Origin: Bacteroidota bacterium
GTDB lineage: Bacteria; Bacteroidota; Bacteroidia; J057; JAJTIE01
Assembly: GCA_021300195.1 (NCBI GenBank)
Contig: JAJTIE010000043.1
Coordinates: 1 to 37,776, forward strand
Direction of reading: 5' to 3'
Length of the DNA stretch: 37,776 nt
Shown: positions 1-37,776 of the stretch, piece after piece
Layout of the letters: each line of letters starts with the position of its first letter
Position numbering within the stretch: the first letter of the stretch is position 1
The notes under the pieces: model-generated
What the model saw: only the letters and a program-made list of their open reading frames with translations
Databases searched by the model: none
What the model was told of the DNA's origin: nothing
Made by a program: the position numbers and the translations under genes

Positions 1-477
1 CAGTACGCTGCCGGCGGCGATGGTCAGGGTGGCGCCACTACGTACATAGATATCGGTAGGCAGGCTGTATACCCCGGCAGGCAGGCTCAGGTTAGCAGCG
101 ATCTCCAGAACGCTTACCCCATTGATGGTAGTTGCGCTTATGCCGGTGTAGCTTCCATCCAGGGTAGCGGTGGGGGCAGCATAGGTAGCGGTCTGGGGGC
201 TCCAGTTTACCCAGCTCTCGCCCACCCAGGGGGTAGCAGCAGCAGGGTCTACGGCACCTGCATAGGCAACATTGGTAAAGAAGGCATCGAGACCCGTGAA
301 GTTCGCCTTGGTGGCGATCTCAGAAGTGATACGAGGCTTAAAGTTAGCAGGGGCCAGCGTGCCAAACAGATCTGGCAGGCCCGCCGTAGCGTTAGTGGTG
401 TAGCGCAGGTTGCCGGTCTGGGCTACCGCGCTACTCACCAGCAGGGCTAGTAAGAAGAGAGATAAACGTTTTTTCAT
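1..477 (-). CDS. Secreted/surface protein, C-terminus beyond window edge
   Basis: The minus-strand frame opens at ATG 477 and runs without a stop to base 1, giving 159 codons of an incomplete gene. It starts with a clear signal peptide (MKKRLSLFLLALLVSSAVAQ, cleavage probably after AVA). The mature part is rich in Ala, Thr and Gly. It ends at the edge with LPTDIYVRSGATLTIAAGSV, a pattern I associate with Bacteroidota surface proteins that carry parallel beta-helix or T9SS-exported modules. The gene lies downstream of the TonB-dependent receptor on the same strand, but a terminator hairpin separates them, so it may be transcribed separately. A functional link to the receptor is inferred from position only. 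No enzyme motif is visible in the part present. The signal peptide and frame are certain; the family assignment is tentative. Confidence 0.72.
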   Translation of the reverse strand, partial: MKKRLSLFLLALLVSSAVAQTGNLRYTTNATAGLPDLFGTLAPANFKPRITSEIATKANFTGLDAFFTNVAYAGAVDPAAATPWVGESWVNWSPQTATYAAPTATLDGSYTGISATTINGVSVLEIAANLSLPAGVYSLPTDIYVRSGATLTIAAGSVL

Positions 478-573
478 AGTTACAACAGGTTTTAATCCTT
501 TTGATAATTGACAGCAAAGTTCGGAGGCCAGACTTGGTTTTCTGTTATGGCAGCTTTAAGCTTCCGTTACCGA

Positions 574-604
574 TAAAAAAAAGAGCGGTCTTTCACCGCT
601 CTTC
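574..604 (-). terminator. Intrinsic terminator after TonB receptor gene
   Basis: Read on the minus strand, a perfect 9-bp stem (AAGAGCGGT / ACCGCTCTT) with a 5-nt loop is followed by a run of eight T. It lies about 45 bases after the stop of the receptor gene and about 100 bases before the start of the next minus-strand gene. Confidence 0.9.
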
Positions 605-646
605 CTTAGCCTGGCCACTGCCAGGCAGGGGTCGTGCAGCTAGTGT

Positions 647-3520
647 TTATTTTTCCCGAGGCTGGGGCTGTAGGTTCATAGAAAAGCCCACGGTCAGGTA
701 GGGTTGCTCAAAGTAGCGGAGGATGGATCGGTCGTCGCCATTGCGCTGGCCCGTGTTGTCGCCATTGGTGTCTTGCACCTGGATGAACTCGGCGTTCAGA
801 ATGTTCTGCATACCCACGTTGGCCGAGAACCAGCGGTTGATGTCCTTCCGGAGGGTAAAGTCCAGCAGGTGGCGGGGGGTATTGAAGATGGCGGGGTCGT
901 TTACGTTGCCCACAAAGGCGATGTTTGGGCCCACCACATTGTACTGCACACTGGTACCCAGGCCCAGCTTTTCGTTCTCGTAGTATAGTCCGGCGTTGAT
1001 CACATAGGGGGCTTGGCCCTGCAGAGGGCGATCGGCATTGTCGCCCAGCAGAGTCTTGAGGGCCTGGTCCTTAATCTCTACACGCGACCGGATAAGGGCG
1101 GCATTGCCAATGAGGGAGAAGTTCCTGAACGTAGAGTCGATAAAGCCCAGGTTTTTTCGTATTTCCACCTCTACGCCAAAGCTCTGGGCGCGGTCTGCGT
1201 TGATCAGGTTGAATGAGTTCAGCTGGGACCGGGGGTCCAGGAAGTACTCGATGGGGTCGGTAAAGTCTTTATAGAAGCCGCCCAAGGTGATGAGGTCGCC
1301 CAGGGTGGGGTAGAATTCGTAGCGAAGCTCGTAGTGGTTGATGGTAGCCGTCTTCAGCGCGGGGTTTCCGGCACGTAGCTGGTTGTACTCAAAAATGTAG
1401 AATTCGAAAGGTGCCAGCTCGCGCAGCTCGGGGCGGTTCAGGGTCTTGCTGTAGCTGCCGCGCAGGCTGTGCTGGTCGCTAAAGCGGTAGGTAAGGGTAG
1501 CCGTAGGCATCCAGATATCGAAGGGATTATCTACCTTCAGCGGATCACCGCTGGCACCATTGCCTATTTCAGACTCGAGGGTCTGCACGCTGCTTTCGTA
1601 GCGTGCGCCGCCAAATACCCTCAGGCGGGCGGTGATGGGCAGGCCTACCGCCAGGTAACCGGCATAGAGTTTTTGGTCGGCGGTATACGAGTCCTGGGGC
1701 TGAGTCAGCTCCTCCAGCTGCAGGCCGCCGTTGGCACGGTACTTGTCGGGGGCATAGCCGTAGGCAAACACGTTGGTGCGATACAGCTGGTCTCGCTCCA
1801 CCCGCAGCTGGCTAAAGTCGCCAAACACATTGTTGGCCCCCGGCCGGTACTGGATGCCCAGCAGGCGCGAGTCGAAGTTCCGGTCTTTGGCCTCGTAGTA
1901 GAAGCCATACTTCAGCTCGGCATCGCGCTGCAGAAACTTGAAGGCGGTGGTGAGGTTAACCAGCCCGATGTAGGTATTCTCCGTGTTTTCGGAATAGAAA
2001 CGGCTGCCGGTTTCGCGCGAGCCTACCTGGGCCGTCGCATTCAGGAAGAAGTCCGTAGAGTCTATCGGGCGTATCAGCACATACTGGCGCCAGTCGGGGA
2101 TGTTCTTGTTGGCATAATTGTAGGCCGCTGTCCACTCTATCTTGGTGCGCAGAGCCTCACTCAGGTCGTGCTCGCCACTTAGCTGGCCGCTGTAGATGCT
2201 GTTGATCTCCTGGCTAAAGGAGTAGCGTGCCTCCTCAGCGGCGTTGTCCTCCAGGTTGCCACCCAGGCGTACCACGGTTTGCTTGGCGTTATTCTGGCTA
2301 AAGAGGTTGCGAAAATAAAGCTTGTGGTTCTTTCGCTCATCCAGCACCGCAGACCAGTTGTGCAGAATGCCAATGGAGGTGGTGTGGGTATAATTTTTGT
2401 CGTCAAACTCAAATAACTTCCGCTCCGTACCGGCATACTCATCCCGCTCCACATCAAAATACTGGTGGGCGTTGCTATAGCGCAGGATGGTGCTGGTACC
2501 GATCAGTGCCTTGCCCACGGGGAAGCGGGTACCATAGCCCATGCTGGCCCGCACATCGGGGCCAATGGTAGATACCTTGGTGTCCAGGTCGTTGCTCAGC
2601 TGCTTGCCCAGCTCGGCCCGCTGCGTCGCATTGAAGCCACTGGCGTTGCGCACCGTTCCTTTTTCGGGGAAGCTGCCGGGTAGGTCGTTGTCGCCATTGT
2701 AGAGGCCCAGGGCGAAGCCGCCCGGACGGTCGTGGTTCAGTGCCTCCTGGCCAGTGGTGCCAAAGCGCCAGCTGCCAGAGAGGCTGGCTGTTACCGTGTT
2801 TTTTTCGGGTACATTCCGGGTATAGATGCGCACAATGCCGCCGCCCATATCTGCATACAGCTCGGGGCTGGGGCTGCGGTACACGGTTATGCGGTCCAGC
2901 ATACTGCTGGGCACAATGCCAAAGTCAAAAGCCCGGCGATCAGTCTCGGTGCTGGGGGCTATTACGTTGTTCAGCATCACCACATTGTAGCGCTCGCTCA
3001 GGCCCCGTATGTTTACAAAGCTGCCGCCCTGTAGCGTAACACCGGATACCCGCCGGATGGCGTCTCCAGCACTACGGTCTTGGCTCAGGTTCATCTGCTG
3101 CTGGCTGATGCCGGTTACCACCACATCGCTCATCTTGATGTCGCCTATCAGCGCTACGTCGTTGGTAATAGCCACGCGCTCACCCTTGATGGTGATGGTG
3201 CCTATTTCCGCAGCCTGGTCCTGCATTTTCAGGTTCAGCTCTGTAAGCTTTCCCGCACTTACCTGTACGCCCGGAATGGTGTCGGCCAGATAGCCGCCGT
3301 ATTGAAAAACAAGGGTATAGTTACCGGCAGCCAGGTCGGTTATCGAGTAGTTGCCGTCGAAATCAGACTCGGCACCCTTCGTACTGTTGATCACCCGGAT
3401 GTATACTCCGATGAGGGGATCTCCGGTACTCTGGTCAGTTACCTGGCCGCGTATGCCGCCCTGTGCATACAGGTGCGAAGAGAGTAGACAGGCTAGTACA
3501 GCGAGTAAAATGTAGCGCAT
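647..3520 (-). CDS. TonB-dependent outer-membrane receptor
   Basis: 957 residues, a full-length TonB-dependent receptor. Residues 1-20 are a signal peptide ending SHLYAQ. Residues 22-108 form a carboxypeptidase-regulatory-like domain (GGIRGQVTDQSTGDPLIGVY), as is usual in Bacteroidota. A plug domain follows at about 130-245 (VRRVSG-like AIRRVSGV, FVNIRGLSERYN, ELYADMGGGIVRI). The rest is a 22-strand-type beta-barrel ending in the aromatic/hydrophobic strand YLTVGFSMNLQ. The protein would sit in the outer membrane and import a substrate using TonB/ExbBD energy. The sequence does not show which substrate: there is no SusD partner, and the downstream neighbour is a secreted protein of unknown role. 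ATG 3520 directly precedes the signal peptide. A one-mismatch -7 box lies 36 bases upstream. Confidence 0.95.
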   Translation of the reverse strand: MRYILLAVLACLLSSHLYAQGGIRGQVTDQSTGDPLIGVYIRVINSTKGAESDFDGNYSITDLAAGNYTLVFQYGGYLADTIPGVQVSAGKLTELNLKMQDQAAEIGTITIKGERVAITNDVALIGDIKMSDVVVTGISQQQMNLSQDRSAGDAIRRVSGVTLQGGSFVNIRGLSERYNVVMLNNVIAPSTETDRRAFDFGIVPSSMLDRITVYRSPSPELYADMGGGIVRIYTRNVPEKNTVTASLSGSWRFGTTGQEALNHDRPGGFALGLYNGDNDLPGSFPEKGTVRNASGFNATQRAELGKQLSNDLDTKVSTIGPDVRASMGYGTRFPVGKALIGTSTILRYSNAHQYFDVERDEYAGTERKLFEFDDKNYTHTTSIGILHNWSAVLDERKNHKLYFRNLFSQNNAKQTVVRLGGNLEDNAAEEARYSFSQEINSIYSGQLSGEHDLSEALRTKIEWTAAYNYANKNIPDWRQYVLIRPIDSTDFFLNATAQVGSRETGSRFYSENTENTYIGLVNLTTAFKFLQRDAELKYGFYYEAKDRNFDSRLLGIQYRPGANNVFGDFSQLRVERDQLYRTNVFAYGYAPDKYRANGGLQLEELTQPQDSYTADQKLYAGYLAVGLPITARLRVFGGARYESSVQTLESEIGNGASGDPLKVDNPFDIWMPTATLTYRFSDQHSLRGSYSKTLNRPELRELAPFEFYIFEYNQLRAGNPALKTATINHYELRYEFYPTLGDLITLGGFYKDFTDPIEYFLDPRSQLNSFNLINADRAQSFGVEVEIRKNLGFIDSTFRNFSLIGNAALIRSRVEIKDQALKTLLGDNADRPLQGQAPYVINAGLYYENEKLGLGTSVQYNVVGPNIAFVGNVNDPAIFNTPRHLLDFTLRKDINRWFSANVGMQNILNAEFIQVQDTNGDNTGQRNGDDRSILRYFEQPYLTVGFSMNLQPQPREK

Positions 3521-3555
3521 GGGGTGTGGTAAGTAGCAGGGTGTACTTTGGCGTG

Positions 3556-3563
3556 CAAAGTAA
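3556..3563 (-). promoter_or_regulatory. Possible -7 element of TonB receptor gene
   Basis: Minus-strand TTACTTTG matches the Bacteroidota -7 consensus TAnnTTTG at all but one fixed position, 36 bases before ATG 3520. No convincing -33 TTG sits at the expected distance, so this is a weak call. Confidence 0.35.
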
Positions 3564-3665
3564 ATTCATCCCCTACTCCCCTCATACACCCCGGCCGACA
3601 GAACAGGCAGGCTTAACAAAATCATAACCCAGCTGCTCTTTTGTCTTAACCTGGTTCAGGCTCGC

Positions 3666-3992
3666 CTACCTCAGGCTCTGCTGCACAATGTCCAGCACCT
3701 GCGCCAGCTCTGGCTTGCCCAGGTAGTAAAACGTGTTCTTGCCCTCGCGTGAAGAGCCCAGCACGCCCTTATCCTTCAAGATGCCCAGGTGGTGAGAAGC
3801 AACCGCCTGCTCCAGGCCCAGGGCTCCGTAGATTTGCGTAACGGACATCCGTCCCTCGCGCTTCAGTAGGTACAGGATGGCCATGCGCATAGGATGCGCG
3901 ATAGCCTTTAGCGTGTTGGCAGCCAGCTCCAGCCCGCGGGCATCCAAGTCATTCTGAAAACCAGTATTATTCTGCATTTCTTTTGTGTGCAT
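3666..3992 (-). CDS. ArsR/SmtB-type winged-helix repressor
   Basis: 108 residues, normal for the ArsR family. Residues 25-45 (ANTLKAIAHPMRMAILYLL) are the typical first helices. Residues about 49-80 carry the helix-turn-helix with the hallmark SHHLGILKDKGVL, followed by a beta-wing (REGKNTFYYL). There is no cysteine anywhere, so the classical alpha-3 metal or arsenite thiol site (CxC) and the thiol switch of the BigR type are absent. What it senses is unknown. Start ATG 3992 is supported by a purine-rich AAAGAGGAA about 10 bases upstream. It is divergent from a phosphatase/arsenate-reductase-like gene across a 546-bp spacer, an arrangement in which an ArsR protein often controls itself and its neighbour (inference). 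Confidence 0.9.
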   Translation of the reverse strand: MHTKEMQNNTGFQNDLDARGLELAANTLKAIAHPMRMAILYLLKREGRMSVTQIYGALGLEQAVASHHLGILKDKGVLGSSREGKNTFYYLGKPELAQVLDIVQQSLR

Positions 3993-4016
3993 GTCTAAAA
4001 TTCCTCTTTACTATAC

Positions 4017-4024
4017 CAAATTAA
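4017..4024 (-). promoter_or_regulatory. Possible -7 element of arsR-like gene
   Basis: Minus-strand TTAATTTG has one mismatch to TAnnTTTG. The implied transcript would start near 4010, just ahead of the purine-rich ribosome-binding stretch of the ArsR-like gene. No -33 TTG at the usual spacing was found. Confidence 0.3.
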
Positions 4025-4538
4025 GCATCTGTTTGGGAACACATGTAACTATTTAGACTAAACGGTACAAAAAGTCGTTCAAGTTGTCGCTTTAGGCCTG
4101 ATAGCGGTGAATACTCAGGGTAGGCGCAGGTCCATGCCCTGCTCTACCGCTGGCTTATCGGTGCCCAAAACTCCTGGTATCGCACCCGCAAAGCATTGGG
4201 GTTACATTTCTTACAAAGCGGGTGAGTGGGTATAGCCAAGGGGGTAGCCCTGCCGACTAGTCGGGGGCTATCCTTATGCAAAATAGCGCCGCCGGGGGTG
4301 CTGCAAGCGGGGCACTAAGCCGGCTGCCCGATCGGCTAGCAAAACCTGGCCAGACCCTGGTTTTGCGCATTCCTGAAGATCCGAAATCCCCCCTGCCTGG
4401 ATTCGTACGCATCTTCTGCAAAGCAGGTACGCACTTTTGTTGAATTTTCAATCTTGGTCTATTTTTTTGTTAAATGCTTAATGATTATGTGTCTCAGTAA
4501 GGCTATATTCGCATAACACAAACCAATTTTCAATCATA
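4025..4538. other. Structured intergenic region with three strong hairpins
   Basis: No credible gene lies here. Three inverted repeats stand out. At 4119-4148, GGTAG-GC-GCAGG pairs with CCTGC-T-CTACC around a 7-nt loop. At 4243-4273, GGTAGCCC pairs with GGGCTA(T)CC and encloses the perfect palindrome CCGACTAGTCGG. At 4339-4366, GCAAAACC pairs with GGTTTTGC. None has a U-tract, so they are not ordinary terminators. They could belong to a small RNA, a long 5' leader of either flanking gene, or protein-binding sites. TATATTCG at 4504-4511 is a one-mismatch -7 box for the plus-strand phosphatase gene. Confidence 0.45.
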
Positions 4539-5213
4539 ATGAACGCCGTCAACTACCAATCAAGTGTGCCGATGCACAAAAACATCGAGGCCTTTATCGA
4601 AAAGCAGAAAAGCGACTTTGATAAGATTCGCCTCCTTCGCCAGGATATACTTGGCTGCCTGGCCATGCATGTGTATGCCATGATGCGGAAGGAAAAAACC
4701 GTGAACCTGCTCTTCCTGTGCCCAGACAATAGCTGCCGTAGCCAGCTGGCACAGGTATGGGCACAGGTGGCTGCCTGGCACTATTTTGGCCACAGCTGCT
4801 CCATTACCAGCCATAGTGGGGGCAGCATACCCGGGTCTATCCTAAAGGAAGCGATTGAGGCCCTGGAACGTGTGGGCTTTACTGCCAGCCCCAGGTGTGC
4901 CGATGCAGATTCAGTTTACCAGCTACTTACAAGCCTGGGCTCACCCGGCATCTGGTGCCACAGCAAGCAGGGCAGTAGCACGGTGCCCAAGGCCGAGCCG
5001 CACATTGCGGTGCTTACCTGTAGCCCCATGGAGGCCGGCAGCTTTGCCCACACGGGATCCACGCTGCGCTTCCTGCTACCTATGATGGATCCAAACCTGG
5101 CCAATGCCAGCGCACAGGCATCCTTTTACGACCGCTACAATGCAGAAATAGCCCACGAGATGCTTTTCCTTTTCCACAAGGTGAAAGAGCGGGGACTAAA
5201 ACTGGCCGCTTAA
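4539..5213 (+). CDS. LMW tyrosine phosphatase / arsenate reductase-like protein
   Basis: 224 residues with a helical N-terminal extension of about 54 residues, then a low-molecular-weight phosphatase fold. The P-loop is intact: C61-PDNSC-R67-S (CX5RS) after the hydrophobic strand VNLLFL. The late general-acid region is present (LRFLLPMMDPN, D184), and the C-terminal helix (YDRYNAEIAHEMLFLF) matches Bacteroidota proteins usually annotated protein-tyrosine-phosphatase. Those homologs, as I recall them, have a second cysteine pair spaced by seven residues (TCSxxxENC) like ArsC Cys82/Cys89. Here C161 is kept but the +7 position is S168. This suggests a phosphatase or a differently wired reductase rather than a classical arsenate reductase. 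No Shine-Dalgarno sequence is visible, which is usual in this phylum. It is divergent from the ArsR-like gene. Confidence 0.82.
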   Translation: MNAVNYQSSVPMHKNIEAFIEKQKSDFDKIRLLRQDILGCLAMHVYAMMRKEKTVNLLFLCPDNSCRSQLAQVWAQVAAWHYFGHSCSITSHSGGSIPGSILKEAIEALERVGFTASPRCADADSVYQLLTSLGSPGIWCHSKQGSSTVPKAEPHIAVLTCSPMEAGSFAHTGSTLRFLLPMMDPNLANASAQASFYDRYNAEIAHEMLFLFHKVKERGLKLAA

Positions 5214-5362
5214 TCCTGCGCCAAATGCCATCGGGCAGTTCCCCTTTACAAACAAACCACAAACTTCTTCTCCTTCTGAGAATCGTCTTCTTTAAGATCC
5301 AGACAGTCTGAAAAGAAACAAATCGCCGGAACAAACAAAAAGCATCTACAAGCAAAAACAAG

Positions 5363-5412
5363 CTGTACGCCATGGAATCTTTTTCATGGCTACGGTTTTT
5401 TAAACCGTACAG
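5363..5412 (+). promoter_or_regulatory. Leader with mutually exclusive hairpins
   Basis: Three inverted repeats interlock. GCCATG (5369) pairs with CATGGC (5385). TACGGTTT (5391-5398) pairs with AAACCGTA (5402-5409). CTGTACG (5363-5369) pairs with CGTACAG (5406-5412). The last two share bases 5406-5409, so they cannot both form. The element ends 73 bases before the small hypothetical gene and has no U-tract. Confidence 0.4.
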
Positions 5413-5485
5413 AAGAGCAGTAGCCAAAATATGCGCAGGAGAGGTGCTGACAAGTGTATACAAAAGGGACATAAATCTCGGTGGT

Positions 5486-5935
5486 ATGAAAGAGCAGAGC
5501 GGGCCGGAGAAACGCGAGCAGCTAAAGCAGGCCTACCTACAGGAACTCAGGGCCAGAAAAAAGGCCCTGGATGGCCAGCGCGGCCAGCAGTACCTGCAGC
5601 AGATAGAACGTGCCCTGGCCGAAATGAGCCTGGCCCTGGAGGCCGACGACAGCGACCAGTGGATTGCGCGGCTAAATAGCCAGTCGCTGGTAGAGGAGGC
5701 CAAACCAGGCATGCTGCCCGAAAGGCAGGCACACGAGACCAACGCGCCGAACACGCCACCAGTGGCCGAGAACCCAGCCCAAAGCACCGCCCCAGGCATG
5801 GCAAAAGACCCGCCACCTGCACCCGGAAACCTGGCTGAGGAAGTGCGGCAGCACCTGGAAGCAGCCCTGCCACTACCCGAAGAAGAAGCCCTGGGCCAGC
5901 CTGGCACCAAGACGCTGGGCGACCAGGAGCAGTAG
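5486..5935 (+). CDS. Small hypothetical protein, charged helix plus Pro/Ala/Glu tail
   Basis: 149 residues, not recognised. Residues 1-65 are strongly charged and predicted helical (KREQLKQAYLQELRARKKAL), probably a short coiled coil. Residues 70-149 are low-complexity, rich in Pro, Ala, Glu and Gln, and probably disordered. There is no signal peptide, membrane segment or cysteine, so it is likely cytoplasmic. ATG 5486 was preferred over an in-frame ATG at 5372 because the intervening DNA holds the palindromic leader and encodes no protein-like segment. It lies between the phosphatase (272 bases upstream, same strand) and the convergent histidine kinase gene. Codon choice resembles its neighbours, which supports a real gene, but function is unknown. 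Confidence 0.6.
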   Translation: MKEQSGPEKREQLKQAYLQELRARKKALDGQRGQQYLQQIERALAEMSLALEADDSDQWIARLNSQSLVEEAKPGMLPERQAHETNAPNTPPVAENPAQSTAPGMAKDPPPAPGNLAEEVRQHLEAALPLPEEEALGQPGTKTLGDQEQ

Positions 5936-5962
5936 CGCACACAGCACTGAACCCAGAGGGAG

Positions 5963-7237
5963 CTAAGAGGCGATAGGCAGCACAAAGCTGAAGGTACTGC
6001 CCACGCCGGGCTCGCTGCGCACCTGCAGCTCGCTTTCCATCTGGCGTAGCAGGCTGGCTACAATAGACAGGCCCAGGCCTGTACCTCCTTTCTCGCGAGA
6101 ACGATCAGTATCTACCCGGTAGAAGCGCTCGGTAAGCAGTGGCAGGTGCTCTGCGGATATGCCCAGGCCGGTATCTTGCACATACAGCTCTACCCCCCCC
6201 TGCTGCAGGCGTGCCCCCATGGCCACCTCGCCCCGCTCGGTATACTTCAGGGCATTGCTCAGCAGGTTTTCCAGGATGCGCAGCAGGGCATCGGGGTCGG
6301 CCCACACTTGGGTTTCTGCGTCGGGCGCCTCCATGCGCAGGCGAATGCCCTTCCGGGCAAAGGCATCCTGAAAGTCGGCCACCCGGCCCTCTATCAGTGG
6401 CCGCAGGGCTATCTGCTCCGGCCTTAGGGGCAGCTGGTCCAGCTCCGAGTTTTGGAGTGCCAGGATGTCCTTTACCAGCGCAGCCATCCGCTGCTGGTGT
6501 CGGCGGATAACGGCCAGGTACTGCTGCCGGGTTTCCACATCGTCTATCTGTAGCTCCAGCATTTCCACCGCACCACTCAGGGCATGCAGGGGGTTGTTCA
6601 GCTCATGGGCCACATCCTGGTAAAACCTCCCCTGGCGCTCATACAGCTGCTTCAGGCGCACGTTGTCCTGGCGCAGGTTTCGGCTCACGTGGTTCAGTGC
6701 GCGCACAATCATGCCGATCTCATCCTTGCGCTTGCTGTCGCGTTCCAGCAGTTCGGGGCTGCGGTCGGCCAGCTTTTCCAGCACATTCTTGATGCGCACA
6801 ATGGGGCGGGTAACGGCTACGGCAAAAAACACGCTGGCCAGCACCACCAGGCCCACAGTAATAAACATGGCCTGGTAGATAATCCAGCGGATGGGGCGTA
6901 GCTGGTCTAGCACATGCGCCTTGGTGGCCTGCAGCCGTACGGTACGGCCATGCTGGCTGTACTGGGCATACAGGTGCTCATCCGTCTCCCACATGCGGCT
7001 GGGTAGGGGTGTATCCAGCAGCTGTAGCCTGTAGCCGTGGGCCCGCACCATGGGCTGCAGGGTTTTGTCTCCGTCTGGCCGGGAGAGCATGTGCCGTGCC
7101 AGGCGGTGCATTTTTTGCTGCTCGGCGCGGAACATGTAGTCGCGTATAAACAGGATGGAGTAGCCGATGGTGAAGGTAATGGCCAGCACCATAATGCCAA
7201 TGAGCAGCCAGCTAAGGCGCCTGCTAAGCCTCCGCAT
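5963..7237 (-). CDS. Membrane sensor histidine kinase (HAMP, HisKA, HATPase)
   Basis: 424 residues. TM1 is at about 10-31 and TM2 at about 118-142. They enclose a short, about 85-residue periplasmic region with no recognisable sensor fold. A HAMP linker follows (about 143-195). The HisKA box has the phospho-acceptor H211 in HELNNPLHALSGAVEML. The ATPase domain has N-box ILENLLSNALKYT (N324, N328), G1 DTGLGIS (D355) and G2 GGTGLGLSIV. All catalytic motifs are intact. It would autophosphorylate and pass phosphate to D57 of the regulator encoded just upstream. Its ATG overlaps the end of the regulator gene by 14 bases, so the two are translationally coupled. The signal is unknown. Confidence 0.95.
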   Translation of the reverse strand: MRRLSRRLSWLLIGIMVLAITFTIGYSILFIRDYMFRAEQQKMHRLARHMLSRPDGDKTLQPMVRAHGYRLQLLDTPLPSRMWETDEHLYAQYSQHGRTVRLQATKAHVLDQLRPIRWIIYQAMFITVGLVVLASVFFAVAVTRPIVRIKNVLEKLADRSPELLERDSKRKDEIGMIVRALNHVSRNLRQDNVRLKQLYERQGRFYQDVAHELNNPLHALSGAVEMLELQIDDVETRQQYLAVIRRHQQRMAALVKDILALQNSELDQLPLRPEQIALRPLIEGRVADFQDAFARKGIRLRMEAPDAETQVWADPDALLRILENLLSNALKYTERGEVAMGARLQQGGVELYVQDTGLGISAEHLPLLTERFYRVDTDRSREKGGTGLGLSIVASLLRQMESELQVRSEPGVGSTFSFVLPIAS

Positions 7238-7940
7238 AGGCTGTGGGGTCTACACCATAGCCTACGCCGCGTACGGTATAGATCATACCGGACAGGGGCC
7301 CCAGCTTGGAACGCAGGTTCTTCATGTGGGCATCCACCGTGCGCTCATTCAGGCCCTTCTGCGCACCGGGGTCTAGCAGGCTCAGCAGCTTGGCGCGGCT
7401 GTAGGCCTTGTCCGGGTCGGCCAGCATCAGCTCCAGCACCTGGTACTCGGTGGGCGTCAGCTGCAGGGATTGCTCCGCCAGATACGCCTGCTGAAACTCG
7501 GGCTGTAGGCGCAGGGGGCCATAGTGCCGCTCGGGGGCGGGTCCGTCTGTGGGGCGGGATATGCGGTTCAGCAGCCGCTGCACATGGGCTGCCACCAGGG
7601 CCAGGCCCGCAGGCTTGCGTATATAGGCATCTGCCCCCTGTGTCAGGCCCTCCACTACATCACTCTCGCGGTCTCGGGCTGTGAGCATTATTACAGGCAG
7701 ACCCTTTAGGTGCGGGGTATGGCGCAGGGCCTCCAGCAGCTGGTAGCCGTCCAGGCCTGGTACCATTACATCCAGTATGGCCAGGTCTACCTCCAGGGCG
7801 GGCAGCTCGCGGGCACAGGCGTCCCCGCTGGTATACCAGCGTACGGTATAGCCCTGGCGCCGCAGGTAGTCTCGCAGTAGCATCCCGGCATCGGGCTCGT
7901 CTTCTACCAGCAGCAGGGTGTTGGGTATAGATGGCGTCAT
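7224..7940 (-). CDS. OmpR/PhoB-family response regulator
   Basis: 238 residues from ATG 7940. The receiver domain (6-120) has the acidic pair E13-D14, phospho-acceptor D57 in LAILDVMVPGLDGYQLLE, T87 and K109 (YIRKP). The C-terminal winged helix (about 140-232) has LTPTEYQVLELMLADP, the recognition region NERTVDAHMKNLRSKL and the wing IYTVRGVGYG. The longer reading frame back to 8024 was rejected because its extra residues look random and precede the normal receiver start. It forms an operon with the histidine kinase downstream (14-base overlap). A perfect 11-bp tandem repeat of the kind bound by PhoB/OmpR-family dimers lies 76-97 bases upstream, suggesting autoregulation. Confidence 0.94.
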   Translation of the reverse strand: MTPSIPNTLLLVEDEPDAGMLLRDYLRRQGYTVRWYTSGDACARELPALEVDLAILDVMVPGLDGYQLLEALRHTPHLKGLPVIMLTARDRESDVVEGLTQGADAYIRKPAGLALVAAHVQRLLNRISRPTDGPAPERHYGPLRLQPEFQQAYLAEQSLQLTPTEYQVLELMLADPDKAYSRAKLLSLLDPGAQKGLNERTVDAHMKNLRSKLGPLSGMIYTVRGVGYGVDPTAYAEA

Positions 7941-8015
7941 AGAGAATGGGATAATGAAAGCGGAATTTGATTGCCCATAATAGCAATCCCGAAAGAAATT
8001 CGGTAGTCTCCACCC

Positions 8016-8037
8016 AAGATTCACAGAAGATTCACAG
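8016..8037 (-). repeat. Two perfect 11-bp tandem repeats, PhoB-box-like
   Basis: On the minus strand the unit CTGTGAATCTT occurs twice back to back. The 7-bp half-site CTGTGAA repeats at an 11-bp pitch, the same geometry as the enterobacterial pho box (CTGTCAT, 4-bp spacer, CTGTCAT). It contains the stop codon of the upstream membrane-protein gene and lies 76 bases before the response-regulator start. Binding by that regulator is inference. Confidence 0.55.
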
Positions 8038-9385
8038 GCCTGTAGCCCGCCGCTACGTCACGGCGGTTGCAGCGGCGGGCATATTGCGCGGCTGCCAGCG
8101 CCACCAGCACCGGCCCATACACCAGCACAAAGCGTGGCTGAATGGGCACCCCCAGCAGCAGCAGGGCTAGCGGCAGCAGTACGAACCCTGTGGGCGCACG
8201 CAGTGCACGGCGCCAGCAGCCCAGGGCCACCAGCAGCAGGGCCACCAGTGTGTACATACCCAGTGCCAGGCGCTGCCAGCTGGCCCGCTGCCAGGCGGCG
8301 GGCTGCCGGGCCAGCTGCTGGCGGTAGCCATACAGCCGGTATACCAGCTGGTCCAGCTCGCGGTACTCGGCAGCCTGCACCGGGCGATACGCCGGCAGGT
8401 GCCGATACTCTAGCCAGGGGTGGCGGTACAGGGCACGCAGGTTATCGGCCAGCAGCTGGCCATGCACCTGCAGTGGGGGGTAGGGGGTGAGGGCCGCCAG
8501 CTCTGCATCGGCCTGCTGCCAGGCCTGGGCAGGGCTTTGGCCACGGGCAATGAGCTGGCTACGGCGCAGGTGCAGGGCCCATTCGCCCAGCTGGTAGCGT
8601 GCCCGGGGATAGCGCTGCCAGTGCCCGGGCCGAACCCGCTCCAGGCTATCGCGCTGCTGCCGCAGTAGCCGGGCCAGCGGGCCGGGGGCGGCCTGCTCGG
8701 GGGCCAGGGCACTGGCATTGTCCCACAGCCGCTTGCCCTGCACGGGGTAGTGGTGGTGGCCCTGCAGCCGGTGGCCCAGCTGCTCTATCCCCACCACCAG
8801 GCCCAGGGGGAGCAGGAGCAGGGCCAGGCTATGCCCAACTCCGGATCGGGCTCGCCAGCTGCGCAGGCCCACCCACACCGCCACGGCGGGCAGGCTGAAG
8901 AGTGCCTGGTACCGAAACAGAAAGGCCAGGCCCAGCAGCAGCCCCAGCTGCCAGGCCGGGGCGCGGCGCAGCAGGGCCGTAAGCAGCAGCAGCAGGCTGG
9001 CCATAAACAGTGCCTCGCTCTGTAGCGAGAGCAGCAGGTAGGCAGGCAGGGGGTCTAGCCCCAGCCAGAGGGACGGGAGCAGGGCCACCCAGCCCCGGAG
9101 GCGCAGGCCGTAGTGCAGCAGGGCGGCCAGGCATAGGGCAAAGGCCAATGTCTGAAGCAAGACGGGCAGGTAGGCCGATGGCCACAGCCTGTGGCACACG
9201 GAAAGGAACATATTGGTGCCGGGGGGGTGCAGGGGGTGCCAGTGCAGGGCACCGGTCAGGTAGTAGTGCAGGTCGGGCTCGTACTGCGGGCCGGCCAGCA
9301 GCAGGTAGCCCCACAGCGGCAGTAGCGTGGCGAGGGCCAGCCACCAGAAGGCGTATCGACCAGGGTGGGTGGCGGGGCGGCGCAT
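8021..9385 (-). CDS. Polytopic membrane protein, GT-C glycosyltransferase-like
   Basis: 454 residues with about 9-11 hydrophobic segments in two blocks (residues 12-215 and 375-440) separated by a soluble stretch of about 160 residues. The first loop contains YEPDLHYYLTGALHW then HPLHPPGTNM. An acidic residue after TM1 and an HPPG-type motif are typical of PMT/ArnT-like GT-C enzymes, which use lipid-linked sugars. The match is only at that level and no specific family can be named. Codon choice is GC-rich. ATG 9385 was chosen because it gives a short basic N-terminus followed by TM1; a GTG at 9448 would add 21 less convincing residues. It precedes the two-component genes on the same strand, and its stop codon lies inside the tandem repeat. 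Confidence 0.65.
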   Translation of the reverse strand: MRRPATHPGRYAFWWLALATLLPLWGYLLLAGPQYEPDLHYYLTGALHWHPLHPPGTNMFLSVCHRLWPSAYLPVLLQTLAFALCLAALLHYGLRLRGWVALLPSLWLGLDPLPAYLLLSLQSEALFMASLLLLLTALLRRAPAWQLGLLLGLAFLFRYQALFSLPAVAVWVGLRSWRARSGVGHSLALLLLPLGLVVGIEQLGHRLQGHHHYPVQGKRLWDNASALAPEQAAPGPLARLLRQQRDSLERVRPGHWQRYPRARYQLGEWALHLRRSQLIARGQSPAQAWQQADAELAALTPYPPLQVHGQLLADNLRALYRHPWLEYRHLPAYRPVQAAEYRELDQLVYRLYGYRQQLARQPAAWQRASWQRLALGMYTLVALLLVALGCWRRALRAPTGFVLLPLALLLLGVPIQPRFVLVYGPVLVALAAAQYARRCNRRDVAAGYRPVNLL

Positions 9386-9541
9386 GCCCCAAGTTAGGGC
9401 TTTGTGCGCTGCTAGAAGGGTAAAATTTATCTCTTTGCGTACGCACACGCTGGGTACAGCGCAACTCTAGCTAGCAAAGCCAATCGACTACTAGGCTACG
9501 CTGCCTGCATGGGCAAGGGGGTTAAGTACCTACCAAGTACC

Positions 9542-10486
9542 CTAAAGGAAATCTAAGTGCTTACGTATGCGATCTATATCAGTTTTATAGACTGGGTCGA
9601 TGGAAGTAGCCTGGCAGTAATCGTGATAAGCATCCGCATATTTTTCCTGCATTTCATAGATTAATCCACGATTATGATAGGCAACTGCATAATTGGGGTC
9701 TATCTCTGTAGCACGGCTGTAGTCGGCGATTGCACCTATGCTGTCCGTTTTACGCTTCGCATTACCACGTGTGAAATAGGCCAAAGCATTATTGGAATCT
9801 AGCTCGATCGTCCGATTATAGTCGGCTATTGCACCTTTATTATCGTATCGCGTAGCCTTCATTTTTCCACGCATGTAGTAGGCCGATGCATAACCAGGAT
9901 CCAGCTTTATTGCCTGGCTGTAGTCGCTAATTAGGCCTACGCGTCGAGCACGGTTCGTTTGGATATATTTTAAGTTAGCACGCAAAAAATAGGCTAGCGC
10001 ACAATCTGGAGCCCTTTCAATCGCCCAGTTGTAGTCGGCTAGTGCGCCTTCATACTCGTATCGATTATGATTCATGTTTCCACGTATAAGATGGGCGGTT
10101 ACAGGGTAATATATAAATAAATCAGGATGATTATCTAGCAAAATAAAAGCTTTCTCATAAGCCTTTTCATGAGTTCCAGTTGTGTAATTTTCTATGAGAA
10201 GCGCACTTATAATTAGAAAAATAAATAATGAGTCCCATGCTTTGTTCCCTGTTAAAATTGAATCTAGTTTTTCAGAAATCGTCTCCTCGTAAGTACCATT
10301 CACTAATTCAAAAGCCCCTTCTACCTGCTTACGCATGGTCGGATATTTGGCAAATAATGCTTGTACTTTATCCTCTACTTGTTGTTTTCGGTAGTCCCGC
10401 CACCACGCCATGTACTTTGGCCCCAGGGTTAGCTCGTACAGTTCTTGTACCAGGCTCTCTTCATCTGTGTGACTAGCCTTCTTCAT
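9542..10486 (-). CDS. Tetratricopeptide repeat protein
   Basis: 314 residues. After a helical N-terminal region of about 135 residues come five consecutive TPR units of 34-35 residues (about 136-305), with recurring AYxxRGxxx...GAIADYxxAIELDPN signatures. TPRs build a superhelical protein-binding scaffold; the partner is unknown. There is one hydrophobic stretch (SLFIFLIISALLI, about 86-98) but no signal peptide, so it may be cytoplasmic or weakly membrane-associated. The gene is clearly more AT-rich than everything around it, especially its 5' half, which uses AAA, ATA and TTT codons heavily. That is a mark of recent transfer or a different mutational history. It stands alone, about 160 bases downstream of the Coq7-like gene. 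Confidence 0.88.
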   Translation of the reverse strand: MKKASHTDEESLVQELYELTLGPKYMAWWRDYRKQQVEDKVQALFAKYPTMRKQVEGAFELVNGTYEETISEKLDSILTGNKAWDSLFIFLIISALLIENYTTGTHEKAYEKAFILLDNHPDLFIYYPVTAHLIRGNMNHNRYEYEGALADYNWAIERAPDCALAYFLRANLKYIQTNRARRVGLISDYSQAIKLDPGYASAYYMRGKMKATRYDNKGAIADYNRTIELDSNNALAYFTRGNAKRKTDSIGAIADYSRATEIDPNYAVAYHNRGLIYEMQEKYADAYHDYCQATSIDPVYKTDIDRIRKHLDFL

Positions 10487-10646
10487 GTCTAACGGGATTG
10501 AGGGATTCCTACCTTGGCACTAGAATGGTTAAACCCACAGTAAACACTCGACGCAAGACACCAGCGAGAATGTAGCCCACCCATAGGCGTTTGGGTGTAT
10601 TGTCACCCGACCCAATCCGCCCCACAGGCCGTAGGGGTTGCGGTGC

Positions 10647-11153
10647 TCAGGAGGGGGTTTTGCCAACCTTCATCTGCTTGCTCTCGGGCGCGTGGGCTAC
10701 CAGCTGCTGCTGGTTGTCCAGCACCTCTTGCAGCACCTTTAGCACATCGGGGCCGGGTTCGTTGTGGTTCAGTTTTTCCAGGGTCAGGGCTTCTATCATG
10801 GATCGGAAGCCAAATTGTAGCTGCAGCCGGCGCAGGTACTTCTCGTAGCGCAGCATGATCCAGGCCTCCAGGGTACGCTCTATGCGGGTGGCCCAGGGGG
10901 CGGGCAGCAGGGCGGTGCACCAGCCGAAGAGGTGGCCAAAGTAGTAGAACCAGCGTGCGTACCAGATGGGGCGGCTGCGGCGGCGGCGCAGCAGGTCGTT
11001 CAGGAAGGCCGTGTGCTGGGCCTTTCGCTCGCGCAGCAGGCGTATGCGGTCTCCCCCGCTGTGCACCTGGCGGTACCAGCCCAGGCGCATACTCTCGCGG
11101 GCGTGCAGGTCTCGCAGCAGGCGGCGGGTGGTGCGGGCGAAGTTCTTTTTCAT
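10647..11153 (-). CDS. Coq7-like ferritin-fold protein with altered iron ligands
   Basis: 168 residues that align by eye along their length with the Coq7 (demethoxyubiquinone hydroxylase) family. Helix 1 HARES (family HAGE) keeps E20. Helix 2 RERKAQHTAFL has H47 but K44 where the diiron ligand Glu of ExxH should be. The RPIWYARWFYYFGHLFGWCTALL hairpin matches the membrane-contact region of the family. Helix 3 LEAWIMLRY keeps E96. Helix 4 has LEKLNH (E126, H130) with one residue too many for ExxH. Either it binds iron differently or it has lost catalysis. Bacteroidota normally use menaquinone, so a ubiquinone role is unlikely. Its ATG overlaps the stop of the GbsR-type regulator gene by 4 bases, indicating one operon. 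A longer overlapping frame (10603-11184) is a shadow. Confidence 0.55.
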   Translation of the reverse strand: MKKNFARTTRRLLRDLHARESMRLGWYRQVHSGGDRIRLLRERKAQHTAFLNDLLRRRRSRPIWYARWFYYFGHLFGWCTALLPAPWATRIERTLEAWIMLRYEKYLRRLQLQFGFRSMIEALTLEKLNHNEPGPDVLKVLQEVLDNQQQLVAHAPESKQMKVGKTPS

Positions 11154-11701
11154 GAGGGCTTGGCAAATAGGTCCATCCAGCCACTTAGCTGCAGCAGCTG
11201 CCGCTGCCTTAGCAGGGGGAGCAGTCGCTGGGCAATATCTTCAAATAAGCGTAGAAAGTCGCTCATCTGCTGTACATTCTGCACAAACTCAGCCTCCTCT
11301 TGGGTAAGGGGCCGCTGTGCCTCGTCAGCATGGCGGCGCACCTCCTGCTCTATCTGGCTTACACGCCCTATCAGGGGTTGTATCTCGCGCTGGCGGCGCT
11401 CTTCCAGTATGTGGTAGGTCAGCTCCCACACGTCTTTTTGCGCCACGTAGTAGTCTCGCCGCGTGTCGGGCATCTCCACCCGTTCCACAATCTTCCAGTC
11501 CAGCAGCTTGTGCAGGTTTATGTTTGCATTTCCACGGCTGATGGCCAGGGCCTCCATCACGGCATCCGTGTCCAGGGGCTGGGCGCTTACATACAGCAGG
11601 GCATATACCTGCGCCATGGTCTTGCTCACGCCCCAGTGGCCGGCCATCTCGCCCCAGCAGCTTATAAGCTCCTGCTTGCTCTCGTCCAAGGTATCGCCCA
11701 T
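11150..11701 (-). CDS. GbsR/MarR-type transcriptional regulator
   Basis: 183 residues. The N-terminal half matches the GbsR group: EMAGHWGVSKTMAQVYALLY, then the winged helix with MEALAISRGNANINLHKLLD (recognition helix about 50-70) and the wing VERVEMPDTRRDYYVAQKDVW. The C-terminal half is a helical dimerisation and sensing region rich in Glu and Arg. Known GbsR proteins sense choline or glycine betaine and repress osmoprotectant genes; related Bacteroidota proteins have unknown ligands. No osmolyte genes are nearby. It is co-transcribed with the Coq7-like gene (4-base ATGA overlap), which is therefore its most likely target. It diverges from gcvH, with 141 bases between the starts. Confidence 0.85.
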   Translation of the reverse strand: MGDTLDESKQELISCWGEMAGHWGVSKTMAQVYALLYVSAQPLDTDAVMEALAISRGNANINLHKLLDWKIVERVEMPDTRRDYYVAQKDVWELTYHILEERRQREIQPLIGRVSQIEQEVRRHADEAQRPLTQEEAEFVQNVQQMSDFLRLFEDIAQRLLPLLRQRQLLQLSGWMDLFAKPS

Positions 11702-11792
11702 CCCGCGCTAAAGATCGGAATAAATCATTTTCACTAAAATTTGAAAACAAAAAGAAAGGCACTGGCTTCTGTTTTTTTGCGTGCCCAACTCC

Positions 11793-11800
11793 TATATTTG
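11793..11800 (+). promoter_or_regulatory. -7 element of gcvH promoter
   Basis: TATATTTG is an exact TAnnTTTG match ending 43 bases before the gcvH ATG. The nearest plausible -33 is TCTG at 11768-11771, 21 bases upstream; a closer TTG has too short a spacer. Confidence 0.6.
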
Positions 11801-11842
11801 CCCCGAATCATTAATGCACCGTAGACACCAACTGTATACACC

Positions 11843-12220
11843 ATGAACATCCCAAAGGACCTGCACTATACCAAAGACCATGAATGGGTACGCATAGAGG
11901 GCGATGTAGCCACGATTGGGATTACTGATTTTGCACAGAAGGAGCTGGGCGACATCGTATTTGTGGAAGCAAACACCGTAGGTGAGCACCTGAAGGGGGG
12001 AGAGGTATTTGGCACCGTAGAAGCCGTGAAAACCGTGAGCGACCTGTTTCTGCCCATAGCCGGAGAGATCCTGGAGCTGAACGGGGAGCTGGATGGCAAT
12101 CCGGAGCTGGTAAACACCGATCCCTATGGCAAGGGCTGGATGGTGAAGGTAAAGCTGGCTGCCGGGGCAGACAAAGGCGAACTGCTGGCCGCAGCTGCCT
12201 ACGAGAAGCTGATAGGCTAG
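11843..12220 (+). CDS. gcvH: Glycine cleavage system H protein
   Basis: 125 residues, full length. It carries the lipoyl arm that shuttles the aminomethyl group between P, T and L proteins of the glycine cleavage system in the cytoplasm. The lipoylation site is K63 in [13 protein letters not shown]. Other family marks are [20 protein letters not shown] at the start, the conserved LGDIVFVE strand and the end [13 protein letters not shown]. It is a single-gene transcript: an exact -7 box lies upstream and a strong terminator follows. No gcvT or gcvP gene is in the window. H proteins also serve as lipoate carriers for other complexes, and two such complexes are partly encoded here (sucB and the E1 fusion). 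Confidence 0.97.
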
Positions 12221-12275
12221 TGCCATGGCCCAAGCGGGCACAGACCGCAGGCCAGGCAGGCAACCAGAAAGAAAC

Positions 12276-12301
12276 AGGACAGCAGGGGCTGTCCTTTTTT
12301 T
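12276..12301 (+). terminator. Intrinsic terminator after gcvH
   Basis: The perfect 8-bp stem AGGACAGC / GCTGTCCT with a 4-nt loop (AGGG) is followed by seven T. It lies 55 bases after the gcvH stop and 39 bases before gpmI. Confidence 0.93.
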
Positions 12302-12339
12302 ATGTCTTATCTTAGGGTGTATTCCCGCAAGCTAGATCT

Positions 12340-13884
12340 ATGAGCCGAAAAGTACTGCTGACCATCCTGGATGGCTGGGGCCTGGCCGAAGACCCCCGTG
12401 TAAGTGCACCCGATAGGGCCCACGTACCCTTCTACCAGATGCTGATGCACCAATACCCGCACAGCAGGCTGCAGGCCAGTGAGCAGGCGGTGGGCCTGCC
12501 GGCAGGCCAGATGGGGAATAGCGAGGTGGGCCACATGAACCTGGGGGCCGGGCGCGTGGTGTATCAGGAGCTGGAGCGCATCCACCTGGCACTGGCAGAC
12601 GGCAGCCTGGAAAAGACCGCCGCCTTTCAGGATATGGTTGCCTATTGCCTGGCCTATAAGCGGCCGCTACACCTGCTGGGGCTGGTAAGCGACGGCGGTG
12701 TGCACAGCCACCTGGGCCACCTGCTGGCCCTGCTGCCCATACTGAAGCGGGCCGGACTGACGGAGGTGTACCTGCACGCCTTTACAGACGGGCGAGACAC
12801 AGACCCCCGGTCGGGCCTCAGCTTTGTGCAGCAGGTACTGGCCGCCATGCAGCAGCAGGGCATAGGCCAGCTAGCCAGTATATGCGGGCGCTACTATGCC
12901 ATGGACCGCGACCAGCGCTGGGAGCGCACACACCGTGCCTACCAGCTGCTTACGCATGGCCTGGGCCACCCCACTACCGACCCCCTGGCAGCCATACGGG
13001 CCAGCTATGAGCAGGGAAAGACAGACGAGTTTATAGAACCCATTGTATGCATGCACGGCGGGCAGCCTGTGGCCTGCATAGAGGCAGAGGATGCCGTGCT
13101 GTTTTTCAACTTCCGCACCGACCGGGGCCGCCAGCTTACGCGCGCCCTTACGCAGGAGAACCTGGCTGAGCACGGCATGCATACCCTGCCGCTACACTTC
13201 ACCACCTTTACCCGCTACGACGACCGCTACAAAGGGGTGCAGGTTTTCTTCGAAAAAGATGAGCTGAAACACACCCTGGGCCAGGTGCTGGCGGCGGCCC
13301 ACCTGCGGCAGATCCGCATAGCCGAAACAGAGAAGTACCCACACGTTACCTTCTTCTTCAATGGTGGGATGGAGACCGCCGCCACCGGCGAGGAACGCAT
13401 CCTGATCCCCAGCCCGAAGGTGGCCACCTACGACCTGAAGCCCGAGATGAGCGCCTATGAGATACGTGATACCCTGATCCCCCGCATACAGCAGGGCGAT
13501 GCGGACTTCATCTGCCTGAACTTTGCAAACCCCGATATGGTAGGCCATACGGGTATATGGGAGGCAGCCGTAAAAGCCGTGGAGGCGGTAGATGCCTGCC
13601 ACCAGGCGGTGGCCGAGGCGGCGTGGGCGGCGGGCTACACCTGCATCAGCCTGGCCGACCATGGCAACTGCGACCGCATGCGTAACCCCGATGGCAGCCC
13701 ACACACAGCACATACCCTTAGCATGGTGCCCTGTATCCTGCATGGGCAGGATGCCCGGCAGTTCCGCATCCGCGATGGAAAGCTGGGGGACATTGCGCCC
13801 ACCATCCTCCACCTGATGGGGCTGGAGATTCCGGCCGAAATGACGGGGAACATCCTGGTGGAGCCTGTCAACACAAAAGAGTAA
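12340..13884 (+). CDS. gpmI: 2,3-bisphosphoglycerate-independent phosphoglycerate mutase
   Basis: 514 residues, full length for iPGM. It interconverts 3- and 2-phosphoglycerate in glycolysis and gluconeogenesis with two Mn ions. Residues seen: D11 in LLTILDGWG, the catalytic serine S61 in GQMGNSEVGHMNLGAG, HAFTDGRDTDPRSG, the substrate Arg region ICGRYYAMDRDQRWER, FNFRTDRGRQLT, and the second metal site LADHGNCDRM with the later HT. All motifs are intact. It starts at ATG 12340, directly after the gcvH terminator. TATCTTAG (12308-12315) is an imperfect -7 box. It converges with rimM; the 84-base gap holds a hairpin that may end both transcripts. Confidence 0.97.
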   Translation: MSRKVLLTILDGWGLAEDPRVSAPDRAHVPFYQMLMHQYPHSRLQASEQAVGLPAGQMGNSEVGHMNLGAGRVVYQELERIHLALADGSLEKTAAFQDMVAYCLAYKRPLHLLGLVSDGGVHSHLGHLLALLPILKRAGLTEVYLHAFTDGRDTDPRSGLSFVQQVLAAMQQQGIGQLASICGRYYAMDRDQRWERTHRAYQLLTHGLGHPTTDPLAAIRASYEQGKTDEFIEPIVCMHGGQPVACIEAEDAVLFFNFRTDRGRQLTRALTQENLAEHGMHTLPLHFTTFTRYDDRYKGVQVFFEKDELKHTLGQVLAAAHLRQIRIAETEKYPHVTFFFNGGMETAATGEERILIPSPKVATYDLKPEMSAYEIRDTLIPRIQQGDADFICLNFANPDMVGHTGIWEAAVKAVEAVDACHQAVAEAAWAAGYTCISLADHGNCDRMRNPDGSPHTAHTLSMVPCILHGQDARQFRIRDGKLGDIAPTILHLMGLEIPAEMTGNILVEPVNTKE

Positions 13885-13903
13885 ACCGCCCGCCGGCATA
13901 AAC

Positions 13904-13930
13904 GTTGGCAAAACGGGGTTTTTCGCTAAC
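13904..13930. terminator. Possible bidirectional terminator between gpmI and rimM
   Basis: GTTGGC + AAAAC pairs with GTTTT + GCTAAC (one G-T wobble, 2-nt bulge, GGG loop). It is well placed between two convergent genes but has no U-tract outside the stem. Confidence 0.35.
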
Positions 13931-13968
13931 CCACCCAGATACACCTCCAGCAGGCCCTACGGGCACAC

Positions 13969-14520
13969 CTATGCGCCTGGCCCGCCCAGATAGACGTCCA
14001 GCAGGCCCTCGGGTAAGCGCAGGTGTAGCACACCCGCTTGCTTATCAAGGCCTACAATAAAAGGCTCGGCCAGGGGGATGAGCACTTTGGCACCCTGTGC
14101 CGCCACCTCCAGCACATCTTGGCCTGGCATCTCCAGCACCTGAATGATGGTGCCAATCTCGGTACCTGTGGCGTCATCCACGGCTAGCAGGCCCTCCAGC
14201 TCATGGCAATAGAGCTGCCCGGGTTCTGGCCGGGGCAGCTGGCTGCCGTGCACGCGCACAGCCTGGTTACGAAGGCGCTCGGCGGCGTTTCGGTCGTCCA
14301 CGCCCCTCAGCTTAAGGCCCACGGCCTGTGTGTCCAGGGGGCGTATCTGCTCTATCTGATGGGGGGTAGTAAAAGCATCGAGCTCAAGGAAGACTTCCTT
14401 GAGCTCGAGATAAGGTTCTACAGGCTTGTGCGCAAGCAGTACTTTCAGTTCGCCTTTTATGCCCTGGGGCTTCACCACTTTCCCAATGTGCACATCGGGC
14501 TTTGCAGAGGGTGCTGGCAT
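13969..14520 (-). CDS. rimM: Ribosome maturation factor RimM
   Basis: 183 residues, normal length. It binds ribosomal protein S19 in the 30S head and assists 16S rRNA maturation. The N-terminal RimM barrel has VHIGKVVKPQGIKGELKV; the PRC-barrel half has LYCHELEGLLAVD, the DVLEV strand and the end EGLLDVYLGG. It follows rpsP by 29 bases, a common rpsP-rimM order, and is presumably transcribed from the rpsP promoter. The codons for residues about 38-48 (LELKEVFLEL) form a near-perfect 31-nt palindrome in the DNA. The protein sequence there looks normal for the family. Confidence 0.95.
   Translation of the reverse strand: MPAPSAKPDVHIGKVVKPQGIKGELKVLLAHKPVEPYLELKEVFLELDAFTTPHQIEQIRPLDTQAVGLKLRGVDDRNAAERLRNQAVRVHGSQLPRPEPGQLYCHELEGLLAVDDATGTEIGTIIQVLEMPGQDVLEVAAQGAKVLIPLAEPFIVGLDKQAGVLHLRLPEGLLDVYLGGPGA
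14378..14408. repeat. 31-nt near-perfect palindrome inside rimM
   Basis: TCGAGCTCAAGGAAG (14378-14392), one central A, then its exact reverse complement CTTCCTTGAGCTCGA (14394-14408). The 15-bp perfect stem lies within the rimM coding sequence. Confidence 0.85.
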
Positions 14521-14549
14521 AGGGCAGATACTCGGCGGTTCAGGCCAAA

Positions 14550-15122
14550 CTACTCAGCAGCATTCTCGGCCACTTCGGCAGTGGGTGCGCTGGCGGCCTC
14601 TGCCTCATCGGCAGGTGCCTCACCCGTTGCTTCGGCCTCGGCGGCCTTGGCAGCAGCGGCAGCTTCCTTGGCAGCCTCCTCCAGGCGGGCCGATATGGCC
14701 GCTGCACGCTCTTTGCGTTTGGCCTGCTCTTGGGCATGGGCCGCACTGGCTAGCTCCGTCTTGGATTTTTGTATGGCAAACTGGGCCGTTTCCTGCTTCT
14801 TGTCGCGGGTCGTTTTCCAGTCTTGGTAGGCTTTTTCAATCTCTTCAGCCGTCTTGCCCTGCTTATGCAGGTGGTGGCGTAGCAGCACGCCCTCCTCGCT
14901 TAGGATGTTCTTGACCGTATCGGTGGGCTGGGCACCCTGCTGTAGCCACTTTAGGGCTGCTGCAGCGTCCAGCTCGTAGCGGTCAAATTGCTTGTGTGGA
15001 TCGAAGGTGCCCAGTTTCTCAATGAAACGACCATCCCGAGGTGAGCGGGCATCGGCAGCTACGATCCTGAAGAAGGCACGGTGCGTGCGTCCTTGACGTT
15101 GAAGTCTTAGTTTAACAGGCAT
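14550..15122 (-). CDS. rpsP: 30S ribosomal protein S16 with Ala/Glu-rich tail
   Basis: 190 residues. The first 80 or so are S16 (PVKLRLQRQGRTHRAFFRIV, FIEKLGTFDP, LKWLQQGAQPTDTVKNIL). The remaining ~105 residues are a charged, Ala/Glu/Lys-rich helical tail (EEAAKEAAAAAKAAEAEA), an extension often seen in Bacteroidota S16. ATG 15122 is right because an exact -7 box lies 36 bases upstream; the open frame continues to 15752 but those codons lie over the promoter and the divergent gene. First gene of the rpsP-rimM unit. The starts of rpsP and the divergent carbonic-anhydrase-like gene are only 89 bases apart. Confidence 0.96.
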   Translation of the reverse strand: MPVKLRLQRQGRTHRAFFRIVAADARSPRDGRFIEKLGTFDPHKQFDRYELDAAAALKWLQQGAQPTDTVKNILSEEGVLLRHHLHKQGKTAEEIEKAYQDWKTTRDKKQETAQFAIQKSKTELASAAHAQEQAKRKERAAAISARLEEAAKEAAAAAKAAEAEATGEAPADEAEAASAPTAEVAENAAE

Positions 15123-15157
15123 GATAAATAAACAGATTTCGCTAAAAATGCGGAGGG

Positions 15158-15188
15158 CAAAGTTAGGGCTTTTTTGTTTTATCCACAA
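15158..15188 (-). promoter_or_regulatory. rpsP promoter (-33 TTG, N20, -7 TAACTTTG)
   Basis: On the minus strand, TTG (15186-15188), a 20-base spacer, then TAACTTTG (15158-15165), an exact TAnnTTTG. The predicted leader to ATG 15122 is about 30 bases. Confidence 0.75.
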
Positions 15189-15211
15189 TTTGATTTTCAT
15201 AAATTTCAGGG

Positions 15212-15745
15212 ATGAAAGCACTTCTGAAATCTCTGCGCGGGCATAGCCCGCAGGTCCACCCCACGGCCTTTGTAGCAGAAACCGCCGTACTGATTGGCCA
15301 GGTGCAGGTGGGCGAGGGCAGCAGTATCTGGTACAACACCGTGCTGCGTGGCGACGTGAATGCCATACGCGTAGGCGCCCGGAGCAACATACAGGACGGG
15401 GCCGTGGTGCACTGCACCTACCAGCATACCGAAACACACATAGGCGACGAGGTAACCATAGGCCACCTGGCCATGATACACGGCTGCACGATACACAGCC
15501 ATGTACTGGTGGGGATGAGCTGCACCGTGCTGGACCAGGCCGTGATAGAGCCGGACGTGATACTGGGCGCGGGCAGCCTGGTGCTACAGCGCCAGGTGCT
15601 GGAGAGCGGCCACCTGTATGCCGGCAGCCCTGCACGCAAACTGCGCAAGCTAAGTGAAGAACAGATGAAGAGCATCCGCCACTATGCCACTCAGTACCAA
15701 ATGTATACCGATTGGTACCTTTCGGAGCCGAATATTGGCAGTTGA
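15212..15745 (+). CDS. Gamma-carbonic anhydrase-type hexapeptide-repeat protein
   Basis: 177 residues forming a left-handed beta-helix of hexapeptide repeats. Putative metal-binding histidines are H67 (GAVVHCTYQ), H85 (VTIGHLAMIHG) and H90, the HxxxxH spacing of gamma-class carbonic anhydrases. The C-terminal helix (SEEQMKSIRHYATQYQMYTDWY) packs on the trimer. Many such proteins (YrdA, PaaY) are Zn proteins with weak or untested carbonic anhydrase activity, so activity is not certain. It is cytoplasmic. It diverges from rpsP with 89 bases between the start codons. No clear -7 box for this gene was found in that gap. The next gene downstream on the same strand starts 46 bases after its stop. 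Confidence 0.92.
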   Translation: MKALLKSLRGHSPQVHPTAFVAETAVLIGQVQVGEGSSIWYNTVLRGDVNAIRVGARSNIQDGAVVHCTYQHTETHIGDEVTIGHLAMIHGCTIHSHVLVGMSCTVLDQAVIEPDVILGAGSLVLQRQVLESGHLYAGSPARKLRKLSEEQMKSIRHYATQYQMYTDWYLSEPNIGS

Positions 15746-15791
15746 CGCGCATATTGACGGCTCATGCACGTTTTACAGATAGCTTAACCGT

Positions 15792-18700
15792 ATGAGTACG
15801 CGTCCCTGCATCCAGGTATTTTTCATCGGGCTACTGCTGTGCACCTGGCTAGTGCCGGTGGGGGCGGCCATGGCCCACGGTGGCGCGCACGAGGCCGCGC
15901 CGCCCTCCTCTGCGGTTTCCTTCATCCCAAACGCAGGCCAGTGGGATCCGCAGATCCTGTACATGGCGTACCTGCGCGGGGGGCAGGCCTGGCTTACACA
16001 CACAGGCATCAGCCTGCTGTACTATGAAACCGACAGCCTGGAGTACATACACGACCTACCCCGCTATAGCGAGGAGGTGGTAACCTTCGGCGCACACCTG
16101 CTGAAGCTGAAGTGGCTGGATGCCCCGGGGGCCAGCAGCATAGAGGGTAGTGCGCCCCGGCCGGGTGCCTTCAACTACTTTGTGGGCAACGACCCCGCAA
16201 AGTGGGCCAGCGGCCTGGCCCTGGTGGGTACGGTGCGGTACCGAAACCTGTACCCGGGCATAGACCTGGAGGTAACCGGCAGCGCGTCGGGAGGCCTGAA
16301 GTATAACCTGATAGCCCAACCCGGGGCAGACCTGGACGAGGCACGCTTTGTGTACGAGGGGGCCGACAAAGTGGAACTGATACACAACACCCTGCACATA
16401 CACACCAGCATAGGCGTGCTGCAGGAGCAGATGCCTGCCGCCTGGCTGGGCAGTGGGCACGGCCAGCGCCCGGCACAGGTGCAGTATACGCTGAACCGCA
16501 GCGGTGCCCTGGGCTATGCACATGCCGGCAGGCGGACTGAGGCCCTCACCATAGACCCGGTGCTGGTGTTCAGCACCTATTCCGGCTCCAATGCCGACAA
16601 CTGGGGTATGACCGCCACCTTTGACGAAGCGGGGAATGCCTACTCGGGCGGTGTCGTCCACAACTTTGCACCCACCACCGGCCTCCTCAGCCCGGGGGCC
16701 TACCAGGTAGCCTACTCGGGTGGTACCGGCCTGAACAACGAACAGCTGGGCTCGGATGTGCTTTTCTTTGCCTCGGACTGTATGCTCATCAAGTTCAGCC
16801 CAGATGGCCGCCAGCGTGTGTGGGCCACCCTGCTGGGTGGGGCGTCCAACGAGCATCCGGCTAGCCTGATTGTGAACGCACAAAATGAACTGTACATATA
16901 CGGTGCAACACTGAGCGCAAACTTCCCAACCGCAAATGCCTACGATGCCAGCTATAATGGAAACGGCGACCTATTCGTGGCACGCCTTAGCCAAGACGGC
17001 ACTCAGCTGCTGGGCAGCACCTATGTGGGCGGCAGCGGGCTAGACGGCGTAAACCAGTGGCAGGTTATCGTAGGGGGAACTAACTACCTGAACCCGCTGC
17101 GCAGATTTGTGGGCGACGAGGCACGGGGAGAAATCATCCTGGACCAGAATGGAGATGTGCTGGTAGGAGCCACTACCCGCAGCCAGAACTTTCCGACTAC
17201 CGCCGGGGTGTGGGGTGCAGCTCCCGGAAATTCCGGTGCCGACCTGCGCACCAGTCAGGATGGCGTTGTATTCCGGCTCAGCAAAAACCTCAGCACACTG
17301 ATGCAAAGTACCTATGTGCCCGGCAACCGGAATGATGCCGTGTATAGCCTGAAAACAAACCGGGACAATGAGATCTACCTGACGGGCGGAACACAGAGTA
17401 ATACCGGACTGGGGATACCCGCCACCGCCTGGCAGGCCACACATGCCAACTCCAATGGGGCCGATGGCTATCTGCTACGCCTGTCGGCAGACATGAGCAC
17501 CGTGCTGGGTGGCACCTACATAGGCACCGCAGCCTATGACCAAGCCCTGCTGGTAGAGCTGGACCTGGACGGAAAACCCTACGTAGTGGGAAACACCGAG
17601 GGGGCCATGACCACCCAGGTGGCCGCCGGCGAAGATGGCATCTTCAGCACCCTAAATGGCCGGCAATTTTTCATGCGCTTTGCACCCAACCTGCGCACGC
17701 GCGAGCTAAGCAGCGTGTGGGGCAGCGGTAAGACCGAGCCCGACATCAGCCCCACGGCCTTTCTGGTAGACGACTGCTACAACATCTACGTAGCCGGCTG
17801 GGGCGGAGGCACGCTGCCAAACGGCGAGAACAACATAAGCAACATGCCCGTTACGGCAGATGCCGTAAAGCCTACCACCGAGGGATCGGACTTCTACATG
17901 CTGGTGCTGGCGCAGAATGGGCGGAGCCTGGTGTATGGCAGCTACTTTGGCGAGGCAAACTTTGCAGCCAGAGACCATGTGGATGGCGGCACCAGCCGCT
18001 TTGACAAACGGGGCAAGGTATACCATGCCGTGTGCGCCAGCTGTGACGGGCTGGACAACTTTCCCACCACACCCGGGGCCTACAGCAGGGTGAATGGATC
18101 CACCAACTGCAACAATGCTGTCTTCAAGTTCGACTTTCAGATTATCAACCGGGCGCAGCCCAAGCTGACCGCACGAAACCTGAATACCACCGGCTGCGCA
18201 CCCTTCACCTTTGAGTTTCTCGCAGACGGAACCGAGTCTCTGCTCCCAGGCTTTCCCGACCCCTCCGTCTTCCGCTGGCATTTTGGCGACACAACCACCG
18301 GGGCCATCAACACCGGCCTGGGAAACCCCAGCGTACACGTGTACGAGAACCCCGGCATCTTCCGGGTAAAGCTGGTGGCAGGCTATCCGCCAGGTATCGC
18401 ATGTAGCTTCCCGGACAGCGTAGAGCAGGAAATCATTGTGTATGAGGTGCGTAATCCCGGCTTTGAAGCTGAAAACAATCCCTGCGAACTGGACGTAGTG
18501 CTGAAAAACACCACCGAGGTGGGGGTAGTGTACCAGTGGATCTTCCCCGATACCGTGGGGGCCCTCCGCGGAGATACCCTGGTGCGCAGAGACAAGAACA
18601 GCTTTGTCCGCACCTTCCGGTCATCGGGCGTGTACCCCATAAAGCTGGTGGTAAACCCGGGTACCGTGTGCTCTCAGACCGTGGAGTCGCTCGTAACGGT

Positions 18701-19448
18701 GGGCCTGCCCGAGCGCCTGGACCTGGGCAGCCGGCGCGATGCCTGTAGCTTCACCTACGCCCTGGAGGCCGAAGACTTCAATACCTCCAGCTGGCTCTGG
18801 GACTTTGGAGACGGCAACACCAGCACCCAGCGAAATCCCACGCACACCTATGCAGCACCAGGCACCTATACCCTTACCTACACGGCCTTCAGCACAAACG
18901 GCCTGTGCAGCGTCCGTTTCCAGCAGCAGTTTCTGGTACCCCGGGCACCGGAGGTGCGGTTTACCATAGACAGCAGCAGCTGCCTGGGCGAGTATAATCT
19001 GATCTTCCAGCCCAATGGAGATGTTGCCACCCAATACTGGGTTGTAAACGGAGACACGGTACGAAACCAGGTGGTGGACCTGAACCGATACGGACCCGGA
19101 AGGCAGGAGGTGGAGCTGGTGGCCCGGGACAAAGACCAGTGCGGGCCTACCTACCGCCAGACGCAAACTTTCTACAACTCAAACTTCCTGGAGCTCTCCA
19201 TACCCAATGTATTTACCCCAAACGGCGACGGGATAAACGACTACTGGCGGGCAGAGCTGGTGAACCCAGACTGCTTTGGCGACGTGCAGGTGTACAACCG
19301 CTGGGGAGAGGTGGTGTATGAGGCAAATGTACGTGGCGAGGGATGGGACGGACGAGTAGGGGGAGAAGATGCGCCCGAGGGGGTGTATGTGTACATTCTC
19401 AAGATTGGTAAAATCGAAAAAGTAGGCACCATTACACTTGTCCGCTAG
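15792..19448 (+). CDS. Large secreted T9SS surface protein with PKD domains
   Basis: 1218 residues. A signal peptide occupies about 1-28 (FFIGLLLCTWLVPVGAAMAH). Residues 40-260 match the N-terminal domain common to Bacteroidota SBBP-repeat proteins (FIPNAGQWDPQILYMA). Beta-propeller-like SBBP units follow (about 270-760), such as DNEIYLTGGTQ and YNIYVAGWGGG. PKD-type immunoglobulin folds follow (about 800-1130), recognised by WHFGDTTTG and WLWDFGDGNTSTQRNPTHTY. The last ~85 residues are the gliding-motility-associated/type-B T9SS sorting domain: IPNVFTPNGDGINDYW, VYNRWGEVVYE, GVYVYILKI. It would be exported by Sec, then T9SS, and displayed on or released from the surface, probably as an adhesin or matrix protein (inference). 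No peptidase or glycosidase motif was seen. Confidence 0.94.
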   Translation: MSTRPCIQVFFIGLLLCTWLVPVGAAMAHGGAHEAAPPSSAVSFIPNAGQWDPQILYMAYLRGGQAWLTHTGISLLYYETDSLEYIHDLPRYSEEVVTFGAHLLKLKWLDAPGASSIEGSAPRPGAFNYFVGNDPAKWASGLALVGTVRYRNLYPGIDLEVTGSASGGLKYNLIAQPGADLDEARFVYEGADKVELIHNTLHIHTSIGVLQEQMPAAWLGSGHGQRPAQVQYTLNRSGALGYAHAGRRTEALTIDPVLVFSTYSGSNADNWGMTATFDEAGNAYSGGVVHNFAPTTGLLSPGAYQVAYSGGTGLNNEQLGSDVLFFASDCMLIKFSPDGRQRVWATLLGGASNEHPASLIVNAQNELYIYGATLSANFPTANAYDASYNGNGDLFVARLSQDGTQLLGSTYVGGSGLDGVNQWQVIVGGTNYLNPLRRFVGDEARGEIILDQNGDVLVGATTRSQNFPTTAGVWGAAPGNSGADLRTSQDGVVFRLSKNLSTLMQSTYVPGNRNDAVYSLKTNRDNEIYLTGGTQSNTGLGIPATAWQATHANSNGADGYLLRLSADMSTVLGGTYIGTAAYDQALLVELDLDGKPYVVGNTEGAMTTQVAAGEDGIFSTLNGRQFFMRFAPNLRTRELSSVWGSGKTEPDISPTAFLVDDCYNIYVAGWGGGTLPNGENNISNMPVTADAVKPTTEGSDFYMLVLAQNGRSLVYGSYFGEANFAARDHVDGGTSRFDKRGKVYHAVCASCDGLDNFPTTPGAYSRVNGSTNCNNAVFKFDFQIINRAQPKLTARNLNTTGCAPFTFEFLADGTESLLPGFPDPSVFRWHFGDTTTGAINTGLGNPSVHVYENPGIFRVKLVAGYPPGIACSFPDSVEQEIIVYEVRNPGFEAENNPCELDVVLKNTTEVGVVYQWIFPDTVGALRGDTLVRRDKNSFVRTFRSSGVYPIKLVVNPGTVCSQTVESLVTVGLPERLDLGSRRDACSFTYALEAEDFNTSSWLWDFGDGNTSTQRNPTHTYAAPGTYTLTYTAFSTNGLCSVRFQQQFLVPRAPEVRFTIDSSSCLGEYNLIFQPNGDVATQYWVVNGDTVRNQVVDLNRYGPGRQEVELVARDKDQCGPTYRQTQTFYNSNFLELSIPNVFTPNGDGINDYWRAELVNPDCFGDVQVYNRWGEVVYEANVRGEGWDGRVGGEDAPEGVYVYILKIGKIEKVGTITLVR

Positions 19449-19471
19449 GCTACCCGGCCACCCTGCCGCGT

Positions 19472-19502
19472 TTTGGCCAGCACACAGGATTCCTTATATT
19501 TG
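19472..19502 (+). promoter_or_regulatory. Promoter of DUF3276/YmdB operon (TTTG-N19-TATATTTG)
   Basis: TTTG (19472-19475), exactly 19 bases, then TATATTTG (19495-19502). This is the best full match to the Bacteroidota consensus in the window. The predicted leader to GTG 19526 is only about 17 bases. Confidence 0.82.
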
Positions 19503-19525
19503 TATCCGGACATAAACTGTAAACT

Positions 19526-19879
19526 GTGGACTACAACGAAAACCGGAGAGGCGAATACGACCAAGCCAACGAAATCTACAGCAAAAGAATAAAGGCGGGG
19601 AAACGCACGTACATGTTCGACGTACGGGCCACCCGGGGCAATGACTACTATATAACCATTACCGAGCGGAAACGAGACCACGACGGGGATGGCTACTACA
19701 AGCAAAAGCTGTTTTTGTACAAAGAGGATTTCAATAAGTTCCTGCGGTCGCTAGAGGAAGTTATCCTGCATGTAAAGGAGGAACTGATGCCCGACTTTGA
19801 CTACGACCAGTTTGACCGGGAGCGCCAGGCCGAGCAGGAACCGGGTGCGCTGTACCACGAGCAAGACACCAATCAATAA
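19526..19879 (+). CDS. DUF3276 PUR-alpha-like nucleic-acid-binding protein
   Basis: 117 residues. The core 18-92 (IYSKRIKAGKRTYMFDVRAT, DYYITITERKR, YKQKLFLYKEDFNKFLRSLE) is the DUF3276 domain, a PUR-repeat fold that in Bacteroidota and Spirochaetes binds single-stranded DNA or RNA. The tail is acidic and probably disordered. Homologs start with MxYNENR, so the GTG at 19526 is the likely start; it also sits correctly after a strong promoter. The gene ends one base before the ATG of the YmdB-type phosphoesterase, so the two are one operon. A nucleic-acid binder coupled to a phosphoesterase suggests a shared RNA or cyclic-nucleotide role, but that is inference. Confidence 0.9.
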   Translation: MDYNENRRGEYDQANEIYSKRIKAGKRTYMFDVRATRGNDYYITITERKRDHDGDGYYKQKLFLYKEDFNKFLRSLEEVILHVKEELMPDFDYDQFDRERQAEQEPGALYHEQDTNQ

Positions 19880-20707
19880 ATGCGACTCCTCTTTATCGGC
19901 GATGTAGTGGGCGACATCGGCGTGGCCTGTGTACAGGCATTGCTGCCCGGCCTGATTACGGCTCATCGCATTGACTTTGTGGTGTGTAATGGCGAAAACA
20001 GCCACGAGGGGCGCGGCATAAACGAAGTGATCTGCAAGCGCCTGCACAAGGCGGGTGTGGACGTGATAACCGGAGGCGACCACAGTTTCGACAAGCACCT
20101 GATATTCCCCTACATGGCCCGGCACAACACCCTGCTGCGCCCGGCAAACTACCCAAAGGGTGCACCCGGGCAGGGCTTTGGGCTATACGAAACCGCAAAA
20201 GGCATACAGGTGGGCGTTATCAACCTGCGGGGCAATACCTTTTTCCAAAACCCGGTGAACTGCCCCTTCACGGTGGCAGACCGCCTGATACAAGACCTGG
20301 GCACACATGCACAGGTCATTTTTATGGACTTCCACGCCGAGGCCACGGCGGAAAAGAAGGCCATGGGCTGGTATGTGGATGGCCGCATAAGTGCCCTGTG
20401 TGGCACGCACACCCATGTGCAAACAGCGGACGAACAGGTGCTGCCTCACGGAACAGGATACCTGACAGATGCAGGTTTTACCGGCCCACATCACAGCGTG
20501 ATCGGGATGGATATCGAAACGGCCATCACCCGCTTTCGGATACAAATCCCGCAACGCTACAAGCTGGCCGAAGAAGCACCCATGCTGCATGCTGCCATCT
20601 TCGACCTGGATGAAAAGACCGGAAAAACCCGCAGCATACAGCGGCTAAGCGAAGTGGCCAAGCTGGAAATACCAGCGGGCACGGAGGCACAAACAGATAC
20701 CCCCTGA
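19880..20707 (+). CDS. YmdB-type metallophosphoesterase (TIGR00282 family)
   Basis: 275 residues, full length. Metal and catalytic residues by position: D8 (LLFIGDVVGDIG), E39-N40 (VVCNGENSHEGRG), D67-H68 (GGDHSFD), H in MDFHAEATAEKKAMG, and the pair in CGTHTHVQTADE. This matches the YmdB set D8, E39, N40, N67, H68, H150, H175, H177, except that Asp replaces the usual Asn at 67; Asp can also bind metal. YmdB in Bacillus hydrolyses 2',3'-cyclic nucleotides and affects biofilm and sporulation decisions. The role in Bacteroidota is not established. It is cytoplasmic, directly abuts the DUF3276 gene and is the last gene of that transcript. Confidence 0.93.
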   Translation: MRLLFIGDVVGDIGVACVQALLPGLITAHRIDFVVCNGENSHEGRGINEVICKRLHKAGVDVITGGDHSFDKHLIFPYMARHNTLLRPANYPKGAPGQGFGLYETAKGIQVGVINLRGNTFFQNPVNCPFTVADRLIQDLGTHAQVIFMDFHAEATAEKKAMGWYVDGRISALCGTHTHVQTADEQVLPHGTGYLTDAGFTGPHHSVIGMDIETAITRFRIQIPQRYKLAEEAPMLHAAIFDLDEKTGKTRSIQRLSEVAKLEIPAGTEAQTDTP

Positions 20708-21110
20708 TGCCGGCGCACGGGTGCCGAACTGGTGCGAAGTCGGCACTGCGGTTAGCAGTATCCCTGCCCTAGCCCGTAGGCTATTCTGCACACACCGTAC
20801 GAGCATGCTGGCTGATGCACACCCACAGCGGGACGAGTACTTCCGCAATAGTCAACGGACGCGCCAGGACTAAAGTCCCCTCCCGGCTTAATTCATTGCT
20901 GCTTTATTGCCGTCTGCAACCAGATTTATGCTTTGTCTGACAATTTTTAGGACTAAATTTGCGGATAAACTGGCCGAGCGAAGGATCGTGCGAGCAAACA
21001 CGCGAATGCTAGGCCAGTAGTTTCGATATCCGCGAGTATTTCACACACCGAACTGGCCGAGCCAGAAGCTAGAAACCGAAATTCTGAGTAAGCGTATTTA
21101 ACCAAGAGCC
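20708..21110 (+). other. 403-bp spacer: hairpin, promoter and long leader
   Basis: No gene is seen here. At 20721-20746, GTGCCGA pairs with TCGGCAC directly after the phosphoesterase stop; it lacks a U-tract and may end that transcript. The acyl-CoA dehydrogenase promoter lies at 20932-20961. From about 20968 to the ATG at 21111 there is an unusually long leader of about 143 bases, with the 12-mer AACTGGCCGAGC at 20968-20979 and again at 21051-21062, and the complementary GGCCAGT at 21012-21018 between them. The remaining bases show nothing recognisable. Confidence 0.5.
20932..20961 (+). promoter_or_regulatory. Acyl-CoA dehydrogenase promoter (TTTG-N18-TAAATTTG)
   Basis: TTTG (20932-20935), an 18-base spacer, then TAAATTTG (20954-20961), an exact -7. 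The start codon is 149 bases downstream, implying a long leader. Confidence 0.75.
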
Positions 21111-22250
21111 ATGAACTTTGAACTGACCGAAGAGCATAAAATGATCCGCCAGATGGCACGAGACTTTGCCCAGAAGGAGCTGCTGCCAGGGGTGATAGAG
21201 CGAGACAATACCCAGCAGTTTCCGCAGGAGCTACAGCGCAGCATGGGCGAGATGGGCTTTATGGGCATGATGGTGAGCCCCCAATATGGCGGGGGCGGCA
21301 TGGATACCGTAAGCTATGTGCTGGCCATGGAGGAACTGAGCAAGGTGGATGCCAGTGCCTCGGTAATGATGAGCGTAAACAATAGCCTGGTATGCTGGGG
21401 CCTGGAGAAGTATGGCACCGAAGAACAGAAGCAGAAGTATCTGCCGCGCCTGTGCAGTGGCGAGATCGTGGGCGCATTCTGCCTGAGTGAGCCCGAGGCT
21501 GGTAGCGATGCCACCAGCCAGAAAACAGAGGCCCTGGACATGGGCGACCACTACCTGCTGAACGGCACCAAAAACTGGATTACCAACGGGCAACGTGCCA
21601 GCGTGTACCTGGTGATAGCACAGACCGACCGTGCCAAAGGACACCGGGGCATCAACTGCCTGATCGTGGAGAAGGGCATGCCCGGCTTTGAGGTGGGCAA
21701 GAAAGAAGACAAGCTGGGCATCCGGGGTAGCGACACCACCACCCTGCTGTTTAACGACGTGAAGGTGCCGAAGGAAAACCGCATCGGCGAGGATGGCTTC
21801 GGCTTCAAGTTTGCCATGGGCACGCTAGACGGGGGGCGCATTGGCATTGCAGCCCAGGCACTGGGTATTGCTGCTGGGGCCTTTGAGCTGGCGCTGAAAT
21901 ATAGCCAAGAACGAAAGGCGTTCGGACGCGAGATCTTCAAACATCAGGCCATCAGCTTCAAGCTGGCCAAAATGGCCACGGATGTGGAGGCGGCACGCCT
22001 GCTATGCCTAAAGGCGGCACGCGAAAAGGACCTGGACCTGCCATTTGGACAAACAGCCAGTATGGCCAAGCTGTTTGCCAGCAAGATAGCGGTAGACGTG
22101 GCCCGAGAGGCGGTGCAGGTGCACGGCGGCTATGGCTTTGTAAAGGAATACCACGTGGAGCGCCTATACCGAGATGCCAAGATCACCGAAATCTACGAAG
22201 GTACCAGCGAGATACAGCACATTGTGATCAGCCGAAACCTGGTAGCCTAG
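21111..22250 (+). CDS. Short-chain-type acyl-CoA dehydrogenase
   Basis: 379 residues, full length. It is an FAD enzyme that introduces the alpha-beta double bond into acyl-CoA in beta-oxidation or branched-chain amino-acid breakdown. Seen: N-terminal helical domain (LTEEHKMIRQMARDFAQKEL), the FAD/substrate strand CLSEPEAGSDATS, WITNGQ, the signature RKAFGREI, and the QVHGGYGFVKEYHVERLYRDAKI region. The catalytic base is E363 in YEGTSEIQ, the position used by short-chain and butyryl-CoA dehydrogenases. Substrate length cannot be told from sequence. It is a single-gene transcript with its own promoter, a long leader and a strong terminator. The fused E1 gene about 9 kb away may supply branched-chain acyl-CoA (inference). 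Confidence 0.96.
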   Translation: MNFELTEEHKMIRQMARDFAQKELLPGVIERDNTQQFPQELQRSMGEMGFMGMMVSPQYGGGGMDTVSYVLAMEELSKVDASASVMMSVNNSLVCWGLEKYGTEEQKQKYLPRLCSGEIVGAFCLSEPEAGSDATSQKTEALDMGDHYLLNGTKNWITNGQRASVYLVIAQTDRAKGHRGINCLIVEKGMPGFEVGKKEDKLGIRGSDTTTLLFNDVKVPKENRIGEDGFGFKFAMGTLDGGRIGIAAQALGIAAGAFELALKYSQERKAFGREIFKHQAISFKLAKMATDVEAARLLCLKAAREKDLDLPFGQTASMAKLFASKIAVDVAREAVQVHGGYGFVKEYHVERLYRDAKITEIYEGTSEIQHIVISRNLVA

Positions 22251-22272
22251 CCAGCAGGCAGGCAAATACATC

Positions 22273-22312
22273 AATAGGCCAGCTGCGGTAGACACCACGC
22301 TGGCCTATTTTT
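22273..22312 (+). terminator. Intrinsic terminator after acyl-CoA dehydrogenase
   Basis: The perfect 11-bp stem AATAGGCCAGC / GCTGGCCTATT encloses a 15-nt loop and runs into a T-tract. It lies 22 bases after the stop codon. Confidence 0.92.
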
Positions 22313-22328
22313 ATGCCTTCTTCTGCGT

Positions 22329-22670
22329 ATGATAGATTTTCACCTGTTAGCCCTGGCCTGCATCCTGATCCACGAGATGGATGCCATTCGCTGCCATGAG
22401 TGGCGTATTTTTCCGGGCCTCTCCTGCCTGAATGACCGAGTAGGCCAAGCTGTTTTCGTATTGCTACATGTCCCGCTCTTTTACTGGGTGCTGGCACAAG
22501 AGTTATCCGGTAGTGTTTCCTTCCGTCACGGCATGGATGTGTTTCTACTCATTCATCTGGGGCTACACCTACTATTTCTGCTACACAAGCGCAATGAATT
22601 CAGAGACGCACTATCATGGCTATTTATTGTGGGAGCGGCCCTGTTCTCGGGCCTCAGTCTACTACTTTGA
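22329..22670 (+). CDS. Small integral membrane protein, DUF6713-like
   Basis: 113 residues with about four hydrophobic segments (about 4-16, 38-58, 68-86, 95-113) and almost no soluble domain. The motif HEMDAIRCHEWRIFPGLS near the N-terminus resembles the HE(M/L)DAxRxxEWR pattern I associate with the DUF6713 family of small membrane proteins, which has no known function. The closely spaced His/Glu/Asp residues at the start of the first helix could bind metal, which is speculation. The ATG follows the acyl-CoA dehydrogenase terminator by 16 bases, so it is either expressed by read-through or from an unseen promoter. The 226 bases after it up to pspA hold no supported gene. Confidence 0.68.
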   Translation: MIDFHLLALACILIHEMDAIRCHEWRIFPGLSCLNDRVGQAVFVLLHVPLFYWVLAQELSGSVSFRHGMDVFLLIHLGLHLLFLLHKRNEFRDALSWLFIVGAALFSGLSLLL

Positions 22671-22896
22671 TAGCGCGAACGGGGTGCGATGCACCGGTTG
22701 TTACCCGGAAACGGCGAACACCTGCCTCTCTCCTTACTCTACCCTACTCATCACAGCTGCATACACAGGCTAGGCACGTTTCGCATGGGGCCAATCCTGT
22801 CGGTTTTAATCCAAATGGGAAAACAGCACGCTAGGTTCTTTAAGAAGGGCCGCAAAAAACCGACTGATCTCCCCTTCCCCGACTCAGCGAGGATAG

Positions 22897-23628
22897 CTAC
22901 GAGCGCTCCTGCTCTGGTTTTTCCGGCTGGTTTTCTTCTTCCAGTAGGGGGGTTGGGGTGCTACCGGTCAGGCCCATCTCCAGTTTGTACTGCTGCACCA
23001 GGTCCAGCGCACGCAGCTTCTCGGCCTCCTCGTCTATTTTCAGGCTCTCGGTGTCTATGCTGTCCAGCACCAGGTCTACCCGGGCCTCGCTGTGTGCGGT
23101 TTTCTGGTTCAGGCGGTCTATCATCTCCTGGTGTGTCTGGTCTATACCGCCTACTTCAAACTGCTCCATGGTGTCAGCTATCTTGCTCTGCCATTTAGCC
23201 CGTTCGTGGGCACGCAGGGCTTCGCGGGCTTCAGCTATTTTGCGCTCGCGCTCGCGCATGAATGCCTTTTTCACCTCCAGCGATTTCTCGTAGGCCGATA
23301 CGGCCGTTTCGTGCTGGCTTTGTGTTTGGGCAATGTGGCTCTTCAGGCTCTCCACCCGTACGGCATAGTTGGCGGCTATGTCATCGCGGTTATTCTTTAT
23401 GGCAGCCTTCATCTTGCTGATCAGGTCGTTGTATTCGCTCTTGTACTTCTTCAGCTCATTCTCCAGCAGGGTTACATTGGCCTTTACGGTGGCAATATTC
23501 TGGTTCATGCGCGGCACCTGGTCGTTCAGCTCGCGTATATTTTGCTCCAGGATGAGTTTGGGGTCTTCTATGGCCTTTACTGCCCCCCCGAATAGGGCCT
23601 TCAGTGCCCGGGTAAATCGTTTCCACAT
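22897..23628 (-). CDS. pspA: PspA/IM30 family membrane-stress protein
   Basis: 243 residues, almost wholly helical and charged. The N-terminus has an amphipathic membrane-binding helix (WKRFTRALKALFGGAVKAIE), then DPKLILEQNIRELNDQVPRM and a long coiled coil to about residue 215, followed by a Pro/Glu-rich tail. PspA/Vipp1/IM30 proteins form ESCRT-III-like helical assemblies on damaged inner membrane. No pspBC or pspF genes are adjacent. It is the last gene of a minus-strand run (sucB, glycosyltransferase, fbp), 99 bases after fbp; that gap shows no exact -7 box, so read-through from fbp is possible. Confidence 0.93.
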   Translation of the reverse strand: MWKRFTRALKALFGGAVKAIEDPKLILEQNIRELNDQVPRMNQNIATVKANVTLLENELKKYKSEYNDLISKMKAAIKNNRDDIAANYAVRVESLKSHIAQTQSQHETAVSAYEKSLEVKKAFMRERERKIAEAREALRAHERAKWQSKIADTMEQFEVGGIDQTHQEMIDRLNQKTAHSEARVDLVLDSIDTESLKIDEEAEKLRALDLVQQYKLEMGLTGSTPTPLLEEENQPEKPEQERS

Positions 23629-23727
23629 AGTGCGTTCAGTTTCTGTCTTGGGTGTTCTTGGGTGGTATGGGGTGCCTTCTCAGCTCGAATTAGCTACAAA
23701 GCTCTCCCCTTGTTCGGTTGTGTCCGC

Positions 23728-24756
23728 CTATTTGCCTGCCAAAATAGCTTCTTTGTGCATGCTTTCCAATAGGTCCATTTCCTGCTTGCTACCCAGGTAG
23801 AGGGGGGTGCGCTGGTGCAGGGCCGTTGGCTCCAGGTCCAGGATGCGGCGGGTACCGTCGGTGGCTCGGCCACCGGCATTCTCTACCAGCAGTGCCATGG
23901 GGTTAGCTTCATACATCAGGCGCAGCTTACCCGCAGGCTGGTGCTTCAGGCCTGGATATAGGTAGATGCCGCCCTGCAGCAGGTTTCGGTGAAAGTCGGC
24001 CACCAGGCTACCGATATAGCGGGCATTGATGCCGGGCTTCTCGCCCTGGTTGCGCTGGTCCACATACTCCAGATAGCGCTTTGCCGGCTCGGTAAACTGG
24101 CTGCGGTTGGCCTCGTTCACGCTATAGTACTTTGCCTTTTCGGGTATGCGGATGTTCGGGTGGCTCAGGATAAACTCGCCCAGGCTAGGCTCTAGCGTGA
24201 ATCCGTTTACACCATGCCCCCTGGTGGTGTATACCAGCATGGTACTGCTGCCATACAGCACATAGCCGGCAGCAATCTGCTCATAACCATGCTGCAGGCA
24301 GTCTTCCAGGGTGCCGGGGCACTCCTGTGTCTTGCGGCGGAATACGCTGAATATGGTGCCGATGCTTACATTCACGTCTACGTTGCTGCTGCCATCCAGG
24401 GGGTCGCACAGCACGGCATACTTGCCATAGCGGCCATTTACCATGCCGATGGGCACCACGTCTTCTTGCTCCTCGCTGGCGTATACGGCGGTTATGCCTC
24501 CCAGTCTCAGCGCATTCAGAAAGGTATGGTCTGCATACAGGTCCAGCTTCATTTGGGCCTCGCCCTGCACATTTATCAGGTTGGCCTCGCCCAGGATGGA
24601 GCTTAGCCCGGCGCGATTTACCTCGCGGCTTACGATACGGGCGGCCAGGCTTATATCTCGCAGCAGCTGGCTGAGCTCGCCAGTGGCCTTGGGGTGGTCT
24701 TTCTGCTCCGAAAGGATGAACTGCTGGAGCGTAAGGATCTTGGGTGTATCGGACAT
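23728..24756 (-). CDS. fbp: Class I fructose-1,6-bisphosphatase
   Basis: 342 residues, normal for FBPase I. It hydrolyses fructose-1,6-bisphosphate in gluconeogenesis with Mg. Metal and active-site motifs: YASEEQEDVV, the signature CDPLDGSSNVDVN, YVLYGSSTMLVYT, and the substrate region RYIGSLVADFHRNLLQGGIYLYPG. All are intact. ATG 24756 was preferred over an upstream ATG at 24783 because the latter overlaps an exact -7 box and would leave no leader. It lies 119 bases downstream of a glycosyltransferase gene. Together with gpmI the window encodes two gluconeogenic steps, but they are not in one operon. Confidence 0.96.
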   Translation of the reverse strand: MSDTPKILTLQQFILSEQKDHPKATGELSQLLRDISLAARIVSREVNRAGLSSILGEANLINVQGEAQMKLDLYADHTFLNALRLGGITAVYASEEQEDVVPIGMVNGRYGKYAVLCDPLDGSSNVDVNVSIGTIFSVFRRKTQECPGTLEDCLQHGYEQIAAGYVLYGSSTMLVYTTRGHGVNGFTLEPSLGEFILSHPNIRIPEKAKYYSVNEANRSQFTEPAKRYLEYVDQRNQGEKPGINARYIGSLVADFHRNLLQGGIYLYPGLKHQPAGKLRLMYEANPMALLVENAGGRATDGTRRILDLEPTALHQRTPLYLGSKQEMDLLESMHKEAILAGK

Positions 24757-24782
24757 GCTGCGTGTTGAATCAAAGACAAACA

Positions 24783-24790
24783 CAAAAATA
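24783..24790 (-). promoter_or_regulatory. -7 element of fbp
   Basis: Minus-strand TATTTTTG is an exact TAnnTTTG, giving a leader of about 20 bases to ATG 24756. No properly spaced -33 TTG was found. Confidence 0.5.
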
Positions 24791-24875
24791 AGGATTTGTT
24801 ACCAATTGGTTGCCTTGCCGGTGCCCACGGTGGCGGGCTGCTGCCCTGGTGCGCCTGCTGGCTTGCCCCCTGTGG

Positions 24876-26072
24876 TTAGTGTCGGTGCTTGCGCAGCTCC
24901 GCCTCGTATAGGGCGTGCATGTCTTGCACCAGGCGCTGGTAGCTAAAGCGTAGCTGGGCAAACTGCCGCCCCTGCTGGCCCATCTGCTGGCGCAGGGGGG
25001 CATCGTTTACAAGCCCTAGCAGGGCCTCGGCCAGGGGGCGGGGCTGCCCGCTAGGCACCACGTAGCCCGACACATCGGGCAGCAGGGTGTCTCGCACGCC
25101 GCCCACGTCGGTGCTTACGCAGGGCTTGGCCGCAGCCTGGGCCTCCACCAGGGCCACCGGGTTTCCCTCGTTCAGGCTGCTCATAGCCACAATGTCCATG
25201 CCTGCAATGGGGGCACTCACATCTCGTATCCAGCTGGTAAACAGCACATCGGCCCCGGGCTGTAGCCGCTCGGCCTGGCCGGTCTTCAGGTTCAGGCTAT
25301 GGCAGAGGGCCTCCAGGCTGGGGCGCAGCTCTCCATCGCCCACCAGCACGGCCACCACTGGCTGGGTGCTCCGTGCCTTTAGGTGTGCAAATGCCTCCAG
25401 AAACAATGCGTGGTTCTTGATGGGAGCCATTCGGCCAATCAGGCCGATCACAAGGGCCTCCTCGGCTATCCCCCAGCTGCTACGAAAGGCCTGCCGCTTT
25501 TCCGGCTGCTGGGTTTCAAAAGGCGAAAGATCGAATCCATTGGGGATGATGCGGATTTTCTCGGGCTTGCAGATGTTGAACACCTCGGTAAGCTCATAGG
25601 CCTGGAGGGGGCTTAGGGCAATAATGGCCGAGCTGAGGCTAGCCAGGAATCGCTCGATCTGGATAAAGAGGCGTGTTTTGGCCGGGCTGAAGTAGCTGTG
25701 AAACACATGGCCATGGAAGGTGTGAATGATGACCGGCACATGCTGGTTCATAGCCGCAAGGCGACCTAGCATACCCGCCTTGGCAGCATGGGTATGCACA
25801 ATGTCTGGATGGTAGGTTATCAGGGCCTGTTTCAGCTGGCGGTAGGCGCGTACGTCCAGGCCCGGGCTCAGTTCGCGCTGCATGTGGGGCAGGTAGTGGG
25901 CCTCTATGCCCAGCTCTTCCAGCACATGCTGGCTACTTTCTTCGCCCGTAGCCAGCTGGCCACTCAGCAGCCGGGTTTCATAGGGCTGGGGCAGATGGGC
26001 TGTCAGGTAGGCAGCGTTGTAGGTAGGGCCGCCTATGTTCAGCCGGTTTATGATGCGTAGTACCTTCGGCAT
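24876..26072 (-). CDS. GT4-family glycosyltransferase
   Basis: 398 residues with the two Rossmann domains of GT-B enzymes. The N-terminal acceptor domain starts RIINRLNIGGPTYNAAYL and contains IVHTHAAKAGMLGRLAA and HTFHGHVFHSYFSP. The C-terminal donor domain has RIIPNGFDLSPF, VIGLIGRMAPIKNHALFLEA and VLVGDGE, then the EX7E-type motif SSLNEGNPVALVEAQAAAKP. It is cytoplasmic or peripheral at the inner membrane, transferring a sugar from a nucleotide donor during polysaccharide, LPS or glycolipid assembly; donor and acceptor are unknown. It starts 16 bases after the sucB stop, so it is probably co-transcribed with a TCA-cycle gene, an odd pairing. No polysaccharide cluster is around it. Confidence 0.93.
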   Translation of the reverse strand: MPKVLRIINRLNIGGPTYNAAYLTAHLPQPYETRLLSGQLATGEESSQHVLEELGIEAHYLPHMQRELSPGLDVRAYRQLKQALITYHPDIVHTHAAKAGMLGRLAAMNQHVPVIIHTFHGHVFHSYFSPAKTRLFIQIERFLASLSSAIIALSPLQAYELTEVFNICKPEKIRIIPNGFDLSPFETQQPEKRQAFRSSWGIAEEALVIGLIGRMAPIKNHALFLEAFAHLKARSTQPVVAVLVGDGELRPSLEALCHSLNLKTGQAERLQPGADVLFTSWIRDVSAPIAGMDIVAMSSLNEGNPVALVEAQAAAKPCVSTDVGGVRDTLLPDVSGYVVPSGQPRPLAEALLGLVNDAPLRQQMGQQGRQFAQLRFSYQRLVQDMHALYEAELRKHRH

Positions 26073-26088
26073 AGCAGGTGCCGATGGC

Positions 26089-27327
26089 TTATACGCCCAG
26101 CATCAGGCGGATGGGATCTTCCAGATACTCCTTTACCCGCACCAGGAAGCTCACGCTCTCCTTGCCATCTATCACGCGGTGGTCATAGCTCAGGGCCAGG
26201 TACATCATGGGGCGGATCACCACCTGGCCATTCAGGGCCATGGGGCGCTCCTCTATCTTGTGCATACCCAGGATGGCGCTCTGCGGCGGATTCAGGATGG
26301 GGGTGCTGAGTAGCGAGCCAAACACGCCCCCATTGGTGATAGTAAAGGTGCCGCCCTGCATATCGGCAATGGTAATGCGGTTTTCGCGGGCCTTCTTGGC
26401 TATGTCGCCAATAGATTGTTCGATCTCTGCCACACTCAGCTGCTCTACACCGCGCACCACGGGCACCACCAGGCCGCGCTCGGTACTCACCGCTATGCCA
26501 ATATCCACATAGTCGTGGAATAGGAGCGAGTCGCCGTCCAGGTAGGCGTTTACCTGCGGAAACTCCATCAGCGCCTGTGCGCAGGCCTTGCCAAAGAGGC
26601 CCATAAAGCCCAGGCCAATGCCGTGCACCTCCTTGAAGCGGTCTTTATACTGCTTGCGCAGGTCCAGGATGGCGCTCATGTCCACTTCATTGAAGGTGGT
26701 GAGCATGGCCGTATCGTTTTTGGCGGCTACCAGTCGCTTGGCCAGGGTTTTGCGCAGCTGGCTCATTTTCTCGGCGCGCTCGGTGCGGCTGCCTGTAGGG
26801 GCAGCGGGGATGGTCGCTTGTGCCTGCGGGGATGCGCCGTTTCCTGGCTGGATGGCGGGAGCAGTGGCCTGTAGGGCGTCGGCCTTGGTAATGCGGCCAT
26901 CGCGGCCGGTACCGGTCACGTCTTCGGGCTTCAAGCCCTTCTCATGCAGCACCCGCTCGGCTGCGGGCGAGGGCACACCCGTGGCATAGGTGTGCGTAGC
27001 CACCGCCGGGCTGGCTGTAGCAGTGGCGGCCACTGGTGTCGCGCTAGAAGCCACCCCCTCCTGCTTAGGCTGTGCCGTGGTGGCTGGGGCCTTCGCATCG
27101 GTGTCTATCTCGGCTATCACAGCACCCACCGCCACGGTGTCGCCCGCCTTGGCCTTTATTTGCAGGATGCCGGCATCCTCGGCATACACAGTCAGCATGG
27201 CTTTGTCGCTCTGGATGTCTGCCAGCGGCTCATCCCGTTCCACGTACTGGCCGTCCGTTTTTAGCCACGCATCTATGGTAACCTCGGTAATGGACTCTCC
27301 GGGGCTGGGCACGGTTATTTTCAGCAT
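26089..27327 (-). CDS. sucB: 2-oxoglutarate dehydrogenase E2 (dihydrolipoyl succinyltransferase)
   Basis: 412 residues. It is the core E2 of the 2-oxoglutarate dehydrogenase complex, moving the succinyl group from E1 to CoA in the TCA cycle. Domains: a lipoyl domain 1-77 with K42 in [11 protein letters not shown]; an Ala/Thr/Pro-rich linker; the E1/E3-binding domain about 118-155 ([20 protein letters not shown]); and the catalytic domain about 180-412 with NEVDMSAI and the active site DHRVIDG (H383, D387). ATG 27327 gives the family-typical start [15 protein letters not shown]; a further upstream frame overlaps the promoter. sucA is not in the window. It is followed by a glycosyltransferase gene after 16 bases. 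Confidence 0.95.
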
Positions 27328-27357
27328 AGGTATGATAAATGTTACTGCTACGGACTG

Positions 27358-27365
27358 CAAAAGTA
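27358..27365 (-). promoter_or_regulatory. -7 element of sucB
   Basis: Minus-strand TACTTTTG is an exact TAnnTTTG, 31 bases upstream of ATG 27327. A TTG at 27382-27384 is 16 bases further up, short for the consensus spacer. Confidence 0.5.
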
Positions 27366-27408
27366 ACGAAAATGCACACGGCAATGCGCACGCACGTGGC
27401 TGTATCTG

Positions 27409-28230
27409 TCAGGCCAGTATAAGCCGGAATGGCCAGGCTGCCGGATTCAGCCTGCCGGCCAGGGGCGTACCGCGCAGGTCCAGCACTTCCAGCGCCTGCA
27501 TATCTCGGGCAAAGTCTATACTGGTAAGGGCGCTAAAGGGTAGTGCCAGTTTTTTGAGGTGGCCCAGCTGGCCCAGGGGCGACACATCGGCCAGCGCCTG
27601 GGCACCGGTCAGGGTCAGTTCCTCCAGCTGGCCCAGTGCCTCCAGGCCGGCTGTGCTATGGGCATGCCGGGCCGTGAGGTGCAGCCTGCGCAGCCCGGGC
27701 AGGTGGGCCAGCGCCGACAGGGGTGCCAGGTGGTCTGCACTCAGGTACAGCTCCTGCAGCTCCTGCAGGGGCAGCAGGCTGTGCCAGTCTTGCAGCTTGC
27801 ACTGCTTCAGGTACAGCCGGTGCAGGCCCGGGGTTCGGTGCAGGCCCGCCAGATTTTCCAGTGGATTGCCACTCAGGCTAAGGGTGCGCAGGCAGGGCAG
27901 GTCAAGCAGGCTGTCCAGGTGGGCAATCCGGTTGTGCGCAGCCAGCAGGGTGTGCAGGCGGCTGTGTGCAGCCAGGGGCAGCAGGCTCTCCACTGCGTTG
28001 TAGCTTACGTCCAGCAGCTGCAGCTGCGTCAGTCCGGCCAGGGGTGCCAGGTCCTGCAGGGCGTGGTGCGCCACCTCCAGCTGCTCCAGTGCAGAGAATC
28101 GGCCCAGATCTGGCAGCTGCTCCAGGGGCTCTGCCGCTCCCTCGGCCACTAAGCCAGCCTCCAGCACCAGCGTCCGCGTATCGGGCTCCAGGCGGCTCAG
28201 GTAGTCATTCCAGGCAGAGGTGGCGTGCAT
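27409..28230 (-). CDS. Leucine-rich repeat protein
   Basis: 273 residues composed almost wholly of leucine-rich repeats of about 22-23 residues (from about 45 to 255), for example LTQLQLLDVSYNAVESLLPL, LPCLRTLSLSGNPLENLAGL and LQELQELYLSADHLAPLSAL, close to the internalin-like SDS22 type. There is no signal peptide or membrane segment, so it is probably a cytoplasmic protein-binding scaffold. The partner is unknown. It starts 39 bases after the stop of the LolC/E-type permease gene and is probably in its transcript. The repeats have diverged well at the DNA level, so this is not a recently expanded array. Confidence 0.88.
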   Translation of the reverse strand: MHATSAWNDYLSRLEPDTRTLVLEAGLVAEGAAEPLEQLPDLGRFSALEQLEVAHHALQDLAPLAGLTQLQLLDVSYNAVESLLPLAAHSRLHTLLAAHNRIAHLDSLLDLPCLRTLSLSGNPLENLAGLHRTPGLHRLYLKQCKLQDWHSLLPLQELQELYLSADHLAPLSALAHLPGLRRLHLTARHAHSTAGLEALGQLEELTLTGAQALADVSPLGQLGHLKKLALPFSALTSIDFARDMQALEVLDLRGTPLAGRLNPAAWPFRLILA

Positions 28231-28269
28231 AGGGGGAGGGATGAGACAGAAAAACTGTGCTGCAAAAAG

Positions 28270-29514
28270 CTAGCCCTGCAGGTTTTGCAGCACATGCGAG
28301 CGCCCCGCCCTTCGGGCCGGATACCAGGCCGATAACAAGGCGAGGGCCAGTACGGTAAGGGCAATGTAGAGCGCATCGCTCAGCCGCGTCTCTATGGGGT
28401 AGTGGCTTATGATGAGGTTATCCGTAGCACCCGGAAAAGGCACCACCTGCCCATACTCCTGCAGCCAGCTAAGGCCGTAGCCTAGCAGCAGGCCCGTGCC
28501 CCCACCCAGTGCACCCATCCATAGGCCACTGGTAAGGAAGATGCGCCGGATAAGGCCCGGCCCGGCCCCCATCACCTGCAGGATGCCGATATCGCGTTTT
28601 TTCTCTATCACCACCATGCTCAGGCTGCCCACTATGTTCGTGCAGTACAGCATGAGCATAAGGGTAATGAGCAGAAAGCCCACGGCCTTCTCGCTCTTCA
28701 TCACCTCGTACAGGGTGGCGTGCTGCTCATACGCATTCAGCACCTGGTAGGCCGGGCCTAGCCGGGCCTGTAGTTCGGCTTCCAGCGCTTCTGCATCGGC
28801 ACCGGGGCCTATGGCCAGCTCCAGGGCACTTACCTGCCCCTCGGCTTCAAAGAGGCCCTGCACCAGGGGCAGGGGTGCCAGCACATATTGGTCGTCGTAC
28901 TCCTTTTGCAGCGAAAACACCCCGGTCATCACCACCTGCCTCCTGTTCAGGGCACGCTCCTCATCGGCCATGGTCAGGTTTGCGCTGGCCGATACGGCAA
29001 TCAGCTCCATCTGATGTCGGTAGTCCTCCAGTCCCGCATTCAGGGCATAGGCTACGCCACTACCGGCAATAATGCCGGCGGGATCCCTGCCTGTCCGCAG
29101 GCGGAAGCTGCCGAAGGCCAATCGCTCGGCCACCCGGCTCACCTGCCCTATGTTATTTTCGGGCACCCCCTTCAGCCTGATTACCCGCTGGCGGTCGTGG
29201 TAGCGCAGCAGTGCGCGTCCCTCCAGGCTTGGCACTACGGCGGCTACACCCGGGTGCTGTGCCAGCTGCTGCATCAGGCTGGCCTGGTTAGCCAGGTATT
29301 GGCCCTCGGCCGGAGCTACCTTCAGCACAGGGTCGAAGTCCTGAAAAACGTCGCGAATGAGGGTTGAAAAGCCGTTAAAGACCGAAAGCAGGATTACCAG
29401 GGCTGCCGTACCCAGCATTACCCCCAGCATGGCTATCCAGCTAATCACATTCACCGGCCCAGGCAGCCTGCGCGAGAGCAGGTAGCGGCTGGCAATCCGT
29501 AGCGGCAGATTCAT
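28270..29514 (-). CDS. FtsX-like ABC permease of the LolC/LolE type
   Basis: 414 residues. The N-terminus LPLRIASRYLLSRRLPGPVN leads into TM1 (VISWIAMLGVMLGTAALVIL) with the family motif SVFNGF. A periplasmic domain of about 220 residues follows, then three C-terminal TM segments: FLLITLMLMLYCTNIVGSL; a segment after the coupling-helix region KKRDIGILQVMGAG; and a final one near IALTVLALALLSAWYPARRA. This is the architecture of LolC/E, which extract lipoproteins from the inner membrane with LolD ATPase; MacB-type mechanotransmission is an alternative. The partner ATPase gene is not in the window. TAACTTTG lies only 8 bases upstream of the ATG, so the transcript may be nearly leaderless. Confidence 0.92.
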   Translation of the reverse strand: MNLPLRIASRYLLSRRLPGPVNVISWIAMLGVMLGTAALVILLSVFNGFSTLIRDVFQDFDPVLKVAPAEGQYLANQASLMQQLAQHPGVAAVVPSLEGRALLRYHDRQRVIRLKGVPENNIGQVSRVAERLAFGSFRLRTGRDPAGIIAGSGVAYALNAGLEDYRHQMELIAVSASANLTMADEERALNRRQVVMTGVFSLQKEYDDQYVLAPLPLVQGLFEAEGQVSALELAIGPGADAEALEAELQARLGPAYQVLNAYEQHATLYEVMKSEKAVGFLLITLMLMLYCTNIVGSLSMVVIEKKRDIGILQVMGAGPGLIRRIFLTSGLWMGALGGGTGLLLGYGLSWLQEYGQVVPFPGATDNLIISHYPIETRLSDALYIALTVLALALLSAWYPARRAGRSHVLQNLQG

Positions 29515-29521
29515 GTAGGAG

Positions 29522-29529
29522 CAAAGTTA
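29522..29529 (-). promoter_or_regulatory. -7 element just upstream of LolC/E-type gene
   Basis: Minus-strand TAACTTTG is an exact TAnnTTTG only 8 bases before ATG 29514. If used, transcription would begin within a few bases of the start codon. No well-spaced -33 was seen. Confidence 0.45.
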
Positions 29530-29600
29530 TTTCTTTATTCCGCAACGGCTGCTGCCCCAGGCTCGTATCTTTAGGCTTTACTTCAAACAACCAGTGCACA

Positions 29601-30185
29601 ATGCGAACTTTATTCATCCCTGTTTCCTGCTATTTGCTTTTCCTATCCGGCTTAACCGCTTTATTGGTGCCAGCCTGGGCACAGGCACAAGGGGTAGCGC
29701 AGGTGGCGATGCCCGACCAGAACCTGCAACCCCAGGATCCCGTATGGATGAAGGACGAGCAGCCCATACCCTACAGCGGGCGCGAACTGCTCGAGTATCT
29801 GGAACCCAGGATGTATTACTCGCTGGATACCCTCTTCTACAAGGACGTGGAAGTGTTCGGCTTCGATGTATACAGGCTGGAAGAGAAGCTGCCCAACCTG
29901 GTGCGCCGCTCGGGGCCGTATGCGGGCAAGTGTGTGGATCAATATAGCCTGCTGGTGGTATCGGTGCAGGCGCTGAAGGAGCTGGCAGCCCAGCAGCAGA
30001 ACCTGCAGCGACAGATACAGGCGTACAACCAGGAGTTTATGGCCATACGCAAAGACATGGAGGACCTGAAGACCCTGGTGAGCCAACAGCAGGGCCAGGC
30101 ACGCAAGCTGGAAGCCACGCTGAACAAGGTGGGCGAACTGGAAAAGCGCGTGGCCGAGCTGGAAGCAGCGCGGGCCAGCAAGTAG
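29601..30185 (+). CDS. Secreted coiled-coil protein with S74-chaperone-like segment
   Basis: 194 residues. A signal peptide occupies about 1-29 (FLSGLTALLVPAWAQAQG). The middle (about 80-125) reads VFGFDVYRLEEKLPNLVRR then VDQYSLLVVSVQALKELAAQ, which parallels the GFIAQEVEKVLPELV...VDYxxLxxLLVQALKEL core of the peptidase S74 intramolecular chaperone found in phage tail spikes and in many secreted Bacteroidota proteins. The upstream S74 portion with the cleaving Ser/Lys dyad is not evident, so self-cleavage is unlikely. The last ~70 residues are a trimeric-type coiled coil. It may be a trimeric surface or periplasmic protein. It is followed after 4 bases by the J-protein gene, so the two are one operon. 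Confidence 0.75.
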   Translation: MRTLFIPVSCYLLFLSGLTALLVPAWAQAQGVAQVAMPDQNLQPQDPVWMKDEQPIPYSGRELLEYLEPRMYYSLDTLFYKDVEVFGFDVYRLEEKLPNLVRRSGPYAGKCVDQYSLLVVSVQALKELAAQQQNLQRQIQAYNQEFMAIRKDMEDLKTLVSQQQGQARKLEATLNKVGELEKRVAELEAARASK

Positions 30186-30189
30186 CGGC

Positions 30190-30807
30190 ATGCAAAACGA
30201 AGGGGTACAGGGAAACCACTACCAGGTGCTGGGGATAGACCCCCAGGCTACCCCCCCTGCCATAAAGGCCGCCTACCGCAGGCTGGCCCGCTGCTACCAC
30301 CCAGATGTAAACCCTGGTGCCATGGCCCAGCAGCAGTTTCAGCGGGTGCTACTGGCCTATGAGGTGCTGGCCGACCCCCACAAGCGCCAGCAGTACGACC
30401 AGCTGCTGGCGCGGGGCCTGCCACAGCACCCCAGCCGCCTGATGCCGGGCATGCACAGCACACCTGCACACACCGCACAAAGCTGGCCGGCTAGCCGGGG
30501 GATAGACCCGCTGGCACACAAGCGCCAGCACCTGCTGATGACCAAGGGGATGGTACATTTTTTTCTGCTCTTCGGGTTTTGCTTTCTGGGCACCCTGGTG
30601 CAGACCCTGCTGCTGGTGCTGGTGCTCAACCTTGTGGGCATAGAGGTGGGAAAAACCCGTGGCCTGGGGGCCTTGCTGCTGTTCATGATCGTGGCCTTTA
30701 TCGGCACAAACTTTCGGCTGGGGCAGCGGCTCATCCGGCGCTACCCACGCTACCTGCGGCAGCTTACCCGCTATTTTCATGCGCACCAGTATCGCCCACC
30801 TGTGTAG
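30190..30807 (+). CDS. Membrane-anchored J-domain protein
   Basis: 205 residues. A J domain occupies about 10-72 with the Hsp70-activating motif H37-P38-D39 (RCYHPDVNP) and the helix-IV region YEVLADPHKRQQYD. A Pro/His-rich linker follows, then two TM segments (about 121-145 and 155-175) and a basic tail. There are no zinc fingers or client-binding domains, so this is a type III (class C) J-protein that would recruit DnaK to the inner membrane. It starts 4 bases after the S74-like gene, so the pair is co-translated; assistance in the export or folding of that secreted protein is a possible but unproven link. Confidence 0.9.
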   Translation: MQNEGVQGNHYQVLGIDPQATPPAIKAAYRRLARCYHPDVNPGAMAQQQFQRVLLAYEVLADPHKRQQYDQLLARGLPQHPSRLMPGMHSTPAHTAQSWPASRGIDPLAHKRQHLLMTKGMVHFFLLFGFCFLGTLVQTLLLVLVLNLVGIEVGKTRGLGALLLFMIVAFIGTNFRLGQRLIRRYPRYLRQLTRYFHAHQYRPPV

Positions 30808-30871
30808 CAGAGGCAGTTCTTTTTTTGCCCCCCAGCCGGGCGACCCCCGGCTCAGTTCGAAGCTTTTTTGC

Positions 30872-30879
30872 TAATTTTG
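30872..30879 (+). promoter_or_regulatory. -7 element of E1 fusion gene
   Basis: TAATTTTG is an exact TAnnTTTG. It lies at the front of the longest open frame (ATG 30868), which makes that ATG unlikely and supports GTG 30925, leaving a leader of about 40 bases. Confidence 0.5.
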
Positions 30880-30924
30880 TTTCCTTTTAGGCATACTCCC
30901 TGGTTTTTCAATCCATTTTATTCT

Positions 30925-33345
30925 GTGGCACAAACGCTGGAAAAGAAAAAAGCCTTACTCCCCAAGGGGCTGAAGGCGGAAGATGTATTGGCCGATTACC
31001 GCATGGCGTACCAGAGTAGGCAGGCTAGCCTGCTGGGTAGGCGCGAAGTGCTGACGGGCAAGGCCAAGTTTGGCATCTTTGGCGATGGGAAAGAGGTAGC
31101 CCAGATAGCCATGGCACGGGCCGCACAGCCAGGCGATTTTCGCTCGGGTTATTACCGAGACCAGACCTTTATGTTCGCAGCCGGGCTGAGCGACATCCGC
31201 AAGTTCTTTGCCCAGCTGTATGCAGATACTGACCTGGAGCATGAACCTGCCAGCGGCGGCAGGCAGATGAACGGGCACTATGCCACGCGCCTGCTGGATG
31301 CAGCCGGAAACTGGCTGGACCACACCGCCAGTGTGCAGAGTGCCGCCGACAGCAGCCCCACCGGCAGCCAGATGCCGCGCCTGGTAGGCCTGGCACAGGC
31401 CAGCAAGCTGTACAGGGAAAACAAGGCCCTGCATGGCTACACCACCTTCAGCACCCAGGGCAATGAAATAGCCTGGGGTACCATAGGCGATGCCTCTACC
31501 TCCGAGGGACCGTTCTGGGAGAGCCTGAACGCCGTGGGCGTGCTACAGGTGCCCATGGTGATGAGCGTGTGGGACGACAACTATGGCATCAGCGTACCCA
31601 TCCGCTACCAAACCACCAAGTCCTCCATCAGCGAGCTGCTGGCTGGCTACCAGCCCACCAAGGAAAAACCCGGCATTGCCATCCATACCGTAAAGGGCTG
31701 GGACTATGCGGCACTGATAGAAACCTACCAGAAGGTGGCCACCCAGGTGCGCAAGACCCACGCACCGGCCCTCATCCACGTGCAAGAGGTAACCCAGCCA
31801 CAGGGGCACAGCACCAGCGGCAGCCACGAGCGCTACAAAAGCCCTGAGCGCCTGGCCTGGGAGCAGGAGTATGACTGTATAGCCCAGATGCGCCAGTATA
31901 TACTCAACCTGGGTCTGGCTACCGAAGCGGAACTGACCGACTGGGAAAAGGAAGACAAAAAGGCCGTAGCCACCGCCCGCAAAGAGGCCTGGGAAGCCTA
32001 CCAGGCTACCATACAGGCCGAACGTGCCGAAGCCCTGGGCCTGATAGCCCAGCTGGCGGCAGACCTACCCGGCCAGGCTGCAGCACTGGCCAGCCTGCAA
32101 GAAGAACTGCAGAAGGTAACCGAGCCCTTCATCCGCGACCTGTATGTGGCGCTGCGCCGTGCCCTGGTGCTTAGTCATGGCCAGCAGCTGCCCGCCCGCC
32201 AGGCCATTCTGAACTGGCTGGCTGCCAAGGATGAAGTGAATCACCAGCGCTTCAGCAGCCAGCTGCTGAGCGAGGGGGCCGAGAGCCCACTGAATGAAAA
32301 GGGGGTGCCCGCCATCTACCCGGCAGAACCCGAGCTGGTAGATGGGCGACAGGTGGTGCGTGCCTGCTTCGACGCCGCACTGGGCCGCGACCCGCGCGTG
32401 CTGGCCTTTGGCGAAGACCTGGGCTTCCTGGGGGATGTAAACCAGGGCTTTGAGGGCCTGCAGGAAAAGTATGGCGAGCTGCGCGTAAGCGATACCGGCA
32501 TCCGCGAGGCCACCATCCTGGGACAGGGCATAGGCCTGGCCATGCGCGGCCTGCGCCCCATAGCCGAGATACAGTACCTGGACTACCTGCTGTACGCCCT
32601 GCAGGTAATGAGCGACGACCTGGCTACCCTGCGCTACCGGTCTGCCGGCGGGCAAAAGGCGCCTGTCATAGTACGCACACGCGGCCACCGGCTAGAGGGT
32701 ATCTGGCACAGCGGCTCGCCTATGGGCATGATTCTGGGTAGCCTGCGGGGTATGCATGTGCTTGTACCGCGAAATATGACGCAGGCAGCCGGATTTTACA
32801 ACACCCTGCTAAAGGGAGATGATCCCGCCCTGGTGATCGAAGTACTAAATGGCTACCGACTGAAGGAGCCTATGCCCAGCAACCTGGCCGAGTTTTGCCT
32901 ACCCCTGGGCCAGGTGGAAACCCTGCGCACGGGCACAGACATTACCCTGGTTACCTACGGTAGCTGCTGCCGCATCGCCCTGGAGGCCGCAGACATCCTG
33001 GCTAGCATCGGCATAGAGCTGGAAGTGATAGACGCACAGAGCCTGCTGCCCTTTGACCGCGCCGGAGACATAGCCCGTAGCCTGGCCAAGACCAACCGAC
33101 TCATTGTGCTAGACGAGGATGTACCCGGTGGGGCCAGCGCCTACATCCTGCAGCAGGTGCTGGAGGTGCAGAACGGCTACCAGTATCTGGATAGCAAGCC
33201 TGTAACCATCACCAGTAAAGACCACCGCCCTGCCTATGCCAATGATGGAGACTACTTCAGCAAAAGCCAGGTAGAGCACATCCTGAAAGTAGCCAGCGAG
33301 ATGATGGCCGAATATGACCCCGGGCGCTATCAGCCACTCTACTAG
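30925..33345 (+). CDS. 2-oxoacid dehydrogenase E1, alpha-beta fusion
   Basis: 806 residues from GTG 30925. The E1 alpha half (about 1-400) has FRSGYYRDQTFMFAAG and HTASVQSAADSSPTGSQMPR, with the thiamine-diphosphate motif GTIGDASTSEGPFWESLN ending DDNYGIS. The E1 beta half (about 465-806) has FGEDLGFLGDVNQGFEGLQ, IREATILGQGIGLAMRGLRP, RTRGHRLEGIWHSGSPMG and VLDEDVPGGASAYILQQV. Such fused E1 proteins are typical of Bacteroidota and are usually annotated as branched-chain 2-oxoacid or pyruvate dehydrogenase E1; the substrate cannot be told here. It decarboxylates the 2-oxoacid and acylates lipoyl-E2. No dedicated E2 or E3 lies beside it; sucB in this window is the 2-oxoglutarate type. It stands as a single gene. 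Confidence 0.94.
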   Translation: MAQTLEKKKALLPKGLKAEDVLADYRMAYQSRQASLLGRREVLTGKAKFGIFGDGKEVAQIAMARAAQPGDFRSGYYRDQTFMFAAGLSDIRKFFAQLYADTDLEHEPASGGRQMNGHYATRLLDAAGNWLDHTASVQSAADSSPTGSQMPRLVGLAQASKLYRENKALHGYTTFSTQGNEIAWGTIGDASTSEGPFWESLNAVGVLQVPMVMSVWDDNYGISVPIRYQTTKSSISELLAGYQPTKEKPGIAIHTVKGWDYAALIETYQKVATQVRKTHAPALIHVQEVTQPQGHSTSGSHERYKSPERLAWEQEYDCIAQMRQYILNLGLATEAELTDWEKEDKKAVATARKEAWEAYQATIQAERAEALGLIAQLAADLPGQAAALASLQEELQKVTEPFIRDLYVALRRALVLSHGQQLPARQAILNWLAAKDEVNHQRFSSQLLSEGAESPLNEKGVPAIYPAEPELVDGRQVVRACFDAALGRDPRVLAFGEDLGFLGDVNQGFEGLQEKYGELRVSDTGIREATILGQGIGLAMRGLRPIAEIQYLDYLLYALQVMSDDLATLRYRSAGGQKAPVIVRTRGHRLEGIWHSGSPMGMILGSLRGMHVLVPRNMTQAAGFYNTLLKGDDPALVIEVLNGYRLKEPMPSNLAEFCLPLGQVETLRTGTDITLVTYGSCCRIALEAADILASIGIELEVIDAQSLLPFDRAGDIARSLAKTNRLIVLDEDVPGGASAYILQQVLEVQNGYQYLDSKPVTITSKDHRPAYANDGDYFSKSQVEHILKVASEMMAEYDPGRYQPLY

Positions 33346-33736
33346 AACCTGCTCTATCCGGGGCAGGTTAGTTGGCAGTGGGCCAAGCCCAAGCTAAGAG
33401 GGCTGGATGGGCCTATGGTGAGCTGCATCCTTGCCCTACCCTTCGCTTCGGTGGCTGCGAATGCCAGCGATACAGGCGGCTCTTCCATAGGCAGCTAATT
33501 ACCTGCTCAGCGTCTGTGCCCCCGGTGTGCAGCATATGCAACCGTCCCTAAGATGCCCACGCAGGAAGCGGGGTGTGAACTAAGAAAACAGCTAGCAGGC
33601 TACTAGCCTTGCTGCTGTACGACAGCCTGCCGGATTCGCCTACCCCTTGTGCAGTACAAGGAGGGACGGAACGGCGGATGTAGTCCTTACCCCATCCAAC
33701 TAGTGCATGGCGCGCTGGACACCGGCCTCGCTCCCG
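33346..33736. other. 391-bp convergent spacer with hairpins, no gene
   Basis: It lies between the convergent E1 and DUF4249 genes. AACCTGC / GCAGGTT (33346-33369) starts on the base after the E1 stop and could act as its terminator, though the U-tract is poor. GCCTATGG (33409-33416) is complementary to CCATAGGC (33485-33492). A long bulged hairpin lies at 33589-33617. No open frame of note and no tRNA-like sequence was seen. Confidence 0.45.
33582..33617 (-). terminator. Probable terminator of the TonB receptor/DUF4249 operon
   Basis: On the minus strand, CAGCAGCAAGGCTA pairs with TAGCCTGCTAGCTG (single-base bulges, 1-nt centre), followed by TTTTCTTA. It lies about 120 bases after the DUF4249 stop. 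Confidence 0.6.
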
Positions 33737-34573
33737 CTACAGGTCTATCTCCTGGCTGGAAATCGAAGCCGCAGAGAAGTAGCCGAAAGCGTAGTTGTCC
33801 GGGCTGGTTACATTCCGGACATTGGTAACCGGATTGGCAGGCTGGGGGGAGAAGGGGTTACCATTCTGATCCACCAGCTGAGATAAACCCGTGAAGTACT
33901 CAAACATGTGGCGGGTAATACCTAGCTGCTCGATTCGAACACGGCCCTTGCGCGAAAAATACAAGTCTAGCTCCAGCTCTATCTTATTCCCGTCTACCAG
34001 CTCGTCCTCAACCACAGCTATATCGTCGATACTATTCAGCAAGGAGTCGTCCAAATAACCGCGCCAGTAGTAGTAATCGCCCGGCCCAACAGGCTCCTGC
34101 GTGAAAATAGTTACCAAATAACCAGGGTCATCTATAGTAGGCACATCCCCTTCTTCTATGAAGCGGGCCGTCAATGCCTCCAGTTCGGGTACGGAGTTCA
34201 TGTAGCTTTCAGCCTCATAGCGCTGGCCGTTCACCTCCACTGTCAGGAAGTAGGGTCGTTCGTTCTCCAATAGAACCGGGCCTGGAGTGGTATAGTAACT
34301 ATCGCCGTCCGTATCTGTCAAGGTCCAGATTGTGGTGCCATCTGATACGGTTACTGTTGCGCCTTGCACTGCTGGCGGTGGGTTGTTATCGAAGAAGCGA
34401 CGTGTCCATGTAAGGCGTACGCGGATGGGCTCGGATCGGTTGACGAGCATGCACTCCACAACCAGGCGGGGTTCATCGTTAGCCAAGTCCAGTTCTATTC
34501 GTTCGGTACAGCTACTTGAGACAACGGACAGCAGCAACAATACGATTATGCTTTGATAAGAAATGCGTTTCAT
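33737..34573 (-). CDS. DUF4249 surface lipoprotein
   Basis: 278 residues. The lipoprotein signal peptide ends VVSSSC with lipidated C22, followed by acidic ERIELDL. The mature domain fits DUF4249: EPRLVVECMLVNRSEPIRVRL, then an Ig-like beta region (GATVTVSDGTTIWTLTDTDG, YFLTVEVNGQRYEAES) and a C-terminal half with VGPGDYYYWRGYL. DUF4249 proteins are regularly encoded right after TonB-dependent receptors and are thought to sit on the cell surface as receptor partners; their ligand is unknown. The gene starts 5 bases after the receptor stop, so the two are co-translated. A probable terminator lies about 120 bases downstream. Confidence 0.92.
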   Translation of the reverse strand: MKRISYQSIIVLLLLSVVSSSCTERIELDLANDEPRLVVECMLVNRSEPIRVRLTWTRRFFDNNPPPAVQGATVTVSDGTTIWTLTDTDGDSYYTTPGPVLLENERPYFLTVEVNGQRYEAESYMNSVPELEALTARFIEEGDVPTIDDPGYLVTIFTQEPVGPGDYYYWRGYLDDSLLNSIDDIAVVEDELVDGNKIELELDLYFSRKGRVRIEQLGITRHMFEYFTGLSQLVDQNGNPFSPQPANPVTNVRNVTSPDNYAFGYFSAASISSQEIDL

Positions 34574-34578
34574 GATAC

Positions 34579-36951
34579 TTAATTTAGCTCAAAGTTCCAG
34601 GTGACCGAAGGTACAAAGGCAAAGAGATACGTTTTCTCTACAAAGGTGTTGTTACTCGTACTGTCTTCGTCTTCCAAGAAGCCGATGCTCCAGGCGTTTC
34701 GGCGCCCATAGGCATTGTACACGGAAAAGTTCAGGCTGTGCGACCACTTTCGGTTAGGCTTTCGGGGAATAAAGCGATAGGTGGCCGATAGATCTAGCCG
34801 ATGATAGTCCGGGAACCGGCCCCCGTTACGTCGGGTCCCATTCCCCTCTTGTCCATAAGCCGGCACCTGTATATCTTCCAATAGCTCATACTTACCCTCG
34901 GGGAAGGTAGCCGGCTGGCCCACCAGATACACCCACTGGGCGGAAAGTAGCCAATGTCGGTTCAAGTCATAGCTGCCCACAATGGAGATATTGTGGCGAC
35001 GGTCGCTCACCGCCGGATACCACTTATTGCCATTTATGCCCGGTATTTTGCGCTCAGACCACATGAGGGTATAGCTCACCCAGCCGGTAAACTTGCCGGT
35101 CTTCTTTTTCAGGAAAAACTCGGCACCATAGCTTCGGCCATCGCCAGCCAGGAACTCGGTCTCCAGGTACTCGTTGAAGAAGATATCGGCATTATCCCGG
35201 TAGTCCAGCTGGTTGTACAGCCACTTGTGGTACACCTCCACACTGGTTTCCAGTGCGCCATCAAAGAGGTCTCGGAAATAGCCGACTGCAACCTGGTCTG
35301 CTGTTTGGGGTTTCACATACTCGCCGCTGGGTATCCACAGATCGGTGGGTAGGGATGTGTTGCTATTGCTCACCAGGTGCATGTATTGGGCCATGCGGTT
35401 GTAGCTGAATTTGATGCTACTGTTTTCGTCCAGCTTGTAGCGGGCACTGAAACGGGGCTCCAGGTTGTAGTAGTCGGCTATAGACCTTCCGCTACCCACA
35501 CGGTTTGTGTCTATGGGTGTTTGTCCATCGGCTGCATAGGTGCGCACATCGCCAGGCCCCAGCTTGTAGAAGCTGCTGGCCCGCAGGCCATAGCGAAATG
35601 CCCAGCGTGCATCCGGCTTCCATTCGTGCTCCAGGTAAATGGCCGGCTCTACCGCAAACTCCTTCTCCAGCTCCACTTTGTCAAAAATACTCGAGCCGCC
35701 AACGGGTTCAAAAATACCGGGTGTGAAGGTATGGTGAATGATGTTTGCGCCAAAGAATAAGGAATGGTGTGTGCTGATGAAATAACTATAGTCCAGCTTC
35801 AGCTGTAGGTCGCGCACTCGGCTGCGGTAGGATGCGCTTTGGCTTGCGTTCTGCTCAAAGTTGAACCCAAAGGCAAAGTTGGTGTAGATAAGGCTCAGGT
35901 TGCTGAAGAGCCTGTCCGAATAGAGGTGATTCCAACGGAGGGTGCTTGTTACATTGCCCCAGAAAAGACCAAAGTTACCCCGATTATTAAAGACATCTCG
36001 ACCCACGTATCCGCTTGCAAACAACCGGTCTTTCTCGCCTAGCTTATAGTTTGCCTTCAAGTTCAGATCATAAAAGTAAAGCTGATTGCCCCGCACCTGG
36101 GGGTCGGAGTTGAAGACCAAGAACAAATCGGCATAGCTACGCCTAGCACTTACAATAAAAGATCCTTTTTCCTTCTTTATCGGTGACTCCAACGTAAGTC
36201 TGCTGCTGATCAGGCCAATACCCCCTGTGGCTTTGAAGCGCTTGGCATTGCCCTCCTTCATCCGGATGTCTACCACCGAGCTTAGCCGTCCACCATACTT
36301 GGCATTGATGCCCCCCTTCTGTATATCCAGGTCCTTCAGTGCGTCGGAGTTAAAGACCGAGAAGAAGCCCAGTAGGTGGCTGGCGTTGTACACCGTGGCC
36401 TCATCCAGCAAGATCAGGTTCTGGTCTATGGTACCGCCGCGTACAAAGAAGCCGGCGTTTCCATCCCCCGCACTCTGCACCCCGGGCAGCAGCGAAAGGG
36501 TTTTCATAATGTCTACCTCGCCAAATAGGGCGGGCAGATTTTTTACCTGCACAATATCCAGGCTGTTTGTGCTCATGCGTACCTCCTCCACATTGGCCCG
36601 CTCACCCTTTACCTCTATGGCCTCGGTGCTTAGGGCTTCTGTACTCATTTCCAGCTCCAGCTTCTGGTCTGCATCCAGCTTCAGCTGGCGCACAATGGTG
36701 CTATAGCCCAGGTAGCTAACGCTCAGGGTATAGCTACCCGTGGGCACTGTAATAGAAAAAAATCCATACTCATTGGTATAAGCCCCCGCCTGTACCTCGC
36801 GTAGCATGACCGAGGCACCAATAAGGGCTTCGCCATTCGAGAGATCCTTTACATAGCCGCTCAGGGTAGCATTCTTCGGGGGCTGCTGCTGGGCCCACAC
36901 AAAACAGGGAAGGGTAGCGGACAGCCAAATCCACAGCAAAGTCTTCTTCAT
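34579..36951 (-). CDS. TonB-dependent outer-membrane receptor (DUF4249 partner)
   Basis: 790 residues. Signal peptide 1-20 (WLSATLPCFVWAQ). Carboxypeptidase-like domain about 28-110 (ATLSGYVKDLSNGEALIGAS, NEYGFFSITVPTGSYTLSVS). Plug about 135-235 (MKTLSLLPGVQSAGDGNAGF, FVRGGTIDQNLILLDEATVY, GGINAKYGGRLSSVVDIRMK). The barrel runs to the C-terminus, ending in FVPSVTWNFEL. It is the shorter receptor class commonly paired with DUF4249, importing an unknown nutrient in a TonB-dependent way. The start ATG directly precedes the signal peptide. An exact -7 box with an (AT)5 tract lies 45 bases upstream, and a G9 tract lies further upstream. Confidence 0.95.
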   Translation of the reverse strand: MKKTLLWIWLSATLPCFVWAQQQPPKNATLSGYVKDLSNGEALIGASVMLREVQAGAYTNEYGFFSITVPTGSYTLSVSYLGYSTIVRQLKLDADQKLELEMSTEALSTEAIEVKGERANVEEVRMSTNSLDIVQVKNLPALFGEVDIMKTLSLLPGVQSAGDGNAGFFVRGGTIDQNLILLDEATVYNASHLLGFFSVFNSDALKDLDIQKGGINAKYGGRLSSVVDIRMKEGNAKRFKATGGIGLISSRLTLESPIKKEKGSFIVSARRSYADLFLVFNSDPQVRGNQLYFYDLNLKANYKLGEKDRLFASGYVGRDVFNNRGNFGLFWGNVTSTLRWNHLYSDRLFSNLSLIYTNFAFGFNFEQNASQSASYRSRVRDLQLKLDYSYFISTHHSLFFGANIIHHTFTPGIFEPVGGSSIFDKVELEKEFAVEPAIYLEHEWKPDARWAFRYGLRASSFYKLGPGDVRTYAADGQTPIDTNRVGSGRSIADYYNLEPRFSARYKLDENSSIKFSYNRMAQYMHLVSNSNTSLPTDLWIPSGEYVKPQTADQVAVGYFRDLFDGALETSVEVYHKWLYNQLDYRDNADIFFNEYLETEFLAGDGRSYGAEFFLKKKTGKFTGWVSYTLMWSERKIPGINGNKWYPAVSDRRHNISIVGSYDLNRHWLLSAQWVYLVGQPATFPEGKYELLEDIQVPAYGQEGNGTRRNGGRFPDYHRLDLSATYRFIPRKPNRKWSHSLNFSVYNAYGRRNAWSIGFLEDEDSTSNNTFVEKTYLFAFVPSVTWNFELN

Positions 36952-36995
36952 CGGGTAGAAAAATCAGCGTGAGAGAGAGTAGGAGTAAGAGGACG

Positions 36996-37008
36996 CAAAT
37001 ATATATAT
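36996..37008 (-). promoter_or_regulatory. -7 element of TonB receptor gene inside an (AT)5 tract
   Basis: Minus-strand TATATTTG (36996-37003) is an exact TAnnTTTG. It is embedded in five AT dinucleotides (36999-37008), so slippage would change the spacing upstream of the -7 box. No correctly spaced -33 TTG is visible. Confidence 0.55.
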
Positions 37009-37046
37009 TGGGAAGACTGCATCCGCGCTTATTGCCAAAATTTTTT

Positions 37047-37064
37047 GGGGGGGGGAGAGAGAGA
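37047..37064. repeat. G9 homopolymer followed by GA repeats
   Basis: Nine consecutive G (37047-37055) are followed by five GA units, in the spacer between the divergent TonB receptor and Sel1-like genes. A second short GA tract (36971-36979) lies in the receptor leader. Such tracts are prone to slippage. Confidence 0.85.
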
Positions 37065-37212
37065 AAGGCACTTTGGACTACGATGCTATGGCTGGATGGG
37101 CACTTAGCCTAATATAAACCGCCTGCAGGGCAATAGCCAAACGTGTACATTAAGGAACTGCAGAATTTTCTATACATTGCCCGGCATCAACGGCCCGCTG
37201 GGCCTAGTGCCT

Positions 37213-37776
37213 ATGCGAGGAGAAAACCACACAGCAAAAAACATCCACGCTGCAAAGAGCCTGATCCTGGCATCTCTGGCCTCCCTGCTGCCCCTCTGGC
37301 TGGTGGCTCAGGAATACACGGAGCAAAACATGAATGATAAGGAAGTGCGAAAGCTAGCCCGACAGGGAGATGTCGATGCACAACTGAAGCTGGCGGATCT
37401 ATATCGGGAGCAGCAGGCGTACAAGCAAGCAGAAGTATGGTATAAACAGGCAGCCAAAGCAGGAAGAACGGCAGCCCTATGCTCTCTTGCAAGCCTGCAC
37501 CAGGCCCGTATGGAGTACGAGCAAGCAGCAACCTGGTACAAAAGAGCCGCCGAAGCAGGCGAAAAGAGTGCAGTGGTCTCTCTGGCAGCCGTGTATCGTG
37601 AACTACGGGAGTACGAGCAAGCGGCTGCATGGTACAAAAAAGCCGCCGAAGCTGGTTATAGCTTCGCGCTGGTTTCCCTAGCCCGTATGTATCGAGAAAT
37701 CAGGCAGTACGAAGCCGCCGCAGTATGGTACCAAAAGGCTGTAGAGGCAGGCGAAGCAGGGGCACGGGTCGAGCTC
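37213..37776 (+). CDS. Secreted Sel1/TPR-like repeat protein, 3' end beyond window
   Basis: 188 codons from ATG 37213 run open to the window edge. The N-terminus has a basic start, then a signal-peptide core (SLILASLASLLPLWLVAQ). From about residue 40 come Sel1-like units, the last three of exactly 32 residues: SLAxxY...YEQAAxWYKKAAEAG...A. The regular WYKxAAEAG signature is that of Sel1-like repeats, which form protein-binding solenoids; the unit is shorter than the usual 36 or so. An internal ATG at 37330 would skip the signal peptide and is less likely. It diverges from the TonB receptor gene across a 261-base spacer containing simple repeats. Exported, partner unknown. Confidence 0.8.
   Translation, partial: MRGENHTAKNIHAAKSLILASLASLLPLWLVAQEYTEQNMNDKEVRKLARQGDVDAQLKLADLYREQQAYKQAEVWYKQAAKAGRTAALCSLASLHQARMEYEQAATWYKRAAEAGEKSAVVSLAAVYRELREYEQAAAWYKKAAEAGYSFALVSLARMYREIRQYEAAAVWYQKAVEAGEAGARVEL

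Follow-up and report, generated by a model that had tools for sequence, protein, structure and literature searches.

The window (the whole 37,776-nucleotide stretch of Bacteroidota DNA that was analysed) carries two overlapping open reading frames (ORFs) on the reverse strand, at positions 11150 to 11701 and 10647 to 11153. The upstream ORF encodes a GbsR/MarR-type regulator of 183 aa, recognised by Pfam, NCBIfam and PDB searches, and the downstream ORF, identified from the ORF list and Pfam, encodes a basic (pI 10.9) Coq7-like protein of 168 aa. The two ORFs share bases 11150 to 11153, with the coq7-like start falling within the final four bases of the gbsR ORF. The four-base overlap given in a preliminary description of this DNA was thus confirmed; that description also spoke of genes "fused in operon", of which the overlap holds and the fusion does not, as these are two separate ORFs. 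A motif scan located a candidate operator, TTTTCA-N8-TGAAAA, at 11728 to 11747, between gbsR and gcvH. The gcvH gene (glycine cleavage H protein, 11843 to 12220) is divergent from gbsR both in the window and in genome G001, and the palindrome-bearing intergenic region is common to both genes. Further along the window, at 14550 to 15752, lies an ORF for ribosomal protein S16 with a long Ala/Glu/Lys-rich C-terminal tail; as listed it has 400 aa, and its start is probably too early.

The Coq7-like protein matched the Pfam family PF03232 (COQ7) with E=1.3e-7 and 31.8 bits, above the cut-off of 23.5, which bears out its earlier assignment to the Coq7 family. An NCBIfam search gave no match up to E=1, and PDB searches with the single protein and with a profile of 15 family members (alignment A1) returned nothing up to E=1. 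An hhalign comparison of the family with Halomonas Coq7 and a stretch of 7SSP fell short of significance (local probability 1.1%, E 0.047). The AlphaFold models were all-helical with mean pLDDT values below 50 (47.6 for the window protein with L016 and 48.4 for window residues 1-155 alone). It had also been proposed that this is a membrane protein, but the maximum Kyte-Doolittle 19-mer average was 0.72, which gives no clear transmembrane segment. The pI ranges from 9.4 to 10.9 over the 22 aligned rows of the family, and this basic character would be compatible with a peripheral location.

A Pfam COQ7 search of 60 relatives gave 15 matches at E<=0.001, including the genome of the window, of which 11 were over and 4 below the cut-off. 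When used as a search profile, A1 matched 18 of the 22 genomes of the order, own genome included (the misses being G006, G007, which is at 56% completeness, G015 and G018), together with all three genomes of another order and 1 of 13 (G335) of a third. The profile matched 18 of 395 genomes in a sample of the class, own included, and 1 of 395, the own genome, in a sample of the phylum; in the latter sample, Pfam COQ7 matched three genomes at E<=0.001, with the own genome alone over the cut-off. A tblastn search of plasmids (E up to 10) yielded three records at E 5-8 and no relative, and none of 15 pattern stretches in viral contigs was confirmed. The coq7 gene is reported in alpha-, beta- and gammaproteobacteria in the excerpted text of PMC5069965, and a literature search found no paper joining COQ7, demethoxyubiquinone and Bacteroidetes. 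In the samples searched, Coq7 is nearly absent around this lineage, and the branch is narrow and well kept where present.

A narrow distribution of this kind, with a single genome of the phylum sample over the COQ7 cut-off, is what might be expected of a degenerate Coq7 that was gained by transfer and has no function. The conservation of the gene makes such an origin very improbable. The dN/dS ratio was 0.26 for the pair G000/G001, of which G000 is the genome of the window, and 0.05 for G003/G009 (where dS was high, 1.68), these being the two genome pairs for which it was computable, as two further pairs gave no dS. Furthermore, 26 residues are invariant across the 22 aligned rows, and the family is present in 18 of the 22 genomes of the order. 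A decayed gene was ruled out by this conservation, and the low dN/dS together with the invariant residues indicates that the altered site described below looks maintained. The tree of the 22 rows left 12 of its 19 inner branches unresolved.

In human COQ7, the site residues are E60, Y67, E90, H93, E142, Y149, E178 and H181, arranged in the motif E-6-Y-22-E-2-H-48-E-6-Y-28-E-2-H, and the solved structure contained no metal, according to excerpts of PMC9774615. The Coq7-like protein has equivalents of Glu60, Tyr67, His93, Glu142 and Tyr149 and, by alignment, of His181, and it keeps the COQ7/CLK-1 demethoxyubiquinone hydroxylase (PF03232; 7SSP) spacings apart from one loop. Residues E20, Y27, K44, H47, E96, R102, Y103, H130, E132 and P133 are invariant in all 22 aligned members. 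Among these are Glu20 (human Glu60; codon at 11094 to 11096, reverse strand, as for the following codons), His47 (human His93; 11013 to 11015), Glu96 (human Glu142; 10866 to 10868) and His130 (aligned with human His181; 10764 to 10766). The spacings E20-6-Y27 and K44-2-H47-48-E96-6-Y103 match the published motif in 22/22 members, such that both site tyrosines are kept as Y27 and Y103, each six residues past a Glu, whereas the loop preceding K44 has 15 to 18 residues instead of 22.

Unlike in COQ7, the position of the bridging Glu90 is occupied by Lys in all 22 members (Lys44; codon at 11022 to 11024, reverse strand), and that of His148 by Arg (R102), also in 22/22. Position 127, aligned with the second bridging glutamate (E178), is Lys in 14 members, Arg in 7 and Pro in the one from G335. 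E20, K44 and E96 are as first described, and the metal site is indeed altered, with Lys in 22/22 at the Glu90 position and Lys/Arg in 21/22 at that of Glu178. Four of the six ligands in the di-iron pattern E, ExxH, E, ExxH are kept, and those at the Glu90 and Glu178 positions are changed. The earlier statement that the protein lacks iron ligands was too strong: in the preferred alignment, E20, H47, E96 and H130 never vary, and neither do the two site tyrosines. Similarly, of the "displaced ExxH" ascribed to helix 4, the histidine (H130) is invariant in 22/22, whereas its E126 varies in the alignment.

As judged from sequence, the helix-4 register is ambiguous. A MAFFT alignment with the 7SSP stretch and Halomonas Coq7 matches K127 to E178 and H130 to H181 by opening a gap of five residues in the loop, and an ungapped alternative places the invariant E132 on E178. 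Both registers keep Lys at the Glu90 position in all 22 members as well as several ligand-type residues. The second register bears on the possibility that a metal-dependent oxygenase persists, in which one or two metals would be held in a rearranged site by E20, H47, E96, H130 and E132, plus D136, and the enzyme would hydroxylate menaquinone or another lipid. The first five of these residues are invariant, D136 is found in 21/22 members with Glu in the remaining one, and E132 in the ungapped register lies at the exact Y-28-E spacing. Set against this are Lys44 at the bridging position and Arg at the His148 position, each in 22/22, and the MAFFT alignment, which leaves E132 outside an ExxH. We consider a rearranged, metal-dependent site of this type unlikely. 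A Lys at the bridging position would disfavour a carboxylate-bridged di-iron centre, and canonical di-iron chemistry in the Coq7-like protein appears unlikely. The pattern of substitutions reads as a conserved charge swap at a Coq7-like metal site instead of decay.

The nearest precedent for a Lys-substituted site is, by analogy, the metal-free R2 protein of class Ie ribonucleotide reductase (the VPK/QSK variants). It is a ferritin-fold protein in which, as in the Coq7-like protein, a metal-binding Glu is changed to Lys with a Tyr nearby, and in the excerpted text of PMC11846895 the ammonium group of the Lys that replaces the ligand Glu occupies the Mn1 position, with no metal seen. The comparison concerns the Lys substitution alone, and no sequence relation between the two proteins is claimed.

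The preliminary description of the upstream gene product as GbsR-type was supported by matches to the NCBIfam CudC model (E=2.4e-13, 50.3 bits) and to PDB entry 1KU9/MJ223 (E=6.2e-13); the Pfam MarR_2 score was 26.1, just below the cut-off of 27. As in the GbsR family (GbsR, OpuAR, CydE, CudC; MJ223, 1KU9), the protein is some 180 aa long and carries a MarR-type region at its N-terminus. It differs from that family in lying far under the CudC equivalog cut-off of 218 and in having neighbours that are not osmolyte or cyd genes. In the excerpted text of PMC6207618, the GbsR-type protein CydE controls the cytochrome bd operon, and the gene neighbourhoods of GbsR in Bacteroidota gave no consistent picture. 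Around ten unlinked gbsR genes inspected here (nine of family f4 and one of f6), no common neighbour function was recognised.

In 8 of 22 genomes, which come from four families (G000, G001, G003, G009, G005, G059, G098 and G131), coq7-like is directly preceded by a co-directional gbsR gene, the two being -4 to +7 bases apart. An obligate operon was rejected, as gbsR is not adjacent to coq7-like in the other 14. Eleven of these 14, all of family f4, carry a GbsR homologue at another locus, and a search of G002 and G008 gave none; in the order as a whole, GbsR homologues were found in 18 of 22 genomes. The proposed link between the regulator and the Coq7-like protein held up, by adjacency in 8/22 genomes and by a palindrome shared in trans in 6 of 11 f4 genomes, as follows.

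The window holds a single copy of TTTCA-N8-TGAAA, compared to none in 100 shuffles. The same palindrome is found at gbsR in 5 of the 8 genomes with the gene pair (G000, G001, G059, G131 and G098, where it sits just within the listed gbsR ORF, the TTG start of which is probably too early) and is absent there in G003, G009 and G005. A matrix built solely from the gbsR sites of families f1 and f46 was applied to the upstream regions of family f4. Upstream of the f4 gbsR, this matrix detects a site at p<=0.003 in 6 of 12 genomes, and in two more at p of about 0.03. Where coq7-like is unlinked, it detects one at -45 to -65 of that gene in 6 of 11 f4 genomes (p 0.0005-0.021), the coq7-like starts of G017, G012 and G016 having been set manually to the family start. 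No full site was found before coq7-like in the remaining 5 f4 genomes or in G002, G008 and G335, i.e., in 8 of the 14 unlinked genomes, and a rescan after correction of the starts in G016 and G002 likewise gave no full site. An earlier matrix that included the f4 gbsR sites gave Fisher p values over the 14 unlinked genomes of 1e-6 (Markov) and 8e-10 (locus windows), to be read with the fact that genomes within one family are not independent.

Each of the six f4 sites falls in a short region (62 to 185 bases) that coq7-like has in common with a divergent amidase/CUB-type gene; this second gene could be the real target. The distance from the site to the coq7-like start is steady (45 to 65 bases), whereas that to the divergent start varies from 9 to 125, which favours coq7-like as the target without proving it.

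Elsewhere in the 22 genomes, the palindrome YTTTCA-N8-TGAAAR occurs 248 times, compared to 126 for a reversed control, and in 19 of them it outnumbers the control (e.g., 6:0 in G000, 7:0 in G001, 16:0 in G003, 11:2 in G012 and 29:5 in G004), the exceptions being G013 (17:52), G008 (6:9) and G002 (3:3). Neighbouring genes were inspected for 73 of the 248 sites, covering G003, G009, G012 and G007 fully, G020 and G016 in part, and mostly a single site in each other genome; 27 of the 73 fall within ORFs. Among these 73 sites, the palindrome was found before genes for MqnC-like proteins in G012 and G021 (410 and 407 bits with the best-fitting model, TIGR03699, slightly under its cut-off of 428), before that for MqnE in G005 (467, compared to a cut-off of 435) and before the nuoF gene in G012. 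Eight of the copies found are the fully symmetric CTTTCA-N8-TGAAAG: one each before mqnE, mqnC-like and nuoF, one before a LepA-like GTPase gene, two flanking a small gene in G012 and two within ORFs. When 30% of G000 was read, no palindromes past the two known ones and no mqn gene were found, and the nuoF found there is without a palindrome. The menaquinone link rests on few genes.

Several other sites were noted in passing. The two palindromes in G012 (L088:5592 and 6156) flank the gene of a small hydrophobic protein that adjoins gbsR and has no Pfam match, and a similar small protein without a Pfam match in G016 has a palindrome upstream (L128:2561). A palindrome precedes the adenosylhomocysteinase gene in G000 (L127:2928, G000:C2), the one site seen in that genome besides that at gbsR, and another in G016 (L096:1501) lies 55 bases before the gene for a protein that is rubrerythrin/VIT1-like by eye.

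In G003 and G009, which belong to family f3, there are 33 sites, 9 of them within ORFs, and TTTTCA-N8-TGAAAA occurs before genes for acyl-CoA dehydrogenase and fatty-acid hydroxylase as identified with Pfam (stretches L129-L152). Further palindromes in these genomes stand before what appear by eye to be lipid-type genes, a pattern suggestive of a regulon for fatty acids under a regulator of its own. A second regulator that reads a similar half-site in f3 is likely, because the palindrome precedes fatty-acid genes there while gbsR in the same genomes lacks it. The palindrome may instead belong to another regulator, such as one for fatty acids, or to the divergent gene in f4; in that case the operon of some families would be all that links GbsR and coq7-like, and the connection with menaquinone would be coincidental. 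The SCP2 gene in G010, which carries one palindrome, and the location of all six f4 sites in a shared divergent promoter region would fit such an explanation as well. It accounts less well for the sites at gbsR itself in f1, f46 and 6 of 12 f4 genomes, a usual place for autoregulation, and for the fully symmetric copies before mqnE, mqnC-like and nuoF and beside the gbsR-adjacent gene of G012. We regard this explanation as unlikely, and with the look-alike sites in f3 and the divergent promoter region in f4, the motif evidence is moderate.

Bacteroidota use menaquinone and are thought to make only this quinone. Unlike COQ7, the Coq7-like protein has a regulator as its partner. The model for ubiquinone hydroxylases (TIGR01988) was over the cut-off in none of the 22 genomes of the order, with weaker matches in all 22. 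The MenD model was likewise over the cut-off in 0/22 genomes, with weak matches in 9 and none at E<=0.001 in G000, which is no sure guide to the pathway in use; futalosine genes were seen in relatives, namely those for MqnE in G005 and MqnC-like proteins in G012 and G021. Literature searches found no paper on GbsR and menaquinone by title and none on regulation or a regulon of the futalosine pathway in Bacteroidetes.

Taken together, these results establish a conserved, metal-site-altered branch of COQ7 that is tied to a GbsR-type regulator. A role in menaquinone handling is the most likely one, with moderate support. The reading that we prefer, and put forward tentatively, is that of a GbsR-controlled, quinone-binding Coq7 homologue without the two irons that serves the menaquinone economy. 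This lineage-specific homologue would keep the helical scaffold of a quinone enzyme, with the bridging glutamates replaced by Lys44 and Lys/Arg127 and His148 replaced by Arg102. The cationic side chains would take up the places of the metals and form pairs with Glu20 and Glu96, so that no di-iron centre forms and the two cationic replacements, set against the two glutamates, leave a neutral core without metal. The positive charge of the protein may hold it at the membrane face, and its ligand would be menaquinone or a precursor, for which it would serve as handler, sensor or metal-independent modifier. The GbsR-type protein would bind TTTCA-N8-TGAAA before its own operon, probably as a repressor, and, where the genes are separated, before coq7-like and some mqnC-like, mqnE or respiratory genes. 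A fuller version, in which Lys44 and Lys/Arg127 stand in for both irons of a metal-free COQ7 branch that acts on or senses menaquinone without di-iron chemistry, and in which GbsR also controls the futalosine pathway, is distinctly doubtful. If true, such a branch would to our knowledge be the second di-iron ferritin-fold family, after that of class Ie R2, to have exchanged its metals for lysine.

If the preferred reading is true, a fold of the ubiquinone pathway has been reused in menaquinone bacteria, and lysines have remade its metal site. It would also provide a candidate regulator for the futalosine pathway of menaquinone synthesis and assign GbsR-type proteins a role in Bacteroidota.
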